Of a stretch of 64,000 nt of DNA, positions 1 to 64,000 are shown piece by piece. Under the pieces are notes generated by a model. That model was not told where the DNA came from, did no database searches, and saw only the letters and a program-made list of their open reading frames with translations. A program made the translations under genes and the position numbers. Each line of letters begins with the position of its first letter. The first letter of the stretch is position 1. This DNA is from Gemmatimonadota bacterium (GTDB taxonomy: Bacteria > Gemmatimonadota > Gemmatimonadetes > Longimicrobiales > Longimicrobiaceae): NCBI GenBank assembly GCA_028287185.1, contig JAQBQD010000025.1, positions 1-64,000 on the forward strand, written 5' to 3'.

Positions 1-733
1 CCGTCCGCCATGCGCCCGCCGCGGCCGCGGCCGCCAGCGCGGGGACGATCGCCAGCTGCACGGCCATGCGCGCGGGGCGGGCCAGCTCGTCGTACGCCTG
101 CCGCACGCGCTGCGACCAGAACGTCGCCGGGTCGGGCGGAATGCGCCGCACCAGCAGGTCGTCGCGCCGCGCGACGCGCCCGCCCGCGGCCTGGACGGTG
201 CGCACCATCTCCAGGTTCTCGAACAGCACGTCGCCCCGGTAGCCGCCCGTGGCCAGCAGCGCCGAGCGGCGCACGCCGAAGGTGCCCGGCCAGTCCCCGT
301 CCATCGCCCGGTTCAGCAGCTTCCGTCCCGTGTCCCAGCGCGCGTGCCAGGGCAGGGGATGGAAGTAGTTCTGCGGCCGCACCACGTGCGCACCTTCCAG
401 CGCGGCGACCACCGCCTCCAGCGTCCCGCCGTCGTAGCGCACGTCGTCGTCCGCCAGCACCAGCCGCTCGTGCGTGGCGTGGCGCACCCCGGTCAGCACG
501 CCGCTCACCTTGCCGTTGGGCGCGCGCAGGTCTCCGTCCACCGGCACGTGCCGCGCGAAGCCGCCCCAGCGCCGGGCGTGCGCGCGGAACACCTCGTCCG
601 CGGACCCGTCCACCACCAGCAGCTCCGCCCGCTCCGCCACCCGGCGCAGGTATCCATCGAATTCCTCGTCCTCCACCGGGCGCGCGGTGCGGATGGGGAG
701 CACGTAGGTGAACGGCGTCGGTCGGCTCGGCAT
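1..733 (-). CDS. Family 2 glycosyltransferase, C-terminus cut by window edge
   Basis: Reads leftward from an ATG at 731-733 and runs off the left edge, so only the first 244 residues are visible. The N-terminal part has the nucleotide-sugar-binding pattern of GT-A (GT2) enzymes: a hydrophobic strand LLVVDGSAD near residues 39-46 and an acidic metal-binding cluster LVLADDD ending at D95-D97. A mid-protein Trp/Gly-rich stretch WPGTFGVRRSALLATGGYRG and an ENLEM motif fit the acceptor half of GT2 proteins. The last visible part (AVQLAIVPALAAAAAAGAW) looks like a membrane segment. It is divergent from the DUF1003 gene and points away from the polysaccharide locus. Sugar and acceptor cannot be told. 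Confidence 0.8.
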   Translation of the reverse strand, partial: MPSRPTPFTYVLPIRTARPVEDEEFDGYLRRVAERAELLVVDGSADEVFRAHARRWGGFARHVPVDGDLRAPNGKVSGVLTGVRHATHERLVLADDDVRYDGGTLEAVVAALEGAHVVRPQNYFHPLPWHARWDTGRKLLNRAMDGDWPGTFGVRRSALLATGGYRGDVLFENLEMVRTVQAAGGRVARRDDLLVRRIPPDPATFWSQRVRQAYDELARPARMAVQLAIVPALAAAAAAGAWRT

Positions 734-1052
734 GCGTCGGCGGCAGATCGGGAAGGGGAGAGTGTCGTGCCGGTCCGTTTGCAAGTTCCCGTCCCCCGGC
801 GTGGTGATCGTCCCATCGAGATCGAGCGCGGCTCTCCCGTCTGATTCCCGCTTCGCATCGACTTCCCTTCCTTCGACGAATGCGCGCCGGAGAAGGGAGG
901 CTCCGCGGGTCGTCTCCTGTGGCTTACGGCCGTGTAAGATTGAGGCGGCGCCTGGATTCTCCGCGGAGTGCGGCACGGGGAGTGCACACACGCGGAGGGA
1001 CGAGGACTCGGTGATACAGCGCGGGCATCCCTGCCCAAGCCCGGAGAACGGA
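734..1052. other. Intergenic region between divergent genes
   Basis: About 320 bases with no convincing gene. A TAAGAT hexamer at 935-940 could be a -10 element for the DUF1003 gene, but the matching -35 (around 912-917) is poor. Short GATCGA-type words occur (for example near 815-830), as in other spacers of this window. Nothing else was recognised. Confidence 0.4.
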
Positions 1053-1688
1053 ATGGAGACGATCCGCAGTGTGGACGCGCTGACCCGGCACAACGTGGAG
1101 ATGATCGCCCGGCTGCAGGCAGCCGGCAACCAGGAGCGCACCACGGGCGAGTCCGTGGCCGACGCGGTGGCGCGCGTGGTGGGGAGCTGGCCGTTCATCA
1201 TCGTCCAGAGCGTCCTCCTGCTGGTGTGGATGGCGCTGAACGCGCTGGCCTGGGTCAGGCACTGGGATCCGTATCCGTTCATCCTGCTCAACCTGGCGCT
1301 CTCGTTCCAGGCGGCGTACGCCAGCCCCATCATCATGATGAGCCAGAACCGGCAGGCCAAGTTGGGCGACCTGCGCAACCTGCTGGACCTGCAGATCAAC
1401 CTGCTGGCCGAGCAGGAGAGCACCGAGACGCTGCGCCTGCTGCGGATACTCTGCGAGAAGCAGGGCGTGGACGTGGACCGGGAGGGATCGCTGCGTGCGC
1501 TGGAGCAGGCCACCCAGCCCGAGAACCTGATCAAGCAGATCGAACACGCCGAGGCCCGGCACTCGGGGAAGGAGGAGCCCGCCTCCTCCGGCACGGCCGG
1601 CCCCGCCGGGGACGCGCCCGACGGTGCCGACGGCACGGAGGACGGCGCCTCCGCCGGGGACGATCGCGGCCCCGACCCGGCGGACTGA
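1053..1688 (+). CDS. DUF1003 family membrane protein
   Basis: 211-residue predicted inner-membrane protein. The start is the ATG at 1053, preceded by a GGAGAACGG ribosome-binding sequence; the open frame extends further upstream but without family similarity. DUF1003 hallmarks are clear: SWPFIIVQSVLLLVWMALN (first membrane segment, residues about 45-63), WDPYPFILLNLALSFQAAYA (second, about 70-90) and then MSQNRQ. A charged region with a coiled-coil look follows, and the tail from about residue 165 is low-complexity, rich in Gly, Ala, Asp and Pro. The molecular role of DUF1003 is unknown. The magnesium transporter gene downstream has the same orientation but is about 150 bases away, so co-transcription is possible but unproven. 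Confidence 0.88.
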   Translation: METIRSVDALTRHNVEMIARLQAAGNQERTTGESVADAVARVVGSWPFIIVQSVLLLVWMALNALAWVRHWDPYPFILLNLALSFQAAYASPIIMMSQNRQAKLGDLRNLLDLQINLLAEQESTETLRLLRILCEKQGVDVDREGSLRALEQATQPENLIKQIEHAEARHSGKEEPASSGTAGPAGDAPDGADGTEDGASAGDDRGPDPAD

Positions 1689-1837
1689 GCGGTCGCGCCG
1701 GCAACGCCCGTGTCGGCCCGCTCCGGCGCGCCGGCGGAGCGGATCGCTTGCGCCCACTTCGCGCGCCCGGCGGCGCGCGACGATCCCATCCTCCGCCCCC
1801 GACGCTTCCATGCCCACCCATCCCCCGCCCGCGCCCG

Positions 1838-3190
1838 ATGTACCTGCTGGCGGGCGACCCCGCCGAGCTGGCCGAGACGGTGGCCGCCGTGCGCGACGCC
1901 GACGTGGCCGAGGCGCTGAACGCGCTGCCGCCGCAGGCCGCCGCGCGGGTGCTGGCGGCGCTGCCGTTCGATCAGGCCGTGCAGGTGCTGGACGAGCCCG
2001 AGCTGGAGCAGGAGGAGGAGATCTTCGCCTGCCTGGACGACCGCACGGCCGGCGCGCTGATCGAGGCGATGAGCGCCGACCAGCGCGCCGACCTGTTCCG
2101 CGAGCTGCCCCCGCAGGACCGCGCCCGCCTGATCCGCACGCTGGAGCCGCAGACGGCCGAGGCGCTGGAAGTGCTGCTGAAGTACCCGCGCCACTCCGCC
2201 GGCGGCATCATGACCACCGAGCTGACCCAGGTGCCCGAGGGCTGGACGGTGGAGCAGGCGCTGAGGCACGTGGCCGAGGTGGGCCGCGCCCGGGAGACGG
2301 TGTACGCCATCTACGTGCACCGCGAGGACGGCCGCCTCGTGAACGTGGTGTCGCTGCGCGAGCTCATGGTGGCCGACCGCCACGCCCTGGTCTCGCGCGT
2401 GGGCGACCTGCGCCGCCCGGTGACGGTGGCGCCCCTCACCGACCGCGAGGAGGTGGCGCGCGTCATTAGCAAGTACAACCTGCTGGCGGTGCCGGTGGTG
2501 GACGAGCGCGGCGTGCCCGTGGGCATCGTCACGGTGGACGACGTGATCGACGCCATCGTGGCCGAGCAGACCGAGGACGTGCAGAAGTTCGGCGGCATGG
2601 AGGCGCTGGACGAGCCGTACACGCAGATCGGCTTCGCCAAGATGATCCGCAAGCGCGCCGGGTGGCTCTGCGCGCTCTTCGTGAGCGAGATGCTGACGGC
2701 CACCGCCATGCAGCACTTCCAGGGGGAGCTGGAGCGCGCCACGCTGCTGGCGATGTTCATCCCCCTGGTGATGAGCTCCGGCGGCAACTCCGGCTCGCAG
2801 GCCACCTCGCTCATCATCCGCTCGCTGGCGCTGCGCGAGATCCGCCTGCGCGACTGGTGGCGCGTGGCGCTGCGCGAGCTGCCCACCGGCATCACCCTGG
2901 GCGCCATCCTGGGGGTGATCGGCGTCGTGCGCATCCTGCTCTGGCAGCGCCTGGGGCTGTTCGACTACGGGCCGCACCACGCGCTGGTGGCGCTCACCAT
3001 CGGGTGCGCGCTGGTGGGGATCGTGGGATTCGGCTCGCTGGCGGGCAGCATGCTTCCCTTCCTGCTCAAGCGCCTGGGCTTCGACCCCGCCAGCGCCTCG
3101 GCGCCCTTCGTCGCCACGCTGGTGGACGTCACGGGGCTGGTGATCTACTTCTCCGTGGCCTACGTCATCCTGCGCGGCACGCTGCTCTGA
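1838..3190 (+). CDS. mgtE: Magnesium transporter MgtE
   Basis: 450 residues, the usual MgtE length. The order is standard: an N-terminal superhelical MgtE_N domain rich in ALPP and LLKYP-type repeats (to about residue 130, with RELPPQDRARLI and YPRHSAGGIMT), a CBS pair (about 130-255, ending VVDERGVPVGIVTVDDVIDAI), a linker helix and five membrane helices. The pore signature is present: PLVMSSGGNSGSQATSLIIRS, then GSLAGSMLPFLLKRLGFDPA and a final helix with TLVDVTGLVIYF. In the known family, cytosolic Mg2+ bound between the CBS and N domains closes the channel. The ATG at 1838 is chosen because the fold begins there; no good ribosome-binding site precedes it, so a nearby alternative start remains possible. 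Confidence 0.95.
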   Translation: MYLLAGDPAELAETVAAVRDADVAEALNALPPQAAARVLAALPFDQAVQVLDEPELEQEEEIFACLDDRTAGALIEAMSADQRADLFRELPPQDRARLIRTLEPQTAEALEVLLKYPRHSAGGIMTTELTQVPEGWTVEQALRHVAEVGRARETVYAIYVHREDGRLVNVVSLRELMVADRHALVSRVGDLRRPVTVAPLTDREEVARVISKYNLLAVPVVDERGVPVGIVTVDDVIDAIVAEQTEDVQKFGGMEALDEPYTQIGFAKMIRKRAGWLCALFVSEMLTATAMQHFQGELERATLLAMFIPLVMSSGGNSGSQATSLIIRSLALREIRLRDWWRVALRELPTGITLGAILGVIGVVRILLWQRLGLFDYGPHHALVALTIGCALVGIVGFGSLAGSMLPFLLKRLGFDPASASAPFVATLVDVTGLVIYFSVAYVILRGTLL

Positions 3191-3288
3191 CCCGGTCCGG
3201 GCGCCCCGCGCGCCGCGAAGCGGACAACTTCTTTGCCCGCAACGCGTAGCGGGACGCGCGCCTTGCCCGCGAGAACGGCCGCGGCACC

Positions 3289-3317
3289 TTGACTGCTCCC
3301 CGTTTCGGGAGTAGTCT
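3289..3317 (+). promoter_or_regulatory. Promoter with internal palindrome, polysaccharide locus
   Basis: TTGACT (3289-3294) and TAGTCT (3312-3317) are separated by exactly 17 bases, 102 bases upstream of the first polysaccharide gene. The stretch 3291-3316 is an inverted repeat: arms GACTGCTCCC and GGGAGTAGTC around a 6-base centre, with one mismatch (G against T). A palindrome filling the -35/-10 spacer is a typical repressor site, so this is a likely operator as well as a promoter. A hairpin in RNA is less likely because the site lies upstream of the expected transcription start. Confidence 0.55.
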
Positions 3318-3418
3318 GGTATCCGTCCCTCTCCACTGACGGCCCCGCGGCGCCCCGGCTCCGCCCGCGTTCCGCGGCTCTCCGGCTTTCTTCTTTCGCG
3401 CGGATCCCTTCTCCGTCC

Positions 3419-4954
3419 GTGCCACAAGGCATCCTGGTGCCCGTCCTTCCCGCCGTCTTCCTGGTGTCCGTCGCGGCCGCGCTGCTGGTGACGCCGGTGG
3501 TGGTCCGCCTCGCCGCCCGCTTCGGCGTGTACGGCGTGTCGCGCACGCCGCGCGGCGCCGACGTTCCGCGCGTGCCGCGGCTGGGCGGCATCGCGGTGTG
3601 CCTGGCGATGTCGGCGGGCGTCTCGGCGGCCATCCTGCTGGCCCGCTCCGGGCCCGGCTTCCACGACGACCCCACGCGCTTCTTCGCGCGGCTGCTGGCG
3701 TGCGCGGGGTTCCTCTTCCTCGTGGGGCTGGTGGACGACCTGGCCGACCTGTCGCCCGGCCGCAAGCTGGCGGCGCAGACGGGCGCGGCGGTGATGGTGT
3801 ACGCGCTGGGCTTCCGGGTGGAGGTCCTGAGCTTCGGCGGGCCGGCGGAGCTGCACGTGGGCATGCTGGCGCTGCCGCTCACGGTGCTCTGGATCGTGGG
3901 CGTCACCAACGCCTTCAACCTGATCGACGGGATGGACGGGCTGGCGACGGGCATCGCCATCGTGGCGCTGGCCACCACCTTCGTGGTGGCGTGGGTGCTG
4001 GGCAACGGCGAGGTGGCGCTGGCGTGCGCGGCGCTGGGGGGCGCGCTGCTGGGCTTCCTGCGCTACAACCTGCGGCCGGCGCGCATCTTCCTGGGCGACT
4101 CGGGGAGCCTGTTCGTGGGCTTCATGCTGGCCGTCCTCTCGGTGCACGGCAGCACCAAGAGCGCCACCGCCGTGCTGGCCGTGGTGCCGCTGCTGGTGCT
4201 GGCCCTGCCGCTGCTGGACACGGGGCTCGCCATCCTGCGCCGCTGGCTGCGCGGAGTGCCCGTCTTCGGAGCGGACGAGCGCCACCTGCACCACCGGCTG
4301 CTCGCCATCGGCCTCACCCACCGGCGCACGGTCGCCGTGCTGTACGTGGCCGCCATCGCCCTGGCCGTGCTGGCGCTGGTGCTGGCCTTCGCGCCGCCGC
4401 TGGTGGTGGCGGTGACGGCGGCCGTGGGCGCGGCGGCCACGCTGGCGCTGCTGCTGGCGGGGGTGAAGCGCCTGCAGTACCACGAGTTCGCGGAAGCGGG
4501 AATGGTGCTCGGCTCGGTCGTCATCCGCCTGCGCCGGGTCATCCAGGACCAGATCCACGCCCGCGACGTGGCCTCCCTGCTGCGCGTGGCCGAGACGCTG
4601 GACCACGTGCGCGCCATCCTCACCGACAACGCCAACGCGCTCGGCTTCTTGTCCCTGGAGCTGTGCCGGCCCGACGACGACGACCTGGCCCGCGCAGGCC
4701 TGCCGCCCATCCCCGGGCGCGGCCCCTGGAAGCTGGAGTATCCCGTGCACCTGGCCCGCGGCGCGGCGGACGCGTACGTGCTGCGCCTGTGGTGCCACCA
4801 GGAGAACGGCTTCCGGCTGATGGGCACCGAGCGCGCGGTGGTGATCCTGGCCGAGGCCGTGCACGCCTGGAGCGAGCGCGCCCCCGCCGCCCACGCCCCC
4901 CGCGCCCTGTCGCTCGCCGAGCCGTCCCCCTTCGACGCCCGCGCCGCCTCCTGA
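3419..4954 (+). CDS. WecA/MraY-family undecaprenyl-phosphate sugar-1-phosphate transferase
   Basis: Polyprenyl-phosphate phosphoglycosyltransferase, predicted to load the first sugar-1-phosphate onto undecaprenyl phosphate in the inner membrane and so start the polysaccharide repeat unit. The multi-spanning N-terminal part carries the family motifs: VDDLAD (V105-D110), NAFNLIDGMDGLATG (N164 onward), LGDSGSLFVGF (near 225) and HLHHRL near 288, the Mg2+ and UDP-sugar binding loops. The start is the GTG at 3419. At 511 residues it is longer than typical WecA/TagO (about 350). The last 130-150 residues form a soluble domain (RRVIQDQIHARDVASLLRVA, then an alpha/beta stretch ending near residue 490) that I do not recognise. 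It is first in the polysaccharide operon and sits next to the palindromic promoter. Confidence 0.9.
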   Translation: MPQGILVPVLPAVFLVSVAAALLVTPVVVRLAARFGVYGVSRTPRGADVPRVPRLGGIAVCLAMSAGVSAAILLARSGPGFHDDPTRFFARLLACAGFLFLVGLVDDLADLSPGRKLAAQTGAAVMVYALGFRVEVLSFGGPAELHVGMLALPLTVLWIVGVTNAFNLIDGMDGLATGIAIVALATTFVVAWVLGNGEVALACAALGGALLGFLRYNLRPARIFLGDSGSLFVGFMLAVLSVHGSTKSATAVLAVVPLLVLALPLLDTGLAILRRWLRGVPVFGADERHLHHRLLAIGLTHRRTVAVLYVAAIALAVLALVLAFAPPLVVAVTAAVGAAATLALLLAGVKRLQYHEFAEAGMVLGSVVIRLRRVIQDQIHARDVASLLRVAETLDHVRAILTDNANALGFLSLELCRPDDDDLARAGLPPIPGRGPWKLEYPVHLARGAADAYVLRLWCHQENGFRLMGTERAVVILAEAVHAWSERAPAAHAPRALSLAEPSPFDARAAS

Positions 4955-4994
4955 CGCCGCCCCGCCCGCCGGCCCCCCTTGCCCCGCCACGCCC

Positions 4995-6197
4995 GTGAGG
5001 ATCGCGTTCCTGGCCGCCTCGGGCGAGACGGGCGGCGCCGAGCGCAGCCTGCTGGACGTGGCGGCGTCGCTCCTGCGCGCGCGCCCGGCGTGGACGCCGG
5101 CCCTCGTGGTGCCCGCGGACGGCTCGCTGGCGGCGGAGGCGCGGGTGCTGGGGGTGGAGGTGCGCGTGCTGCCGTTCCCCCCGCGCGTGGAGTCGCTGGG
5201 GGACGCGGGCGATGCCGGCGCGCTCGCGCGCATCGCCTCGCTCGCGGCCGCCGTTCCCGCCGCGCTGGCGTACGCGCGCACCCTCCGCCGCACGCTCGCG
5301 GAGCTGCGGCCGGACGTGGTGCACTCCAACGGGCTGAAGACGCATCTCCTTGCCGCCCGCGCCGCGCCGCGCGGCGTTCCGCTGATCTGGCACATGCACG
5401 ACTACCTGGGCGGCCGTCCGGTCATGGCGCGCCTGCTCCGCGCCGCTTCGGGCCGCTGCGCCCAGCTCGTCGCGAACTCGCAGAGCGTCGCCGTGGACGC
5501 GCGCGCCGTGCTGGGCGCGCGCGTTCCCATCGACGTCGTGCACAACGCGGTGGACCTCGCCCGCTTCCATCCGGACGGCCCGCGGATGGACCTCGACGCG
5601 GCGTCGGGCCTGCCGCCCGCGCCGGCCGAGACGGTCCGCGTGGGGCTGGTGGCGACGATGGGCGTGTGGAAGGGGCACGACCTCTTTCTCCGCGCGCTGG
5701 CGCTGCTGCCGGCGGAGCTTTCCGTGCGCGGGTACGTCGTGGGCGGCGGGATCTATCGCACGGCGGGGAGCGAGGTGTCGGTGGATGCGCTCCGTGCGCT
5801 GGCGGCGGACCTGGGCCTGGAGGCGCGGGTCGGCTTCACGGGCCGGGTGGACGACGCGGCGGCGGCCATGCGCGCGCTGGACGTGGTGGTGCACGCCAGC
5901 ACGCGGCCCGAGCCGTTCGGCCTGGTGATCGCGGAGGGGATGGCGTGCGGGCGCGCGGTGGTGGTGAGCCACGAGGGCGGCGCGGCCGAGATCGTGCGCG
6001 ACGGCGTGGACGCGATCGGGTTCGAACCCCGGGACGCTGCCTCTCTCGCGGACCGCATGGCCCGCCTCGCCGCGGATGCGGGGCTTCGGGCGAGGCTCGG
6101 CGCGGCGGCGCGGGAGGCGGCGGTGGAGCGGTTCGATCCCGATCGCCTGGCCGCGCAGCTCGTACCCGTCTACGCCCGGCTGACGGGGGGCGGGTGA
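4995..6197 (+). CDS. Family 4 glycosyltransferase (1)
   Basis: 400-residue GT-B enzyme. The N-terminal Rossmann half starts MRIAFLAASGETGGAERSLLDVAASL, with a glycine-rich phosphate loop. The acceptor side has DVVHSNGLKTHLLA and LIWHMHDYLGG. The C-terminal nucleotide-sugar half shows VGLVATMGVWKGHDLFLRAL, VGFTGRVDD and the GT4 donor-site pattern RPEPFGLVIAEGMACGRAVV (acidic residues E and E seven apart). It starts at a GTG (4995) 40 bases after the WecA-like gene, and its stop overlaps the next start by one base (TGATG). It is a predicted cytoplasmic, membrane-associated enzyme adding one sugar to the lipid-linked repeat unit. Specificity is unknown. Confidence 0.9.
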   Translation: MRIAFLAASGETGGAERSLLDVAASLLRARPAWTPALVVPADGSLAAEARVLGVEVRVLPFPPRVESLGDAGDAGALARIASLAAAVPAALAYARTLRRTLAELRPDVVHSNGLKTHLLAARAAPRGVPLIWHMHDYLGGRPVMARLLRAASGRCAQLVANSQSVAVDARAVLGARVPIDVVHNAVDLARFHPDGPRMDLDAASGLPPAPAETVRVGLVATMGVWKGHDLFLRALALLPAELSVRGYVVGGGIYRTAGSEVSVDALRALAADLGLEARVGFTGRVDDAAAAMRALDVVVHASTRPEPFGLVIAEGMACGRAVVVSHEGGAAEIVRDGVDAIGFEPRDAASLADRMARLAADAGLRARLGAAAREAAVERFDPDRLAAQLVPVYARLTGGG

Positions 6198-7321
6198 TGC
6201 GCGTCCTTCACCTGTACAGCGGCAACCGGTACGGCGGCATCGAATCCGTGCTCGTCACCCTCGCCCGCCACCGCGCGCAGGCGCCGGAGATGGAGCCCGT
6301 CTTCGCGCTGGCGTTCGAGGGGCGCGTGGCCGGCGAGCTTCGGAACGCCGGTGGCGAAGTCCACGTGGTCGGTCCGACGCGGCTGTCGCGTCCGGTCAGC
6401 GTGTGGCGCACGCGCCGCCGCCTTTCCGCACTGCTCGCGGCCGGCGGATTCGACGTGGCGCTGGCGCACGCGCCGTGGTCGATGGCCGTCTACGGACCCG
6501 CAGTCCGCCGGCACGCGCTGCCGCTGGCGTTCTGGATGCACGACGCTGTGGGCGCGGGCGACCGCGTGGAGCGCCGGGCCCGCCGCGTGCGGCCGGCGCT
6601 CGCGCTCTGCAACAGCGCGTTCACCGCGTCCACGCTGCCCCGCATCTACCCGGACGTGCCGGCGGAGGTCGTGCACCCCCCCGTCCCGCCGCCACCCGCG
6701 TTCGATCGCGCGAGGGTGCGTGCGCAGGTTCACGCGGAACTGTCGACGGCCGCGGAGGACGTGGTGGTGGTGCAGGTGGGGCGGATGGAGGCGTGGAAGG
6801 GGCACGCGCGGCTGCTGGCGGCGCTCGGGAGCCTGCGGGACGTGGACGGATGGACGGCGTGGATCGTCGGCGGGGCGCAGCGTACGGAGGAGGCGGCGTA
6901 CGTCGAGGAGCTTCGACGGACGGCGGCGGCGCTGGGGATCGCCGATCGGATCCGATTCACAGGCGAGCGGGCGGACGTGGCGCGCGTTCTCGCCGCGGCG
7001 GACGTGGCGTGCCAGCCGAACGCGTCGCCGGAGCCGTTCGGCGTGGCGATCGTGGAGGCGCTGTATGCCAGTCTCCCGGTGGTCGCCACCGCCAGCGGAG
7101 GCGCGTTGGAGATCGTCACGCCGGAGTGCGGAGCCCTGGTCCCGCCGGACGACGTGGCGGCGCTCTCGGGCTCGCTCCGACGGCTCTTCGTGGACGTGGA
7201 TGAACGGAATCGGCTCGCCGCCGCCGGCCCCGCCCGCGCTTGCGCCGTCGCGGACGTGGGCGCGACGATGCGGAAGCTGGCGCACGCGCTGGCGGCGATC
7301 AGCCGAAAGGCGGAGGCTTGA
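6197..7321 (+). CDS. Family 4 glycosyltransferase (2)
   Basis: 374 residues, GT-B fold. The start ATG at 6197 overlaps the upstream stop by one base. N-terminal half: MRVLHLYSGNRYGGIESVLVTL, the glycine-rich loop, followed by LPLAFWMHDAVGAGD. C-terminal half: VQVGRMEAWKGHARLLAALG, IRFTGERADVARVLAAADV and the donor motif SPEPFGVAIVEALYASLPVV. It is related to, but clearly distinct from, the preceding enzyme, suggesting old tandem duplication and divergence. The stop overlaps the next ATG by one base. Predicted to act at the cytoplasmic membrane face on the growing lipid-linked oligosaccharide. Confidence 0.9.
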   Translation: MRVLHLYSGNRYGGIESVLVTLARHRAQAPEMEPVFALAFEGRVAGELRNAGGEVHVVGPTRLSRPVSVWRTRRRLSALLAAGGFDVALAHAPWSMAVYGPAVRRHALPLAFWMHDAVGAGDRVERRARRVRPALALCNSAFTASTLPRIYPDVPAEVVHPPVPPPPAFDRARVRAQVHAELSTAAEDVVVVQVGRMEAWKGHARLLAALGSLRDVDGWTAWIVGGAQRTEEAAYVEELRRTAAALGIADRIRFTGERADVARVLAAADVACQPNASPEPFGVAIVEALYASLPVVATASGGALEIVTPECGALVPPDDVAALSGSLRRLFVDVDERNRLAAAGPARACAVADVGATMRKLAHALAAISRKAEA

Positions 7322-8100
7322 TGGAGGGCGGAACGGGAGGGCGGGGAAGTCGAACGACGGACGAGAACGCATCGACCGGCCGCGTCTCGCAGGCCGCGGA
7401 CGGGGCGCATTCCACCGATCTGCCCCCCGCCGGCGTGCGTGCGGCGGTGGAGGAGCGCGCGCGCCGCAGCCTGGGCGGCAGCGAGGACGCCATCCACGCG
7501 CTCGTCGCCGGCGCGGCGCGGGCGCGGCACGCGGGTGGCGGAACCCTGGTGGACGTCGGCTGCGGAACGGGCGCGCTGTGGGGCCGCCTGGCGGAGCGCT
7601 TCGACCGCTACGTCGGCGTGGATGCCGCGCGCTACGACGGGTTCCCGGCCGACGGCGAGCTCGTGCTGGCCGACCTGGACGCGCCGGAGCTTCCCCTGCC
7701 GGCCGGCGCCGCGGACGTGGTGGCGGCGGTGGAGACCATCGAGCACCTGGAGAACCCGCGCGCCTTCGTCCGCTCGCTCGCCCGGCTGGCCCGGCCCGGC
7801 GGGTGGATCATCGTCACCACGCCCAACCAGCTCTCGCTGCTGAGCAAGGCCACGCTGCTGCTGAAGAACCGCTTCAACGCCTTCCAGGACGCGTCGTATC
7901 CCGCGCACCTCACGGCGCTGCTGGAGGTCGACCTGCGCCGCATCGCGGCGGAATGCGGGCTCACGGAGATCGCGATCGAGTACACGGGCAGCGGCCGCGT
8001 CCCGGGCACGGGGCGCCACCATCCCGCCGCGCTGGCCCGCCGCTTTCCGCGCGCGCTGTCGGACAACGTGCTGCTCGCCGCGCGGAAGCCGCATGCTTGA
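7321..8100 (+). CDS. Class I SAM-dependent methyltransferase (Methyltransf_11 type)
   Basis: 259 residues. The start ATG at 7321 shares its first base with the upstream stop. About 35 residues of polar, low-complexity sequence precede the fold. Motif I is GTLVDVGCGTGALWGRLA (near residues 75-92), then an acidic residue at the end of strand 2 (YVGVDAARYDG), DVVAAVETIEHLENPRAFV and the post-motif loop RLARPGGWIIVTTPN. This is a small-molecule or sugar methyltransferase pattern. In this locus it is expected to put methyl groups on sugars or on another polysaccharide substituent; the target is not visible. It overlaps the next gene by 8 bases. Confidence 0.88.
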   Translation: MEGGTGGRGSRTTDENASTGRVSQAADGAHSTDLPPAGVRAAVEERARRSLGGSEDAIHALVAGAARARHAGGGTLVDVGCGTGALWGRLAERFDRYVGVDAARYDGFPADGELVLADLDAPELPLPAGAADVVAAVETIEHLENPRAFVRSLARLARPGGWIIVTTPNQLSLLSKATLLLKNRFNAFQDASYPAHLTALLEVDLRRIAAECGLTEIAIEYTGSGRVPGTGRHHPAALARRFPRALSDNVLLAARKPHA

Positions 8101-9109
8101 GCGGCCGCCCGTGGTCATCCGTCTTCTCGCCGCGCTCGTCCGGCGGCTGCCCGCGGGGCGGTATCGGGTGATGGACCGCGTCGCCCGTCCCGCGCCGCCG
8201 CCGTTCATCGCCCGGACGCCGGTGGATGCCGGCGGCCATGCGTTCCACTGCGACCTCCGCGACGGCATCGCCCGCGAGGTGTGCTTCACGGGGGCCTACG
8301 AGCCGCTGGAGACCGCCATCGTCCGCGCGCTCCTGCCGGCGGGCGGCACCTTCGTGGACGTGGGCGCCAACTGGGGATACTTCACCCTGCTCGCCGCGCA
8401 CATCGCAGATGCCGCGGGCCGTGTCGTCGCGCTGGAGCCCGATCCGCGCCTCTTCGCCCTGCTGCGATCCAACGCCGAGCGCAACCGCCTGTCGCACGTC
8501 ACGCCCCTCCAGCTCGCCGCCGCCGCCCGGCGCGGAACGCTGACGCTGGCCGGCTTCGACGAGGCCGGCGACAACTGGGGCCTGTCGTCGCTCGCCGCGA
8601 CCGGCCGGTCGGACGCTCGAGGATCGGCCGAATCGATCGAATCCACGGACGCGAGTGGATCGACGGGATCGACGGGATCGACGGGATCGATGGGATCCGC
8701 CGGGCCGCGGTTCGAGGTGGCAACGGCGGCGCTGGACGACGTGCTGGACGACCTTTCCGTCGATTCGGTCGACCTGGTGAAGGTGGACGTGGAGGGCGCG
8801 GAGCCGCTGGTGCTGCGGGGGATGGAGCGCGGGATCGCGGCCGGACGCTACCGGGCGCTGCTGCTGGAGCTGCACCCGTCGCTGGTGGACGGGTACGCCC
8901 GGTTCGAGCGCGGGGTGCGCGAACGCATGTCGGCGGCGGGGTATCAGGGCTGGTGGATCGACCACTCGCCGGCGGCGGCGCGGGCGGCCTCGTACGCGCG
9001 GCGCGTGGACCTGCGGCGCTACCTGCGGCCCGTGGACGCCTCCGCCGCCCCGGCCGATGCCTGGCCGCACCAGCTCTGGCTCCTTCCGCCCACGACCCCC
9101 TTCGCGTGA
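8093..9109 (+). CDS. FkbM-family methyltransferase (1)
   Basis: 338 residues, a SAM-dependent O-methyltransferase of the FkbM family, members of which methylate hydroxyls on polyketides and polysaccharides. Visible motifs: GGTFVDVGANWGYFTLLAA (motif I, near residue 83), VVALEPDPRLFALLRSNAER (strand 2) and the FkbM hallmark SVDLVKVDVEGAEPLVLRGM near 220. Between the two halves sits a low-complexity insert of about 30 residues (about 173-205) encoded by 9-base repeats and giving a GST/SGSTG pattern, absent from the usual family core and probably a surface loop. It starts inside the upstream gene and ends in a 4-base overlap with the polymerase gene. Confidence 0.88.
   Translation: MLERPPVVIRLLAALVRRLPAGRYRVMDRVARPAPPPFIARTPVDAGGHAFHCDLRDGIAREVCFTGAYEPLETAIVRALLPAGGTFVDVGANWGYFTLLAAHIADAAGRVVALEPDPRLFALLRSNAERNRLSHVTPLQLAAAARRGTLTLAGFDEAGDNWGLSSLAATGRSDARGSAESIESTDASGSTGSTGSTGSMGSAGPRFEVATAALDDVLDDLSVDSVDLVKVDVEGAEPLVLRGMERGIAAGRYRALLLELHPSLVDGYARFERGVRERMSAAGYQGWWIDHSPAAARAASYARRVDLRRYLRPVDASAAPADAWPHQLWLLPPTTPFA
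8657..8696 (+). repeat. 9-base tandem repeat inside FkbM gene
   Basis: Four head-to-tail copies of GGATCGACG (the last one GGATCGATG) followed by GGATCC. Each unit is in frame and encodes Gly-Ser-Thr. The unit carries the GATCGA word that is common in the spacers of this window, so slippage of such DNA within a gene probably produced the loop. Confidence 0.8.
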
Positions 9110-10500
9110 ACGCCACCCGGCCGCTGCCCCTTCCGCCGTACGGGCCCGCCGCGGGCCCAGAGCCCGCCGTGCGCGCCGGCCGGGCGTCGGCGTGGGTGCC
9201 GCGCTTCGTCGTGCTGCTCATCCTCTGCCAGGTCGCGCTGCTGTTCGCCAGCATCGGCCCGTTCCGCATCCTGGTGCGGGTGGCGGCGTTCGGCACCAGC
9301 CTGGCGCTCCTGCTGCTGCGCGGCCGCGGCGGGCGCGCGCATCCGGCGGCGACCGCAGCCATCATGGTGCTGGTGGTGGTCTTCTTCGGGCTGGCCAACC
9401 CCAACACCACCAACGTCACCGGCGGGCTGGCGCAGGCGGGGCTCTACGCCGCCGTGCTGGCGCCGCTGTTCTGGGTGCCGCGGCTCACCATCGACCTGCG
9501 GGTGCTGCGGCGCACGGTGATGATCCTGTGGGCCTTCCACACGCTGAGCGCCGCCATCGGCGTCATGCAGGTGTACCGGCCGGGCAGCTTCCAGCCCAAC
9601 CTGTCGTCCGTGGTCCAGGGCAAGGGCAAGGGCTACGTGGAAAGCCTGAAGATCACCACCGCCACCGGCGCGCGCGTCTTCCGGCCCATGGGGCTCACGG
9701 ACGTGCCGGGCGGCGCCGCCATCTCGGGCCTGTACGCGGTGCTGTTCGGCATCGGCTTCTTCCTCACGCGGCGCACCCCGGGCATCATCGCGGGGGCCGT
9801 GGCCAGCATGGGGCTGGGGATGATGTGCCTGTACCTGTCGCAGGTGCGTGCGCTGCTGGTGATGACGGGCATCTCCATCGTGGCCGTGCTGGCCGTCCTG
9901 GCGTGGCGCCGCGACGGGATGCGGCTGGCCGCGCTGGGGTCGGCGCTGGCGGGGATGATCGTGGCCGGGTACGTGGCCGCCGTGTCGCTGGCGGGCCCGG
10001 CCGTCACGCGGCGCCTGGGCACGCTGGTCACCTCGCACCCGTCCGCCCTGTACTACAGCAACCGCGGCCACTTCCTGCAGGAGACGCTCACCGAGATCCT
10101 GCCGCGCTTTCCCTTCGGCGCGGGCCTGGGCAAGTGGGGGATGATGCTCTCCTACTTTCCCGGGCAGCCCGGCGAGGAGACGTACTGGGTGGAGGTGCAG
10201 TGGACGGGGTGGATCATCGACGGGGGCGCGCCGCTCACGCTGGCGTACGTGGCCGCGCTGGCGGTGGCGCTGTGGACGGCGTGGGGCATCGCCCGCGGCC
10301 GGCGGGGCGGCGGCGAGCTGCCCTTCTGGGGCGCGGTGGTGATGGCGTACGGCGTGGGCGCCGTGGCCCTCACCTTCTCGTATCCCCTGTTCCTGGGCCA
10401 GGCCGGCATGGAGTTCTGGCTGCTGAACGCCACCCTCTTCGCCGCGTCCCGCACCGTGGCTCCGCCGCCCGCGCCCTTCGTGCTCCACCGCCGGCCGTGA
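9106..10500 (+). CDS. O-antigen polymerase/ligase-like membrane protein (Wzy-like)
   Basis: 464 residues starting at a GTG (9106) that overlaps the previous stop. About ten to twelve membrane helices are apparent, beginning FVVLLILCQVALLFASIG and continuing through ALLVMTGISIVAVLAVLAW. A large hydrophilic loop between about residues 300 and 370 contains YYSNRGHFLQETL and FPFGAGLGKWG, the Arg- and Gly-rich periplasmic loop typical of the O-antigen ligase/polymerase superfamily. With a flippase and a Wzz-type chain-length regulator in the same locus it most likely polymerises flipped repeat units in the periplasm. A ligase role cannot be excluded, because this superfamily has low sequence conservation. 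Confidence 0.82.
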   Translation: MNATRPLPLPPYGPAAGPEPAVRAGRASAWVPRFVVLLILCQVALLFASIGPFRILVRVAAFGTSLALLLLRGRGGRAHPAATAAIMVLVVVFFGLANPNTTNVTGGLAQAGLYAAVLAPLFWVPRLTIDLRVLRRTVMILWAFHTLSAAIGVMQVYRPGSFQPNLSSVVQGKGKGYVESLKITTATGARVFRPMGLTDVPGGAAISGLYAVLFGIGFFLTRRTPGIIAGAVASMGLGMMCLYLSQVRALLVMTGISIVAVLAVLAWRRDGMRLAALGSALAGMIVAGYVAAVSLAGPAVTRRLGTLVTSHPSALYYSNRGHFLQETLTEILPRFPFGAGLGKWGMMLSYFPGQPGEETYWVEVQWTGWIIDGGAPLTLAYVAALAVALWTAWGIARGRRGGGELPFWGAVVMAYGVGAVALTFSYPLFLGQAGMEFWLLNATLFAASRTVAPPPAPFVLHRRP

Positions 10501-10681
10501 CGCGGCCCCCCCGGCTTCGACCGGCCTCCGGACCGACGAGGCGCACCGCCGATCCTCGCGTCCCCAGTGCTTCGGACCGTGGACGCAGCCCTGGACCGGC
10601 CGGGCTCGATGGCGGATGGCGGACGTCCGCGCGGACCGCCGGGGACGGGGAGAACGCCGGGTTTCGATGCATCGTCGGCCG

Positions 10682-11812
10682 ATGAAGCCGTACGTGATCG
10701 TCGCCGGCGACTTCGTCACCACCGGCGGGATGGACGCGGCGAACCATGCGCTGGCGATGGGGCTGGCCCAGCGGGGAAGGGAGGTGCACGTCGTCGCCCA
10801 CCGCGCGGCGGATGACCTGCTCGCGCGCCCCGAGGTGACCTTTCACCGCGTGCCGCGGCCGATGCGGTCGCACCGCCTGGGCATGCCGCTGCTGGACCAC
10901 GTCGGCCGCCGCCTGGCGCGCGCGATCGCTCGCCGCGGCGCGCACGTGGTGGCGAACGGCGGCAGCTGCGCCGCGGGCGACGTCGTCTGGCTGCACTACG
11001 TCCACGCCGCCTACCCCGCGGACGATTCCGGGCTCCGCACGCTGCTGCCCCTGGGCCCGCGCCGCTTCCGCGCCGACGAGCTGCGCGCCGTGCGCCGGGC
11101 GCGCCTGGTGATCGCCAACTCCGCGCGCACGGCCGACGACGCGGTGCGGCTTCTCGGCGCGCGGCCGGAGCGTGTGCGCACCGCCTACTACGGCGCCGAC
11201 GCCGATCGCTTCCGCCCCCCGTCGCCCGAGGAACGCGCCGCCGCCCGCGCCGCGCTGGGGTGGGACGACGACCGGCCGGCACTGGCCTTCGTGGGAGCGC
11301 TGGGCGACCGGAGGAAGGGCTTCGACACCCTGTTCTCCGCCTTCGCGGAGCTCTGTCGCGATGCTTCGTGGGATGCACGGCTCGCCGTGGCCGGCACCGG
11401 CGCGGAGCTGCCCGCCTGGCGCGCCAGGGCGGCGGATGCGGGCCTGGCGGATCGCATCCACTTTCTCGGCTTCCAACTCGACGTGCGGCGTCTCCTCTGG
11501 GCCGCCGACGCCTTCGTCGCCCCCACGCGCTACGAAGCGTACGGCCTGGCCGTGCAGGAGGCCCTGTGCTGCGCCCTGCCCGCCATCGTCTCCGCGGCCG
11601 CCGGCGTCGCCGAGCGCATCCCCCGCTCGCTGGCGGACCTGCTCGTCCGCGATCCCGACGACGCCACGGAGCTGGCGGACGTGCTGCGCGCCTGGGATCG
11701 ACAGCGCGGCGCGTACGCCTCCGCCGCCCGCGACGCCTCCGCCGCCCTCCGCCGCCGCACGTGGAGCGACATGGCCGCGGAGATGATGGCGGCGATCGAA
11801 GGCGACGGGTAG
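10682..11812 (+). CDS. Family 4 glycosyltransferase (3)
   Basis: 376 residues from ATG 10682; an in-frame ATG at 10667 is an alternative start adding five residues. About 180 bases of spacer precede it. GT-B architecture: YVIVAGDFVTTGGMDAANHA with a glycine-rich loop, then VWLHYVHAAYP on the acceptor side; the C-terminal half has LAFVGALGDRRKGFDTLFSA, IHFLGFQLDVRRLLWAADAF and the donor motif RYEAYGLAVQEALCCALPAI. Predicted to elongate the lipid-linked repeat unit in the cytoplasm. Sugar specificity unknown. Confidence 0.88.
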   Translation: MKPYVIVAGDFVTTGGMDAANHALAMGLAQRGREVHVVAHRAADDLLARPEVTFHRVPRPMRSHRLGMPLLDHVGRRLARAIARRGAHVVANGGSCAAGDVVWLHYVHAAYPADDSGLRTLLPLGPRRFRADELRAVRRARLVIANSARTADDAVRLLGARPERVRTAYYGADADRFRPPSPEERAAARAALGWDDDRPALAFVGALGDRRKGFDTLFSAFAELCRDASWDARLAVAGTGAELPAWRARAADAGLADRIHFLGFQLDVRRLLWAADAFVAPTRYEAYGLAVQEALCCALPAIVSAAAGVAERIPRSLADLLVRDPDDATELADVLRAWDRQRGAYASAARDASAALRRRTWSDMAAEMMAAIEGDG

Positions 11813-11950
11813 CCCCCGCCGGGCCGGCTTTCGCGCCGGAATGGTGCCTACCGCGGCGCGAATGCGCGGCGGATGTCAGCGCGGAAGTCCCGTCGTCCAG
11901 TCGAAGAGCCCCCCGTCCCGTCGCCCGCTTGCGCGAGACGGAGGCCGGGG

Positions 11951-12958
11951 ATGAGGGCCAACCATCCGATCCCCACCCGCATCTTGGCCGAATCCTCCAC
12001 CGTCCTCATCGACCCGCCGTTCACAGCGCTCGACGCGTGCTGGATCTGCGGCGCGCGCGCGCTGCGGCCAGTGCACACGGCCATCTTCGAACTGTCGGAG
12101 TACCGCCGGCAGGACCCGGAGCTGGCGGCGTACACGGGCGCCACGGTGAGCGTGGTGCGCTGCGCGGCGTGCGGGTTCGGTCAGCCGGCGGCGCTGCCCG
12201 CGCTGCCGGGCTACTTCGACCGCATGTACGACCAGCGCTGGTCGGCCGAGTGGATGGAGCGCGAGTTCACGCTGGGCTACAAGGACCTCATCTTCCGCAC
12301 CGTCCTCCACGGGCTCGGACGGCGGACCGGAGGAGAGGTCCGCGCGCGGACGCTGCTGGACCTGGGCGCGCACGTGGGGCGGCTGATGCACCTGGCCGCG
12401 GCGGCGGGATGGACGGCCGAGGGCGTGGAGCTGAACCCCGCGACCTCGGCCTACGCCGCGAAGGCGACGGGGCTTCCGGTGCACCGCGCCGACGCGGCGA
12501 GGCTCTCCGCCGAGGGGCGGCGCTACGACGCGGTGACGCTGGTGGACGTGCTGGAGCACATCCCCGATCCCGTGCGGATGCTGGAGACGGCGCGCGGCCT
12601 CGTCCGCCCGGGCGGGTGGATCGCGGTGAAGGTGCCGCACGGCGCCGTGCAGCTCCGCAAGGAGGAGCTTCGCGCGCGCCTGCGCCCCGGCTACCGTCCC
12701 ACCATCGCGGACAACCTGGTGCACGTGAACCACTTCACCCCCGGATCGCTGACCCTGGCGCTGGCGAAGGCGGGCTTCGCGGAGGCCGCCGTCGGCGTCG
12801 CCGCGCCGGAGACGCTGCCGGCGGATGCACCGGCGCGCGCGCGCCTGCCGGGGAACGCGGCGCGGCTGGCGGCGTATGGCCTGGGACGCATCGTTCCCGG
12901 CGGCGTGCACACGCTGCTGGGCCTGCACCTCCAGGCCTACGCGCGCAACCCGGCGTGA
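11951..12958 (+). CDS. Class I SAM methyltransferase with N-terminal zinc-binding motif
   Basis: 335 residues from ATG 11951. The N-terminal part has a CWICG / VVRCAACGFGQ pair of CxxC motifs (about residues 31-34 and 71-74), a zinc-ribbon-like arrangement seen in a class of sugar C- or O-methyltransferases. It is followed by a standard SAM fold: TLLDLGAHVGRLMHLAAAAG, AEGVELNPATSAYA, YDAVTLVDVLEHIPDPVRML and VRPGGWIAVKVPHG. The domain order resembles TDP-sugar C-methyltransferase relatives, but the C-terminal domain of those enzymes is missing, so the exact reaction is uncertain. Target presumably a sugar of this polysaccharide. Confidence 0.85.
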   Translation: MRANHPIPTRILAESSTVLIDPPFTALDACWICGARALRPVHTAIFELSEYRRQDPELAAYTGATVSVVRCAACGFGQPAALPALPGYFDRMYDQRWSAEWMEREFTLGYKDLIFRTVLHGLGRRTGGEVRARTLLDLGAHVGRLMHLAAAAGWTAEGVELNPATSAYAAKATGLPVHRADAARLSAEGRRYDAVTLVDVLEHIPDPVRMLETARGLVRPGGWIAVKVPHGAVQLRKEELRARLRPGYRPTIADNLVHVNHFTPGSLTLALAKAGFAEAAVGVAAPETLPADAPARARLPGNAARLAAYGLGRIVPGGVHTLLGLHLQAYARNPA

Positions 12959-12992
12959 CCTCCACCGATCCCGATCTCCAACCCCCCGTCGA

Positions 12993-13883
12993 TTGAACGC
13001 CGCCGCGTCCGCGCTGTCCGTCATCATTCCTACGCACGACAATCTGGCCCTGCTGCGGCGCTGCCTGGCGAGCTGGGAGCGCCACGCCGCGCGCCAGCCG
13101 GTGGAGCTGATCGTGGTGGACGACGGCAGCACCGACGGCACGCCGGAGTTCCTGGCCGAAGCCGCGCGAACGCCGTGGGGCGCGCGCACGCTGCGCCCGG
13201 TGCGCGAGGAGGACGTGCACGAGCTGATGTGCACCAACCGCGGCTTCGCGGAGGCGCGCGCGCCCCTGGCGATGACCTGGCACGACGACATGTTCCTCCA
13301 GGCCGGCTGGCTGGTGCCCGAGCTGCTGGCGACCTTCGCCGCGTACCCGGACGTCGGCATGCTCGCGCTGAGCCGCGGCCTGCTGCTGCACGCGGCGGAC
13401 GGGGCGCCGGCCACGTTCGACGAGTCCGTGGACTGGGCCCGGCTGGAGAGCACGCTGGGGCCCGCGCCGCTCAACTGGGCGCGGCTGCACGAGGTGGACG
13501 CGGTGATGCGCCCGTGGGTGGTGCGCATGGAGTGCATCCGCCGCGTGGGCCCGCTGGACGAGGCGTACCGGCCCACCGAATGGGACGAGTCGGACCTGGC
13601 GTACCGCATCCGCGCCGCGGGGTGGAAGGTGGCCACGCACGGCTTCGAGCGCGACCGCGCCTTCCACCACCTGGTGAACTCCACCTACGGCCGCACCGCG
13701 TCCGACGCGCGCAAGGCGCTGGGGCTGCGGAACGCGCGGCTGTTCTGGGAGCGCTGGGGCGGCGACGTGAACCGCGACGCCGCGCGCCGGCGGAAGACCT
13801 GGATGCGACGCGCGAGCCTGGCGGGCTGGGCGGGGACGCTGGCGTCCATGGCGGCGCACGCCACGGGCCGGGTGAGGCAGTGA
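12993..13883 (+). CDS. Family 2 glycosyltransferase
   Basis: About 296 residues if it starts at the TTG at 12993, which gives an N-terminus immediately followed by SVIIPTHDNLALLRRCLASW, the classic GT2 beginning; no in-frame ATG or GTG sits nearby, so the start is uncertain. GT-A motifs: LIVVDDGSTDGTPEFL, MTWHDDMF (metal-binding acidic pair, expected DxD position) and PLDEAYRPTEWDESDLAYRI, the acceptor-side WDESD motif common in GT2 enzymes. The C-terminal basic tail (NRDAARRRKTWMRRA) could contact the membrane. It overlaps the flippase gene by 4 bases (GTGA). Confidence 0.86.
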   Translation: MNAAASALSVIIPTHDNLALLRRCLASWERHAARQPVELIVVDDGSTDGTPEFLAEAARTPWGARTLRPVREEDVHELMCTNRGFAEARAPLAMTWHDDMFLQAGWLVPELLATFAAYPDVGMLALSRGLLLHAADGAPATFDESVDWARLESTLGPAPLNWARLHEVDAVMRPWVVRMECIRRVGPLDEAYRPTEWDESDLAYRIRAAGWKVATHGFERDRAFHHLVNSTYGRTASDARKALGLRNARLFWERWGGDVNRDAARRRKTWMRRASLAGWAGTLASMAAHATGRVRQ

Positions 13884-15415
13884 GCCGCACGCGCCGGGCG
13901 GCCATCAACGTGGTCTTCGGCTACGCCGGCTTCGTGATGTCGCTGCTCACCGGCATCGCGCTGGTGCCGTTCACGCTGGCGCGGGTGGGCACGGAGACGT
14001 ACGGCGTGTGGCTGGGGTTCGGCGAGCTGCTGGGATACTCGGCCATGCTGGACATCGGCATCCTGGGCATCCTTCCGTGGCTGGTGGCCGAGGCGGACGG
14101 CGCGAGCGACCGCGGCGAGATCCGCCGCGTGTTCGTGGGCGGGCTCACGCTCTCCGTCATCACCGGTGTCGTGGTCTGCGCGGTCGCGCTGGGCCTGCTG
14201 CTGGCGGCGCCCTACGTGGCGCGGGTGAGCGATGCGCAGCGCGCGGCGGTGTTCGGGCCGCTGGTGATGGCGGTGGCCTGCACCTTCGTGGCCTATCCGC
14301 TACGCGCCTGCCACGCGGTGCTCGTGGGGTTGCAGGACGTGGTGTTCGTGGGGTGGGCCGCGCTGGCCCAGCAGGCGCTCGCCATCGCCGTGCTGGTCAC
14401 GCTGCTGCTGCGGGGCCAGGGGATCTGGGCCGTGGCAGCCTCCACCTCCGTGCCCGCGCTGGTGGTCGCGGCGGTGAGCGCGGCCCGGCTGCGGCGGCGG
14501 GCGCCCGACCTGTTCCGCGGCTGGGCACGCCCGGCGAAGGCCACGCTGGTGCGCATCACCGGCCAGGGCTTCGGGGGATGGACGGCGGGGCTGGGATGGC
14601 GGATGGTTTCCGCCACGGACAACCTGGTGATCCTTTCCGTCGCCGGCCCCGCGATGGCGGTGGTGTACGCGATGACGGTGAAGCTGGCCGAGGCGCTCAC
14701 GCAGATGAGCTGGCACCTGGTGGACTCCGGGATGGTGGGCCTGGCGCAGCTCCGCGGCGAGGGCCGGGTGCAGCGCGTTCGCGAGATCGTGGTCGCCATG
14801 CTGCGGCTCACGCTGCTGGGCGCCGGCGCCGTGGCCTGCGTGGTGGTGGCGCTCAACCCCAGCTTCGTGTCGCTGTGGGTGGGCACCGCCAAGTTCGGCG
14901 GCGTGGCGATGAACGCATGGGTCGCGGCGGAGGTCGTCGCCCTCTCCCTCACGCACGGCCTGTTCGCGCCGGCGGCGACGCTGGGGCAGCGGGTGCAGAC
15001 TGGGTGGGCGGTGGTGGCGCAGGGGGTCTTCCACGTGGGCGCGGCGGTGCTGCTGGGGCACTGGTTCGGCGCGACGGGCGTGGTGGCCGCGGGCTTCGTG
15101 AGCTCGATGCTCGTCGCGTATCCCGCCGGCGTTCGCCTGGTCTCGCGCGCCTCCGGCCTGGCGCACGGCGACCTGCTGCGAGGCGCCGTGCTCCCGTGGG
15201 CCGCGCGCATCGCGCCGCTGCTGGTGCTGGCGGCGGCGGTGGCGCTCCTGCGCGAGCGCGTCTCTCCGTGGGCGCCGCTGGCGCTGGCGCCGTTCCTCGG
15301 ACTCACGTACCTGTGGACCATGCGCCCCCTCTACCGTGGCATCCCGCTCCCCGGCCGCATCCAGGGCGCGCTCGCCCGGCTGCGCCTGGTTCCCGCGGTG
15401 GAGCCGGGCGGATGA
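13880..15415 (+). CDS. Oligosaccharide flippase (Wzx/MATE-like)
   Basis: 511 residues, starting at a GTG (13880) that overlaps the upstream stop. Twelve to fourteen hydrophobic segments are evident from the start (INVVFGYAGFVMSLLTGIAL) to the end (APLLVLAAAVALLRERV). The opening pattern, ALVPFTLARVGTETYGVWL, is typical of polysaccharide-biosynthesis flippases of the MOP superfamily. Its expected role is moving undecaprenyl-linked repeat units across the inner membrane for the Wzy-like polymerase encoded 3.4 kb upstream. It is followed by a 166-base spacer with GATCGA words. Confidence 0.88.
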   Translation: MSRTRRAAINVVFGYAGFVMSLLTGIALVPFTLARVGTETYGVWLGFGELLGYSAMLDIGILGILPWLVAEADGASDRGEIRRVFVGGLTLSVITGVVVCAVALGLLLAAPYVARVSDAQRAAVFGPLVMAVACTFVAYPLRACHAVLVGLQDVVFVGWAALAQQALAIAVLVTLLLRGQGIWAVAASTSVPALVVAAVSAARLRRRAPDLFRGWARPAKATLVRITGQGFGGWTAGLGWRMVSATDNLVILSVAGPAMAVVYAMTVKLAEALTQMSWHLVDSGMVGLAQLRGEGRVQRVREIVVAMLRLTLLGAGAVACVVVALNPSFVSLWVGTAKFGGVAMNAWVAAEVVALSLTHGLFAPAATLGQRVQTGWAVVAQGVFHVGAAVLLGHWFGATGVVAAGFVSSMLVAYPAGVRLVSRASGLAHGDLLRGAVLPWAARIAPLLVLAAAVALLRERVSPWAPLALAPFLGLTYLWTMRPLYRGIPLPGRIQGALARLRLVPAVEPGG

Positions 15416-15581
15416 AACGTCCCGAGATGCCGTCGAGAGCCCGGTCCGCCGACCTGTCGTCGGCGATGGACGGACGGCGGCGGTCGCCCGTCTCGTCCGA
15501 CGAGTCCCCATCCTTCGAATGGTCGTCGATGGGTTTCCGTTCGATCGAATGCGCCCCCCTCACCGTCGCCGGAGGTGCGCG

Positions 15582-16460
15582 ATGAGCGGCGCCCGGGATC
15601 GGGACGGCGCGCCTCGGCCGGCGGAGAGCGATGCGTATCGCCGGCCGACGGCGCTGGAGCGCGCGGCGGGCGTGGTGGGCGGAATGCTCGGCGCCGGGCC
15701 CCTGCGGAACGCCGCCCGCGCCGCCTACCGCGCGGCGATGGAGCTGCGCACGGGCGGCCGCGGCCTGGAGTGCGTGCTGCCCGGCGGCGAGCGCGTGCGC
15801 GTGCTGCCCGCCTTCCGCTACGTGACCTGGAACCCGGCGGAGGTGGACGCCTTCCGCGCCGCGCTCAAGCCCGGGGACCACGCCGTGGACGTGGGCGCCA
15901 ACGTCGGCTGCTACACGCTGCTCTTCGCGCGGTGGGTGGGCGAGGCGGGCCGCGTGCTGGCGCTGGAGCCCGCGCCGGACGCCTTCGACGGCCTGGTGCG
16001 GCACATCGCGCTGAATGGCGCCGGCTCCATCGTGAAGACGCTGGACGTCGCCGCGTCGGACCGCTCGGGAGCCGCGCGGATGGCGGCGGACGGCTTCCAC
16101 GGCACCAACCGCCTGCTGGGCGCGGAGGGCGCCGCATCGACCGAGCGAACGCTGGAGGTGCGGACGACCACGCTGGACGAGCTGTGCGAGCGCGAGGGCC
16201 TGAGCCCCGCGCTGGTGAAGGTGGACGTGGAGGGCGCCGAGCTGGCCGTGCTCCGCGGCGCCACGGAGACCATCCGCCGCATGGGCGCGCGCCTGTCGCT
16301 GTTCGTGGAGATGCACCCGGCGGAGTGGCGCGCCGCAGACGTCTCGGCAGAGGACGTGCGCGCGGAGCTGGCGGGGATGGGCCTGCGCGCCGTGCCCCTG
16401 CGCGACGTGCCGGACCCGTGGGCGCTGGAAGGCGAGTGCATGCGCCTGCTGCCGGCGTGA
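15582..16460 (+). CDS. FkbM-family methyltransferase (2)
   Basis: 292 residues with a clear GGAGGTGCGCG ribosome-binding site before ATG 15582. FkbM fold: DHAVDVGANVGCYTLLFARW (motif I, near residue 105), VLALEPAPDAFDGLVRH and ALVKVDVEGAELAVLRGATE, the family hallmark. N-terminal about 60 residues are basic and Arg/Ala-rich. It lacks the GST insert of the first FkbM protein in this locus, so the two are not recent copies. Predicted sugar O-methyltransferase; the exact hydroxyl is unknown. The stop overlaps a possible GTG start of the next gene. Confidence 0.87.
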   Translation: MSGARDRDGAPRPAESDAYRRPTALERAAGVVGGMLGAGPLRNAARAAYRAAMELRTGGRGLECVLPGGERVRVLPAFRYVTWNPAEVDAFRAALKPGDHAVDVGANVGCYTLLFARWVGEAGRVLALEPAPDAFDGLVRHIALNGAGSIVKTLDVAASDRSGAARMAADGFHGTNRLLGAEGAASTERTLEVRTTTLDELCEREGLSPALVKVDVEGAELAVLRGATETIRRMGARLSLFVEMHPAEWRAADVSAEDVRAELAGMGLRAVPLRDVPDPWALEGECMRLLPA

Positions 16461-16465
16461 CGCCC

Positions 16466-17830
16466 ATGCGCATCCTGTTCGCCAACGACGGCATCGGCGA
16501 CGCGGGCGGCGTGCAGGCGTACCTCGCGTCCGTCATGCCCGCGCTGGCGGCGCGCGGGCACGCCGTCGCCTTGCTGCACGAGGACCGGCTGCGGCCCGGA
16601 GGCGAGTCGCCCGCTCCGGCCGGCGTGCCGCACTTCTGCACGGCGGAGCTGGGGGTGGACGGCGCGTGCGACGCGGCGCTGGCTTGGGTGCCCGACGTGT
16701 GCTTCACCCACAACATGCGCGTGCTGCACGTGGACCGCCGCCTGGCCGCCGCCGCGCCGACGGTGAAGATGATGCACGGCTACTTCGGCACCTGCATCGG
16801 CGGCCAGAAGGCGCACCTGTTTCCCGGCGCGGTGCCCTGCGGCCGGCGCCTGGGCCCGGCGTGCCTCGCGTTGTATCTGCCGAGACGCTGTGGGCGGCTG
16901 AACGTCGGGACGATGCTCGCGCAGCACGCGTGGGCCCGCGAGCAGAACGCGCTCTTCGCCACGTACGCCGCCTTCGTCGTCGCCAGCAGCCACATGCGCG
17001 ACGAGTACGTCCGCAACGGCGCCGATCCCCGCCGCGTCCACGCGATCCCGCTGTTCCCAACCGCGGGGGAACGTAGGTCGATCGATGGGACCGCGGCCGA
17101 GCCGGCGGATGCGTTCGCGCCCGTGCTTCGACCCGCATCGACCGATCTTCCGATCCTCGACACCCGGCGCGGCGGCGGGGACGGCCGAAGCCGCGAATCC
17201 GTGTCCTTCGATGAAGGCCCCCGGTCGTGGTCGGGCGACAAGCCGCTGCGCATCCTCTTCCTCGGCCGGATGACGCGCTTGAAGGGCGGCGATCTGCTGA
17301 TTCGCGCGGTCGCCAGGGCGGGGAAGGAGGGCGGCGCGCGCATCCACCTGACGATGGCCGGCGACGGGCCGCAGCGGAGTGGATGGCGGCACCGCGCCGG
17401 GAAGCTGGGGGTGGACGCGGAGTTCCCAGGCTGGGCGGCGGATGAGGAGCGCGACCGGCTGATCCGCGCCTCGCACCTGCTCGCGGTGCCGAGCGTGTGG
17501 CCGGAGCCGTTCGGGCTCGTGGGTCCGGAGGCCGGCGCGTTCGGCGTCCCCGCCGTCGCCTTCGACGTGGGCGGAATCGGGGAGTGGCTGCGCGACGGGG
17601 AGAACGGCTGGCTGCTGCCCGGCCCGCCGCGTGAGGAGCCGCTGGCGGACGCGCTGGCCCGCATCGCCCGGGACCCCGACGCGCTCGCGGCGAGGTCGCA
17701 TGGGGCCCGCGCGGCGGCGGATCGCCTCTCGCTCGGCCGCCACGTCGCCGCGCTGGAGGCGGTGCTGGCGGCGGCGGATGGGCGGAGCCCGCCTTCCGCG
17801 CGCACGGCGGCGGTCGCGGAGGCGCGGTGA
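16466..17830 (+). CDS. Family 4 glycosyltransferase (4) with interdomain insert
   Basis: 454 residues from ATG 16466; a GTG at 16457 overlapping the previous stop (GTGA) is an alternative adding three residues. GT-B motifs: MRILFANDGIGDAGGVQAYL, VKMMHGYFGTCIGGQK; then LRILFLGRMTRLKGGDLLIR, AEFPGWAADEERDRL and the donor motif WPEPFGLVGPEAGAFGVPAV. The protein is some 60 residues longer than its neighbours because of a hydrophilic, low-complexity insert between the two Rossmann domains (about residues 200-255, DNA 17065-17240) whose DNA is rich in CGATCGA words. A cysteine cluster (CGRRLGPACLALYLPRRC) lies near residue 130. Confidence 0.86.
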   Translation: MRILFANDGIGDAGGVQAYLASVMPALAARGHAVALLHEDRLRPGGESPAPAGVPHFCTAELGVDGACDAALAWVPDVCFTHNMRVLHVDRRLAAAAPTVKMMHGYFGTCIGGQKAHLFPGAVPCGRRLGPACLALYLPRRCGRLNVGTMLAQHAWAREQNALFATYAAFVVASSHMRDEYVRNGADPRRVHAIPLFPTAGERRSIDGTAAEPADAFAPVLRPASTDLPILDTRRGGGDGRSRESVSFDEGPRSWSGDKPLRILFLGRMTRLKGGDLLIRAVARAGKEGGARIHLTMAGDGPQRSGWRHRAGKLGVDAEFPGWAADEERDRLIRASHLLAVPSVWPEPFGLVGPEAGAFGVPAVAFDVGGIGEWLRDGENGWLLPGPPREEPLADALARIARDPDALAARSHGARAAADRLSLGRHVAALEAVLAAADGRSPPSARTAAVAEAR

Positions 17831-18984
17831 GCGCGGGCGCGTGGCACGTGGTGACCGGCGAGTATCCGCCCGACCGCGGCGGCGTGGGCGACCACACGCG
17901 CGTGCTCGCCGCCGCCCTCGCCGCGGACGGTGCGGAGGTCCACGTGTGGACGGGCGGCGATTCGACGGGGACGCTGGGCGCGGACGGAGCGCGCGTCCAC
18001 CGCGCCGCTGGAGCCTGGGACGGGGCGGGGCTTCGGCGCCTGTCCGCGGAGATGGACGCGTTCGCGTCACCCCGGCGCGTGCTGGTGCAGTACGCGCCGC
18101 GCGCCTACGGGCGGAACGGGATGAACCTGGGCTTCTGCCGCTGGGTCCACGGGCGGCGCGGGGCGGGGGACGACGTGCGGGTGATGTTCCACGAGCCGTT
18201 CTTTCCCTTCGGCCGCCAGGCTTTGCGCCGCAACGCGCTCGCCGCGGTGAACCATGCGATGGCGGCCGTGCTGCTGCGCGCCGCGTGCCGCGCGTACGTC
18301 TCCATCCCCGCGTGGGAGCCCATGCTGCGGCCGCTGGCGCCGGGGCGGCTGGGGCGCATGCGCTGGCTGCCCGTGGGTTCCACCATTCCGCGCGAGGACG
18401 ACGACGGCGCGGTCGATGCCATCCGCGCGGGGCTCCCCGGGCGCGACGGCGGGCGGCCGATCGTGGGGCACTTCGGCACGTACGGCGACGCGGTCGCCAG
18501 CCTGCTCGCGTCCACGCTGCGCCGCATCCGCCGCGCGGAGCCCGAGGTGGTGGTGCTGCTGCTGGGCGACGGCGGCCCCGGCTTCGCGGACGCGCTCACG
18601 GCGGTGGACGCCTGCTTCCGCGGGCGCATCGTGGCGCCGGGATACCTGTCGCCGCGCGACGTGTCGCTTCACCTTCAGGCGTGCGACGTGCTCGTGCAGC
18701 CGTACCCGGACGGGGCCAGCAGCCGGCGCACCACGCTCATGGCCGGCATGGCGAACGGCGCCGCCGTCGTCTCCACCGCCGGCGCGCTCACCGAGGACGA
18801 TTGGTCGGCCTGCCCCGTCCCCCTCGCCCCCGCCGGCGACGCGGACGCACTGGCCCGCGCCGCCTGCGACCTGCTGCGCGACCCGGCGGCGGCCGCGGAG
18901 ATCGGTGCGGCGGGGCGGCGATTCTACGATGCGCGGTTCTCCGTGCGGTGCGCGCTGGAGGTGCTGGGCGGGGAGGGGGTGTAG
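17827..18984 (+). CDS. Family 4 glycosyltransferase (5)
   Basis: 385 residues starting at a GTG (17827) overlapping the previous stop by 4 bases. N-terminal half: WHVVTGEYPPDRGGVGDHTR with the glycine loop, RVLVQYAPRAYGRNGMN. C-terminal half: VGHFGTYGDAVASLLASTLR, VVLLLGDGGPGFADAL and IVAPGYLSPRDVSLHLQACD. The usual GT4 E(x7)E donor motif is replaced by QPYPDGASSRRTTLMAGMAN, as in a sub-group of GT4-like proteins, so catalysis is likely but less certain than for its neighbours. It is followed by a 180-base spacer. Confidence 0.82.
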   Translation: MSAGAWHVVTGEYPPDRGGVGDHTRVLAAALAADGAEVHVWTGGDSTGTLGADGARVHRAAGAWDGAGLRRLSAEMDAFASPRRVLVQYAPRAYGRNGMNLGFCRWVHGRRGAGDDVRVMFHEPFFPFGRQALRRNALAAVNHAMAAVLLRAACRAYVSIPAWEPMLRPLAPGRLGRMRWLPVGSTIPREDDDGAVDAIRAGLPGRDGGRPIVGHFGTYGDAVASLLASTLRRIRRAEPEVVVLLLGDGGPGFADALTAVDACFRGRIVAPGYLSPRDVSLHLQACDVLVQPYPDGASSRRTTLMAGMANGAAVVSTAGALTEDDWSACPVPLAPAGDADALARAACDLLRDPAAAAEIGAAGRRFYDARFSVRCALEVLGGEGV

Positions 18985-19164
18985 ACTCCCGCGGGGCTGG
19001 GGCAGAGATGGAGGCCGGCTGGCCCCTCACCCCGGGGCTCTGGGCACCGTGGATGCTTGCGTTCAGCCATGCCTTCTCCTGAGATCGAGAGAGGGACGGC
19101 AGAGGGTGCGAGTCCATGCGGAGCCGGCATTTGCAACCACAATATCCACCGAGCTTCCTTTCTC

Positions 19165-20001
19165 GTGATCCTTCTCGGCACGAATGCGTACGCCGCCCAG
19201 GGTGAGAACGGGCGCCGCCAGGCGGCGGCGCTCGCGACGTGGCGTGGGCTTGCCGAGCTGCGGCCGGTGAACCTGCAGTGGGCGGACGACGTGTACGAGG
19301 TGGAGGGGTTCGCGACGGAGCCCTCGCTGCGCCTCGACTCGCGCGTCGTCTCGGGCCGCCAGGGGCCGCGGAAGCCCATCGTGCGCGAGATGCTGGACCG
19401 GATGGCGGAACGGGCGGAGCGCGAGGGGGCGCGGTGGTTCGGGTACGCCAACTCGGACGTGCAGCTCACGCCCGCGGTGGTGGAGCGGATGGAGCGCGAG
19501 GGGCGGCAGGCGTACGCCTTCGCGCGCATGGAGCTCGACGGCGCGACGGGGGCGGAGGGCGGGATGCTACTGTCGGGGACGGACGCGTTCTTCTTCACGC
19601 CGACCTGGTGGCGCGCGAACCGGCAGAGGTTCCGCGCCTACATCGCGGGCGAGCCCATCTGGGACAACGTGTTCACGGCCATCACCCTCTGCCACTCGGA
19701 CGGCCTGCTGCTGGACCGCGAACCGCTCGTCCGCCACGAGTCGCACCCGGCGGGGGACTGGACGCGCAGCCCCTTCGCCCCGTACCTGCGCTGGCTTTCC
19801 GCGCTGGACGCGCCGTACTTCTCGCTGTGGGCGGCGTACTTCTGGCACGTCACCCTGTTCCGCGCGGCGGGCGCTTCGGCGCAGGAAGAGGCGGAGCTTC
19901 GGGCGCGCACCTTCCGCTTCGCGCCGACGGCCGGGCAGCGCGTGGTGCACGCCGGGCGCGTGGTCAAGGCGCACCTGCGCTACCGGGTGGGCGGACGGTG
20001 A
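19165..20001 (+). CDS. Glycosyltransferase-like protein of unclear role
   Basis: 278 residues if it starts at the GTG at 19165, giving VILLGTNAYAAQGENGRRQ. An ATG at 19069 would add 32 residues that look non-coding and cover a lower-GC, promoter-like stretch, so the shorter form is preferred. Visible pattern: RWFGYANSDVQLTPAVVERM, a strand ending in an Asn-Ser-Asp triad that could stand for the DxD site of a GT-A fold, then GTDAFFFTPTWWRANRQRF and PIWDNVFTAITLCHSDGLL. These resemble uncharacterised GT-A-like proteins in polysaccharide loci. No known family assigned with confidence. The stop overlaps the next GTG start. Confidence 0.65.
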   Translation: MILLGTNAYAAQGENGRRQAAALATWRGLAELRPVNLQWADDVYEVEGFATEPSLRLDSRVVSGRQGPRKPIVREMLDRMAERAEREGARWFGYANSDVQLTPAVVERMEREGRQAYAFARMELDGATGAEGGMLLSGTDAFFFTPTWWRANRQRFRAYIAGEPIWDNVFTAITLCHSDGLLLDREPLVRHESHPAGDWTRSPFAPYLRWLSALDAPYFSLWAAYFWHVTLFRAAGASAQEEAELRARTFRFAPTAGQRVVHAGRVVKAHLRYRVGGR

Positions 20002-21140
20002 GGATCCTGATGGTGGGCGACTACCAGGAGGACCTGCGCCTGGGCTCGGCCAAGGTGTACTACAAGCTGCGCGAGGAATTCCACGCGCTGGGCCACGTGT
20101 GCGACGTGCTGCTGTCGCCCCAGCTCGGCGCGTGGCCGGCGGCGCCGCGGCTGCGCTGGGCGGCGGGGCCGTGGATCGCGGGGCGCGCCATCCACCGCGC
20201 GTTCCGCGAGAGCGGGCCGTACGACGTGGTGGATGCCGCCAGCGCGGAGGGCCTGGCGTTCGGCCTGGCGCGCAGGCTGGGCCGGGATCGCGACGCGGCG
20301 CTGGTGGCGCGCTCGCACGGGCTGGAGCAGGTGCACTACGCGCGGATGCTGGAGGATTCGCGCACCGGCATCGCCCCCAAGCCGCTGCACCGCCGGCTCT
20401 GGTATCCCGCCGTGCGGCTGTCGCAGGTGGCGCTGGCCGCGCGCGTGGCCGACCGGATGATCGTGCTGAACGACCGTGACCGCGACTTCGCCGTCCGCCG
20501 CGGGTGGAAGGCGCCCGGTCGGGTGGATGTCGTGCCGCACGGCGTCTCGGATGCGTTCCTCCGGGATGCGCCGGGGGACGATGCGCCGCGGGGCGCCGGC
20601 ATCCTGTTCTGCGGCACCTGGGCGGACATGAAGGGCATCACGGAGCTCGTCGCGGCTTTCGCCCGGGTTGTGGCCGAACGGCCGGGGGCGCGCCTCACGG
20701 TGCTGGGTCCCGGCGTCCCCGCCGCGCAGGTGCTGGCGGCGTTCCCCCAGGCCGCCCGCGGCGCCGTGGCCGTCGTTCCGCGCGCGCCGGAGGAGGACGT
20801 GATCGCGGCGTACCGGGCGCACGACGTGTTCGTCTTCCCCTCCACCTTCGAGGGGTTCGGGATGGTGCTGCTGGAGGCGATGAGCCAGGGCATGCCCGTG
20901 GTGACCACGCCCGTCGGCTGCGCGCCCCACGTCGTCCGCGACGGCGAGAACGGGCTGGTCGCCCCCGTCCGCGACCCCGCCGCGCTCGCCGCCGCGATGC
21001 TGCGCCTGCTCGACGACGCGGACCTCCGCCGGCGCCTGGGCTCCGCGGCCCGCACGGCCGCCGCCGGGATGAGCTGGACCGCCACCGCCCGCCGCACGCT
21101 CGCCGTCTACGAGGCCGCCATCGCGAGCGCGCGCGGCTGA
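19998..21140 (+). CDS. Family 4 glycosyltransferase (6)
   Basis: 380 residues from GTG 19998, overlapping the upstream stop. N-terminal half: RILMVGDYQEDLRLGSAKVY (a loop with Gly-Ser in place of the usual GG), YDVVDAASAEGLAFGLA and VARSHGLEQVHYARML. C-terminal half: ILFCGTWADMKGITELVAAF, VAVVPRAPEEDVIAAYRAHD and the full GT4 donor motif TFEGFGMVLLEAMSQGMPVV with both acidic residues. Typical soluble or peripheral membrane GT-B enzyme. It closes the sub-block before the GATCGA-rich spacer 21141-21399. Confidence 0.88.
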   Translation: MRILMVGDYQEDLRLGSAKVYYKLREEFHALGHVCDVLLSPQLGAWPAAPRLRWAAGPWIAGRAIHRAFRESGPYDVVDAASAEGLAFGLARRLGRDRDAALVARSHGLEQVHYARMLEDSRTGIAPKPLHRRLWYPAVRLSQVALAARVADRMIVLNDRDRDFAVRRGWKAPGRVDVVPHGVSDAFLRDAPGDDAPRGAGILFCGTWADMKGITELVAAFARVVAERPGARLTVLGPGVPAAQVLAAFPQAARGAVAVVPRAPEEDVIAAYRAHDVFVFPSTFEGFGMVLLEAMSQGMPVVTTPVGCAPHVVRDGENGLVAPVRDPAALAAAMLRLLDDADLRRRLGSAARTAAAGMSWTATARRTLAVYEAAIASARG

Positions 21141-21399
21141 GCGTCGCGGTTTCCGGAGCCGTGGTTTCGGCGGAAAACAGCCGTCCGGCGGTGATCTGAT
21201 CGACTGGATCGGAACGCGCGGCGGGTCCGTGGATGCGCTGGATCGATCGACCCTGTGTCCTGCCGCGGGCATTCGATCGACGGAGGTGTCTGGCCGAGCA
21301 TCACGATCGCAGGATCTATCGACCGAGCTTGTAGCGCGTACGTCGCGCGGATCGAAAGAACGAAGCATCGCGCAGCATCCCATCTCCTCACCGGACGCA
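21141..21399. other. Spacer rich in GATCGA words
   Basis: 259 bases between a GT4 gene and a methyltransferase gene. Dense in GATCGA/CGATCG words: CTGATCGACTGGATCGG near 21197, the 12-mer TCGATCGACCCT at 21243-21254 (repeated exactly at 36024 and 53904), ATTCGATCGACGG near 21270, CACGATCGCAGGATCTATCGACC near 21300. It opens with a hairpin-capable purine-rich stretch. No open frame with family similarity. Possibly a dispersed, degenerate repeat. Confidence 0.5.
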
Positions 21400-22257
21400 A
21401 TGCCCATCCTGCACACCGCCGCGCGGGCCGCACGCCGCGCCGCAGAGGCCGCCCGCGGTCTCGGCCGCCGCCGCAAGTACGCCTGGGTGCCGTGGTGGGC
21501 GCCGGTGCGCAACGAGGCGCGCGTGCACCCGCACTCGCCGGAAGAGCGCCCGGAGCTGTTCGAGAGCTACAACGCGGGCACCACGGAGTACGAGCTGCTC
21601 AACTGGCTGCACGCCACGGTCATGCTGCTGAAGCCGGCGACGGTGCTGGAGACTGGCGCGGCGGACGGCATCGGCACGCTGGCCCTGGCGAGCGCGTGCC
21701 GCAACAACGGGTTCGGCACCGTGCACTCGGTGGAGCTGGACCCCGAGCGCGCCGCCGCCCTGGGCGCTCGCCTGCGCTCGCGGAAGCTCGATGGATTCGC
21801 ACGGGTGCACTGCGAGTCGTCGCTCGATTACCTCGCACGGACCGACACGGTGTTCGACGTGGGGTTCTTCGACAGCATGTGCGAGATCCGCGCGGCCGAG
21901 TTCCGCCTGTGCCTGGAGCGCGGCATCATCCGCAAGCTCGCCGTCTTCCACGACACCTCGCCGCTGCGCACGCGCACGCTGGACGGCTGGCCCACGCCCG
22001 ACGAGCACGCCGCCTACCGCGCCGACGTGCTGGCCCTGGCCCGCGACCCGCGCTGCACCGGGTGGTACGAATCGCCCCTGTCGCGCGGCTTCATCGCCAT
22101 CTTCGTCGCGCCGGATGCGGGTCCCGGCCCCGCCACGGCCGCGGGCTCGTCGGCGCGATCGACCTCGGCGGGGAAGGGAATGGCGCCGCCCGATGCGTCC
22201 CTCGCCGTGGCGGACGCGACGGGCGACGGCGGGACGGATTCGGACGAGAGCCGGTGA
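21400..22257 (+). CDS. Class I SAM methyltransferase, CmcI/AdoMet_MTases type
   Basis: 285 residues from ATG 21400. Arg/Ala-rich N-terminus, then ATVLETGAADGIGTLALASA (motif I, near residue 80-99), FGTVHSVELDPERAAALGAR, DTVFDVGFFDSMCEIRAAEF and IIRKLAVFHDTSPLRTRTLD. The FDSMCE.../FHDTS layout resembles caffeoyl-CoA-type or cephalosporin-hydroxylase-associated methyltransferases, in which a metal may bind. The C-terminal 40 residues are low complexity (Ala/Gly/Ser/Asp) and their DNA contains GATCGA words, so the tail may be a recent extension. The stop overlaps the next GTG start by 4 bases. Confidence 0.75.
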   Translation: MPILHTAARAARRAAEAARGLGRRRKYAWVPWWAPVRNEARVHPHSPEERPELFESYNAGTTEYELLNWLHATVMLLKPATVLETGAADGIGTLALASACRNNGFGTVHSVELDPERAAALGARLRSRKLDGFARVHCESSLDYLARTDTVFDVGFFDSMCEIRAAEFRLCLERGIIRKLAVFHDTSPLRTRTLDGWPTPDEHAAYRADVLALARDPRCTGWYESPLSRGFIAIFVAPDAGPGPATAAGSSARSTSAGKGMAPPDASLAVADATGDGGTDSDESR

Positions 22258-23258
22258 GCACGCCGGGGCGGGGGGATGCCGTCCGCGCCGCCCTGGCACG
22301 CCTGCGCTCGGCCTCGCGCTACGGCGGCGTGGCGCGCGATGCGATCTCGAAGCTTCCCGCGGCGCTGCGGCTGGTTCGCGAGCACGGCAGGCCGGCCGCC
22401 GTCGTCTACTTCGGCGGCGCGCCGGGGGACGACCTGCTGCTCACGCCGGTGCTGCGCGCGATGGATGCGGAGCGTGCGGGGCCGCTCTGGGTGATGAGCG
22501 CCCACGCAAGCCTGTTCGCCGGCAACCCGCATGTCGCCGCCACGCTGCCCTTCGACGACGGGCTGGCGCGCGCCCTCTCCGCCCTCGGCGTTCGTCGGCT
22601 GCGGCTGCGGTACCACGACTACCTGCCGTCGCAGGACCGCAGCCTGGCGCCGGACGACCACATCGTGCGGCTGATGGCGCTCCGTGCGGGCGTGCGCGGG
22701 CCGGTTGACGTGGCGCCGGAGGTCTTCCTCACCGAGGCGGAGATCGAGGCCGGACGCATTGCGCCGCGCCAGGTGGCGATCCAGTCCACCGCGCTGGGGG
22801 CCGGGATGGCCATCCGCAACAAGGAGTGGTTCCCGGAGCGATTCCAGCAGGTGGTCGATCGCCTCTCGGGAGGCGTTCAATTCGTGCAGCTCGGCCTGGC
22901 GTCCGATCCGCCGCTCGCGGGCGCCGTGGACCTGCGCGGGCGCACGACGCTGCGCGAGGCCGGCGCGGTGCTGGCCAATTCCACCGCGTTCGTCGGTCTG
23001 GTCGGCTTCCTGATGCACATGGCGCGGGCCGTCCGCACGCCGTCGGTCATCGTCTACGGAGGCCGCGAGCACCCGTCGCAGAGCGGGTACGCCGAGAATC
23101 CCAACCTGTGCTCGCCCGTCCCGTGCTCCCCGTGCTGGCTCTGGTCCCGCTGCGATTTCGGGCGAATGTGCCTGGACCGCATCACGGCGGATGACGTGGT
23201 GGCGGCGCTGAACGAGGTGCTCGAGGCGCGAGACGATTCGGGACGATCGGATCGGTGA
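22254..23258 (+). CDS. Family 9 glycosyltransferase-like (heptosyltransferase fold)
   Basis: 334 residues from GTG 22254. The GT9 features visible are the opening VVYFGGAPGDDLLLTPVLRA (phosphate-binding loop after a GDxLL motif), VAIQSTALGAGMAIRNKEWF, FQQVVDRLSGGVQFVQLGLA, DLRGRTTLREAGAVLANSTA and FVGLVGFLMHMARAVRTPSV, the conserved donor-site region. The C-terminus has a cysteine cluster (CSPVPCSPCWLWSRCDFGRM followed by another Cys), common in this sub-family. Heptosyltransferases act on lipopolysaccharide core; here the partner is more likely the locus polysaccharide. It is followed by a 322-base spacer. Confidence 0.8.
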   Translation: MSTPGRGDAVRAALARLRSASRYGGVARDAISKLPAALRLVREHGRPAAVVYFGGAPGDDLLLTPVLRAMDAERAGPLWVMSAHASLFAGNPHVAATLPFDDGLARALSALGVRRLRLRYHDYLPSQDRSLAPDDHIVRLMALRAGVRGPVDVAPEVFLTEAEIEAGRIAPRQVAIQSTALGAGMAIRNKEWFPERFQQVVDRLSGGVQFVQLGLASDPPLAGAVDLRGRTTLREAGAVLANSTAFVGLVGFLMHMARAVRTPSVIVYGGREHPSQSGYAENPNLCSPVPCSPCWLWSRCDFGRMCLDRITADDVVAALNEVLEARDDSGRSDR

Positions 23259-23580
23259 TGCGGGGGTGGATCGGAGGGATTCACGGTCGGCGGATGGGCG
23301 GGCATCCGTGCGGCATCGGGAGTTCGGCCTCGGGATGAATCCCGGGCCTGCAATGGCAATCCGGCCCGCCTTCGCGGGACTGTCTCCGCGCGGCGCGGGC
23401 GTCGCGGCGTGAGGCGGCGTTCTGGGTAGGACGGCGGCGTCGATTGCGATCAACCGACGATCGGCACTGGTTCCGCTGGACTGCGGGGGATGCGGGGTGT
23501 AGGTTGCGCCGCGGTGATCCCCCGCCAGGCATTTCCTTCCGCCATCCACCGTGCCCCCATCACACGAAACCGAGGCAGAG
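23259..23580. other. Intergenic spacer with GATCGA words
   Basis: 322 bases without a recognisable gene. It contains GATCGGATCGGTGATG, GTGGATCGGAGG, CGTCGATTGCGATCAACCGACGATCGG and an inverted-repeat stretch GGCCCGCCTTCGCGGG near 23362. The end holds GAGGCAGAG just before the next ATG, a plausible ribosome-binding site. No promoter of good quality was seen. Confidence 0.4.
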
Positions 23581-24519
23581 ATGGACGATCCGCCGAGGGG
23601 TGAGCGGGTCGTGACGGTGGGCGTGTGTTCGCGAAACCGGCCGGAGTCGCTCGCACGCTGCCTTCGCTCGCTCGGGATGGCGGACGCGATGGTGGAGGGC
23701 ATCACGGTGTACGACGACGGATCGGAGCCGCCGCTGGAGCCAGCCGTGCGGGCGATCCTCGGCGATGCGCTGCCGGCGCGGACGCGGTTCGTGCGCTCGG
23801 ACGCCAGCCGCGGGCTCTCCGTCGGCCGCAACCGCATCGCCCGCGAGGCGGGCACGCCCTACGTGCTGAATTTGGACGACGATGCGATGCTCGTCACCGC
23901 GCGCGCCGTCGCGGACGCGGTGGCCGTGCTGCGGGGGGACGAGAGCGTGGCGGCGGTGGCGTTCGCGCAGTCGGACGCGGAGGGCACGCCCTGGCCCGCG
24001 GGCGCTCAGCCGGCCCCGGTGGACTACGCCTGCGTGGTGCCGTCGTTCATCGGCTACGCGCACCTGCTGCGGCGCGACGCCTTCCTGGCCGCCGGCGGCT
24101 TCCGCGAAGGGATGCGGATGCACGGCGAGGAGAAGGACCTGTGCATGCGGCTGATGGAGCGCGGGCTGCGCGTCGTCTACCTTCCCGACACGCGCATCGC
24201 GCACCTGGCCGATCCCGCCGGCCGCGACCGCGCCGAGTACCTGTTCCTCACCATCCGCAACGACGTGCTGGGCGGCGTCTACAACGAGCCGCTGCCCGTG
24301 CTCGCGCTCACCGCGCCCGCCCGCCTGTCGCGCTACTTCCGAATGCGGCGGGGGATGGGGCTGCACGACCCCGGCGGCTTCGGGCGCATCCTGCGCGCGC
24401 TGGGCCGCGAGCTTCCCGCGGCGTGGGGCGCGCGGCACGGCGTGGGGCTGCGAACGTGGCGGCGCTGGCGCCGGCTTCTGCGCGAGCGCCCGCGCTACCA
24501 GCCGCCGGCCGCGCCGTGA
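23581..24519 (+). CDS. Family 2 glycosyltransferase
   Basis: 312 residues from ATG 23581, chosen over a GTG at 23551 because it has a GAGG-type ribosome-binding site and starts close to the fold. GT-A motifs: VVTVGVCSRNRPESLARCLR, ITVYDDGSEPPLEP, FVRSDASRGLSVGRNRIARE, then YVLNLDDDAML (metal-binding DDD near residue 100) and FREGMRMHGEEKDLCMRLME, the conserved acceptor-side EEKDLCMRL pattern. The C-terminal 60 residues are strongly basic. Overlaps the next gene by 4 bases. Predicted sugar transferase of the polysaccharide locus. Confidence 0.88.
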   Translation: MDDPPRGERVVTVGVCSRNRPESLARCLRSLGMADAMVEGITVYDDGSEPPLEPAVRAILGDALPARTRFVRSDASRGLSVGRNRIAREAGTPYVLNLDDDAMLVTARAVADAVAVLRGDESVAAVAFAQSDAEGTPWPAGAQPAPVDYACVVPSFIGYAHLLRRDAFLAAGGFREGMRMHGEEKDLCMRLMERGLRVVYLPDTRIAHLADPAGRDRAEYLFLTIRNDVLGGVYNEPLPVLALTAPARLSRYFRMRRGMGLHDPGGFGRILRALGRELPAAWGARHGVGLRTWRRWRRLLRERPRYQPPAAP

Positions 24520-25688
24520 GCCGCCCGCTTCGGCTGCTCACCCTCGGCCACTCGTACGTGGTGGGCGCCAACCGCCTGCTGGCGCACGAGATGGCCGTGC
24601 AGGGCGCAGGCGAGTGGGAGGTGACGGCCGTCGCGCCGGAACGCTTTCCCGGCGACCTCGGTCCCATCGCTGCCGAGCCGATGGAGGGCGAGGCGTGTGC
24701 GCTGGAGACGGTGCCCGTGGTCTTCGCCCGGCGCGTCCACACGATGCTGTACGAGCGGCCCCTGCGCGACATCCTTGCGCGCGGCTGGGACGTGGTGCAC
24801 TGCTGGGAGGAGCCGTTCGTCGCCGGCGCCGCGCAGGTCGCGCGCTGGGCTCCGCCGGAGGCCGCGCTCGTCTTCGCGTCGTTCCAGAACCTGTCGAAGC
24901 GCTATCCTCTGCCGTTCCGGTGGATGGAGCGCTACGCTATGGACCGCGCCGACGGCTGGATCGCGTTCGGCCGCACGGTGGAGGAGACGCTCGCCGCGCG
25001 CGACGGGTACCGCCGCCAGCCACACGCCGTCATCCCGCCCGGCGTGGATCTGCGCCGCTTCCGGCGCGATCCCGGCGCGGCCGCCGCCGTGCTGCGCGAA
25101 CTGCGCTGGGGCCCGGACGGTCGGGCGATCCTGGGGTATCTCGGACGCTTCGTTCCGGAGAAGGGCCTGCGCGTGCTGATGGATGCGCTCGACGCCATGC
25201 CGCATCCGCCGCGCGTGCTGTTCGTCGGCGGCGGGCCGATGGAGGGCGAGCTTCGCGCGTGGACCCGCGGGCGGGACGAGGTGCGCGTCGTCACCGGCGT
25301 GGCGCACGCGCAGGTGCCCGGCTACCTGTCCACGATGGACGTGCTCTGCGCGCCGTCGCTCACGACGCCGCGCTGGCGCGAGCAGTTCGGGCGGATGCTG
25401 GTGGAGGCGTTCGCCTGCGGCGTGCCCGTCGTCGCCAGCGACAGCGGCGAGATCCCGCACGTCCTCGGAGACGCCGGCGTGGTGGTGCCGGAGGGCGATC
25501 ACGCCGCCCTGGCGGCGGCGCTCGCGGCGCTGCTGGGGGATCCCGGGCGGCGCCACGCCCTCGCCGAACGCGGCCTCGCCCGCGCCCGCGAACACTTCTC
25601 GACCCAGGTCGCCGCCCGCCGCCACCTCGCGTTCTTTCGCGAGGTGCTGGCCTCCCGCGCCGCGCGAACGGAACCGCAAGCAAGGTAA
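24516..25688 (+). CDS. Family 4 glycosyltransferase (7)
   Basis: 390 residues from GTG 24516, overlapping the upstream stop. N-terminal half: LRLLTLGHSYVVGANRLLAH (a loop with a short GAN in place of GG), WDVVHCWEEPFVAGAAQVAR; the middle FASFQNLSKRYPLPFRWMER recalls GT4 acceptor sites. C-terminal half: ILGYLGRFVPEKGLRVLMDA, VLFVGGGPMEGELRAW, DVLCAPSLTTPRWREQFGRM and LVEAFACGVPVVASDSGEIP, with the two acidic donor-site residues. Sugar specificity unknown. A 195-base spacer follows. Confidence 0.88.
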   Translation: MSRPLRLLTLGHSYVVGANRLLAHEMAVQGAGEWEVTAVAPERFPGDLGPIAAEPMEGEACALETVPVVFARRVHTMLYERPLRDILARGWDVVHCWEEPFVAGAAQVARWAPPEAALVFASFQNLSKRYPLPFRWMERYAMDRADGWIAFGRTVEETLAARDGYRRQPHAVIPPGVDLRRFRRDPGAAAAVLRELRWGPDGRAILGYLGRFVPEKGLRVLMDALDAMPHPPRVLFVGGGPMEGELRAWTRGRDEVRVVTGVAHAQVPGYLSTMDVLCAPSLTTPRWREQFGRMLVEAFACGVPVVASDSGEIPHVLGDAGVVVPEGDHAALAAALAALLGDPGRRHALAERGLARAREHFSTQVAARRHLAFFREVLASRAARTEPQAR

Positions 25689-25883
25689 GGGGTTCCGATA
25701 CACGGTCGGGTGCATCCGCATCCAAGCCCCCGGCCGTTCGTCGGCCGATCCCTGGTGTGCTTGCTCGTCACGATCTCCGGCGGCGCGCGTTCGCGCCGGG
25801 CTCGCAGCCCGCCGGAACCTCTCGCCCGCCCTTCGGCGCGAGCCCGTCCGCTCCGCATCCTCCGACATCGTCTCCCCATCGCC

Positions 25884-26669
25884 ATGACCGTCCACACCGA
25901 GAGCGAGCTGATCCGCACGGGCGAGTACGCGCGCAAGCAGCTCTTCGGCGGGCCGTCGCTGCTGCGGTGGAGCCACGGCAGCCGCTTCCGCACGGGCGTG
26001 GAGCTGGTGCGGCCGCGCGCGGGGCGCCGGCTCCTGGACTACGGCTGCGGCGACGGGACCTTCCTGGCGCTGGTGCACGACCTCTTTCCCGAAGCCGTCG
26101 GCGCCGAGATCGACTCGCACCTGGTCACCACCGGCGCCGAGCGCTTCGCGGGGCTGCCCGGCCTGTCGTTCGTGGACCCGCGCGCGCTGGACGCGGAGCC
26201 CGCCGGCAGCTTCGGGGTGGTCGTCTGCATGGAGGTGCTGGAGCACTGCCCCGACGGCCAGGCCTCCGTCGTCCTGGCGCGCATGCAGCGGCTGGCCGCG
26301 AAGGACGGGCTGGTGCTCATCAGCGTCCCCATCGAGGTCGGTCCCGTTCTCATCGCCAAGCAGGTCGCGCGCGCTCTCGCGGCCCGGCGCGGCGTGCAGG
26401 GCTACGAGTACCGCGAGCGCTACACGGCGGGCGAGATGCTGCGCATGCTCTTCGCCGGCGACGGCACGCCCGTGGAACGGCCGGTGTACACCGCCGTCTC
26501 CGGCCCCGGCGTCGTGAGCCGGTGGCACGGGCACAAGGGGTTCAACTGGCGGGCGCTGCGGAAGCGCGTCGCGGAGCGGTTCGTGGTGCGCGAGACGCGC
26601 TTCTCGCCGCTGGGCTTCCTGGGCGGCGCGCTCAGCAGCCAGGCATGGCTCGTCTGCTCGCCGAAGTGA
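25884..26669 (+). CDS. Class I SAM-dependent methyltransferase
   Basis: 261 residues from ATG 25884 (the open frame extends upstream without similarity). Motif I RRLLDYGCGDGTFLALVHDL is near residue 52; then AVGAEIDSHLVTTGAERFAG, FGVVVCMEVLEHCPDGQASV and AAKDGLVLISVPIEVGPVLI. The pattern is Methyltransf_23-like, in which an aromatic-rich C-terminal half (residues about 160-261) carries substrate contacts. Its gene overlaps the next one by 25 bases, an unusually deep overlap for this locus. Predicted to methylate a sugar residue; target not visible. Confidence 0.85.
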   Translation: MTVHTESELIRTGEYARKQLFGGPSLLRWSHGSRFRTGVELVRPRAGRRLLDYGCGDGTFLALVHDLFPEAVGAEIDSHLVTTGAERFAGLPGLSFVDPRALDAEPAGSFGVVVCMEVLEHCPDGQASVVLARMQRLAAKDGLVLISVPIEVGPVLIAKQVARALAARRGVQGYEYRERYTAGEMLRMLFAGDGTPVERPVYTAVSGPGVVSRWHGHKGFNWRALRKRVAERFVVRETRFSPLGFLGGALSSQAWLVCSPK

Positions 26670-27862
26670 CCGCCCTGGCCGGGGAAGCGGCCGCTCCCCG
26701 CCTCGTCGCCGTCCAGCCGCGCATCGGCGTCGTCTGCGACTTCGCGGAGGAGGGCTGGCCGAGCATGGACCTGGCGGCCGAGCTGCTGCTGGACGCGCTC
26801 GCGGCGTCGACGGACTTCCGGCCGTCGCGCATCCGGCCGCCCATGCCCCGGCCGTTCGGCGGGCTGCCGTCCACCGTCGCCGGGGGCGCGCGCCACAACG
26901 CGGACCGCGCGTTCGGCCGGTACGTGGCGTATCCGCGGTGGCTGCGGGGCAGGGCGGGGCACGCGGACCTGTTCCACGTCGTCGATCACAGCTACGCGCA
27001 CCTGGTGCACGCGCTGCCGGCGGACCGCACGGTCGTCACCTGCCACGACCTGGACGCCTTCCGCTCGCTGCTCGATCCGGCGCTTGAGCCCCGCGGCTGG
27101 CTCTTCCGGGCGGCGACGGGCCGCGTGCTCTCCGGCCTCCGTCGCGCCGCCCGCGTCGTCTTCGACAGCGCCGCCGTGCGCGACGAGGCCGTGGCGCGCG
27201 GGGTGGTGGATGCGGATCGCTCCCGTGTCGTCCCGCTCCCGGTGCACCCGGATTTTTCCGCCGATTCGGATGTGTCCGCCGACGCGCGGGCGGCGGAGAT
27301 GCTGGGTCCGCGCGATGGATCGATCGACATCCTCCACGTCGGAAGCACCGCGCCCCGCAAGCGCATCGACGTGCTGCTGGCCGCCTTCGCAGCGATCCGC
27401 GCCGCGCAACCCACGGCCCGCTTGCTCCGCGTCGGCGGTGCGCTGACGGTGGAGCAGGCGCGGACGGCGGAAGGGCTGGGGATCGGAGGTTCCATCGTCG
27501 AGCTGGCGCCGCTGGATCGACCGACCCTCGCCGCCGTGTATCGCCGCGCCGCCATCGTCCTGCTGCCGTCGGACCGCGAGGGGTTCGGCCTCCCGCTGGT
27601 GGAGGCGATGGCGTGCGGAACGCCCGTCCTCGCCTCCGACCTGCCCGTGCTGCGCGAGGTCGGCGGTCCGGCGGCCGAGTACGCGCCGGCGGGCGATGCG
27701 GATGCCTTCGCCGCCGCCGCGCTCCGGATGCTGGCGGCGAGCGCTGGTTCGCCGGCCGCGGAGGTACGGCGCCGGCGATCGGTGGACCGGGCCGCGACCT
27801 TCCGCCTGGATGCATACGGCGATGCGATCCGCGCGGTCTACGCCGAGGTGCTCCGTGGCTGA
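26645..27862 (+). CDS. Family 4 glycosyltransferase (8)
   Basis: 405 residues from ATG 26645, inside the end of the methyltransferase gene. The first 25 residues are Ala-rich and may not belong to the fold. GT-B elements: RIGVVCDFAEEGWPSMDLAA, DLFHVVDHSYAHLVHALPAD, TVVTCHDLDAFRSLLDP, then ILHVGSTAPRKRIDVLLAAF, IVELAPLDRPTLAAVYRRAA and the donor motif DREGFGLPLVEAMACGTPVL. This is the mannosyl/rhamnosyl-transferase-like branch of GT4. The last 8 bases overlap the next gene. Confidence 0.87.
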   Translation: MARLLAEVTALAGEAAAPRLVAVQPRIGVVCDFAEEGWPSMDLAAELLLDALAASTDFRPSRIRPPMPRPFGGLPSTVAGGARHNADRAFGRYVAYPRWLRGRAGHADLFHVVDHSYAHLVHALPADRTVVTCHDLDAFRSLLDPALEPRGWLFRAATGRVLSGLRRAARVVFDSAAVRDEAVARGVVDADRSRVVPLPVHPDFSADSDVSADARAAEMLGPRDGSIDILHVGSTAPRKRIDVLLAAFAAIRAAQPTARLLRVGGALTVEQARTAEGLGIGGSIVELAPLDRPTLAAVYRRAAIVLLPSDREGFGLPLVEAMACGTPVLASDLPVLREVGGPAAEYAPAGDADAFAAAALRMLAASAGSPAAEVRRRRSVDRAATFRLDAYGDAIRAVYAEVLRG

Positions 27863-29114
27863 CGCGGTGGACGCGGTGGACGCGGCGTCGACGGAGGAGC
27901 CCGGCCGGCCGATGGAATCCACGCGGGCGGTCGAACCCGGATCGGAAGGGGTGGATGGGGCTGGGGATGCGCTGATCGGCCGCGGAGGAAGGCGGCTGCG
28001 GGTGCTCCACATCGGGAAGTTCTATCCGCCGCACCTCGGGGGGATGGAGACGCACCTGCAGGCGCTGTGCGGGCGGCTGGCGGAGCACGTGGACGTGCGG
28101 GTGCTGGTGTCCGCGGACGGGCGGCGGACCACGCGCGAGGTGGCGGGCGGCGTGCCGGTGACGCGGGTGGGGACGCCGGCGACGCTGGCGTCGGCGCCCA
28201 TCAACCCGGGGATGGCGCGGGAGATCCGCGGCGCCGACGCGGACATGGTGCACCTGCATCATCCCAATCCCACGGCCACGCTGTCGTACCTGGCCAGCGG
28301 GCACCGCGGGCCGCTGGTGATCACCTACCACAGCGACGTGGTGCGGCAGCGCGTGCTGGGCGCCGCGTTCGGGCCGCTGCTGGAGGCGGTGATGCGGCGG
28401 GCCACGACGGTGATCGCCAGCTCTCCCGACTACCTGGCCAGCTCGCCCGTCCTGCGCCGCCACGCCGCGCGCTGCCGCGTGGTGCCCTTCGGCATCCGGC
28501 CCGAGGACTTCGAGCGGCCCGACCCCGAAGCCGTGCGCCGGCTGCGCGAGGCGTACGGGCCGCGCGTGGTGCTGGGTGTGGGCAGGCTGGTCTACTACAA
28601 GGGCTTCCAGTACCTTGTGAGGGCGATGGGAGGGCTGGACGCGCACCTGGTGCTGGCCGGCGCCGGGCCCGAGCGGGCCGCGCTGGAGCGGCTGGCGGGC
28701 GAGCCCGGCATCGCCGGAAAGGTGACCTTCGCGGGCACCCCGGCCGACCTCGTCCCCCTCTACCACGCCGCCGACGTCTTCGTCCTTCCGGCGGTCGCGC
28801 GCAGCGAGGCGTTCGGGCTGGTGCAGCTGGAGGCCATGGCCAGCGGGATGCCCGTGGTGAACACCGCCATCGACTCCGGCGTGCCCTTCGTGTCGCGCCA
28901 CGGGCAGACGGGGCTCACGGTGCCCCCGGCGGACTCCGCCGCGCTCGCGGACGCCGTGCGCACCCTGCTGGACGACGCCCCCCTGCGCGCGGGCCTGGGC
29001 GCCGCCGCCCGACGCCGCGTGCGCACCGAGTTCTCGCAGGACGCGATGGTGCGCCGCACCCTGGACGTGTACCGCGACGCCGCGCGCGCCCTTTCGGCCG
29101 CGCGAACCTCCTGA
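27855..29114 (+). CDS. Family 4 glycosyltransferase (9)
   Basis: 419 residues if it starts at GTG 27855, which overlaps the upstream gene; ATG 27912 is an alternative removing 19 residues. The first 50 residues are low complexity, begun by a short GCGGTGGAC repeat. Fold motifs: LRVLHIGKFYPPHLGGMETH (classic GT4 start), MVHLHHPNPTATLSYLASGH, LVITYHSDVVRQRVLG, VLGVGRLVYYKGFQYLVRAM, VTFAGTPADLVPLYHAADVF and RSEAFGLVQLEAMASGMPVV, the donor motif. It is close to known mannosyl- and glucosyltransferases of the PimB/WcaI type, but the sugar cannot be fixed. Confidence 0.9.
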   Translation: MADAVDAVDAASTEEPGRPMESTRAVEPGSEGVDGAGDALIGRGGRRLRVLHIGKFYPPHLGGMETHLQALCGRLAEHVDVRVLVSADGRRTTREVAGGVPVTRVGTPATLASAPINPGMAREIRGADADMVHLHHPNPTATLSYLASGHRGPLVITYHSDVVRQRVLGAAFGPLLEAVMRRATTVIASSPDYLASSPVLRRHAARCRVVPFGIRPEDFERPDPEAVRRLREAYGPRVVLGVGRLVYYKGFQYLVRAMGGLDAHLVLAGAGPERAALERLAGEPGIAGKVTFAGTPADLVPLYHAADVFVLPAVARSEAFGLVQLEAMASGMPVVNTAIDSGVPFVSRHGQTGLTVPPADSAALADAVRTLLDDAPLRAGLGAAARRRVRTEFSQDAMVRRTLDVYRDAARALSAARTS

Positions 29115-29123
29115 CCCGGCAAG

Positions 29124-30134
29124 ATGACCTCCCCCACGCAATCCGCCGCCGTGCCCGCCGCCCTGCCCCCGCGGCCCGACGAGCGCGAGCTGACCCCAGC
29201 CTTCTGGCGCGGCCGCCGCGTCATGGTGACCGGCGGCACCGGCTTCCTGGGCAGCCACGTGGTGGACCGGCTGCGGGCGATGGGCTGCGACGACGTGTTC
29301 GTGCCGCGGCGCGCGCAGCTCGACCTGACGGAGCCCGACGCCGTCCGCGCCGCCTATGCCCAGGGGCGGCCCGACCTCGTGCTGCACCTGGCGGCCGAGG
29401 TGGGGGGCATCGGGGCCAACCGCGAGCACCCGGGGCGCTTCTTCCATCGCAACCTCATGATGGGGATGCTGATGATCGAGGAGGCGCGGCGGGCGGGCAC
29501 GGGTAAGTTCGTGCAGGTGGGCACCGTGTGCGCGTATCCCAAGCACACCCCCGTGCCGTTCCGCGAGGAGGACCTGTGGGCCGGGTATCCCGAGGAGACC
29601 AACGCGCCCTACGGCATCGCCAAGAAGGCGCTGCTGGTGCAGCTCCAGGCGTACCGGCAGGAGTACGGCACCAACGGCATCTACCTGCTGCCCGTGAACC
29701 TGTACGGCCCCCGCGACAACTTCGAGCCCGATCGCAGCCACGTCATCCCCGCGCTCATCCGCCGCATCGTGCAGGCGTGGCGCGACGGCGTGCCCCAGGT
29801 GGAGATCTGGGGCACGGGCGAGGCGTCGCGCGAGTTCCTGTACGTGGACGACTGCGCCCGCGCCATCCTGCTGGCGGCCGAGCACTACGACGGGGCCGAC
29901 CCGGTGAACGTGGGCGTGGGCGCCGAGCTGCGCATCCGCGAGCTGGCGGCGCTGATCGGCGAGGCGGTGGGGTACCGCGGGCGCTTCGTGTACGACGTCA
30001 CCAAGCCCGACGGCCAGCCCCGCCGCTGCCTGGACACCTCGCGCGCGCTGGAGCGCTTCGGCTTCCGCGCGCACGTGCCCTTCCATGAGGGGCTGGCGGG
30101 CACCGTGCGCTGGTTCCTGGAGCACGGCACATGA
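29124..30134 (+). CDS. fcl: GDP-L-fucose synthase
   Basis: 336 residues, extended SDR fold. About 35 N-terminal residues precede [20 protein letters not shown], the NAD(P)-binding GxxGxxG. The family-specific stretch [20 protein letters not shown] follows, then [20 protein letters not shown] and the catalytic Tyr/Lys in [40 protein letters not shown] and [20 protein letters not shown] are also typical. The enzyme epimerises and reduces GDP-4-keto-6-deoxy-mannose to GDP-L-fucose. Its usual partner Gmd, which makes that substrate, is not in the window. Suggests that the polysaccharide contains L-fucose. Confidence 0.93.
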
Positions 30135-30189
30135 GGCGGATGGTTCCCATCGCGAGCCCCCGCGGGCTCCTCGCAACGAAGGGCGGCAC

Positions 30190-32637
30190 GTGTCCGAGCT
30201 GACCCGGCGGCCCACGCCGCTTCCCGAGCAGCGCGAGCAGGCCGAGCGCACCATGGTGCTGCGCTCGTCGCTCACCCCCGACGCGGTGACCGCCGCGGGC
30301 GAGGGCATCCCGCTGCGCGACTACGTCTCGGCCATCCGGCGCTACCTGTGGCTGGTGCTGGCGAGCGGCGCGCTGACGGTGGGCGTGGCCGCGTGGCGCC
30401 TGCACGGCGAGGTGCCCATGTACACCACCAGCACCTCGGTGCGCCTGTCCGACGCCAAGCAGGCGATGGCGGGGAGCATGGCCTCGCCCTCGGGGGACGG
30501 GCTGCAGGGGTACTACACGGATCCCGTCCTCTCGCAGATCCAGCTCCTGAAGAGCCGCGCGGTGGCGGGTGCCGTGGTGGACTCGCTGGGCCTTCGGCTG
30601 CAGCCCGTGGGCCATGCCTTTCCCTACCGCGTGCTGCGCGACGTGCGCGTGCCCGACGACCTGCCCGGCGGCGCGGACACCCTGCGCCTGGCCTTCGCGG
30701 CCGGGGGCGTGGAGGGGCGCTTTCGCGGGCAGGCGGCGCGCGCGGCCTACGGGCAGCCGCTGGCCGTGGGCGGGCTGGCGCTCACGGTGGACGCCGGGGC
30801 CGGCACGTCCGCCGCCGCGTTCACCGTGCTCCGGCGCGAGGACGCCATCAACGGGGTGCTGGGGGGGATCCAGGCCCGGCCGCGCGAGATGACCAACGTC
30901 ATCGACATCGGCTACGTGGCCCCGGACCCGGACCTGGCGCAGCGCGTGGTGAACACCACGGCGGCCTCGTACCGCGACCTGAACGCCTCCAGCGCGCGGC
31001 AGGCGTCGCACCGGCGGCGCGTGTTCGTGGAGGAGCAGCTGCACAGCACCGACTCGCTGCTGGTGGTGGCGCAGTACGCGCTGAGCGCCTTCCGGAAGGG
31101 GGTGCAGGCGTTCAGCCCGCGCGAGAAGTTCACCGCCACGCAGGCCGGGCTCTCCAACCTCCAGATCAAGCGGCAGGACCTGCAGCTGGAGCTGGGCGTC
31201 TACCGGGAGATGGCGCAGAAGCTGGGCACGGACGGCCTGCATGGCGACCAGGCGCTGGCGGCGCTCGCCTCGTCGCCGCAGGTGGTGAACAACGGCGGCA
31301 TCGTCTCGCTCTACGACCAGTTCCTGCGCTACCAGACGGCGCACGACAGCGCCACCCTGGGCGGCTGGGGCGCCTCGGGCCGCAACCCCGACGTGATCCG
31401 CGTGGACTCGATGCGGCGCTCGGCGCGCAACCGCCTGACGGCGGCCGTGGACGCCCGGGTGACGGCGCTGCAGGCACAGGTGGCCGCGCTGGACCAGCTC
31501 ATGGCGGCGGACGCGGCCAGCATTTCGGGCCTGCCCGACGCGGAGGCCGAGGAGACGCGCCTGTCGCGCCAGGTGGAGACGCTGCAGAAGCTGGTGGACG
31601 ACCTGCTGCTGGAGAAGCAGAAGGCGCGCATCGACGAAGCGGTGGAGCAGGGGCAGGTGGAGATCGTGGACCAGGCGGTGGTGCCCGGCGGGCCCATCGG
31701 CAAGGGGATGCGGCAGAAGCTCTTCTTCGCGCTGCTGGTGGGGCTCATGCTGGGCGCGGGCGGCGCGCTGGTGCTGGACCGCATGAACACCTCCATCACC
31801 CGCCGCGAGGACGTGGAGGGCGCCCTGCACGTGCCGGCGCTGGGCATCATCCCCCGCCTTGCGCAGGTGGAGCCCGAGCGGCGCCCGGGCCTGCGCCTGC
31901 CGGGCCGTCGCCGGCTGCCTTCCCGCCGCGCCGGGCACGCCGACGGCGACGAGGGGGCGCTGGCCCTGGTGACGCTCACCGACCTGCACTCCGCGGGCTC
32001 GCAGGCGTACCGCAAGCTGCGCACGCACCTGCTGTTCTCGCACGGCGGCCCGCGGCTGAAGACGGTGGTGGTGACCAGCGCGGGCGCCGGCGAGGGCAAG
32101 AGCACGCTGTGCAGCAACCTGGCCGTCACCTTCGCGCAGCAGCACATGCGCGTGCTGCTGGTGGACTGCGACCTGCGCCGCGCGCGCCTGCACGAGGTGT
32201 TCGGCACCCCGCGGGTGCCCGGCCTGCCCGAGGTGCTGGAGGGCCGCGACGCGCTGGCGGACGCCGTGCGCCCCACCGCGGTGGAGGGCCTGTGGCTACT
32301 GCCCGCCGGGCGCCTGACGCCCAACGCCACGGAGCTGCTGGGCGGCGCGGCCATGCAGGCGCTGCTGGACGAGCTGGCCGGCAGCTACGACCTGATCCTG
32401 ATCGACACCCCGCCCGTGATGGCCGCCGCCGACGCCGAGGTGCTGGGCGTGCAGGCCGACGCCGTGCTCATGGTGGTGCGCGCCGGCCAGACGGAGCGCC
32501 AGTCCGCCCAGTACGCCGTGCAGCAGCTGCGCGCCATCGGCGCCCGCGTCGTCGGCGCCGTGCTGAACGACCCCGACGAGAAGGTGCCCAACTACGGCAA
32601 CTCGGCCTACTACTACGACTACTACCGCGACGTCTGA
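30190..32637 (+). CDS. Polysaccharide co-polymerase with BY-kinase domain (Wzc-like)
   Basis: 815 residues from GTG 30190; ATG 30253 is a shorter alternative. The N-terminal Wzz domain has a membrane helix (LWLVLASGALTVGVAAWRL, about 52-70), a long periplasmic coiled-coil region and a second helix near 515-535 followed by LDRMNTSITRREDVEGALHV. The cytoplasmic BY-kinase has Walker A TSAGAGEGKST near 631-641, Walker A-prime LLVDCDLRRARLHE near 655-668, and Walker B LILIDTPPV near 735. The C-terminus holds six closely spaced tyrosines (YYYDYY) for autophosphorylation. It probably sets chain length together with the Wzy-like polymerase. No Wza partner is visible. Confidence 0.92.
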   Translation: MSELTRRPTPLPEQREQAERTMVLRSSLTPDAVTAAGEGIPLRDYVSAIRRYLWLVLASGALTVGVAAWRLHGEVPMYTTSTSVRLSDAKQAMAGSMASPSGDGLQGYYTDPVLSQIQLLKSRAVAGAVVDSLGLRLQPVGHAFPYRVLRDVRVPDDLPGGADTLRLAFAAGGVEGRFRGQAARAAYGQPLAVGGLALTVDAGAGTSAAAFTVLRREDAINGVLGGIQARPREMTNVIDIGYVAPDPDLAQRVVNTTAASYRDLNASSARQASHRRRVFVEEQLHSTDSLLVVAQYALSAFRKGVQAFSPREKFTATQAGLSNLQIKRQDLQLELGVYREMAQKLGTDGLHGDQALAALASSPQVVNNGGIVSLYDQFLRYQTAHDSATLGGWGASGRNPDVIRVDSMRRSARNRLTAAVDARVTALQAQVAALDQLMAADAASISGLPDAEAEETRLSRQVETLQKLVDDLLLEKQKARIDEAVEQGQVEIVDQAVVPGGPIGKGMRQKLFFALLVGLMLGAGGALVLDRMNTSITRREDVEGALHVPALGIIPRLAQVEPERRPGLRLPGRRRLPSRRAGHADGDEGALALVTLTDLHSAGSQAYRKLRTHLLFSHGGPRLKTVVVTSAGAGEGKSTLCSNLAVTFAQQHMRVLLVDCDLRRARLHEVFGTPRVPGLPEVLEGRDALADAVRPTAVEGLWLLPAGRLTPNATELLGGAAMQALLDELAGSYDLILIDTPPVMAAADAEVLGVQADAVLMVVRAGQTERQSAQYAVQQLRAIGARVVGAVLNDPDEKVPNYGNSAYYYDYYRDV

Positions 32638-32694
32638 CGGTGTGCCGAGCGACGCCCCGTCGTGGCTGTCGAGAGGTGGGTGGATCGGATGAAT

Positions 32695-32728
32695 GAAGGC
32701 GCCTGGGAGATGATCTCCGGGCGCCTTC
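32695..32728. terminator. Terminator hairpin between convergent operons
   Basis: GAAGGCGC (32695-32702) pairs with GCGCCTTC (32721-32728), and inner bases GGGAGAT/ATCTCC extend the stem, leaving a tiny loop. It lies 58 bases after the kinase stop and 126 bases past the stop of the leftward ABC exporter gene, so it can serve both operons. It lacks a long T-run on the plus strand. Confidence 0.7.
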
Positions 32729-32853
32729 GTCGTGGTGGATCCAGCATGCCGGCCGCGTGATGCCGTCGCGTCGTCGGCCGACCGGCGTCGGCCTGCATGC
32801 GGTCGATTCCGAAGAGGCCGCCACCCGGAGGCGAGCACGTCCGTCGATGGCCG

Positions 32854-34656
32854 CTACCGCTCCGTCTCCTGCGCGCTCCACATCTCGCGGAAGCGGCCGC
32901 CGCCGCCGGCGGTCAGGGAGGTCCAGTCGCCGGACTCCACCACGCGGCCGCCGTCCAGCACGTGGATGACGTCGGCGTCGCGCACGGTGGCCAGGCGGTG
33001 GGTGATGAGCAGGATGGTGGTGCGGCCGTGCAGCCCCGCGATGGCGTCCAGGATGCGCCGCTCGTTCTCGGGGTCCAGCGCGCTGGTGGCCTCGTCCAGG
33101 ATGAGCAGCGCGGGACGGCGGAGAAGCGCGCGGGCCAGCGCCAGCCGTTGCCGCTCGCCGCCGGACAGGCGCACGCCGCGGTCGCCGATCACGGTGTCCA
33201 GCCCCGCCGGCAGCGCCTCCACGAACTCCAGCGCCGCGGCGGCGGACAGGGCGGCGCGCATCTCGTCCTCGGCCGCGTCCGGCCGCGCCCACAGCAGGTT
33301 GGCGCGCACGGACTGGTGGAAGAGCACCGTGTCCTGCGCCACGTACCCGATGCCGCCGCGCCACCGCTGCAGCATCTGGCCGGTGAGCTCCGCGCCGTCC
33401 AGCGTGATGCGGCCCGTGGAGGGCGTGGCGAGGCCCATCAGCAGGTCGGCCACCGTCGTCTTCCCGGCGCCGGAGGTGCCCACCAGGGCCGTCGTCCGGC
33501 GGGCGGGCACGCTGAGCGTGACGCCGCGAAGCACCGGGTCGCGGCCCTCGTATCCGAAGGCCACGCCGTGGAAGCGGATGGCGTCGCGGGGGGCGATGGG
33601 CTCGCCGGGCTCGCCCAGCGTCTCGCGCTCGGCCTCGCAGCGCTCGGCCAGGTCCAGCACGGCCTCGCGCGCGGGCAGCTCGTGCGCGGCCATCTGCCAC
33701 TGCTGCTGGAGCGTCGCCAGGCGCGGCACCAGGCGCGAGAAGACGAACACCAGCAGCAGCGCCACGGCCACGGGCAGCCTCAGCACGCCCAGCGCCAGCC
33801 AGGTGGCCGCCGCCAGCAGCAGCACCGAGCCCACGGTGAAGGCGGCGCGCGCGTCGGCGTAGGCGGACGCGGCGCGGCCGAACGCCCGCAGCCGCTCGGC
33901 GCCCAGGGCTGCGAAGGCGGCCACGCTGCGCCCCTCGGCGCCATAGCTCTTCACCACCTTGATGGCCTGCACGTGCTCGGTCGCGGCGGCGAACAGGTCG
34001 CCCGTGGACTCGGACAGGTCGCGCCCGGAGCGGCCCGCCTCGCGCCGCATTCCTCGCAGCGCCACCAGCAGCAGGCCCCCGCTGCCCAGCGCCGTGGCCG
34101 TGGCGGCGGGCGAGATGCGCAGCGCGATGAGCAGGTAGACGGCGGAGGCCGCACCCTGGCCCAGCATGTTGAGCAGGTGCGAGGTGGCGCTGCCCAGGCG
34201 GTCCACCTCGGCCGTCAGCGCGTGCACGAAGTCCGACGCGCGCTGGCGGGCCAGGAAGAGCCAGCGCGCCTCGGCCACCGAGCGGTACAGCCGCGTGCGC
34301 AGGCGCAGCACCGTACGCTGCTCCACCTGGTACGCCGCCAGGGTCTGCGCGCGCTGGAAGAGCGCCTGGGTGGAGATGGCGGCCACGTACAGCAGCAGCA
34401 CGCCCGGCAGCGAGGGCCGCATGCCCACCGCGCGGAATCCGTCCGTCACCGCCTCGCCCACGCGCCCCATCGCGCCGCCGCTCACGGGGATGCCCGCCAC
34501 CCGCAGCAGCGGCACCAGCATCACCACGCCCACGCCCTCGGCCAGGCCAGCCAGCAGCATCAGCGCCAGCGAGCGCACCACCAGCCCCGGCTCGGCGCGG
34601 TACACGTCCGCCATGTGGCGCCGCGCCGTCTCCACCGTCCTCCGCTCCGGCGTCAT
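32854..34656 (-). CDS. ABC exporter, fused membrane and ATPase domains (RiPP locus)
   Basis: 600 residues. Six membrane helices occupy about 20-320 (VVRSLALMLLAGLAEGVGVV, later VGSVLLLAAATWLALGVLRL). The ATPase domain has Walker A LVGTSGAGKTTVADLLMG (near 392), the signature RLSGGERQRLALARALL (near 497), Walker B LLILDEATSALD and ITHRLATVRDADVIHVLDGG. The start ATG (34656) overlaps the upstream nucleotidyltransferase gene. No N-terminal C39 peptidase domain is present, so it can export but probably not cleave a leader peptide. The position at the end of the RiPP operon suggests efflux of the mature peptide and self-immunity. A lipid exporter role cannot be ruled out by sequence alone. Confidence 0.9.
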   Translation of the reverse strand: MTPERRTVETARRHMADVYRAEPGLVVRSLALMLLAGLAEGVGVVMLVPLLRVAGIPVSGGAMGRVGEAVTDGFRAVGMRPSLPGVLLLYVAAISTQALFQRAQTLAAYQVEQRTVLRLRTRLYRSVAEARWLFLARQRASDFVHALTAEVDRLGSATSHLLNMLGQGAASAVYLLIALRISPAATATALGSGGLLLVALRGMRREAGRSGRDLSESTGDLFAAATEHVQAIKVVKSYGAEGRSVAAFAALGAERLRAFGRAASAYADARAAFTVGSVLLLAAATWLALGVLRLPVAVALLLVFVFSRLVPRLATLQQQWQMAAHELPAREAVLDLAERCEAERETLGEPGEPIAPRDAIRFHGVAFGYEGRDPVLRGVTLSVPARRTTALVGTSGAGKTTVADLLMGLATPSTGRITLDGAELTGQMLQRWRGGIGYVAQDTVLFHQSVRANLLWARPDAAEDEMRAALSAAAALEFVEALPAGLDTVIGDRGVRLSGGERQRLALARALLRRPALLILDEATSALDPENERRILDAIAGLHGRTTILLITHRLATVRDADVIHVLDGGRVVESGDWTSLTAGGGGRFREMWSAQETER

Positions 34657-35864
34657 GGCGCGCGCCTCCCGGAGACCAGCGACGGCGCGTAGCGGGCCAG
34701 CAGCCGCACGGGCCGCACGATGCGGTACAGCGGGTGCAGCGCGTCGGGAAGCTTCACCGCGTTCCAGTCCTCGGGCGTGGGCAGCGTCAGCCAGCGCCAC
34801 GCGTACAGCGCCCGCTGCGCCGCACCCTCGCGCAGCCGCAGGTTGAACGCCAGGTTCGCGGCCGTCTCCTCCGGCCCGTCGCCGCTCCGGAACAGCACCG
34901 CCTGCACCTCCGCCGCCATCCCCGCGAGGGCCGGGTCCGCCGAGATCGCCTCGTCCACCTCGGCCGAGACCGGAAGGCCCAGCAGGTCCCGCGCGAGCGC
35001 CATGCCCAGGCAGAGCACCCGGAGCCCGCGCAGCGCCCGCGCCCGCGCGAGCGCCGAGCGGACTGCGTCCGGGTGGGCACGCGCCACCTCGGCGAAGGCG
35101 GCGATCCACTCCAGGCGCGCCCAGCGGTGCTTGGCGCCGTGCAGCGCCAGCGCCAGCAGCAGGTCGTCCGGCGCCGGTGCGGGCACCTCCGCGCCCCCCA
35201 CGCGCACGGGCCGCGCGCGGGCCAGCAGCTCCGCCGTGCCGAGCCGCACGCCGAAGCGAAGCGACGACACGTGCGCGTGCACCTCCACCAGCACGTCCCC
35301 GCGCGCGCTCCACAGCGGGTAGTCGCCGTCCACGCGGCGGAAGGCGCGCTCCTGCCGCGGCGTCCATTCGTGCTCCGCCGCGAAGCCATGCGCCGCAAGC
35401 ACCTCCATCGCCCGGGGCACGTCCGCCGGAGCCACCAGGACGTCGAGGTCCGAGAGCGTGCGCATCGCCAGGTCGCCGTACGCCACGGCCGCCAGCGCGG
35501 GGCCCTTGTATGCCGCCGCCCCGATCCCCGCCGCCGCCAGCATCCCCAGCACGCGGTGCAGCTCGCCCGCCAGCGCGAGGGACCGGCGCGCACCCTCCGC
35601 GAACCGCGCCCGCAGATCCGCCGCGGCCTCCGCCGGCAGCGCGCCCTCCGCCGCGGCGAAGTGCCGGTGCAGCAGGGGAATCATCCGGTGCCGCTCCGCC
35701 ATCGCCAGCAGCCGCGCCGGGTCCGGCCCCGCCGCCAGCGCCGCCCGCAGCCGCCGCGCGTGCGCTCCGTCCATCTCCCGCCGCGCGCAGCACAGCAGGA
35801 TCTCGCGCTCCGGCCGGGCAATCACGGCGACCTCGGCCGGCGCGTTCCGAAGCGCCTCACCCAC
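34653..35864 (-). CDS. Nucleotidyltransferase family protein (NTP_transf_5 type)
   Basis: 403 residues from a GTG at 35864, chosen because the upstream in-frame region is low complexity. The nucleotidyltransferase core is near residues 125-165: AAYKGPALAAVAYGDLAMRT, followed by LSDLDVLVAPADVPRAMEVL with the catalytic Asp-x-Asp. Helical regions flank it. This family (uncharacterised nucleotidyltransferases, PF14907-like) is a repeated companion of lasso and other RiPP gene sets together with HPr-kinase-like enzymes. A nucleotidyl modification of the peptide or a linked activity is possible but unproven. It overlaps the exporter gene by 4 bases, so the two are probably co-translated. Confidence 0.82.
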   Translation of the reverse strand: MGEALRNAPAEVAVIARPEREILLCCARREMDGAHARRLRAALAAGPDPARLLAMAERHRMIPLLHRHFAAAEGALPAEAAADLRARFAEGARRSLALAGELHRVLGMLAAAGIGAAAYKGPALAAVAYGDLAMRTLSDLDVLVAPADVPRAMEVLAAHGFAAEHEWTPRQERAFRRVDGDYPLWSARGDVLVEVHAHVSSLRFGVRLGTAELLARARPVRVGGAEVPAPAPDDLLLALALHGAKHRWARLEWIAAFAEVARAHPDAVRSALARARALRGLRVLCLGMALARDLLGLPVSAEVDEAISADPALAGMAAEVQAVLFRSGDGPEETAANLAFNLRLREGAAQRALYAWRWLTLPTPEDWNAVKLPDALHPLYRIVRPVRLLARYAPSLVSGRRAP

Positions 35865-36140
35865 GCGCGCATCCCTCGGCGCGTGCGAAGGTCGCCTCGG
35901 CGGGTTGCAGGCGCGGACGGCAGACGCGCAGGCAATCGCCGGATCGACCCGCTCCTCGGCTGGTTTTCCGCCGCCGGGATGCACTCGGGCTCGGGACGGA
36001 CGCGCCGTCCCCGCCGAATCCCATCGATCGACCCTCCTCGAGAGCCCCCGCCTCGCGCACGGAGATCTCCGGACGCACCCATCCCCGCAGCCTGCGAGGG
36101 CAGGCTGCGTTTCGTTGTCGCGGCGAGTTCATCCGCCCGG
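35865..36140. other. Spacer with GATCGA words inside the RiPP locus
   Basis: 276 bases between the PRMT-fold gene (upstream) and the nucleotidyltransferase gene. It contains the exact 12-mer TCGATCGACCCT (36024-36035), GGATCGACCC near 35941, and an inverted repeat CAGCCTGC/GCAGGCTG near 36090-36110 that could act as a weak terminator or attenuator on the minus strand. No gene recognised. It is the only long gap in the second half of the RiPP operon. Confidence 0.45.
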
Positions 36141-37286
36141 CTACACCCCATACCGGTCCGCCAGGTCCGCCACCCGCGACACCGCGTCCTCCCATCGCGC
36201 GAAGGCGTCGGGGAAGGTGTCGCGCAGCCGCTCCGCGACCCGGCCCACCGTCGCTTCGCCATCCAGGGCCCCCAGCACGAACGCGTCGATGCGCCCCGCC
36301 TCTCCCAGCGCGTGCCGCGCCAGGTGCGAGCGTCTGCGCAGCCGCTCGGGGGTGAGCACCGCGCCGCGGAAGGCGGAATGCGTCGACTCGTCCACCAGGG
36401 CGCCGCCGCGGGTGACGCGGAACGCCCAGCGCCAGACGTACTCGCCGGCCACCGCGTCGGCGCGGATGGAGAGGTGCACGGTGTCGCCGAGCCGCACGGG
36501 CACGCCGCGCGCGCAGGGAAAGAAGGCGGTTCCGTAGATGGTGGGCTCCGCCAGCGGCGAGGTGGAGAGCGTCACGCCCTCCGCCAGCTCGCTCTCGAAC
36601 CAGGCGCTGGCGCCGTGCAGGGTGCCCGCCCGCAGGACCGGCATCTCCAGCACGCCCGCGGCGCCCGTCGCGGTCACGGTGCGGTAATCCAGCTCCGCCC
36701 ATTGCATCGGCTCCGCGAGCAGGGCCTCGGGCATGGGGCGCGCCTTGCCCCACGAGTTGAGCGTGCGCCCAAGTGCCGCCGACAGGTCCAGGCCGTACGG
36801 CGCGTCGCTCCACGGGCTCGCGTACCCCGCGTGCGCGTCGGGGGCCTCCACGGCGGCCGCGTACAGCCGCTCGCGCCGGGGGATCATGGCGCCGCCGGGA
36901 CGCAGCAGCCGCTCGCGGGCGTCGATCAGCGTCGCCACGCTGCCGTGGAACAGGGGCAGGGCGCCACGCACGTCCGCCACCAGCACGTCCGCCCGCTCGG
37001 GCAGCTCCACCTCGGTGGAAAGGCCCTGGATGAAGGTGATGCGGCCGGCCATGCCGTTGGCCGCGGACAGCTCGCGGGCCACCTGGATCACGTCGTCCGG
37101 CTCCACGGCGTACACCCGGCGCGCGCCCAGGCGGCACGCCAGCATGGCCAGGATGCCGCTGCCCGTGCCCACGTCCAGCACCACGCAGCCAGGCCGCACC
37201 GACACCTCCAGCGCGCGCGCGTACGCGTCGGTGCGGGGCGCGTCCGCGATCATGCGGCCGTGCGCCTCCAGACCGTAGCCGCTCAC
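36141..37286 (-). CDS. PRMT-fold SAM methyltransferase with PqqD-like C-terminal domain
   Basis: 381 residues from GTG 37286, which overlaps the kinase gene by 4 bases. The start SGYGLEAHGRMIADAPRTDA and CVVLDVGTGSGILAMLACRL (motif I, residues 35-50) match the protein arginine methyltransferase fold, followed by a beta-barrel-like half. The double-glutamate loop of true arginine methyltransferases is missing: the expected place reads ADVRGALPLFHGSVATL. The last 70 residues (from about 312) include FVLGALDGEATVGRVAERLR and look like a PqqD/RRE-type winged helix, which binds leader peptides in RiPP systems. Predicted to methylate a side chain or terminus of the precursor. Similar fused proteins may exist as 'L11 methyltransferase-like' annotations. 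Confidence 0.72.
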   Translation of the reverse strand: MSGYGLEAHGRMIADAPRTDAYARALEVSVRPGCVVLDVGTGSGILAMLACRLGARRVYAVEPDDVIQVARELSAANGMAGRITFIQGLSTEVELPERADVLVADVRGALPLFHGSVATLIDARERLLRPGGAMIPRRERLYAAAVEAPDAHAGYASPWSDAPYGLDLSAALGRTLNSWGKARPMPEALLAEPMQWAELDYRTVTATGAAGVLEMPVLRAGTLHGASAWFESELAEGVTLSTSPLAEPTIYGTAFFPCARGVPVRLGDTVHLSIRADAVAGEYVWRWAFRVTRGGALVDESTHSAFRGAVLTPERLRRRSHLARHALGEAGRIDAFVLGALDGEATVGRVAERLRDTFPDAFARWEDAVSRVADLADRYGV

Positions 37287-38290
37287 GCGGGCCTCACCCG
37301 GGCGTCCTCCTCCCGCGGCTCGGGCAGCGCGCCGGCGTCCGCGAGCAGCACGTCGCACAGCTCGTCCAGCCGCGCCGGGTCGTCGCCACGCAGCAGCGCG
37401 CGGAGCGGCACGGTGGCGACCAGCCCGCCCAGCAGGCGCAGGTCGCGGCCGCGCGCGGCCAGGTCCGGAAGCGAAGCCATGTAGGTGTCGGCGACCAGGG
37501 AGACGAGCGCCGCGCGGGGCGGCACGGGCTCGATGCGGGGCCGGCTTGGCACGGGCAGCCCGGCGGCCAGCAGGTAGACGGCGCGAAGGGGCAGGGGCAG
37601 GGGCTGGAAGCGGCCGCGGGCGGCCAGGTCCAGGTAGCGCTTGTCCCACGTGGGGGTCAGCGGGGGCAGCGGGTCGGCCGCGCCGAACACGGCCTCGGCC
37701 GAGTCGGGCCACAGGCGCAGGTGCGGATACGCCGGCTGCACCCGCAGCCCCCCGGGCCCCGGAAGCAGCGCCGCCACGTCGTCGCCCAGCACGGGCACGC
37801 CCCGCCGCGCCAGCGCCGCCGCCGTGGTGCTCTTGCCCGCGCCCGACGCCCCCACCAGCAGCACCGCGCCGCCTCCCACCTGCACCGCGCTGGCGTGCAG
37901 GCAGGTGAGCCCCCGCGCCCGCAGCACGAAGCCCATCACCGGGCCCAGCAGGTAGGTGGCCACGTCCGCCAGCGTCAGGTCCTCGTCCCACCGGCACCAG
38001 ATGCGCCTGCCCGCGTCCTCCACGGCGAACTCGGTCCCGTCGCCGTACTGCAGGTGGAACGAGGCGGGGCGGGGCAGGCGGCGCACGGTCAGCGCCGGCA
38101 CCCCGTTGCTGGCGAAGTGCGGCGACACGTGCCAGGGCGGGCTTCCGCGCGCGGCCGAGGCGTCCAGGGCGGGGGGAACGTGGCCCAGCACCACGCGCAC
38201 GTCGCACGGCCCCCGCGGCGGGGCGGGGGCCAGGCCGGGAAGCGGCAGGGTGGTGTCGACGTGAAGGCCGTAGAGGACGTACCGGGGCAC
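37283..38290 (-). CDS. HPr-kinase-like serine kinase (RiPP tail kinase candidate)
   Basis: 335 residues from GTG 38290. The HprK-type P-loop lies in VLLVGASGAGKSTTAAALAR (G147-T155 core), preceded by LTCLHASAVQVGG (H132), and followed by GVPVLGDDVAALLPGPG with the catalytic Asp pair (D170, D171). The N-terminal half is not the HPr-kinase regulatory domain, and no ptsH is nearby. In the paeninodin lasso pathway a protein of this kind phosphorylates the C-terminal residue of the precursor. Precursor 1, which ends in Ser-Met-Thr, is encoded 20 bases upstream, making it the probable substrate; this is inference. Overlaps the PRMT-fold gene by 4 bases. Confidence 0.83.
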   Translation of the reverse strand: MPRYVLYGLHVDTTLPLPGLAPAPPRGPCDVRVVLGHVPPALDASAARGSPPWHVSPHFASNGVPALTVRRLPRPASFHLQYGDGTEFAVEDAGRRIWCRWDEDLTLADVATYLLGPVMGFVLRARGLTCLHASAVQVGGGAVLLVGASGAGKSTTAAALARRGVPVLGDDVAALLPGPGGLRVQPAYPHLRLWPDSAEAVFGAADPLPPLTPTWDKRYLDLAARGRFQPLPLPLRAVYLLAAGLPVPSRPRIEPVPPRAALVSLVADTYMASLPDLAARGRDLRLLGGLVATVPLRALLRGDDPARLDELCDVLLADAGALPEPREEDARVRPA

Positions 38291-38310
38291 GGGCGGATGC
38301 GCGGGGAAGG

Positions 38311-38457
38311 TCAGGTCATGCTGAAGCTGCCGTTGCCCTTGTCGTTCATGTTGTTGGACGTGTTGTTCAGCGTCAGCAGGCGCAGGTCGCCGTACACGGC
38401 CACCGCGGGGCGCTCGTACGGCTTGCGGGGCGTGGCGTCGATGTCGGGACTGTTCAT
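38311..38457 (-). CDS. Lasso-type RiPP precursor peptide 1
   Basis: 48 residues from ATG 38457, with a GGAAACGGA ribosome-binding stretch. The leader has the lasso-class motif Y-x-x-P-x-[LV]-x-x-x-G-x5-T: it reads YERPAVAVYGDLRLLT at residues 14-29, the spacing known from fusilassin-type leaders. If cleavage occurs two residues after that Thr-minus-1 position, as in other lasso precursors, the core is NNTSNNMNDKGNGSFSMT with Asp at position 9, which would allow a nine-residue ring closed from Asn1. An Asn at position 1 is unusual, and the Asn/Gly-rich core could also belong to a non-lasso relative. It lies between cyclase 1 and the kinase gene. Confidence 0.8.
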   Translation of the reverse strand: MNSPDIDATPRKPYERPAVAVYGDLRLLTLNNTSNNMNDKGNGSFSMT

Positions 38458-38537
38458 TCCGTTTCCGTCGATGAAGGGCTTCGGGCCTCCGGCCTTCGCC
38501 GTCCGCCCCGCCGTTCGGGGGCCCCTGTCACGGTTCC

Positions 38538-40373
38538 TCAGCCGTTCGCGGGCTTCGCGGCGCGCGCCCGGAGCCACGCGGACAGGATCAGGGGGCGCAT
38601 GTGCAGCGCGGGTGCGCTCCGGTCGTCCGGCCCCGTGCCGCCGGCGTAGCGGGGCAGCGCGGCCCGGTCCACCAGCGCCGCCACCTCGTCCGCCAGGGCC
38701 GCCGGCGGGGGGGCGCCGGCTCCCCGCAGCAGCGCCGGCAGCGGGTCGCGCGCCAGGGGCGTCTTGGGCCGCGCGAGCAGCGCCGGCGGCAGCAGCCCGC
38801 GCATCCCGATCCTCAGCAGCCCCTTGTCATTATACCACTGCGCCGGGGGCATGGACAGGGCCAGCGCGGCGACCCGCACGTCGAAGAAGGGGTGCCGGTA
38901 CTCCAGCGGCACGCCCGTGGAGCCCGCGTCGTACTGCTCCAGCCAGTGCGGCCAGTAGGTGGAAGCCAGGCTCCCGTGCGCCTCTGGGCGCGTGGGGTGC
39001 GATGCGGGGGCGGGGACGGCCAGCGCCTCCCACCGCGCCGCCAGGCCCAGCCGACGCCCGGCCTCGGCGCGGATCCACGGCGGCATCGGACTGCGCCACG
39101 GCCCCTCCGCCCGTCGCCGCGCCAGGGTGCGGAAGCCGGGGCGGGGCAGGCGCCGGTGCAGGCGGGTGTACGCTGCGGCCTCGCGCAGGGCCCGCCACGG
39201 GTGCCCCGCGAGCACCAGGCGCGCCAGCCACGACTCCGACTCGCGCAGCACGGGGTCGCCGCCGTCGCCGGTGAGCGCCACGCGGTGGCCGGCCGCCACG
39301 GCGCGGTTCAGGTCCGCGTCGATGGCCAGCAGCACGCCGGCCAGGGGCTGCGGCCGCGACACGCCCGGCTCGCCCATGCGCTCGAACGCGCGGTATCCGT
39401 CCGTCGGGTGGTGATGGATGGGGATGCCCAGCCACTCCGCGGCCAGGGTCGCGTAGCGCTTCTCCTCGTCTTCCCCGGCGCCTCCATCGACCAGCGTGTG
39501 CGCGTGCAGCCGCGTCGTCTCCCGTCCCTCCCCCTCCAGCCGTCGAACGGTGGCCGCAACCGAGGTAGAGTCGCGCCCGCCGCTCAGCAGGATGGCCGCC
39601 TCGTCGGTCCGCAGCCGGTCGCGCACCGCCGTGCCGAAGACCTCGTGGAAGTGCTCCACGTACTGCTCCACGCGCGGATACCGCAGCTCGCCTTCCGTCG
39701 GCAGGCTCCAGTAGCGGCGGATGCGCACCTCGCCGTCCTCCACCGTCATCACGTGCGCGGGCGGCAGCGCGTCCACCGACGCGTAGACCGTCCGCGCGGG
39801 GTCCGGGTTGTATCCGAAGAGCAGGAAGTCCGCGAGCGACCGCTCCGAGACCTCGTCCGAAACCGCCGGATGCAGCAGCAGCACGCCGAGCGTGTTGCCG
39901 AAGACGAGCGTGGAGCCCCGGCGCGCGTGGAAGAGCGAGCGCATGCCGAAGTGGTCGCGGGCGCACACCAGCCGCCGGCGCGGACCGTCCCAGATCGCGA
40001 ACGCGAAGTCGCCGATCAGCCGCTCCACGAGCGACTCGCCCCAGGCGGAGTACGCGTGGAGGATCAGCTCGGGGTCCGTCGAGCTTCCGTCCACGTGCCG
40101 TCCCGCCGCCGTCAGAGCCGAGACCAGCTCGCCGCGCCCGTCGATGCGGGCGTCGGCGGCGATCCACACCCCGCCGTCCAGCGTCGCCAGCCCCGTCTCC
40201 CGCGCCGCCTCGCGCGTGGTGCGCAGCAGCGCGATCCCCAGGGCGGCGGGGCCGAGGGCGCGCGCGTCCGTGCCGTCCGGCCCGCGGAAGCGCATGGACT
40301 CCGCCAGCAGCGAGATCTGGGCGCCCTCCGCGGGCGAGCCGTCCAGGTGGACTACCCCGACGATCCCGCTCAC
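38538..40373 (-). CDS. Asparagine-synthetase-like cyclase 1
   Basis: 611 residues from GTG 40373. It has the two-domain AsnB architecture: an N-terminal Ntn-hydrolase-like half beginning MSGIVGVVHLDG and ending near residue 200, and a C-terminal ATP-pyrophosphatase half with AAILLSGGRDSTSVAATVRR (PP-loop SGGxDS). The second residue is Ser, not the Cys nucleophile needed to hydrolyse glutamine, as in lasso cyclases such as McjC. It should therefore activate an Asp/Glu side chain as an acyl-adenylate and close an isopeptide bond. It precedes precursor 1 by 80 bases. Its N-terminal third is nearly identical in DNA to cyclase 2 over a short tract. Confidence 0.88.
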   Translation of the reverse strand: MSGIVGVVHLDGSPAEGAQISLLAESMRFRGPDGTDARALGPAALGIALLRTTREAARETGLATLDGGVWIAADARIDGRGELVSALTAAGRHVDGSSTDPELILHAYSAWGESLVERLIGDFAFAIWDGPRRRLVCARDHFGMRSLFHARRGSTLVFGNTLGVLLLHPAVSDEVSERSLADFLLFGYNPDPARTVYASVDALPPAHVMTVEDGEVRIRRYWSLPTEGELRYPRVEQYVEHFHEVFGTAVRDRLRTDEAAILLSGGRDSTSVAATVRRLEGEGRETTRLHAHTLVDGGAGEDEEKRYATLAAEWLGIPIHHHPTDGYRAFERMGEPGVSRPQPLAGVLLAIDADLNRAVAAGHRVALTGDGGDPVLRESESWLARLVLAGHPWRALREAAAYTRLHRRLPRPGFRTLARRRAEGPWRSPMPPWIRAEAGRRLGLAARWEALAVPAPASHPTRPEAHGSLASTYWPHWLEQYDAGSTGVPLEYRHPFFDVRVAALALSMPPAQWYNDKGLLRIGMRGLLPPALLARPKTPLARDPLPALLRGAGAPPPAALADEVAALVDRAALPRYAGGTGPDDRSAPALHMRPLILSAWLRARAAKPANG

Positions 40374-40446
40374 GCGGCTCCGCTGGTTCTCTGCAAGGGG
40401 GAGATGGGCGTGCGGCGGGAGGGTGGGGTGAGCCGCAGGAGGGCGG

Positions 40447-40605
40447 TCAGAAGCCGGTCTTGAATGCCATGTCGATCATGTCCATGCCGCCCACGGTGCC
40501 GCCGGAGGTCTGGGTGAGCAGGCGCATGTCGCCGTAGACGAGCAGACGAGGCGCGTCGTACGGCCGCTTCGCCCGGCTGGGGCTGGTGTCGGAGGTGGGC
40601 TTCAT
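40447..40605 (-). CDS. Lasso-type RiPP precursor peptide 2
   Basis: 52 residues, ATG 40605 to TGA 40447, 10 bases after cyclase 2. A GGAGAGACG ribosome-binding site precedes the start. The leader again has YDAPRLLVYGDMRLLT (residues 16-31), nearly the same as precursor 1 (shared VYGDxRLLT). After it come Q, T, S and then GGTVGGMDMIDMAFKTGF. If the core starts at that first Gly, Asp8 gives an eight-residue G1-D8 ring and a ten-residue tail, an orthodox lasso layout, with Thr at position -2. If it starts right after T-Q, Asp falls at 10, outside the usual 7-9. The first choice is favoured. Confidence 0.82.
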   Translation of the reverse strand: MKPTSDTSPSRAKRPYDAPRLLVYGDMRLLTQTSGGTVGGMDMIDMAFKTGF

Positions 40606-40615
40606 CGTCTCTCCA

Positions 40616-42445
40616 TCAGGAATGCCCGCCGCGCATCCACAGGGTCAGGCAGAGGGGCCGCAGGTCGGCCGTCAGGTCCCGCGAAGGGCTTTCGCCGGCT
40701 CCGCCCGCGTCGCGCGGAACCCGTGATGCATCTACCAGGCCTTCTACCTCCGACCCCACGGTTCGTTCGCCCAGCCACCCCTCGCCGCCGCGGGCCCGCA
40801 GCGCACGCAGCGGATCGCCCGCCAGCGGGGACTTGCGCCGCTCCACGATCTCCCGGGGAAGCCGGCCGCGCATGGCGAGCCTGACGACCCCCTTGTCGTT
40901 GTACCACTGCGCCGGCGGCACGGACAGCGCGAACGCCGCCACGCGCACGTCCAGCAGCGGGTGCCCGAGCTCCACCGGCACCCGGGTGAATCCCGGATCG
41001 TAGCGGTACAGGTACGCGGGCCAGAAGGGGTGCGACAGGTGCCGGTACGCCTCCGGCCGCAGGGGATGCGCGGTCCGCCCGGTCTCCCTCGAAGCCGACC
41101 GCCGCGCCGCCCGCTCCCGCACCCCCGCCGCCGCATCCTGCCGGAGCCAGCGCGGGATCTCGACCGTCTCGTCTGCCGGCGACCGGCCGCGGAGCAGGGT
41201 GCGCAGCCCGGGCCGCGGAAACCGTCGGTGGATGCGCGCGTACTCCGCCGCCTCGCGCGCCGCCGTCCAGACCCGTCCGCCCGCGACCAGCCGGGCGAGG
41301 CGGGAGGCGGACTCGCGGAGGGTCGCGTCTCCGCCTTCCCCCGTCAGGCCGACCCGAAAGCCCGCCGCGATGGACGAAAGGTGATCGGCCGTGAAGGCGA
41401 GCAGGGGATCGTCGCTGGGCTCGGGCGTCCGCAGCCCGGGCGTGCCCCATCGCTCAAACGGCGCGTATCCGTCGATGGACCGGTAGCGGATGGGGATTCC
41501 GAGCGCCTCGGCCGCGATCGCGGCGTATCGCCCCTCCCCGTCCGCGATCAGCGGCTCGCCGACGCCGGTGAACGCGTACACGGTCGGTCCCCCGGCCGGC
41601 GATCCGCCGGCGTCCACCGCCACGGCCGCGACGGCGGTGGAGTCCGTTCCCCCGCTCAGCAGGATGGCGGCCCGGTCCACGCGAAGCCGGTCGCGCACGG
41701 CGTCGCCCAGCACGGCGCGGAAGTGCTCGGCGTACTCCTCCGGCCGCGCGTACCGCAGCTCGCCGTCCACCGGCAGCGCCCAGTACCGGCGGATGCGGAT
41801 CGCCCCACCTTCCGCGACCAGCACGTGCGCGGGCGGCAGCGCACGGATCGAGACGAAAGGGGTGGACGACGGATCGGGATCGTAGCCGTGCGCAAGGAAG
41901 TCCGCGAGCGACGCTTCCGACGGCTGCGCGGAGACCCCCGGGTGCGGCAGGATGGCATCCACCGTGTTCCCGAAGACCAGCGCGGAGCCCGTACGCGCGT
42001 GGAAGAACGGCTTCACGCCGAAGTGGTCGCGCGCGCACACCAGCCGTTGCCGCGGGCCGTCCCACACGGCGAACGCGAAGTCGCCGATCAGCCGCTCCAC
42101 GAGCGACTCCCCCCAGGCGGAATACGCGTGGAGGATCAGCTCGGGGTCCGTCGAGCTTCCGTCCACGTGCCGTCCCGCCGCCGTCAGAGCCGAAACCAGC
42201 GCGCCGCGCCCGTCGATGCGCGCGTCGGCGGCGATCCACACCTCCCCGTCCAGCGTCGCCAGCCCGTCCTCCCGTTCGGACTCCCGCGTCGTCCGCAGCA
42301 GCGCGATCCCCAGCCCGGCGGGGCCGTACCCACGCGCCTGAACGCAGTCCGGCCCGCGAAAGCGCATGGCCTCCGCGAGCCGCGACACCTGCTCCGCATG
42401 CACCAGGCGCCCGTCCAGATGGACCACGCCCACGATCCCGCTCAC
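40616..42445 (-). CDS. Asparagine-synthetase-like cyclase 2
   Basis: 609 residues from GTG 42445. Same layout as cyclase 1: MSGIVGVVHLDG with Ser2 in place of the glutaminase Cys, and AAILLSGGTDSTAVAAVAVD as the ATP PP-loop near residue 250. The C-terminal half has HPLLDVRVAAFALSVPPAQW and YNDKGVVRLAMRGRLPREIV, conserved in AsnB-type proteins. It is followed by precursor 2 only 10 bases on, so each cyclase appears to serve its own peptide. The two cyclases are clear paralogues, with a 70-base stretch (42124-42193) that is base-for-base identical to 40052-40121 in cyclase 1. Ring closure is the predicted role. Confidence 0.88.
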   Translation of the reverse strand: MSGIVGVVHLDGRLVHAEQVSRLAEAMRFRGPDCVQARGYGPAGLGIALLRTTRESEREDGLATLDGEVWIAADARIDGRGALVSALTAAGRHVDGSSTDPELILHAYSAWGESLVERLIGDFAFAVWDGPRQRLVCARDHFGVKPFFHARTGSALVFGNTVDAILPHPGVSAQPSEASLADFLAHGYDPDPSSTPFVSIRALPPAHVLVAEGGAIRIRRYWALPVDGELRYARPEEYAEHFRAVLGDAVRDRLRVDRAAILLSGGTDSTAVAAVAVDAGGSPAGGPTVYAFTGVGEPLIADGEGRYAAIAAEALGIPIRYRSIDGYAPFERWGTPGLRTPEPSDDPLLAFTADHLSSIAAGFRVGLTGEGGDATLRESASRLARLVAGGRVWTAAREAAEYARIHRRFPRPGLRTLLRGRSPADETVEIPRWLRQDAAAGVRERAARRSASRETGRTAHPLRPEAYRHLSHPFWPAYLYRYDPGFTRVPVELGHPLLDVRVAAFALSVPPAQWYNDKGVVRLAMRGRLPREIVERRKSPLAGDPLRALRARGGEGWLGERTVGSEVEGLVDASRVPRDAGGAGESPSRDLTADLRPLCLTLWMRGGHS

Positions 42446-42514
42446 CGCAGCCTCGGAGTCGAGGGAGAAACCGGGGTCGCAGCCGGCGCGGATCGGACGA
42501 CCGGCCCGGCGAGG

Positions 42515-42814
42515 CTAGCCGGCATCTCCGCGGACGTCGACCAGCCCGCGCGCGGCCAGCTCCGCCAGCAGCTCCAGCAGGTCGCGCTCGGCGTCCGCCT
42601 CGGCCACGTCGTACTCGGCGACGACGGTGTCCCGGATCCGCCGGACGGGGGTGGGCTGCTGAATGAGCTCCCAGATGCGGGCCCCCACGGCGCCCAGCCC
42701 GTAGTACACCTCGTCGCGCAGGTTCAGGATCACCACCTCGTCGCCCACCTCGGCCGCCACCTGGTCGGCCGTGGCGACGATGACGTCGTCCAGCCCGATC
42801 TTCGAAGCCTCCAT
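42515..42814 (-). CDS. PqqD-family leader-recognition protein
   Basis: 99 residues from ATG 42814, 5 bases after the preceding gene. It matches the PqqD/RRE winged-helix pattern: VVILNLRDEVYYGLGAVGAR, IWELIQQPTPVRRIRDTVVA and LLELLAELAARGLVDVRGD at the end. In lasso systems the stand-alone B1 protein binds the YxxPxLxxxG leader and delivers it to the peptidase and cyclase. Both precursors of this locus carry such a leader, so one protein may serve both. No lasso B2 peptidase is encoded next to it, which is the usual arrangement. Confidence 0.88.
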   Translation of the reverse strand: MEASKIGLDDVIVATADQVAAEVGDEVVILNLRDEVYYGLGAVGARIWELIQQPTPVRRIRDTVVAEYDVAEADAERDLLELLAELAARGLVDVRGDAG

Positions 42815-42819
42815 TCCGC

Positions 42820-43467
42820 TCAGCCCGCCGCGTCCACGGCGGCGTTGGCCAGGCGCTCCAGCACCGCCTGCGTGGCCAGCAGCTCGGCCCCGGGGGCGGA
42901 CAGCACGCCCTGCGGCGCGGAGGCCACGAACGCGTCGTACGCCGCGAAGGCCGCCGCCAGCCTGGGCGCAGGCACCGTGCCCTCGCCGGCGCCGCAGCTC
43001 TCCCGTCCGTCCATCAGCCCGTACAGCGCGTGCGCAAGCGCCCGTGAAGCATCCGTCGCCGCGCCGCCGGCCAACCTCGCCGCGAAGGCGGCCGTGTCCG
43101 CGTCCTCGCCCGTCACGGGGCGCAGGATGCGGGCGAGGGCGCGCTCGGCGGCGGGAGGGATGGCGAAGCCCTGGAAGGCGCGCCCGGGCTCCACCCGGCC
43201 CTCGCGCAGCCCCGCCAGCAGCGAGTCCGCGGCCACCGAGACGGCGCAGGCCACGCGCTGGCTGCCGTAGCGGATGCGGCCGTTGCGGTCCACCAGCGGC
43301 GCGTTTCGGGTGGGGCGCGTCACCTGCGGCAAGAAGCCCATCATCCCGCCCGTGACCACGGGGCCGGTGTGGTCCGACTGGTTGCCGATCTGCGCGGCCG
43401 CCGCGCGCGGGGCGGCCCACAGGACCAGCGCCAGCACGGCGGGGCGAAGGATGCGCGAGGGATGCAT
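42820..43467 (-). CDS. Secreted hypothetical protein in RiPP operon
   Basis: 215 residues from ATG 43467 after a good GGAGG ribosome-binding site. A signal peptide is clear: basic start (MHPSRILR), hydrophobic PAVLALVLWAAPRAAAA and a probable cleavage near AAAAQ (about residue 26). The mature part starts QIGNQSDHTGPVVTGGMMG and is mainly helical and Ala-rich, with two cysteines (VACAVSV and RESCGAG) that may form a disulfide. No family recognised. It lies 5 bases before the PqqD gene and 20 bases after another secreted-protein gene, so it is almost certainly in the same transcript; its link to the peptide is unknown. Confidence 0.72.
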   Translation of the reverse strand: MHPSRILRPAVLALVLWAAPRAAAAQIGNQSDHTGPVVTGGMMGFLPQVTRPTRNAPLVDRNGRIRYGSQRVACAVSVAADSLLAGLREGRVEPGRAFQGFAIPPAAERALARILRPVTGEDADTAAFAARLAGGAATDASRALAHALYGLMDGRESCGAGEGTVPAPRLAAAFAAYDAFVASAPQGVLSAPGAELLATQAVLERLANAAVDAAG

Positions 43468-43487
43468 GGAACCTCCGGAAGGGGCGC

Positions 43488-44294
43488 TCAGAACGGCGTG
43501 CGGTAGCGCAGGCCGTAGCCGACGCCCAGGATGAAGCGCGGACCATCGCCCGCGCGCCGCGTCAGGTCGGCCAGGGCGGGCGTGAACACCAGCGGGACGT
43601 GCTGGAAGGGGAGGAACGAGGTGCCGACGGCCAGGTCCTGGCCCGTCCAGTCCGCCACCACCGTCACCGGTTCGGCGATGAAGAGCGCCGCCGAGCCGAA
43701 GGGGCTCGCGCGGTGCCGCTGCGCCTGCACGTCGTCCTCGCTGCGGAAGCGTCCGCCGCCCACGCCCGCGCTCAGCACCAGCGCCCCGAAGCGGCGGCGG
43801 GGATCGTCGTTCAGCACGAACAGGCGGCTGAGCGCCGCGTACGGGCTGCGCCCCGCGTCCGTGTCGCCCCAGTGCGCCACGTTCTCCACGCCCGCGGCCA
43901 CGGCGAAGTCGGCGGGCAGCAGGCGGTGCAGCTTGAAGGTCACGCTGCCCACCTTGCCCGGCGCGTGGCGCCGGCCCAGCGAGTAGGTGGTGGCCGCCAC
44001 CTCCAGCCCCAGCAGCCGGCGCGAGTCGCCCACGCCGAACCCCACGACGGCCGCGGCGTCGCGCACGTTGGTGTAGCGGGTGCGCTCCTGGAAGCCCACG
44101 CCCGCGAACGCCAGCCCGCCGTCCGCCCCGTACCCCGTGGGGGTGCTGATGCTCACGGCGGGGCTGGTGCCGCCCTCGCGCGTGACGGGCACCGTGGTGA
44201 TGCCCAGCCGGGCGCGCAGGGCGTCGCCGTCCTGCGCGGCGAGCGGGCCGGGAAGGAGCACGCAGCCCGCGAGCAGCAGCCGGGAAAGCCTCAT
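43488..44294 (-). CDS. Secreted beta-rich (possible outer-membrane) protein
   Basis: 268 residues from ATG 44294 (MRLSRLLLAGCVLLPGPLAA, signal peptide ending near Ala20-Gln21). The mature region alternates polar and hydrophobic residues in long stretches (GGLAFAGVGFQERTRY, LLGLEVAATTYSLGRR, VTVVADWTGQDLAVG, FILGVGYGLRYRTPF) and ends in an aromatic residue (Phe), as outer-membrane barrels do. This looks like a 10-12-stranded barrel or an Omp-like beta protein. It is the first gene after the promoter at 44369-44397 and runs with the RiPP genes, 20 bases before the next one. Export across the outer membrane or cell-surface targeting are possible roles. Confidence 0.65.
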   Translation of the reverse strand: MRLSRLLLAGCVLLPGPLAAQDGDALRARLGITTVPVTREGGTSPAVSISTPTGYGADGGLAFAGVGFQERTRYTNVRDAAAVVGFGVGDSRRLLGLEVAATTYSLGRRHAPGKVGSVTFKLHRLLPADFAVAAGVENVAHWGDTDAGRSPYAALSRLFVLNDDPRRRFGALVLSAGVGGGRFRSEDDVQAQRHRASPFGSAALFIAEPVTVVADWTGQDLAVGTSFLPFQHVPLVFTPALADLTRRAGDGPRFILGVGYGLRYRTPF

Positions 44295-44368
44295 GGAAGC
44301 GGATCCGGGAAGGGAAGGGGTGTGGACGGCCGCGCGGGGGAGGCCCGCGATGGAAGGGGAGCCGGGTC

Positions 44369-44397
44369 AATATGGCGGCCCGCCCGGCGGGGGACAA
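44369..44397 (-). promoter_or_regulatory. Candidate promoter of RiPP operon
   Basis: On the minus strand TTGTCC (44392-44397) and CATATT (44369-44374) are 17 bases apart, about 75 bases upstream of the first gene of the RiPP operon. The -35 matches 5/6 of TTGACA-type sequences and the -10 matches 4/6 of TATAAT. No other good promoter is visible before the cyclase and precursor genes. Confidence 0.45.
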
Positions 44398-44425
44398 GCC
44401 TGCGCCGGGCCCGCGGGGCGCGTCC

Positions 44426-44983
44426 TCAGCCGCCGCCGCCGCGGGGGCCGAGAGCGTCGGCGTCCAGCGCGTCGAACACGGCGGCGGCGGCGATCACGTA
44501 GGCGAAGGCGTCGCCCTCCTCCGCCAGCCGCCGGCGCAGGATCAGGTCCTCCGAGAAGTCCGCCGTGCGGTTGATCGAATCCACCAGCCGCTCCCGCTCG
44601 CGCGGGCCGATGGAGCCGGCGAGCAGCACCAGGGCACGGGCCAGCAGCCGCGGGGGAAGCTCCTCCAGCAGCCGCTGCCCGAGCCGGCGCAGGCCCCCGG
44701 GCTCGTCGCCGTACAGCGCGTCCGCCGTGGCGGCCTGGGCGTCCAGGTGCTCGCGCACGGTGCCCAGCCACTCGGCCTCCACCGTGGGCGCCAGCCACCC
44801 GGCGAGCGCGGCCGCGGCGGAGGAGGGCAGCAGGTGAAGCTCGCCGCCGCCCCACTCGCCGTCGGCGCCGCGCACCCGCGTGCCCAGCGCCACCCGCCCG
44901 TCGCGCAATCGCTCGGCGTGCAGGGTGGAGCCGTCGTCCAGCGGCGCCTCGAAGGGCGCTCGCGCCCCGCCTTCCTCCCTCAA
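44426..44983 (-). CDS. Hypothetical protein
   Basis: 185 residues if it starts at the TTG at 44983, which is the only standard start near the 5' end; it begins 14 bases after the YihY-type stop. The product is acidic, helix-rich, with alternating Leu/Ala patterns (RRLGQRLLEELPPRLLARAL, RERERLVDSINRTADFSED) and a C-terminal hydrophobic segment (AFAYVIAAAAVFDALDADAL) that may be a buried helix. No family was recognised. It probably belongs to the operon of the upstream holin-like/YihY protein, because the two genes are so close. Coding status is supported by codon bias (third-position G/C) over its whole length. Confidence 0.6.
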   Translation of the reverse strand: MREEGGARAPFEAPLDDGSTLHAERLRDGRVALGTRVRGADGEWGGGELHLLPSSAAAALAGWLAPTVEAEWLGTVREHLDAQAATADALYGDEPGGLRRLGQRLLEELPPRLLARALVLLAGSIGPRERERLVDSINRTADFSEDLILRRRLAEEGDAFAYVIAAAAVFDALDADALGPRGGGG

Positions 44984-44997
44984 TCCGTCTCCACTGT

Positions 44998-46476
44998 TCA
45001 GGCCGTCTCCGTCCGCTCCATCTCCGAGCTCAACTCCCCGCCCAGCAGGATGACCAGCGAGGTCAGCCACAGCCAGAGCAGCAGCACGATGAGGGTGCCC
45101 AGGATGCCGTACGTCTTGCTGTACGAGCTGAAGTGCGTGATGTACAGCCGAAACGCGAAGGTCGCCACCAGCCACCCCGCCGCGGCCACCGAGGCGCTCT
45201 TGAACAGCGTGCCCTTGTAGGTGGACTGGTCGCGGTTGGGCAGCACGTAGTAGATGATCCAGAACGCGCCCACGATGAGCAGGAACGACAGCGGCCACTG
45301 CACCACGCTCCACACCGTCTCGCCGAAGGCCCCCAGCCCCAGCGCGTCCGCGACCTTCGGCCCGGCGAGGAGGGCCGCGCTGCCGGCGACGAAGAGGAGG
45401 GCGCATCCCACCATGGTGGCGAGGGCGACGAGACGGCGCTTGATGAAGCCGCGGTCGCAGGTGATCTCGTAGGCGGCGTTCAGCGAGTCCTCCAGCGCCA
45501 TCATCACCCCGGCGGCCGACCAAAGCGCCAGCAGCAGGCCGATGGTGAGCGGCCCCGGCGCGTGCTTGTACACCACGTCGTGCACGAAGCCCCCCACCAG
45601 CCCGCTCGCCTCGCCGGGCAGGGCGGACGACAGGTGCGACGACAGCCACTCCGCCGTCTTTTGCCCGCCGAAGATGCCGGTGAGGCCGAAGATCGCCATC
45701 AGCGCCGGGGGCAGCGACAGGAAGAAGTAGTAGGCGATCTTGGCCGCCTCGTTGCTCAGGTCGTTGCGGGTGAAGTCGTGCATCACCCGCTTCCACAGGG
45801 GGGCGGAGACGGGCAGCTCCCCCTCGTCCCCCGGACGCTGGTTCTTCCCGCCGCTTCCCTCCTCGCCCCGCCGCTCCCGCTCGCCCCGGCCTTGGGCGCG
45901 GTCCTTCTGCGCCCCCTTGCTTCCGCCCGGAGCGCCGCCCCCGCTCGAGCTCTCGCCCGCCGATGCTCCGCCGCGGACCAGGCGAAGGCAGGCGGGGCCG
46001 CCGTGTCCGTCGCCGTGCGCGGGCACGTGGCCGGTGGCGATGGCCGTGCGGAAGTCCGCGGCCTCCGTGCGCGCCCAGTCACCCGTCTGGCGAAGCTCGG
46101 CCAGGGCCTTCTCGGGTGCCATCCGCTCCTTCTGGAATCGCTTGACGCCGCGCAGGACGAGGAACGCGCCCACGCTGATGAGCACGGCGGCCACGATCAG
46201 CGCGGAGAGCGCGTATCGGCCCCCCAGCAGGTCGCCCAGGAAGGCGATGAGCGCCACCACCAGCACCAGCAGGCCCACCAGCGCCACGCCGGCCCCCACC
46301 GCCGCGCCCCCCGCGTCGCGCACGGCGGCGCGGACGTTCTGGCGCATCTCCGTCCGCGCCAGGGCCATCTCCTGGCGGATGAGGGTGGAGGCGTCGGCCG
46401 TGAGGGTGCGGAACAGCTCGCCGAGCGAGCGGGCTTCGGACGGAGGCGTTCCGGGCTGGCGAACGTGCGGATCCAT
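44998..46476 (-). CDS. Holin-like DUF1469 / YihY (BrkB) fusion membrane protein
   Basis: 492 residues from ATG 46476. The N-terminal 115 residues match the phage-holin-like DUF1469 family: SLGELFRTLTADASTLIRQE followed by two helices (AAVGAGVALVGLLVLVVALI, LSALIVAAVLISVGAFLVLR). A charged, Gly/Arg-rich linker of about 80 residues leads to a YihY/BrkB domain (UPF0761) with six helices: IAYYFFLSLPPALMAIFGLT, GPLTIGLLLALWSAAGVMMA, FRLYITHFSSYSKTYGILGT and LIVLLLWLWLTSLVILLGGE. YihY proteins are often mis-annotated as ribonuclease BN. Function unknown; two normally separate genes are joined here in one frame without a gap. The start overlaps no other gene. Confidence 0.85.
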   Translation of the reverse strand: MDPHVRQPGTPPSEARSLGELFRTLTADASTLIRQEMALARTEMRQNVRAAVRDAGGAAVGAGVALVGLLVLVVALIAFLGDLLGGRYALSALIVAAVLISVGAFLVLRGVKRFQKERMAPEKALAELRQTGDWARTEAADFRTAIATGHVPAHGDGHGGPACLRLVRGGASAGESSSGGGAPGGSKGAQKDRAQGRGERERRGEEGSGGKNQRPGDEGELPVSAPLWKRVMHDFTRNDLSNEAAKIAYYFFLSLPPALMAIFGLTGIFGGQKTAEWLSSHLSSALPGEASGLVGGFVHDVVYKHAPGPLTIGLLLALWSAAGVMMALEDSLNAAYEITCDRGFIKRRLVALATMVGCALLFVAGSAALLAGPKVADALGLGAFGETVWSVVQWPLSFLLIVGAFWIIYYVLPNRDQSTYKGTLFKSASVAAAGWLVATFAFRLYITHFSSYSKTYGILGTLIVLLLWLWLTSLVILLGGELSSEMERTETA

Positions 46477-46616
46477 GTCGGCCACCGGGGTTGCGTGTCG
46501 GCTCGGGACAGTTCGGGCCGCGTTGCGAGCAAGGGACGTGCCCGTTGCCTGTAACACGATTCCGTAACAGATTGGGCACCGAGCGCGCAAGACGCACTGG
46601 CCCACCCGGAGGCGGG

Positions 46617-47099
46617 ATGAGAAGGAAGACGCAGCGCGCGGCGGGGATCGTCCTGTTCCGAACCGCCGACGGGGTGCGCCGCTACCTGCTGGTCCGCTCC
46701 GCGCTGACGCGCCGCCCCATCTGGGAGTTCCCCAAGGGCGGCGTGGAGGCGGGCGAGTCCGACCCCGAGGCGGCGGAGCGCGAGCTGCGCGAGGAGGCGG
46801 GGCTGGCCCTGGGCGAGTACGAGGTGGTGGAGGGCTTCCGCGAGGAGGAGCGCTACGTCTTCACGCAGGGCAGCGGCGCCGGGCGCATGCTCATCCTCAA
46901 GCAGGTGGTCTACTACCTGGCCGAGGGAAGGACGGAGCGCATCGAGATCTCGCACGAGGCCGAGGAGTATCGCTGGGTGACGTTCGACGAGGCCCAGCGC
47001 CTGCTGCGCTTTCCCGGCAAGCGCCACGTGCTGGAGCAGGCCGAGGCGTTCCTGGATCTCGCCGCCTCCGCCCACGCTCGGCCGGCAGACGGAGCATAG
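46617..47099 (+). CDS. Nudix hydrolase
   Basis: 160 residues from ATG 46617 with a GGAGGCGGG ribosome-binding site. The Nudix box G(x5)E(x7)REUxEExGU is complete: GGVEAGESDPEAAERELREE followed by AGL, near residues 40-62. Upstream are AAGIVLFRTADGVRRYLLVR and PIWEFPKGG, as in bis(5'-nucleosyl)-tetraphosphatase (Ap4A) pyrophosphatases, although the substrate is not settled. Divergent from the holin/YihY gene with 140 bases between them, sharing an upstream region. It is followed by a terminator-like hairpin at 47134-47164. Confidence 0.9.
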   Translation: MRRKTQRAAGIVLFRTADGVRRYLLVRSALTRRPIWEFPKGGVEAGESDPEAAERELREEAGLALGEYEVVEGFREEERYVFTQGSGAGRMLILKQVVYYLAEGRTERIEISHEAEEYRWVTFDEAQRLLRFPGKRHVLEQAEAFLDLAASAHARPADGA

Positions 47100-47133
47100 C
47101 CCTCCGCCGGTGCCCGGATCGCCGCAACGAGAA

Positions 47134-47164
47134 GGAGCCCGGCCGCACCTCGCGCCCGGGCTCC
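47134..47164. terminator. Terminator hairpin
   Basis: GGAGCCCGG (47134-47142) and CCGGGCTCC (47156-47164) form a perfect nine-base stem with a 13-base loop, 34 bases after the Nudix stop and 84 bases beyond the end of the convergent lipoprotein gene, so it can end both transcripts. No T-run follows on either strand. Confidence 0.6.
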
Positions 47165-47247
47165 TCGTCCATCGCACCAGCTCCCCGACTCACCGCATCC
47201 TGCGATACCCAGCCCTCCGCAAATCCGTGGGCGGAGGCTCGCCGGCG

Positions 47248-47556
47248 TCAGTGCCTGCCGGTGGAGTCGCCGGATGCCGCGCGGGTCCCCGCGGCGCTCG
47301 TTCCCGTGGGGCCGCCCTGCTGCACGCCCGTGGGCCCCGTGCCGCCGTGCGCCTTCGCGCTGGAGTCGCCCTGCGGTCCCGTCAGGTGATTGGCGGCCGC
47401 CGTGTCGGACGACGCGGGCGACCTGGCGGCCAGGGTGTCGCTGTCCAGCGGCTGCCCAGTGCTCACCTCGCGCGCATCGTTCTGCCGGCCGCCGCACGCC
47501 GCCACGGCCAGCGCCGTGCCCAGCACCGCCGTCGAGATCCCCCGTCTGCTGCGCAT
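47248..47556 (-). CDS. Small predicted lipoprotein
   Basis: 102 residues from ATG 47556 (a GTG at 47574 is an alternative). The signal MRSRRGISTAVLGTALAVAA ends at a lipobox-like ALAVAAC, so Cys21 would be lipid-modified. The mature part (GGRQNDAREVSTGQ onwards) is disordered and rich in Ser, Thr, Gly, Ala and Asp. A weakly conserved surface lipoprotein of unknown role. It is convergent with the Nudix gene, separated by a hairpin. Confidence 0.7.
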   Translation of the reverse strand: MRSRRGISTAVLGTALAVAACGGRQNDAREVSTGQPLDSDTLAARSPASSDTAAANHLTGPQGDSSAKAHGGTGPTGVQQGGPTGTSAAGTRAASGDSTGRH

Positions 47557-47682
47557 CCCCCGCTCCCGGTCCACGAGTCCATCCCGAGCGCCGCACGACG
47601 ATCTCGGCGCGAATCGCCGGGCCTCCGCCGCAAGCGGCGGGCCTGGGCGGGAACGAGCGCAGTCGGGATGGAAGCAATCAGC

Positions 47683-48090
47683 TCAGCTCGACCAGTGCTC
47701 CACGACCAGGCCCGGCACCCGCCGGAACTCCCGCACGTTCTCCGTCGCGATGCCGATCCCTTCACAGACGGCCTGAGCTGCCAGCCACAGGTCGTGCGGC
47801 CCGATCAGCCTTCCGCTCGAAGCCAGATCGGCCCAGAGCTGCGCATGGACGCGGGCCGCGCGCAGATCGATCGGAAGAACCGGAAAACGCTCCAGGATGC
47901 CTTCGATGAACGCCGCGCGGCGCGAACGGACCGCCGGCTCCCGGGCGCGGTGGACGCCGTGGAGAAGCTCGCTCGCCGTGATGGCCGAGATGAAGAACTC
48001 CTCGTCCCCAGCGTCCGTGATGTACCGGCTCACGTCCAGCCTGCCGCGCTCGAAGGCGATCAGCACGCTGGTGTCGATCAGGACTCCCAC
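47683..48090 (-). CDS. VapC-type PIN-domain toxin
   Basis: 135 residues from GTG 48090. PIN-fold acidic residues are present: GVLIDTSVLIAFERG (first Asp), ISAITASELLHGV (Glu) and LIGPHDLWLAAQA (Asp), then GIGIATENVREFRRVPGLVV at the end. VapC toxins are Mg2+-dependent ribonucleases, commonly cleaving tRNA or rRNA. The gene overlaps the last 13 bases of the antitoxin gene, the normal arrangement of type II toxin-antitoxin operons. Both are therefore expected to be autoregulated by the complex. Confidence 0.88.
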   Translation of the reverse strand: MGVLIDTSVLIAFERGRLDVSRYITDAGDEEFFISAITASELLHGVHRAREPAVRSRRAAFIEGILERFPVLPIDLRAARVHAQLWADLASSGRLIGPHDLWLAAQAVCEGIGIATENVREFRRVPGLVVEHWSS

Positions 48091-48356
48091 GGATCGATGA
48101 GCGGAAGGGCGGAAAGCTCCGAGCGCGCGCGTTCGACGTCCTCGCCGAACGAGGCGGCTTCGGCTTCGGTCAGGTGAGGGAGCGAGGCCAGGATCTCCGG
48201 AAGGTCGCGCAGCTTCCGCCCGGTGACCACGGGGCGCAGCTCCGCAACGGCCCGCGTTCCGCGCATCAGCACGAAGCTTTCGCCCCGGACTGCCACCCGG
48301 TTCACGTAGTCCGCAAAGTTCCGAGCCACTTCGGCGACGGACGGAGTCAGCTTCAT
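48078..48356 (-). CDS. Phd/YefM-type antitoxin
   Basis: 92 residues from ATG 48356. The DNA-binding and dimerisation pattern KLTPSVAEVARNFADYVNRV, followed by GESFVLMRGTRAVAELRPV, is typical of Phd/YefM-family antitoxins. The acidic C-terminal half (about 60-92, EAASFGEDVERARSEL) is the toxin-wrapping part. It lies directly before, and overlaps, the PIN-toxin gene, supporting its role as the cognate antitoxin. A short lower-GC upstream region (48357-48540) separates it from the divergent pinensin-like gene. Confidence 0.85.
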   Translation of the reverse strand: MKLTPSVAEVARNFADYVNRVAVRGESFVLMRGTRAVAELRPVVTGRKLRDLPEILASLPHLTEAEAASFGEDVERARSELSALPLIDPWES

Positions 48357-48565
48357 ACCCGACGGCTCCTGGTTGAATGCATCGAAGGAGAGTATCCCTC
48401 TCTTCCCTGCGCGTCCAGTGTTGCACCCGGAGGCACGGCATGCGCAAAGCCGAAAATTGAGACACGAAAAGATGGTGCTTAGCGGAAGAGCATTGTACGT
48501 TCTTCTTGCGTCGCGAGCTGATTCGGGACGTTGCTTTGCGAGCCACCGTAAACCAGGAGAGAGCC

Positions 48566-48841
48566 ATGAAGAAGTTGAAGCTGGACCTGGAGAGCGTGCA
48601 GGTGGAGTCGTTCGACACGAGCGGAGCGCAGGAGGCGCGCGGCACGGTGCTCGGCCAGATCAGCGTCGGGGTGAGCTGCTACGGCACCGATTGCTGCTCG
48701 GACGTGAGCGACTGCTGTCCGGCGAACACCTCGTACTGCAGCCAGGAGCAGTGGAGCCTGTGCTGCCACACCGGCATCACCTGTCCGGGCGGAAGCACGT
48801 GCGCGGCCTCGTGCCACACGGGCATCTGCGCCTGCTACTGA
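48566..48841 (+). CDS. Pinensin-like lanthipeptide precursor, cysteine-rich
   Basis: 91 residues from ATG 48566, with a strong AGGAGA ribosome-binding site; an in-frame extension upstream is not needed. The leader KKLKLDLESVQVESFDTSGA and later RGTVLGQ is the shared pattern of the pinensin-type leader found in Bacteroidota and Gemmatimonadota. The core is extraordinarily cysteine-rich: 13 Cys in the last 55 residues, with CC pairs three times (DCC, DCC, LCC) and several Ser/Thr (SCYGTDCC, CHTGITCPGGSTCAASCHTG). Thioether or disulfide bridges are likely. No LanB, LanC or LanM enzyme is in the window, so the maturation genes must be elsewhere or the gene is an orphan. A terminator hairpin follows. 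Confidence 0.8.
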   Translation: MKKLKLDLESVQVESFDTSGAQEARGTVLGQISVGVSCYGTDCCSDVSDCCPANTSYCSQEQWSLCCHTGITCPGGSTCAASCHTGICACY

Positions 48842-48872
48842 CACCGCCGCGGCCGCAGCGCGGAACGGACGG

Positions 48873-48896
48873 AGGGCGCCCCGCCAGGAGCGCCCT
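48873..48896 (+). terminator. Terminator hairpin after lanthipeptide gene
   Basis: AGGGCGC (48873-48879) pairs with GCGCCCT (48890-48896), loop CCCGCCAGGA, 32 bases after the stop. It is followed by TCGTGCG, not by a long T-run. It could also end the converging histidine kinase transcript. Confidence 0.65.
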
Positions 48897-48962
48897 TCGT
48901 GCGTCGAGCCGTGGAGGCCGCGTGGACGCGGGCGGACGCGGCGGCCGGATCGACGTCCGATG

Positions 48963-50276
48963 TCAATCGGCCGAGACGCCCGCCCGCGGCAGCCGGACGC
49001 GGAAGACGCTGCCGGTGCCGGGCACGCTCTCGGCGTCGATGGTGCCGCCGTGCTGCTCGGCGATCATGCGGCCGATCGCGAGGCCCAGTCCCGTGCCGCC
49101 GCTCCGCTCGCGGGCGGCGTCCGCCCGGTAGAAGCGGTCGAATACGCGCGGCAGCTCGTGCGCGGCGATGCCGCCGCCCGTGTCGCGGATCTCCACCGCC
49201 ACCCATCCCGGCGCGTCGGGCGTGTCCGCCGCGCCGTTGTGGATGCCCGCCGGCACGGGGAGCGCCGCCTCGTCGCGGACGGCGATCACCACCTCGCCGC
49301 GCTCGGTGAACTTCACGGCGTTGGATACGAGGTTGAGGAACAGGCGCCGCAGCGGGCCGGCGATGCCCCGGACGACGGCGGACGGCGGAAGCTCGAGCCG
49401 CACGCGCACCGGCCGCCCGTCCGCCAGCGCCTCGCCGATCTCGGCCACCTCGTGCAGCAGCGGCACCAGGTCCACGGGCCCCAGCGGGCCCGCGGCGCCT
49501 TCCTCCCCGCGGGCCAGGGCGAGCAGGTCCTCCACGAGCGCAAGCATGGAGCGCGTCTCGTCCAGCACCTCGCCCAGCGTGTCGCGCAGCTCCTCGGGCG
49601 AGCGGTCGCGGGCCAGCGCCACCTCGGCCGTGCCGCGGATGGCGGTGAGCGGCGTGCGCAGCTCGTGGCTCGCGTCGGCCGTGAAGCGCCGCAGCGCCTC
49701 CACCGCGCGCTGCAGGCGCTCCAGCATGCCGTTGAACGACGACGCCAGCTCGCGCAGCTCGGCCGGCCGAGCGGGCTCCTCCACCCGCCGCGACAGTCCG
49801 CCGATGCCGATCTCGCGCGAGGCGGCAACCAGGCGGCTCAGGGGATCGAGGATGCGGTTCGCCACGGAGCGTCCCGCGAACGCGGCCGCCGCGGCGGTGA
49901 CGGGGATGAGGAGAAGGGCGATCAGCGCGAACAGGTTCGTCGCCCGGTGCTCCACGTCGCCCGTGCGCGCCACCACGATGTCCACCACGTCGCCCGTGGC
50001 CAGGTGCGTGCGGCGGCGCAACGCCTCCACGCTGCCGTGGCCGGGGGGCAGCGGCATCTCCTCCACCGCCACGCGCTCCACGTTGGGGGGCACGATGATC
50101 TGCTCCGCCGCCTGCGCCGTCTCGCGCAGCGACGCCGTGCCCGCGCGCGACAGCGTCTGCGCCAGGATGACGTACGTGGCGCCTGCGAACAGGGTGAGCG
50201 ACACCAGCAGCACCACCGAGTATCCCTTGACGATCTCGCGGCGCAGCGACGACGGGCGCTCGGGATGCTCGCTCAC
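48963..50276 (-). CDS. Sensor histidine kinase
   Basis: 437 residues from GTG 50276, which overlaps the response-regulator gene by 4 bases. Two membrane segments (GYSVVLLVSLTLFAGATYVI near residue 18-37 and ATNLFALIALLLIPVTAAAA near 111-130) frame a periplasmic domain of about 70 residues, followed by a HAMP linker, the H-box FTADASHELRTPLTAIRG (His near 210), the N-box NLVSNAVKFTE, and G-boxes RDTGGGIAAHEL and SGGTGLGLAIGRMIAEQHGG. This is a classic PhoR/QseC-type kinase. It pairs with the OmpR-like regulator encoded just upstream. The signal is unknown. Confidence 0.92.
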   Translation of the reverse strand: MSEHPERPSSLRREIVKGYSVVLLVSLTLFAGATYVILAQTLSRAGTASLRETAQAAEQIIVPPNVERVAVEEMPLPPGHGSVEALRRRTHLATGDVVDIVVARTGDVEHRATNLFALIALLLIPVTAAAAAFAGRSVANRILDPLSRLVAASREIGIGGLSRRVEEPARPAELRELASSFNGMLERLQRAVEALRRFTADASHELRTPLTAIRGTAEVALARDRSPEELRDTLGEVLDETRSMLALVEDLLALARGEEGAAGPLGPVDLVPLLHEVAEIGEALADGRPVRVRLELPPSAVVRGIAGPLRRLFLNLVSNAVKFTERGEVVIAVRDEAALPVPAGIHNGAADTPDAPGWVAVEIRDTGGGIAAHELPRVFDRFYRADAARERSGGTGLGLAIGRMIAEQHGGTIDAESVPGTGSVFRVRLPRAGVSAD

Positions 50277-50950
50277 GGCGCCTTCTCGGCCGAGCGGACG
50301 ATGTAGCCCACCCCGCGCACCGTCTGGATCAGCTCGCGCTCGCGGTCCAGCTTGTTGCGCAGGGCGTTGATGAACACGTCCACCACGTTGGTCCCGGGAT
50401 CGAAGCGGATGCCCCACACGTGCTCCATCAGCGTCGCGCGCGACAGCGGCCGGTCGGCGTTTCGCAGCAGGTACTCCAGCAGCGAGAACTCCTTGGGCGT
50501 CAGCTCCACCGCCTCGCCCGCCTTCCGCACCTCTCGCGTGGCCGGGTCCAGCTCCACGTCCCCGGCGCGCAGCACGGCGGGCGCCCCCGCGGACGCGCGG
50601 CGCAGCAGCGCCCGCAGCCGCGCGGTGAGCTCCGAGAAGTCGAAGGGCTTGGTCAGGTAGTCGTCCGCGCCGCTGTCCAGCCCCGCCACCTTGTCCTCCG
50701 TGCGGTCGCGCGCCGTCAGCAGCAGCACGGGCAGCGCGACGCCCGCGTCCCGCAGGTCGCGCACCAGCTCCAGCCCGCTGCGGCCGGGGATCATCACGTC
50801 CACCACCGCCGCGTCGAAGCCCTCCTCGGACGCGCGCCGGAACGCCGTGTCGCCGTCCGCCGCCGTCTGCACCACGTAGCCCTCCTCCCGCAGCCCCTTC
50901 TCCAGGAAGGCGAGGATTCGCGCGTTGTCCTCCACGACCAGGATTCGCAT
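50273..50950 (-). CDS. OmpR/PhoB-family response regulator
   Basis: 225 residues. The receiver domain has MRILVVEDNARILAFLEKGL, phosphoacceptor D51 in VVDVMIPGRSG, LLLTARDRTEDKVAGLDSGA and the conserved Lys in YLTKPFDFSELTARL. The C-terminal winged helix has ELTPKEFSLLEYLLRNADRP and DVFINALRNKLDRERELIQT, ending in VRGVGYIVR, typical of OmpR/PhoB regulators. Divergent from the HtrA gene; the phased TTAA repeats at 51336-51375 are a plausible binding site for it. It forms a two-gene operon with the histidine kinase (4-base overlap). Confidence 0.94.
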   Translation of the reverse strand: MRILVVEDNARILAFLEKGLREEGYVVQTAADGDTAFRRASEEGFDAAVVDVMIPGRSGLELVRDLRDAGVALPVLLLTARDRTEDKVAGLDSGADDYLTKPFDFSELTARLRALLRRASAGAPAVLRAGDVELDPATREVRKAGEAVELTPKEFSLLEYLLRNADRPLSRATLMEHVWGIRFDPGTNVVDVFINALRNKLDRERELIQTVRGVGYIVRSAEKAP

Positions 50951-51471
50951 TCGGCGGACGGTGGGCGGGATGCAGGGATCGAAGGAACGGCGTCGGCGGA
51001 CCCGGTGGATGGGTTCCGCGCGGGCCCGTCGAAGCTATGCGCGCCCACCGCCCCTCGCCACCCGGCCTCCACCGGGCTCCGCGGAGCGCATCGACCGACG
51101 GAGGCGAGTGTTCCGGCCGCGCGAATCCGCCGACCCATCGATCCGTGGACGGCCGGCATCGAGCGAACCGAGTCGGTCAAGGCGGGAGACGACGAATCGA
51201 ATCCCTTGATCCATCTGCGTTCCACCCATCCGGCGCAGGGGAGTGGATGGATGCGCTCCGGCGCGGCGTCCGTGCGCGATGGAGGGCGGATGGAGGAGGC
51301 GGGCGGCGGGATTGAGGACGGAGGGGCGGCGCTGGATTAAGAGCGGCTAATGGACCGTTAATCGACGCTTAATCAAAGCACGGCGGACGGCCGGAACGGG
51401 GCTGGGCGGGTGCGTGTAGCAAGCTGCGTATCCAGTGGCAGGGATCAGCGCTTCTCGGAGACGAAACTTCC
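50951..51471. other. Intergenic region between regulator and HtrA genes
   Basis: 521 bases. It holds several GATCGA words (for example GGGATCGAAGG near 50976, GAGCGCATCGACCGACGG near 51086, GACCCATCGATCCGTGG near 51131), a GGAGTGGATGGATGCGCTCC stretch, and, close to htrA, four phased TTAA-type boxes (see the separate entry). No gene recognised. The promoter of htrA is likely to lie between 51370 and 51450, but no clear -10 was picked out. Confidence 0.45.
51336..51375 (+). promoter_or_regulatory. Phased TTAA repeats, PmrA/QseB-like operator
   Basis: Four TAA-type boxes start at 51337 (TTAAG), 51347 (CTAAT), 51358 (TTAAT) and 51369 (TTAAT), 10-11 bases apart, so on the same face of the helix. 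The last two read GTTAAT, five bases, CTTAAT, close to the known PmrA/QseB box (YTTAAT-N5-YTTAAT). Located about 100 bases before htrA and 386 bases before the start of the response-regulator gene. Inference: operator for the neighbouring OmpR-type regulator. Confidence 0.6.
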
Positions 51472-52971
51472 ATGAACAAGCACCTCAGGAACATCGCCAT
51501 GCCCGGCGCGCTGGTCGTCGGGCTCGCCACGGCCGCCACCGCGGTGGAGGTCGTGCGCACCTCGCTGCCCGCGGCCAAGGCCCAGGTCGCGGCCCTCCAG
51601 CCCGGCTCGGCGCCGCAGACCGACGCGGCATCGCTTTCCACCGCGTTCCGCGCCGCCAGCAGCAACGCGTTCCCCGGCGTCGTCTACGTGGACGTCCAGT
51701 CCGTCGCGCAGCCCGTGTCCAACAACCTGCCGCCCGAGCTCCGCGGCACGCCGTTCGAGTTCTTCGGCGGCCCGCCCCAGCGCTCGGGGCCCGAAGAGGT
51801 GACGGGGTCGGGCTTCATCATCTCGCCCGACGGCTACATCCTCACCAACAACCACGTGGTGACGCGCGCCAGCCGGGTGCGGGTGACGCTCACCGACAAG
51901 CGCGAGTACACGGCCCGCGTGGTGGGCCGCGACCCCAACACCGACGTGGCGGTGCTGAAGATCGACGCCACCAACCTCCCCACCATCCGCACCGGCGACT
52001 CGGACGAGCTGCGCATGGGCGACTGGGTCCTGGCGCTGGGCTACCCCATGTCGCTGGGCGAGACCACCACGGCGGGCATCGTGAGCGCCAAGGGCCGCAC
52101 CATCGGCATCATGCAGCGCAACGAGGGGGCGAACCAGCCGCTGGAGCACTTCATCCAGACGGACGCCGTGATCAACCCCGGCAACAGCGGCGGCCCGCTG
52201 GTGAACCTGCGCGGCGAGGTGATCGGGATGAACACCGCCATCGCGTCGCCTACCGGGTTCTACTCGGGCTACGGCTTCGCGGTGCCCATCAACCTGGCCC
52301 GCCGCGTGGCGGACGACCTGATGCGCTTCGGCACGGTGCGGCGCCCCCTGATCGGCGTCAACATCCGTGACGTGACCCCGTCGGACCGCGACGTGTTCAA
52401 GCTGGAGCGGGTGGCGGGCGCCCTGGTGGCGCAGGAGCCGCTGAGCCCGGCGCGCGAGGCCGGCCTGCAGATGGGCGACGTGATCGTGAACGTGGACGGC
52501 GCCGCCATCGAGGACGCGGGCGACCTGATGGAGCGCGTGGCCCGCAAGCGGCCCGGCGACGACGTGAAGCTGGACGTGGTGCGCTACGGCGGACGCCACA
52601 GCATGACGGTGCACCTGGGCACCATGCAGACGGACAAGGTCGCCGCGGCCGGCGACGCCACGGACGCGTCGTCGTCGGACTCGCCCAGCAAGCTGGGGTT
52701 GAAGGTGGAGGAGATGGATGCCGCCTCGGCCGGGCAGCTGGGCCTGCGCAACGGCGGCGGCGTGATCGTGACGGCGCTGGACCCCACCGGCCCCGCGGCC
52801 GGCGCGGTGCCGCGCGGCTTCAAGATCGAGCGCCTGAACGGCCGCGCGATCAGCTCGTCCGCCGACCTGCGCGCCGCGGTGGCCGCCCTGCGCCCCGGCC
52901 AGACGGTCTCGCTGATCGGCAAGACCCCCGACGGCCGCGCCACCATCACCAACCTCACCCTGCGCGACTGA
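51472..52971 (+). CDS. HtrA/DegP-type serine protease
   Basis: 499 residues with an N-terminal signal/anchor (MPGALVVGLATAATAVEVV). The catalytic triad is complete: His128 in YILTNNHVVT, Asp158 in DPNTDVAVLKID and Ser239 in NPGNSGGPLVNL. Two PDZ domains follow: about 305-395 (RPLIGVNIRDVTPSDRDVF and later DVIVNVDGAAIEDAGDLMER) and about 410-499 (LGLKVEEMDAASAGQLGLRN). A linker low in complexity joins them. It is a periplasmic protein-quality-control protease with both protease and chaperone roles in the known family. Its divergence from the two-component system and the phased TTAA boxes upstream suggest envelope-stress control, as with CpxR and PmrA-like systems; this is inference. Confidence 0.95.
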   Translation: MNKHLRNIAMPGALVVGLATAATAVEVVRTSLPAAKAQVAALQPGSAPQTDAASLSTAFRAASSNAFPGVVYVDVQSVAQPVSNNLPPELRGTPFEFFGGPPQRSGPEEVTGSGFIISPDGYILTNNHVVTRASRVRVTLTDKREYTARVVGRDPNTDVAVLKIDATNLPTIRTGDSDELRMGDWVLALGYPMSLGETTTAGIVSAKGRTIGIMQRNEGANQPLEHFIQTDAVINPGNSGGPLVNLRGEVIGMNTAIASPTGFYSGYGFAVPINLARRVADDLMRFGTVRRPLIGVNIRDVTPSDRDVFKLERVAGALVAQEPLSPAREAGLQMGDVIVNVDGAAIEDAGDLMERVARKRPGDDVKLDVVRYGGRHSMTVHLGTMQTDKVAAAGDATDASSSDSPSKLGLKVEEMDAASAGQLGLRNGGGVIVTALDPTGPAAGAVPRGFKIERLNGRAISSSADLRAAVAALRPGQTVSLIGKTPDGRATITNLTLRD

Positions 52972-53032
52972 GGGCGAGGCTGGCCGATGGCCGGCGGGGT
53001 CGACGGGAGCCGCGATCCCGGCGCGCGAGATG

Positions 53033-53077
53033 ACGAGAAGGGGCGCCACCCGACGTGCGGGCGGCGCCCCTTCTCGT
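53033..53077. terminator. Bidirectional terminator
   Basis: A perfect 15-base inverted repeat: ACGAGAAGGGGCGCC (53033-53047) and GGCGCCCCTTCTCGT (53063-53077), loop of 15. It lies between the convergent htrA and ppa genes, 62 bases after one stop and 41 after the other, and can end both. Confidence 0.85.
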
Positions 53078-53117
53078 GGGCGGCGGCGTTGTAGCCCTCG
53101 TCCCCCGCGCGCTCCCC

Positions 53118-53705
53118 CTACAGCTCAAACCCCGCCCGCGGCGCGGGCTTCGACAGCTCGGCGCCCAGGTCGAGCTGGCGCTTCAGGGCGTAGCGGGCCA
53201 TCGACTCGATGACGACGGTGCGGGCGGCGGCGCCGTCCTCCCACCCCAGGGCCTGCACGCGTCCGCCCTCCAGGTCCTTGTAGACCTCGAAGAAGTGCTG
53301 CACCTCCTTCAGGTAGTGCGGCGCCACGTCGCCGATCTCGCGGTAGTGCTCGTAGAGCGGGTCCTTGGCGGGCACGCACAGCACCTTCTCGTCCATCTCG
53401 CCCTTGTCGCGCATGCGGAACAGGGCGATGGGGCGCACGTCGATCACGCATCCCGGAAAGGTGGGGACGGTGGTCATCACGATGGCATCGAGCGGGTCGT
53501 CGTCCTGCGCGTACGTCTGCGGGAAGAAGCCGTAGTCGCCCGGGTAGTGCACCGAGCTGTACAGCACCCGGTCCAGGCGGAACATGCCCGTCGTCTTGTC
53601 CAGCTCGTACTTGTTGCGGCTGCCGCGGGGGATCTCCACCACCACGTTCAGGTCGTCGGGCGGCGCGCTGCCGGCGGGTAGGTCGTGCCAGGGATGATGG
53701 AACAT
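53118..53705 (-). CDS. ppa: Family I inorganic pyrophosphatase
   Basis: 195 residues from ATG 53705. The family I signature YAQDDDPLDAIVM (D68-D73) provides the metal-binding Asp cluster; other conserved parts are VVVEIPRGSRNKYELDKTTG, YSSVHYPGDYGFFPQTYA and KDPLYEHYREIGDVAPHYLK. The enzyme hydrolyses pyrophosphate in the cytoplasm and drives biosynthetic reactions. Soluble, 195 residues, a normal length for this type. It is convergent with htrA with a strong terminator between them. No regulatory feature was seen. Confidence 0.95.
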   Translation of the reverse strand: MFHHPWHDLPAGSAPPDDLNVVVEIPRGSRNKYELDKTTGMFRLDRVLYSSVHYPGDYGFFPQTYAQDDDPLDAIVMTTVPTFPGCVIDVRPIALFRMRDKGEMDEKVLCVPAKDPLYEHYREIGDVAPHYLKEVQHFFEVYKDLEGGRVQALGWEDGAAARTVVIESMARYALKRQLDLGAELSKPAPRAGFEL

Positions 53706-54173
53706 GCTCCGGAGCCGTCTCTGGGGTTCGCCGTGCGCCGGGCGCGCCTCGTCCGCCCGGTTCGAGCGCGGACAATGTACTCGCCCGACGGTCTCCCGGG
53801 CACCCCGCCCGCACCGCCCGGCCACTCGGCGCGCCGGCGTCCACGGTCGACGGCCGACCGGTGCATCCCACTCGCGCGGTCCGTGAAACGGTGTAGCTTT
53901 CGGTCGATCGACCCTGCGTCTCCCGTTTCAGACGCGGGTACGCGCGGCGGATTCAAGCGTGCCGCGCCGTCGTCCGCCGGGATCGACAACGGCAGCAAGG
54001 CGCCGCGCCCGACGGCGGTGTATCGTCCGGCATTCAGGAACGTGCCGCATCGCTCGACCGATGCCTTCCGGCCTCCAGCGCTGGACCCGGTGTCGTCCGT
54101 CCACACATCCGATCGACCCCGCGCACCCTACTGTGCAGCCGGGGCCACACTCCGTTCCCGCAGGGATCCGCCG
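53706..54173. other. Intergenic region between ppa and nfo genes
   Basis: 468 bases without a recognisable gene. Rich in GATCGA words: the exact 12-mer TCGATCGACCCT at 53904-53915, GGGATCGACAACGGC near 53978, CTCGACCGATGCC near 54053, and CCGATCGACCCC near 54110. The promoters of both divergent genes must lie here, but none was clear. A GC-rich stretch near 53810-53870 may form hairpins. Confidence 0.4.
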
Positions 54174-55058
54174 ATGACCGACACCGAGAACGCAGCCAAC
54201 GCCGCCGACGAGCTGGGGGCGCACGTGTCCAGCGCGGGCGGCTGCCACACGGTGCACGCCCGCGCGGCCGAGATCGGAGCGGTGGTGCTGCAGCTCTTCA
54301 CCAAGACGCCCAACCAGTGGAAGGAGCCCGAGATCGCCGAGGCGCAGGCGGCCGAGTTCGCGTCCACGCGGGCGCACCACGGCGTGCACACCATCATCAG
54401 CCACGACTCGTACCTCATCAACCTGGCCTCGCCCGACCCCACGCTCTTCGCGCGCTCGTACGACTCGTTCGCGCGCGAGCTCACCCGTTGCCGCGCGCTG
54501 GGTGTGGACTTCCTGGTCACGCACCCGGGCAACGCCACGGACGACGACAAGGACCGGGGCATCGTGCAGAACGCCGAGGCCATCGCCCGGGCGCTGGACG
54601 AGGTGCCGGGCGACACGATGGTGCTGGTGGAGACCACCGCGGGCTCCGGCCGCGTGCTGGGCGCCTCGTTCGAGGAGCTGGCGCGGCTGATCGATCTGAT
54701 CCCGGAGCACGTCCGGGCCCGGGTGGGCGTGTGCATGGACACCTGCCACGTCTACGCCGCGGGATACGACCTGCGCGAGGACTACGAGGGCGTGATGGCG
54801 CGCTTCGGCGACATCGTCGGCTTCGATCGGCTGCGGGCCTTCCACCTGAACGACAGCCAGAACGCTCTGGGCACGCGCAAGGACCGCCACGCCTGGATCG
54901 GCGACGGCCACCTGGGCCCCGAGCCCTTCCGCCGGCTCATGCGCGACGAGCGTTTCCGCGGCGTGCCCAAGGTGCTGGAGACGCCCAAGGGCGACGAGCA
55001 CGCCGCCAGCGACCGGGAGAACCTGCGCCGCCTGCGCGCCTTCCGCCTGGAGGCGTAG
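54174..55058 (+). CDS. nfo: Endonuclease IV (AP endonuclease)
   Basis: 294 residues from ATG 54174. It matches the family of TIM-barrel zinc enzymes: ELGAHVSSAGGCHTVHARAA at the N-terminus, TIISHDSYLINLASPD, VTHPGNATDDDKDRGIVQNA, VLVETTAGSGRVLGASFEEL, VGVCMDTCHVYAAGYDLRED, and FHLNDSQNALGTRKDRHAWI followed by GDGHLG. The three-zinc ligand residues (His, Asp and Glu in these blocks) are conserved. The enzyme cuts DNA at abasic sites in base-excision repair. It starts a plus-strand stretch, with 155 bases to the next gene. Length is normal. Confidence 0.95.
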   Translation: MTDTENAANAADELGAHVSSAGGCHTVHARAAEIGAVVLQLFTKTPNQWKEPEIAEAQAAEFASTRAHHGVHTIISHDSYLINLASPDPTLFARSYDSFARELTRCRALGVDFLVTHPGNATDDDKDRGIVQNAEAIARALDEVPGDTMVLVETTAGSGRVLGASFEELARLIDLIPEHVRARVGVCMDTCHVYAAGYDLREDYEGVMARFGDIVGFDRLRAFHLNDSQNALGTRKDRHAWIGDGHLGPEPFRRLMRDERFRGVPKVLETPKGDEHAASDRENLRRLRAFRLEA

Positions 55059-55213
55059 CGGGACTTCGCGTGCGGCCTCGACGGACGCCAGGCCAGGCGA
55101 GAAGCGGGGATTCCGCGCGGACCTCCGGCCGGAGCGCGGCGCCGGACTTGCACTGCGGGTGCATGGGTGCCCCTCGGCGCCCGTGCAGGCTTTCCCGGAA
55201 GGAGATCCACGCC

Positions 55214-55633
55214 ATGAAGCCGAGCTCGATGCTTGCCGCGGCCGCGCTCTGCGCCGGCCTGGCGCTGCCGGCGGCCGCGCAGAGCGGCGCGACCGTGACC
55301 CACACGCGGACGGGCACCCCCGTGGTGCGCGACACCCTGCACCACGCGACCGTGCACCACGCCACGACCCGGCACCACGCGACGCGACGCCGTCCCGTGC
55401 ACTACACGGCGACGCGCGCCGCCACGCTCAGCACCACCGGCGCCGACGGGCACACCACGCGCACCACCGCCGTCGTGGACGGCAGCGGCATGCACGTAGC
55501 GCAGCACACCACCCACCCGCGGCACCACGCGAAGCGCCGCCACGCCGCGGCCCACACGGCGGTCCACACCGGCAGCCGCGGCGGCTCGGCCCGCAGCACG
55601 ACGGTGCGCCGCGACACCGTGCACCACGAGTGA
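55214..55633 (+). CDS. Histidine-rich secreted protein
   Basis: 139 residues from ATG 55214 with an AAGGAGATCC ribosome-binding site. The signal peptide is clear (MKPSSMLAAAALCAGLALPA, cleavage near AAAQ). The mature part has about 19 His in 115 residues, with repeated HHAT, HHA and THP runs, plus many Thr, Arg and Ala: low complexity, no known family. His clusters suggest periplasmic metal binding. The neighbouring genes encode a porin-like protein and a zinc/manganese ABC transporter, which fits metal handling, but this is inference. Confidence 0.72.
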   Translation: MKPSSMLAAAALCAGLALPAAAQSGATVTHTRTGTPVVRDTLHHATVHHATTRHHATRRRPVHYTATRAATLSTTGADGHTTRTTAVVDGSGMHVAQHTTHPRHHAKRRHAAAHTAVHTGSRGGSARSTTVRRDTVHHE

Positions 55634-55673
55634 GGCGGGAACTCGCCTTTCGCCGGAGGGTACGCGGCAGGTC

Positions 55674-56024
55674 ATGAGGCGTCCCTCCGCGTTTCCGCGC
55701 CTGACCAGGTTCTGCCTGGTGCTCGCCGCGCTGCTGCAGCTCACGGGCAGCGCGGTGGGTCCGTGGGCGCACGCCGTGTCCGTGGCGCGCGCCGCGGAGC
55801 AGGGCGCGGAGCGAGGCGGCAAGAAGCCGGCGCCCCCCGTGCACGACGAGCGCGACTGCGCCGTCTGCCAGGCGTTCAGCGCCACGCCCGTTCCCGCGGA
55901 GGCCGCGCCCGCGCCCTTCGTGCTCCACGGCAACGCCCCTCCCCTGGCGTTCGCCGCATCGTTCCACGCGGAGGCGGCCCCCGTCGCCACCCGCGCCCGC
56001 GCGCCTCCCGCCGCCGCTGCCTGA
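55674..56024 (+). CDS. DUF2946-like small secreted protein
   Basis: 116 residues from ATG 55674. N-terminal hydrophobic segment FCLVLAALLQLTGSAVGPWA (signal or anchor), then basic residues and the motif HDERDCAVCQAFSATPVP, an H-x4-C-x2-C arrangement that resembles DUF2946 proteins found near copper/metal genes. The C-terminal 60 residues are Ala/Pro-rich. It lies 40 bases after the His-rich gene and before the porin-like gene, fitting a metal-handling set. Not certain: the family match rests on the short motif and the length. Confidence 0.6.
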   Translation: MRRPSAFPRLTRFCLVLAALLQLTGSAVGPWAHAVSVARAAEQGAERGGKKPAPPVHDERDCAVCQAFSATPVPAEAAPAPFVLHGNAPPLAFAASFHAEAAPVATRARAPPAAAA

Positions 56025-56057
56025 CCCTTCCCACGCACATCCTCCGGGGCCTTGCAG

Positions 56058-56087
56058 GGCACCGGACCTGTAGCCGAATCCGGTGCC
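56058..56087. other. Perfect inverted repeat after DUF2946-like gene
   Basis: GGCACCGGA (56058-56066) and TCCGGTGCC (56079-56087) with a 12-base loop, 34 bases after the DUF2946-like stop. Either a terminator without a T-run or a palindromic operator for the porin-like gene 186 bases downstream. It does not resemble the AT-rich Zur box. Confidence 0.4.
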
Positions 56088-56272
56088 GAAGGCGCCCGCA
56101 TCGTCCGTTCGATGGGGTTCCGAGGCCCGGAGCGTCCGCCCAGCAGCCTCCACACAGGGCGTCCGGTGGATGCACGGCGATGCGTGGGGCGGGGCGTGAC
56201 CCCGGGCGCCCGGAGCCGGCGCGCCCAACGGATCCCGAGCGGCATCGTCAACGACCCAGGCTCAAGACGGGC

Positions 56273-57541
56273 ATGCGAACCACACACGCGCTCCTCACGC
56301 TTCTCCTGCTGGGCGCGGCCTCCACCGCCGCCGCGCAGCAGACCCCGCCCCCGGCCCCCACCGTGCCCGACACGGTGCGCGCCGACTCGGCCGCGGCGGC
56401 CGACTCCATCGCCGCTGCGCAGATGCTGTCCGGCGGGCCGGGCGCCGCCGCGCCGCCCGCCGCCGCCGAGCCCCAGGCGGGCGGCGGCGGCCCCAGCAAC
56501 CCGCGGCTTATGCCCGACATCAGCGCCGTGGGCGACTTCGTGGGCGACCTGTCGCCCAAGGGCAGCACCCAGCCGGGCAACACCCGCTTCGGCGTGCGCG
56601 AGGTGGAGATCGCCGTGCAGGCGGCGGTGGACCCCTACTTCCGGGGCGACGTCTTCCTCGGCATCTCGGACGCCGAGGGGATCTCCATCGAGCAGGCGTA
56701 CCTGACCACCACCTCGCTGCCGTACGGGCTGGAGGCACGGCTGGGCCGCTTCCTCATGCCGTTCGGCAAGGAGAACACCACGCACCGTCACGACCTGCAC
56801 ACCATCGAGTATCCGTGGGTCATCCAGCGCTTCCTGAGCGACGACGGGGCGAAGGGGACGGGCGTGTGGCTCAGCAAGGTGCTGTCGCCCCTGGGCTTCT
56901 ACCAGGAGATCCAGGTCACGGCGGTGGACCGGCTGGGCTCGTCCGCCGACTCGCTGGTGCTGCGCGAGCCCGTGAACCGCAGCCTGGGCGGCCTGGGATA
57001 CTCGGCGCGGCTGCGCAACTACTTCGACGTGTCGCAGAACGCCAACTTCGAGATCTCGGGCAGCGTGCTCACGGGCCGGCTGGAGCGCGCGGCCGTCGAC
57101 CCGGTGCCCGCGGACCCCACCATCAACGCCGTCGCCGTGCGGCAGACCACGGTGGGCGCGGACGTCACCTACCGCTGGCGGCCCCTGCAGCAGGGGCTGT
57201 ACAAGTCGCTGATGGTGCAGGGCGAGCTCATGCGGCAGATGAACAAGGACGTGCCCGAGCTGGCCGTGGCTGCCCGAAGCTACGACGGCGCGTACCTGTT
57301 CGCTCGCTGGCAGCTCGCCGCGCGCACCTTCCTGGGCGCCCGCGGCGACTGGGTGCAGGACCCCGAGAACGACGGGCAGGCGCTCCGCGCGGGCTCGGCG
57401 TACCTGGAGTTCTATCCCAGCGAGTTCAGCAAGCTGAGCGCCGGCTACGAGCGATTCGCCCCGCACGGCGACACGGCGACCAACCGGCTCCTGGTGCAGG
57501 CCACCTTCTCGCTGGGGCCGCACAAGCCGCATCCGTTCTGA
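56273..57541 (+). CDS. Porin-like outer-membrane protein
   Basis: 422 residues from ATG 56273. Signal peptide MRTTHALLTLLLLGAASTAA (cleavage near AAAQ). After a Pro/Ala-rich linker (about 25-80), the remainder alternates polar and hydrophobic residues with conserved barrel phrases: TRFGVREVEIAVQAAVDPYF, RGDVFLGISDAEGISIEQAY, LEARLGRFLMPFGKENTTHR, FEISGSVLTGRLER and SAYLEFYPSEFSKLSAGYER, ending in an aromatic (Phe). A zinc-regulated porin/receptor of the type next to Znu transporters is likely, as the ABC genes follow 104 bases downstream. Alternative: general or arsenate/phosphate-type porin. Confidence 0.72.
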   Translation: MRTTHALLTLLLLGAASTAAAQQTPPPAPTVPDTVRADSAAAADSIAAAQMLSGGPGAAAPPAAAEPQAGGGGPSNPRLMPDISAVGDFVGDLSPKGSTQPGNTRFGVREVEIAVQAAVDPYFRGDVFLGISDAEGISIEQAYLTTTSLPYGLEARLGRFLMPFGKENTTHRHDLHTIEYPWVIQRFLSDDGAKGTGVWLSKVLSPLGFYQEIQVTAVDRLGSSADSLVLREPVNRSLGGLGYSARLRNYFDVSQNANFEISGSVLTGRLERAAVDPVPADPTINAVAVRQTTVGADVTYRWRPLQQGLYKSLMVQGELMRQMNKDVPELAVAARSYDGAYLFARWQLAARTFLGARGDWVQDPENDGQALRAGSAYLEFYPSEFSKLSAGYERFAPHGDTATNRLLVQATFSLGPHKPHPF

Positions 57542-57644
57542 GCCCGGGGCGAGCGACTCCAATGTCGAACGCTTCTCGAAGGATCGATCCGATGCCGGCG
57601 GGCCGCGCGCCCGCCTGCGCCCTGAACGAAAGCAGGAACGGGAG

Positions 57645-58589
57645 ATGAGACCCATGATCCGCAAGACTCTGACTTTGGCCGCCGCGCTCGCGCTGGCGGC
57701 GTGGGCCCCGCCGGCGCGGGCCGCCACCCCTCCGCCCGGGCGCCTGAACGTGGTCACCAGCACCACCGACCTGGCCGACATCGCCGGCGCCGTGGGTGGC
57801 AACCGGGTGTCCGTGGTGCACATCAGCGAGGGCTACCAGGACCCGCACTTCGTGGAGGCCAAGCCCAGCTTCATCCTGCGCCTGCGCAACGCCGACGTGT
57901 TCGCGTTCGTGGGGCTGGACCTGGAGATCGGCTGGATGCCGCTGCTGGTGGACGGCGCGCGCAACCCCAAGATCCGCCAGGGCGGCAGCGGCTACCTGGA
58001 CGTGTCGCAGGTGATCCCCGTGCTGGACCGGGCCAGCGGCAACGTGGACCGCAGCCAGGGCGACGTGCACCCCATGGGCAACCCGCACTACTGGCTGGAC
58101 CCCGAGAACGGGCGGCGCATCGCCCGCCTCTTCCGCGACCGCTTCGTGCAGCTGGACCCCGCCGGCGCCGCGGCCTACCGCGCCAACGAGACGGCGTTCG
58201 AGGGCCGGCTGAACGCGGCCGAGACGGCGTGGCGCGCCGACCTGGCCACCATCCGCGGCAAGCCCGTGGTGGCGTGGCACACCAGCTGGCGCTACTTCGC
58301 CGAGTACAACGGCATGAGCATCGTGGGCTTCATGGAGCCCAAGCCCGGCGTTCCGCCCAGCGCGTCGCACCTGGCGGGGCTGATGGCCACCATCCGCCGC
58401 ACGGGCGCCAAGGTGATCGTCATGGAGCCGTTCTACGACCGCCGCACGGCCGACCTGGTGGCCAGCCGCACGGGCGTGAAGGTGCTGGTCCTTCCGCCCT
58501 CCGTAGGCGGACTGCGCGGCGCGCCCGTCGGCGACTACGTGAGCCTGATGCGCTACGACGTGGCCCAGCTCGCCGCCGCGCTGCGATGA
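57645..58589 (+). CDS. Zn/Mn ABC transporter substrate-binding protein (ZnuA-like)
   Basis: 314 residues; a GGGAGATG stretch precedes ATG 57645 and a second ATG is three codons on. Signal peptide to about residue 27 (TLTLAAALALAAWAPPARAA). TroA/ZnuA (cluster A-I) features: VVTSTTDLADIAGAVGGNRV, the metal ligand H68 in YQDPHFVEAKPS, HPMGNPHYWLDPENG near 145, and VVAWHTSWRYFAEYNGMSIV. The long His-rich loop of ZnuA is absent, so Mn2+ or a mixed-specificity cannot be excluded. It overlaps the ATPase gene by 4 bases and forms an operon with it and the permease. Confidence 0.9.
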   Translation: MRPMIRKTLTLAAALALAAWAPPARAATPPPGRLNVVTSTTDLADIAGAVGGNRVSVVHISEGYQDPHFVEAKPSFILRLRNADVFAFVGLDLEIGWMPLLVDGARNPKIRQGGSGYLDVSQVIPVLDRASGNVDRSQGDVHPMGNPHYWLDPENGRRIARLFRDRFVQLDPAGAAAYRANETAFEGRLNAAETAWRADLATIRGKPVVAWHTSWRYFAEYNGMSIVGFMEPKPGVPPSASHLAGLMATIRRTGAKVIVMEPFYDRRTADLVASRTGVKVLVLPPSVGGLRGAPVGDYVSLMRYDVAQLAAALR

Positions 58590-59356
58590 GCGACCTGGTC
58601 ACCTTCCGCGGCGTCCGGCTGGGCTACGGGCGCCGCACCATCCTGTCCGGCCTGGACTTCTCCATCCCCGAGGGCGACTTCCTGGGGCTGGTGGGGCCCA
58701 ACGGGGCGGGGAAGACCACCGTGCTCCGGGGCATCCTGGGCTCGCTGCGGCCGCTGGAGGGCACGATCGCGGTGGACCCCGGGCTGCGCTTCGGCTACGT
58801 GCCGCAGCGCGACCAGGTGGACTACAGCTTTCCCCTCAAGGTGCTGGACGTGGTGATGATGGGGCGCTACGACCGCATCGGCCTGGGCCGCCGTCCCGGG
58901 GCGGACGACCGCCGCCGCGCCGTGGCGGCGCTGGAGCACGTGGGCATCGCCGACCTGGCCGACCGCCAGCTCGGCGACCTGTCCGGCGGCCAGAAGCAGC
59001 GCACGCTCATCGCCCGCGCGCTGGTGGGCGAGCCCAACCTGCTGATCCTGGACGAGCCCACCAACGGGATGGACCTGGTGTCCACCACCCAGATCCTGGG
59101 CCTCGTCCGCGAGCTGCACGAGACGGACGGCATGACGGTCATCATGGTGAGCCACGCCCTGAACGAGGTGGCCAACTACGTGGAGCGCATCGCCCTGGTC
59201 GTCGGCGGCGGCTTCCGCATCGGCACGGTGGACGAGATCATGAGCGAATCGGTGCTGAGCGCCATGTATGGCATCCCCGTGGACGTGGACTCCTTCAACG
59301 GCCACCGCATCGTGGTGGCGCGGCGCACGGCCGGGGAGAGCGGCGCCCGTGCTTGA
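58586..59356 (+). CDS. Zn/Mn ABC transporter ATP-binding protein (ZnuC-like)
   Basis: 256 residues from ATG 58586. ATPase motifs: Walker A LVGPNGAGKTTVLRGILG (near 38-50), Q-loop GYVPQRDQVDYSFPL, signature DLSGGQKQRTLIARALVG, Walker B LLILDEPTNGMD, then VIMVSHALNEVANYVERIA. Family and gene order match metal-specific ABC systems (ZnuC/MntB). Start overlaps the substrate-binding-protein stop by 4 bases, and its own stop overlaps the permease gene, showing tight coupling of all three. Confidence 0.93.
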   Translation: MSDLVTFRGVRLGYGRRTILSGLDFSIPEGDFLGLVGPNGAGKTTVLRGILGSLRPLEGTIAVDPGLRFGYVPQRDQVDYSFPLKVLDVVMMGRYDRIGLGRRPGADDRRRAVAALEHVGIADLADRQLGDLSGGQKQRTLIARALVGEPNLLILDEPTNGMDLVSTTQILGLVRELHETDGMTVIMVSHALNEVANYVERIALVVGGGFRIGTVDEIMSESVLSAMYGIPVDVDSFNGHRIVVARRTAGESGARA

Positions 59357-60173
59357 CGCCATCCTCATCTTCCAGGACGCCCTCTACGGCGCGCTGGTCA
59401 TCGGGCTCGCGTGCTCGGTGCTGGGCGTGTACGTGGTCATGCGGCGCATCGTGTTCGTGGGCGCGGCGCTGGCGCAGCTCTCCTCGGCCGGCATCGCGCT
59501 CGCGCTGTGGCTGTCGGGCATGGGCTGGGCGGCGGCGCTCTCCTCGCACCCCATCGGCTTCTCGCTGGTGGTGACGCTGGCCGGCGCGCTCTTCTTCGGC
59601 ATGGGCGGCGCGCGGGGCCGCATTCCCGCGGACGCCACCATCGGCGTGACCTACGCCGTCGCGGCCGCCGCGGGCATCCTGCTGATCGCCAAGGCCTCGG
59701 CCGGCGAGGCGCACGACATCTTCCTGCAGGGCAACATCCTGGGCATCACCCGGGTGGACATGCTGGTGCTGCTGGCGGTCGCCGTGCCGGTGATGCTCGT
59801 GCACCTGGTGTTCTACAAGGAGTTCCTGTTCGTGTCGTTCGACCGCGAGACGGCGCGCACGCTGGGCTACCGCGTGGACTTCTGGAACCTGCTGCTGTAC
59901 CTCACCCTGGGCCTGGTGATCGCCGTCGCCATGCAGTTCGCCGGGGTGATGCTGGTGTTCAACTTCCTGGTGCTGCCCGCGGTGACGGGGATGCTGGTCA
60001 CGCGCAGCATGCGCGGCATCTTCGCGGTCGCCATCGCCTCCGCGCTGCTGGCGGCGCTGATCGGCTTCTCGCTCTCCGTCCCGTTCGACCTGCCCACGGG
60101 CCCGTCCATCATCGTCGTCTCCGGCGCCTTCGCGCTGCTGGCGTGGATCGGGCGGTCGATGGTCCGCCACTGA
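59349..60173 (+). CDS. Zn/Mn ABC transporter permease (ZnuB-like)
   Basis: 274 residues from GTG 59349 (overlap of 8 bases). Eight or so helices of the ABC-3 family: FQDALYGALVIGLACSVLGV, VFVGAALAQLSSAGIALALW, ATIGVTYAVAAAAGILLIAK, IFLQGNILGITRVDMLVLLA, then VSFDRETARTLGYRVDFWNL (the conserved cytoplasmic coupling loop DxETAxxxG) and LTLGLVIAVAMQFAGVMLVF. It forms the membrane channel for the zinc/manganese importer with the ATPase and binding protein upstream. It ends in front of the 503-base region with the structured RNA. Confidence 0.93.
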   Translation: MLDAILIFQDALYGALVIGLACSVLGVYVVMRRIVFVGAALAQLSSAGIALALWLSGMGWAAALSSHPIGFSLVVTLAGALFFGMGGARGRIPADATIGVTYAVAAAAGILLIAKASAGEAHDIFLQGNILGITRVDMLVLLAVAVPVMLVHLVFYKEFLFVSFDRETARTLGYRVDFWNLLLYLTLGLVIAVAMQFAGVMLVFNFLVLPAVTGMLVTRSMRGIFAVAIASALLAALIGFSLSVPFDLPTGPSIIVVSGAFALLAWIGRSMVRH

Positions 60174-60419
60174 AGCTGGGTGGATGGGGTGGGTAAGGGG
60201 CGAGGGTCCGACGAGGCCCTCACCCCCCCACCCGGCCCCGTCTCGCGGAACCGGGCGTTTCGCGGGGTGCTTCCACCCGCGCGGAGCAGCCTCCGAAGGG
60301 AGGCTTCGCGCCGTTGTTGCCGCGGCTTCAGCCGCCCGTCGCGCCTCCGATCGAAAATCCATCCTAAGTATTTGCAGTATGGATGTTTATCGCCCTGCAT
60401 CCCGTCCATTTCAGGAGGC
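60174..60419. other. Spacer after the metal ABC operon, with hairpin
   Basis: 246 bases. AGCCTCC (60288-60294) pairs with GGAGGCT (60299-60305) around a GAAG loop, a compact hairpin 115 bases after the permease stop; CGGCTTCAGCCG near 60329 is a second small one. These may end the znu transcript. An AT-richer patch (60355-60415) precedes the next promoter. No gene seen. Confidence 0.5.
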
Positions 60420-60448
60420 TTGACCCGCCCCGGCGGACGGGTTATGTT
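60420..60448 (+). promoter_or_regulatory. Promoter before structured RNA and pterin operon
   Basis: TTGACC (60420-60425) and TATGTT (60443-60448) with exactly 17 bases between. It is the best sigma-70-type match in this part of the window. The expected start at about 60455 lies three bases before the long stem at 60458. The spacer contains ACCCG/CGGGT arms (60423-60427 and 60438-60442), which may be an operator. Confidence 0.65.
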
Positions 60449-60454
60449 GGTCCC

Positions 60455-60650
60455 CGTCGGAGTTGGCGGGGAGCTACATTTTTGAGCCAACACTTTTGAA
60501 GCAGGGGCCGGTACTTGCGACCCACGTCACGCCCCTCGCGGGAAGGCGGAACGTCGCGGAGCGGCAACCCGACATGTTCCTGACATGGCTTCAAAAATCC
60601 TCCCCGCCGCTCCGATTCGGGCCGGTCTCGCGTGCGAGGCTGGCCTTTCG
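60455..60650 (+). ncRNA. Structured leader (riboswitch-like) or small RNA with terminator
   Basis: A long closing stem brackets 157 bases: CGGAG (60458-60462) with CTCCG (60610-60614), GGCGGGGA (60465-60472) with TCCCCGCC (60601-60608), ATTTTTG (60478-60484) with CAAAAAT (60592-60598), AGCC (60485-60488) with GGCT (60587-60590). Inside, AGGGGC/GCCCCT and CGGG/CCCG can form two more arms, giving a three-way junction. It is followed by a 12-base-pair terminator hairpin (60620-60631 with 60634-60645, two G-U pairs) and TTT. With a promoter directly in front this is a full transcription unit: either a riboswitch-type leader of the pterin genes (start codon 60677) or a stand-alone RNA such as 6S. 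No known riboswitch consensus was recognised. Confidence 0.6.
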
Positions 60651-60676
60651 TCGCTTCTGAACGCGGGAGGAGACCA

Positions 60677-61087
60677 GTGCCGAAGGTACGCGTCACGCGC
60701 CGGGTCCACTTCTCCGCCGCGCACCGGCTACACAACCCGGGGCTGTCGGACGAGGACAACCGCCGCACCTTCGGGCTGTGCAACAGCCCCAACTTCCACG
60801 GGCACAACTACGAGCTGGACGTGACCGTGGAGGGCGAGCCCGACCCGGACACGGGCTACGTGGTGGACCTGGGGCACCTGCGCGCCGCCGCCGAGTCCGT
60901 CATCGGCGACCTGGACCACCGCAACCTGAACGTGGACGTCCCCTGGCTGGCCGGCGTGCTGCCCAGCACGGAGAACCTGGTGGTGGCCATCTGGGCCCGC
61001 CTGGCGCCGCTGGTGCCGCGGGGCCGCCTGGTGCGCCTGGTGCTGTGGGAGACGCCGCGCAACTACGCCGAGTACACGGGAGACTGA
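60677..61087 (+). CDS. 6-pyruvoyl-tetrahydropterin synthase / QueD homologue (1)
   Basis: 136 residues from GTG 60677 with a GGGAGGAG ribosome-binding site. Zinc and catalytic residues are at expected places: H16 in HFSAAHRL, C35 in FGLCNSPN, H41 and H43 in [29 protein letters not shown] and [13 protein letters not shown] complete the fold. The family includes 6-carboxy-tetrahydropterin synthase (QueD, queuosine) and 6-pyruvoyl-tetrahydropterin synthase (PTPS, tetrahydrobiopterin). Next to FolE, an SDR and a second QueD-like gene it is more likely to act in pterin cofactor synthesis; no QueC or QueE is nearby. It sits 8 bases before folE. Confidence 0.88.
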
Positions 61088-61094
61088 CCGCCAG

Positions 61095-61697
61095 ATGCCC
61101 GATCTCAAGAGCCCGGCCGAGCCCGCCTCGGCCGTCGAGCCCACGCCGTTCCAGCGGCTGATCCACACGATGCTCGCCGAGCTGGGCGAGGATCCCGACC
61201 GCGACGGGCTGCTGCGGACGCCCGAGCGGGTGGAGAAGAGCCTGCGCTGGCTCACGCGCGGCCACGAGCTGTCCGTGCGCGACGTGATCGGCGACGCGGT
61301 GTTCGAGGAGGACCACCACAACATGGTGATCGTGAAGGACATCGAGATGTACTCGATGTGCGAGCACCACATGCTGCCCTTCTTCGGGAAGGTGCACGTC
61401 GCCTACATCCCCAACGGCAAGATCGTGGGGCTCAGCAAGCTTCCGCGCGTGGTGGAGGTGTTCGCCCGCCGGCTGCAGGTGCAGGAGCGGCTCACGGAGC
61501 AGATCGCCTCGGCCATCCAGGAGGTGCTGCAGCCCCAGGGCGTGGGCGTCGTGATCGAGGCCGCGCACCTGTGCATGATGATGCGCGGCGTCGAGAAGCA
61601 GAACTCCAGGACCATCACCAGCGCCATGAAGGGCGTGTTCCTGGAGGACCTGCGCACCCGCGAGGAGTTCCTGCGGCTGTGCATGATGAACGGCTGA
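61095..61697 (+). CDS. folE: GTP cyclohydrolase I
   Basis: 200 residues. Zinc ligands C89 and H92 with H91 ([10 protein letters not shown]) and C160 ([15 protein letters not shown]) are all present; other conserved parts are [40 protein letters not shown] and [16 protein letters not shown]. The enzyme converts GTP to 7,8-dihydroneopterin triphosphate, the entry step to folate, biopterin and queuosine. It is located between the PTPS/QueD homologue and the SDR gene (29-base spacer), so it probably supplies their substrate. Confidence 0.96.
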
Positions 61698-61725
61698 GCG
61701 GGCCGACACGCAACGGGGCGGGGGG

Positions 61726-62442
61726 ATGGCGGACGAGATGAAAGGCAGGACGGTGCTGGTGACGGGCGCCTCGCGCGGGATCGGGCTGGCCGTTGCGAGG
61801 CAGATGGCGGCGGCCGGGGCATGGGTGGGCATGGTGGCGCGCGGCGCGGCCGAGCTGTCCCGCGCCGCCTCCGACGCGGGCGGCCACGCCATCCCCGCGG
61901 ACGTGTCCACGCCCGAGGGCGTGCACGCCCTGGCCGGCTACGTGACGGAGCTGCTGGGCGACGCGCCCGACGTGCTGGTCGCCTCGGCCGGCGCCTTCTC
62001 GCTCGCGCCGCTGGCGGAGACGGAGCCCGCGGACTTCGACCGCCAGCTGGCGGTGAACCTGCGCGGGCCCTTCCTGCTGGTGCGCGCCTTCCTCCCCGCC
62101 ATGCTCGCGCGGCGCGACGGGCTCGTCATCCACCTCGGCTCCGTCGCCGGGCGCTCGGCCTTTCCCCGCAACGGCGCCTACTCCGCCAGCAAGTTCGGCC
62201 TGCGCGGCATGCACGAGGTGCTGCTGGAGGAGCTGCGCGGCACCGGCGTGCGGGCCACGCTCGTGGAGCCCGCCGCCACCGACACCCCGCTGTGGGACCC
62301 GCTGGACCCGGACTCCGACCCCGGGCTTCCCCCGCGCGCCGCGATGCTCCGTCCCGACGACGTGGCCCGCGTGGTGCTCTTCGCCGCCCAGCAGCCGCGG
62401 CACGTCTCGATCCCCGTGGTCGCCGTGCAGGCGGCCGGGTGA
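61726..62442 (+). CDS. SDR-family oxidoreductase (pterin reductase candidate)
   Basis: 238 residues from ATG 61726. Classic short-chain dehydrogenase: TGASRGIG (13-20), the acidic NADP-related region, LVASAGAF, S139 in HLGSVAGRSAF, and Y152/K156 in NGAYSASKFGLRG. NADP preference is suggested by Arg after the glycine motif (R17, R39). Sepiapterin reductase and bacterial dihydromonapterin reductases belong to this family, and the position between FolE and QueD homologues makes such a role likely, though general SDR function cannot be excluded on sequence alone. Confidence 0.86.
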   Translation: MADEMKGRTVLVTGASRGIGLAVARQMAAAGAWVGMVARGAAELSRAASDAGGHAIPADVSTPEGVHALAGYVTELLGDAPDVLVASAGAFSLAPLAETEPADFDRQLAVNLRGPFLLVRAFLPAMLARRDGLVIHLGSVAGRSAFPRNGAYSASKFGLRGMHEVLLEELRGTGVRATLVEPAATDTPLWDPLDPDSDPGLPPRAAMLRPDDVARVVLFAAQQPRHVSIPVVAVQAAG

Positions 62443-62446
62443 GGCC

Positions 62447-62833
62447 ATGTTCCTGATCAACGTCAAGGCGCACTACGACTCCGCCCACTTCCTGCGCAAC
62501 TACCGCGGCAAGTGCGAGAACCTGCACGGCCACCGCTACGTGGTGGAGGCCGCGCTGGCCTTCGACGACGTGGGCCCCGGCGGCATGGCCTACGACTTCA
62601 CCGAGGCCAAGCGGCACCTGCGGGCCGTCGCCGGGCACCTGGACCACCAGAACATCAACGACCTGCCCCCGTTCGACGAGATCGAGCCCAGCGCCGAGAA
62701 CCAGGCGCGCTGGATCTTCGGGCAGATGAAGGAGCGGCTGGCCGAGATGGGCCCCCACCTGGCGTACGTGCGCGTGTGGGAGACGCCGAACCAGTGGGCC
62801 CAGTGGTCCGAGCGCCCCGTCTGGACGGGCTGA
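62447..62833 (+). CDS. 6-pyruvoyl-tetrahydropterin synthase / QueD homologue (2)
   Basis: 128 residues, starting 5 bases after the SDR stop. Zinc and active-site residues: H14 in YDSAHFL, C23 in KCENLHGHRY, with H27 and H29. MAYDFTEAKRHLRAVAGHLD (the Asp/His catalytic region) and VWETPNQWAQWS at the end. It is shorter than, and diverged from, the first homologue. One of the two may be PTPS and the other QueD, or both may be needed for a two-step reaction. It closes the four-gene pterin operon before the Trm112-like gene. Confidence 0.88.
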   Translation: MFLINVKAHYDSAHFLRNYRGKCENLHGHRYVVEAALAFDDVGPGGMAYDFTEAKRHLRAVAGHLDHQNINDLPPFDEIEPSAENQARWIFGQMKERLAEMGPHLAYVRVWETPNQWAQWSERPVWTG

Positions 62834-62841
62834 ACCGCGCG

Positions 62842-63459
62842 ATGCACATCCTGCTGACGGACCGCCTGGCCTGCCCCCGCTGCGGGCCTGCCTTCGGCCT
62901 CATCCTGCTCGCCGACCGCATCGACGATCGGCGCGTGCTGGACGGGCGCCTGGGCTGCGCCAACTGCCGCGAGCAGTACCCCGTCGCCGGCGGCTCCGCG
63001 GACCTGCGGACGGGGCCTTCGGCCGCGGAGCCGGATGGGCCGGCCGACGGAGGCCAGGAGGCGGCGGTGCGGATCGCGGCGCTCGTCGGGCTGGCGGACA
63101 ACCCGGGCCCGGTGCTGATCGCGGGGCCCGGTGCGGAGCTTGCACCGGCCGTCGCCGCGCTCGTCGCGGGGCCGGAGATCGTCGCCCTCACGGCGCGGCC
63201 GTCGGTGGGGGTGGAGACGCCGGGCGTCAGCCGGCTCGCCGCCGGGCCCGCGATCCCGTTCCAGGACCGGACGCTGCGCGGCGTGGCGCTGACCGGCGGG
63301 GCGGACCGCGCACTGCTGGCCGAGGCGGTGCGGGTGCTGGTGCCCGGCTCGCGGCTGGTGGTGGACCCCGCGTCCCCATCGACGGCGGACGAGGTGCGGG
63401 CGCTGGGCGCGGAGGTGCTGCTGGACCAGGCCGGCGCGGTGGTCGCGGCGGTGCGCTGA
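62842..63459 (+). CDS. Trm112-like protein with Rossmann-like C-terminal region
   Basis: 205 residues from ATG 62842, 8 bases after the QueD homologue. The N-terminal 55 residues are a Trm112-like zinc knuckle: LACPRCGPAFGLILLA and LGCANCREQYPVAGGSADLR with four Cys in two CxxC pairs. Residues about 95-205 look like a degenerate methyltransferase fold (NPGPVLIAGPGAELAPAVAA, then AAGPAIPFQDRTLRGVALTG and VLVPGSRLVVDPAS), but without the acidic residue and the aspartate-rich motif of SAM binding. Trm112 proteins activate methyltransferases; here the partner may be fused and inactive. A poor match overall. Confidence 0.65.
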   Translation: MHILLTDRLACPRCGPAFGLILLADRIDDRRVLDGRLGCANCREQYPVAGGSADLRTGPSAAEPDGPADGGQEAAVRIAALVGLADNPGPVLIAGPGAELAPAVAALVAGPEIVALTARPSVGVETPGVSRLAAGPAIPFQDRTLRGVALTGGADRALLAEAVRVLVPGSRLVVDPASPSTADEVRALGAEVLLDQAGAVVAAVR

Positions 63460-63625
63460 CGCCCGTCCGCGCGTCCGTTGGGGGAGTCCCACCCCCGCTC
63501 GGATGCATTGCGCAACCCGCCGCGGCGCGGGTAACTTTGGCCGGCCGGCGGATGCGCTCCCACGCGCTCCGGCGGCCCGGCCCGGCGACCTCACGAACGA
63601 CCGAATCCCTTCCGTTTCTCGATAC

Positions 63626-64000
63626 ATGTCCTGGTTCAAGAAGCTCCTCGGTGGAGAGTCGGACTCGTCCGACCGCCAGACCGACTACTACGAGGAAGGG
63701 ACCGTCCTGCTGCACCAGGAGAAGTTCCACGAGGCGCTCACCTCGTTCCGCCTGGCGCTGCGCGAGAACCCCAGCGACACCGACGTGCTGCAGCAGATCG
63801 CCGTCACCTACACGCGCATCGGGATGACGGACGAGGCGGTGAAGACGTACCGCCGCGTGCTGGAGATCAAGCCCCACGCCTCGGGCGCGCTGTACGGCCT
63901 GGCCTTCCTGCTTCTCCAGCAGGGCCACACGGACGACGCCGTGGCGCATCTGCGCTCGTTCCTCGCCCGCCCGCCGTCCACCGCCACGGCGCAGCGCCAC
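63626..64000 (+). CDS. TPR-repeat protein, C-terminus cut by window edge
   Basis: 125 residues visible from ATG 63626 and open through the last base. Starts MSWFKKLLGGESDSSDRQTD, a basic/hydrophobic amphipathic N-terminus, then three tetratricopeptide repeats: YYEEGTVLLHQEKFHEALTS, LQQIAVTYTRIGMTDEAVKT and LYGLAFLLLQQGHTDDAVAH. TPR superhelices mediate protein-protein contacts. The rest of the protein lies outside the window, so its domain content is unknown. A short promoter-like, lower-GC stretch (63590-63625) precedes the ATG. Confidence 0.85.
   Translation, partial: MSWFKKLLGGESDSSDRQTDYYEEGTVLLHQEKFHEALTSFRLALRENPSDTDVLQQIAVTYTRIGMTDEAVKTYRRVLEIKPHASGALYGLAFLLLQQGHTDDAVAHLRSFLARPPSTATAQRH

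Follow-up and report, generated by a model that had tools for sequence, protein, structure and literature searches.

The window analysed here, a 64-kb (64,000-nucleotide) stretch of a Gemmatimonadota genome, contains a real and conserved lasso-type biosynthetic cluster that probably makes two lasso peptides with tails given phosphate, sugar and methyl groups. Judging from its genes, we consider it fairly probable that the locus is a lasso-peptide operon for two peptides, with a tail-tailoring module of a kinase (K), a methyltransferase (M) and a nucleotidyltransferase-like protein (N), and with the leader peptidase B2 supplied in trans. The parts are of known kinds; their combination is new. 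The interest of the locus rests on M, the likely use of a B2 outside the locus and the predicted ring sizes.

Organization and conservation of the locus

The source genome (G000; 93.8% complete, 225 contigs) carries the locus in the interior of an 89-kb contig. All genes are on the minus strand, in the order two secreted proteins, B1, C1, A1, C2, A2, K, M, N and D:

43488..44294, minus: secreted protein with no assigned family; homologue in locus L046 (phmmer 8e-69), no Pfam match
42820..43467, minus: secreted protein with no assigned family; ends 5 bp before B1, no Pfam or NCBIfam match
42515..42814, minus: B1, PqqD-like RiPP recognition protein (Pfam PqqD, E 1.7e-17)
40616..42445, minus: C1, lasso-type macrolactam cyclase with Ser2 and SGGTDS (Asn_synthase and GATase_7 domains)
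40447..40605, minus: A1, precursor with the leader motif, directly behind C1 (NCBIfam lasso_cyano, E 1e-4, sub-cut-off)
38538..40373, minus: C2, second lasso-type cyclase with Ser2 and SGGRDS, 60% identical to C1
38311..38457, minus: A2, precursor; core motif NMND.G kept in L046 and L048
37283..38290, minus: K, HPr-kinase-like tail kinase (Hpr_kinase_C, E 3e-6; HprK_rel_A, E 8e-8; both sub-cut-off)
36141..37286, minus: M, PRMT-fold methyltransferase with a C-terminal helical domain (PRMT2/PRMT6 matches; Pfam PrmA and PRMT_C)
34653..35864, minus: N, nucleotidyltransferase-like protein (PF14907), start codon uncertain (NTP_transf_5, E 1.2e-50)
32854..34656, minus: D, ABC exporter (Pfam ABC_tran and ABC_membrane; no C39 peptidase domain found with Pfam)

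All reading frames of the cluster are intact. The successive gaps, from the secreted protein at 44294-43488 to D, are 20, 5, 69, 10, 73, 80, 20, -4, 276 and -4 bp. The "many overlaps" of a preliminary description thus reduce to K/M and N/D, 4 bp each, with 5-276 bp between the other genes, and the frame that begins with TTG at its upper boundary, 44397, is spurious, the true genes there being the two secreted proteins. Its gene set (one PqqD-like, one HprK-like and one PRMT-fold protein, a nucleotidyltransferase and an ABC exporter on one strand) was recovered in full, as were its two leader peptides, each behind its own cyclase (A1 at 40605-40447, A2 at 38457-38311), and its Ser2 cyclases with intact SGGxDS, both of which start GTG-Ser-Gly. 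The NCBIfam lasso models match B1, C1, C2, A1 and A2, each under the curated cut-off (slightly so for B1, lasso_PqqD_Bac, E 7e-19), and annotation pipelines may for this reason leave the cluster unnamed. Both secreted-protein genes precede B1 in the window and same-position genes do so in L046, one encoding a protein similar in size and place to the 42820..43467 product. Within the 276-bp M/N gap is a 10-bp inverted repeat (36086-36109); with a T-rich tail on the plus strand, it is no obvious terminator for a minus-strand operon.

Five genomes of the same family have a full-length M (43-49% identity) with K upstream. The gene order, whose absence from relatives the preliminary description had named as a refutation, recurs as K-M-N-D in L045-L048 and, rearranged, in many phyla. 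L044 and L045 have the precursor on the opposite strand behind M, and N and D were not found in L044. A wider scan covered the named genomes and 395 Gemmatimonadota genomes, of which 35 were positive; the same components are seen in Acidobacteriota, Cyanobacteria (Phormidium), Xanthomonadaceae, Binataceae and others. Orthologous clusters that include B2 occur in Phormidium, Acidobacteriota and Gemmatimonadota. The proposal that one set serves two peptides fits the single copies of B1, K, M, N and D and the relatives, which have 1-3 precursors per maturation and tailoring set. Two cyclases are found in the window only, among the M loci examined.

In the pathway that we envisage, B1 would bind both precursor leaders. 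K would phosphorylate a C-terminal or nearly C-terminal Thr (Thr18 in A2 and in A1, where two more residues follow it), M would put a methyl group on the core, and N, which resembles PsmN of pseudomycoidin, would attach a hexose to this phosphate. The leader would be cut after Thr-x, directly before the core, by a B2 protease whose gene lies on contig 142 (G000:C142). C1 would close the ring of A1 and C2 that of A2, each precursor being encoded behind its cyclase, and D would export the product. Speaking against this pathway are the lack of a local B2, the divergence of the contig 142 B2, the acidic residues of A1 at positions 10 and 13, the sub-cut-off matches of K and the FKTGF end of A1.

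The proposed tailoring module and its methyltransferase

Known lasso tail kinases use a C-terminal Ser as acceptor; here, A2 ends in Thr and A1 in KTGF. K carries the H-K-D-D of HprK-like kinases (LHAS, GAGKS with the Walker-A K, and LGDD), which agrees with its preliminary assignment to the paeninodin type. Pseudomycoidin and paeninodin clusters have A, B1, C, an HprK-like K, a PF14907 N and an ABC exporter D in common with the window. In these systems, the tail is phosphorylated by K and hexosylated by N (reviewed in PMC9266682; PMC8498205), and the same order of reactions would be expected here. The window differs from them by the added PRMT-fold M, the absence of a local B2, the two A-C cassettes and Thr instead of a C-terminal Ser.

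The PRMT fold ascribed to M holds up in sequence and in predicted structure. M (METHYLTRANSFERASE) matches PRMT2 in the PDB at E 2e-30, with approximately 30% identity to PRMT2/PRMT6, and its AlphaFold model (pLDDT 93.5) matches PRMT6 in Foldseek at E 4.5e-31 (PRMT2/PRMT6 range 1e-28 to 1e-31). Protein arginine methyltransferases hold arginine by two glutamates (SE..G....E, the double-E). Unlike in PRMT2/PRMT6, the double-E and THW loops are absent from M, with ADVRGALPLFHG and TIYGTAFF at those positions; further differences are the extra C-terminal helical domain (hhalign probability 21% against PqqD-like proteins) and the bacterial RiPP context. In most Ms of lasso clusters the first loop has the form [S/E/A/G]D-x-[RH]-G-x-LP; the second Glu is as a rule missing, and mostly [IV]YG stands in place of THW. 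By its sequence, M is a descendant of the arginine methyltransferases from which the arginine-holding glutamates are gone.

This motif change goes together with gene context. Among loci flanked by 3 kb or more on each side, enzymes of the D-x-[RH]-G class are accompanied by HprK within 8 kb in 29/29 cases, by a lasso-type cyclase in 29/29 and by B1 in 27/29, compared to 8/30, 4/30 and 9/30 for E..E homologues (Fisher, 8e-10, 8e-13 and 5e-7, respectively, for related sequences with relatedness ignored and one contig, L097 = L202, counted twice). Intermediate motifs occur in the cluster-linked enzymes of L104, L109 and L112. Outside the flank filter, L093 carries a D-class M, and neither HprK nor a cyclase was found on its contig of 8.7 kb. 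The loss of the double-E glutamates, with an Asp and a nearby Arg/His instead, suggests that M has ceased to act on arginine. An anionic acceptor is further suggested by the loop Arg/His and by the pairing with K, and our guess is the phosphorylated Thr or a carboxylate.

The predicted tails bear on this acceptor. In a survey of 42 precursors in M clusters (cores assigned by the Thr(-2) rule, one spurious antisense match excluded), about 36 cores have Thr or Ser among the last three residues, usually after Lys/Arg, and about 32 end in [KR][TS] plus 0-2 residues. M could thus be a side-chain N-methyltransferase acting on the conserved basic residue before the C-terminal Thr/Ser, and its PRMT ancestry is in line with this. 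We regard such an activity as somewhat unlikely, because M has lost both arginine-binding Glu and the THW loop, 19/42 cores of D-class M clusters have no Arg, and A2 and the L048 peptide end in SMT with no basic residue before Thr. E..E enzymes next to lasso-type leaders have Arg in 4/4 cores found (L049, L052, L103 and L123). A broader proposal, distinctly unlikely as it stands, is that lasso clusters of several phyla recruited a PRMT-derived family for methylating an anionic group of their peptides, perhaps phosphothreonine made by K, in a subfamily that also makes 10-11-residue rings.

SAM-dependent methyltransferases tailoring a lasso precursor or product, as M is predicted to do, include StspM and LasF (C-terminal esters) and LihM and TceM (aspartimide). 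M is unlike StspM, which was modelled on an O-methyltransferase, and the PIMT-like LihM (PMC9266682) in being PRMT-derived and paired with HprK. No report pairing lasso peptides with a PRMT was found in the open-access literature searched, where co-mentions of the terms appear incidental from titles and abstracts. If our reading is correct, M would be a methyltransferase type undescribed for lasso peptides in that literature, would follow a genomic rule of always lying near a tail kinase and would be a natural example of a methyltransferase family switching acceptor.

A separate arrangement is seen at L049:1810-8177, where a lasso-type leader with an RG-repeat core (GQGRGRGRGRGRGRGGGHS) occurs with B1, HprK, an ABC protein, NTP_transf_5 and a PRMT homologue in which the double-E is retained. 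A cyclase was not found at L049, which is a candidate bacterial RG-repeat methylation system. PRMT-like matches also occur in relatives at L022, L024 and L037 (G005 and G015) within frames of approximately 3,200-5,700 codons and are possibly domains of large multi-domain enzymes.

A probable leader peptidase outside the locus

The B2 leader peptidase is a standard gene of lasso clusters, and the preliminary statement that B1 and an AsnB-like cyclase define lasso synthesis omits it and does not mention its absence from the locus. A profile built from 26 B2 sequences detected no B2 in the locus or the 64-kb window at E up to 5, which rules out a B2 hidden within the locus. Because B2 is lacking, we label the cluster lasso-type and not a complete lasso cluster. 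B2 adjoins B1 in most related M clusters. It is locally absent from the window, L044 (which has neither B1 nor B2 locally) and L046, from L206, L209, L210 and L232 in one other genus of the phylum, and from the acidobacterial L086 and L087.

The single lasso B2 of the genome above the curated cut-off is on contig 142 (53.3 bits in NCBIfam against a cut-off of 33), in a B1-B2-HprK set that has no cyclase (L010:8277-9948). Supply of B2 in trans from this set is favoured because a set without a cyclase complements a locus that lacks B2 and contains the sole Ser2 cyclases. The contig 142 B2 is divergent, has its own B1 and gives an alignment that stops short of the usual acidic third residue. Similar sets without a cyclase or visible precursor are seen in L163-L170, and no precursor was found beside any set of this type. 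They occur in about half of the genomes of the family, including some without an M cluster, and their association with M clusters within the family is weak (6/7 vs 4/14, p = 0.02, relatedness ignored). As such sets also occur where the cluster is absent and the B2 is divergent, we infer trans supply rather than assert it. The contig 142 B2 as a relocated M-cluster B2 was rejected, as a small FastTree built from short sequences does not group it with M-cluster B2s. Given 93.8% completeness, a second B2 could have escaped assembly, though not within this locus.

Alternatively, B2 may not be needed, with the leader removed by some general protease of the host or the core cyclised after non-specific trimming. 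Local absence of B2 in several lineages would agree with this, as would G223, where no B2 was above the Pfam cut-off, and a title cited in PMC13352647, which refers to pseudomycoidin synthesis without leader and leader peptidase. We find this unlikely, as each of the five M-bearing genomes of the family that were searched (G000, G010, G011, G014 and G017) encodes one or more B2s elsewhere. Detection rules that demand B2 could overlook clusters whose B2 lies outside the locus.

Cyclases and predicted core peptides

Lasso clusters are recognised by an AsnB-like cyclase without the catalytic Cys2, and both C1 and C2 have Ser2. Among the AsnB homologues found in the genome, they are the sole ones with Ser2; the remaining full-length ones start MCG. 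C1 and C2 retain every residue invariant in 12/12 B2-linked cyclases and are 38-41% identical to the B2-linked cyclases of L083, L084 and L091.

Both precursors have the YxxPx[LV]xxxGx5T leader with Thr at -2. By the Thr(-2) rule, A1 consists of leader YDAPRLLVYGDMRLLT-Q and core TSGGTVGGMDMIDMAFKTGF with ring acid D10, and A2 of leader YERPAVAVYGDLRLLT-L and core NNTSNNMNDKGNGSFSMT with ring acid D9. The calculated monoisotopic masses of the predicted lassos are 2003.879 for A1 and 1913.763 for A2. In this GC-rich window the motif is not by itself rare (2 seen vs 0.5 expected per 64 kb), and the NCBIfam leader models score below cut-off; beyond chance is that it follows each cyclase and that A2-like peptides are conserved in relatives. 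A2 has a predicted Asn1, as does metanodin (PMC12670498), which differs in that no kinase is mentioned and that its host belongs to Steroidobacterales.

Published lasso rings have 7-9 residues (PMC9266682). D9 of A2 falls inside this range, and the acidic residues of A1, at 10 and 13, outside it. Among the 42 predicted cores, the ring acid is at position 8 in 8 cores, 9 in 18, 10 in 14 and 11 in 2. All cores with the acid at 10 or 11 come from Gemmatimonadota, and most of them contain just one acidic residue, which would imply either larger rings or a shifted cleavage. Predicted A1-type rings would make it possible to test whether lasso rings can be larger than nine residues. That the cyclases make no lassos, the leader being kept, another amide formed (e.g. 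a side-chain crosslink) or the cluster decaying, is highly doubtful: the missing B2, the lack of an acidic residue at 7-9 in A1 and the Lys or Arg in all but two of the 42 cores would fit, but the cyclases resemble B2-linked ones with all invariant residues kept, all frames are intact and A2-like cores are conserved between genera.

C1 and C2 group as sisters in a tree with modest support (0.87). Their synthetase halves are 48% identical, and their DNA (window 38538-42445) is 94-98% identical over nt 181-360, 84% over the next 90 and 51-74% elsewhere. The near-identity in the N-terminal domain looks like gene conversion, and the pattern would fit a common partner-binding part with diverged substrate parts.
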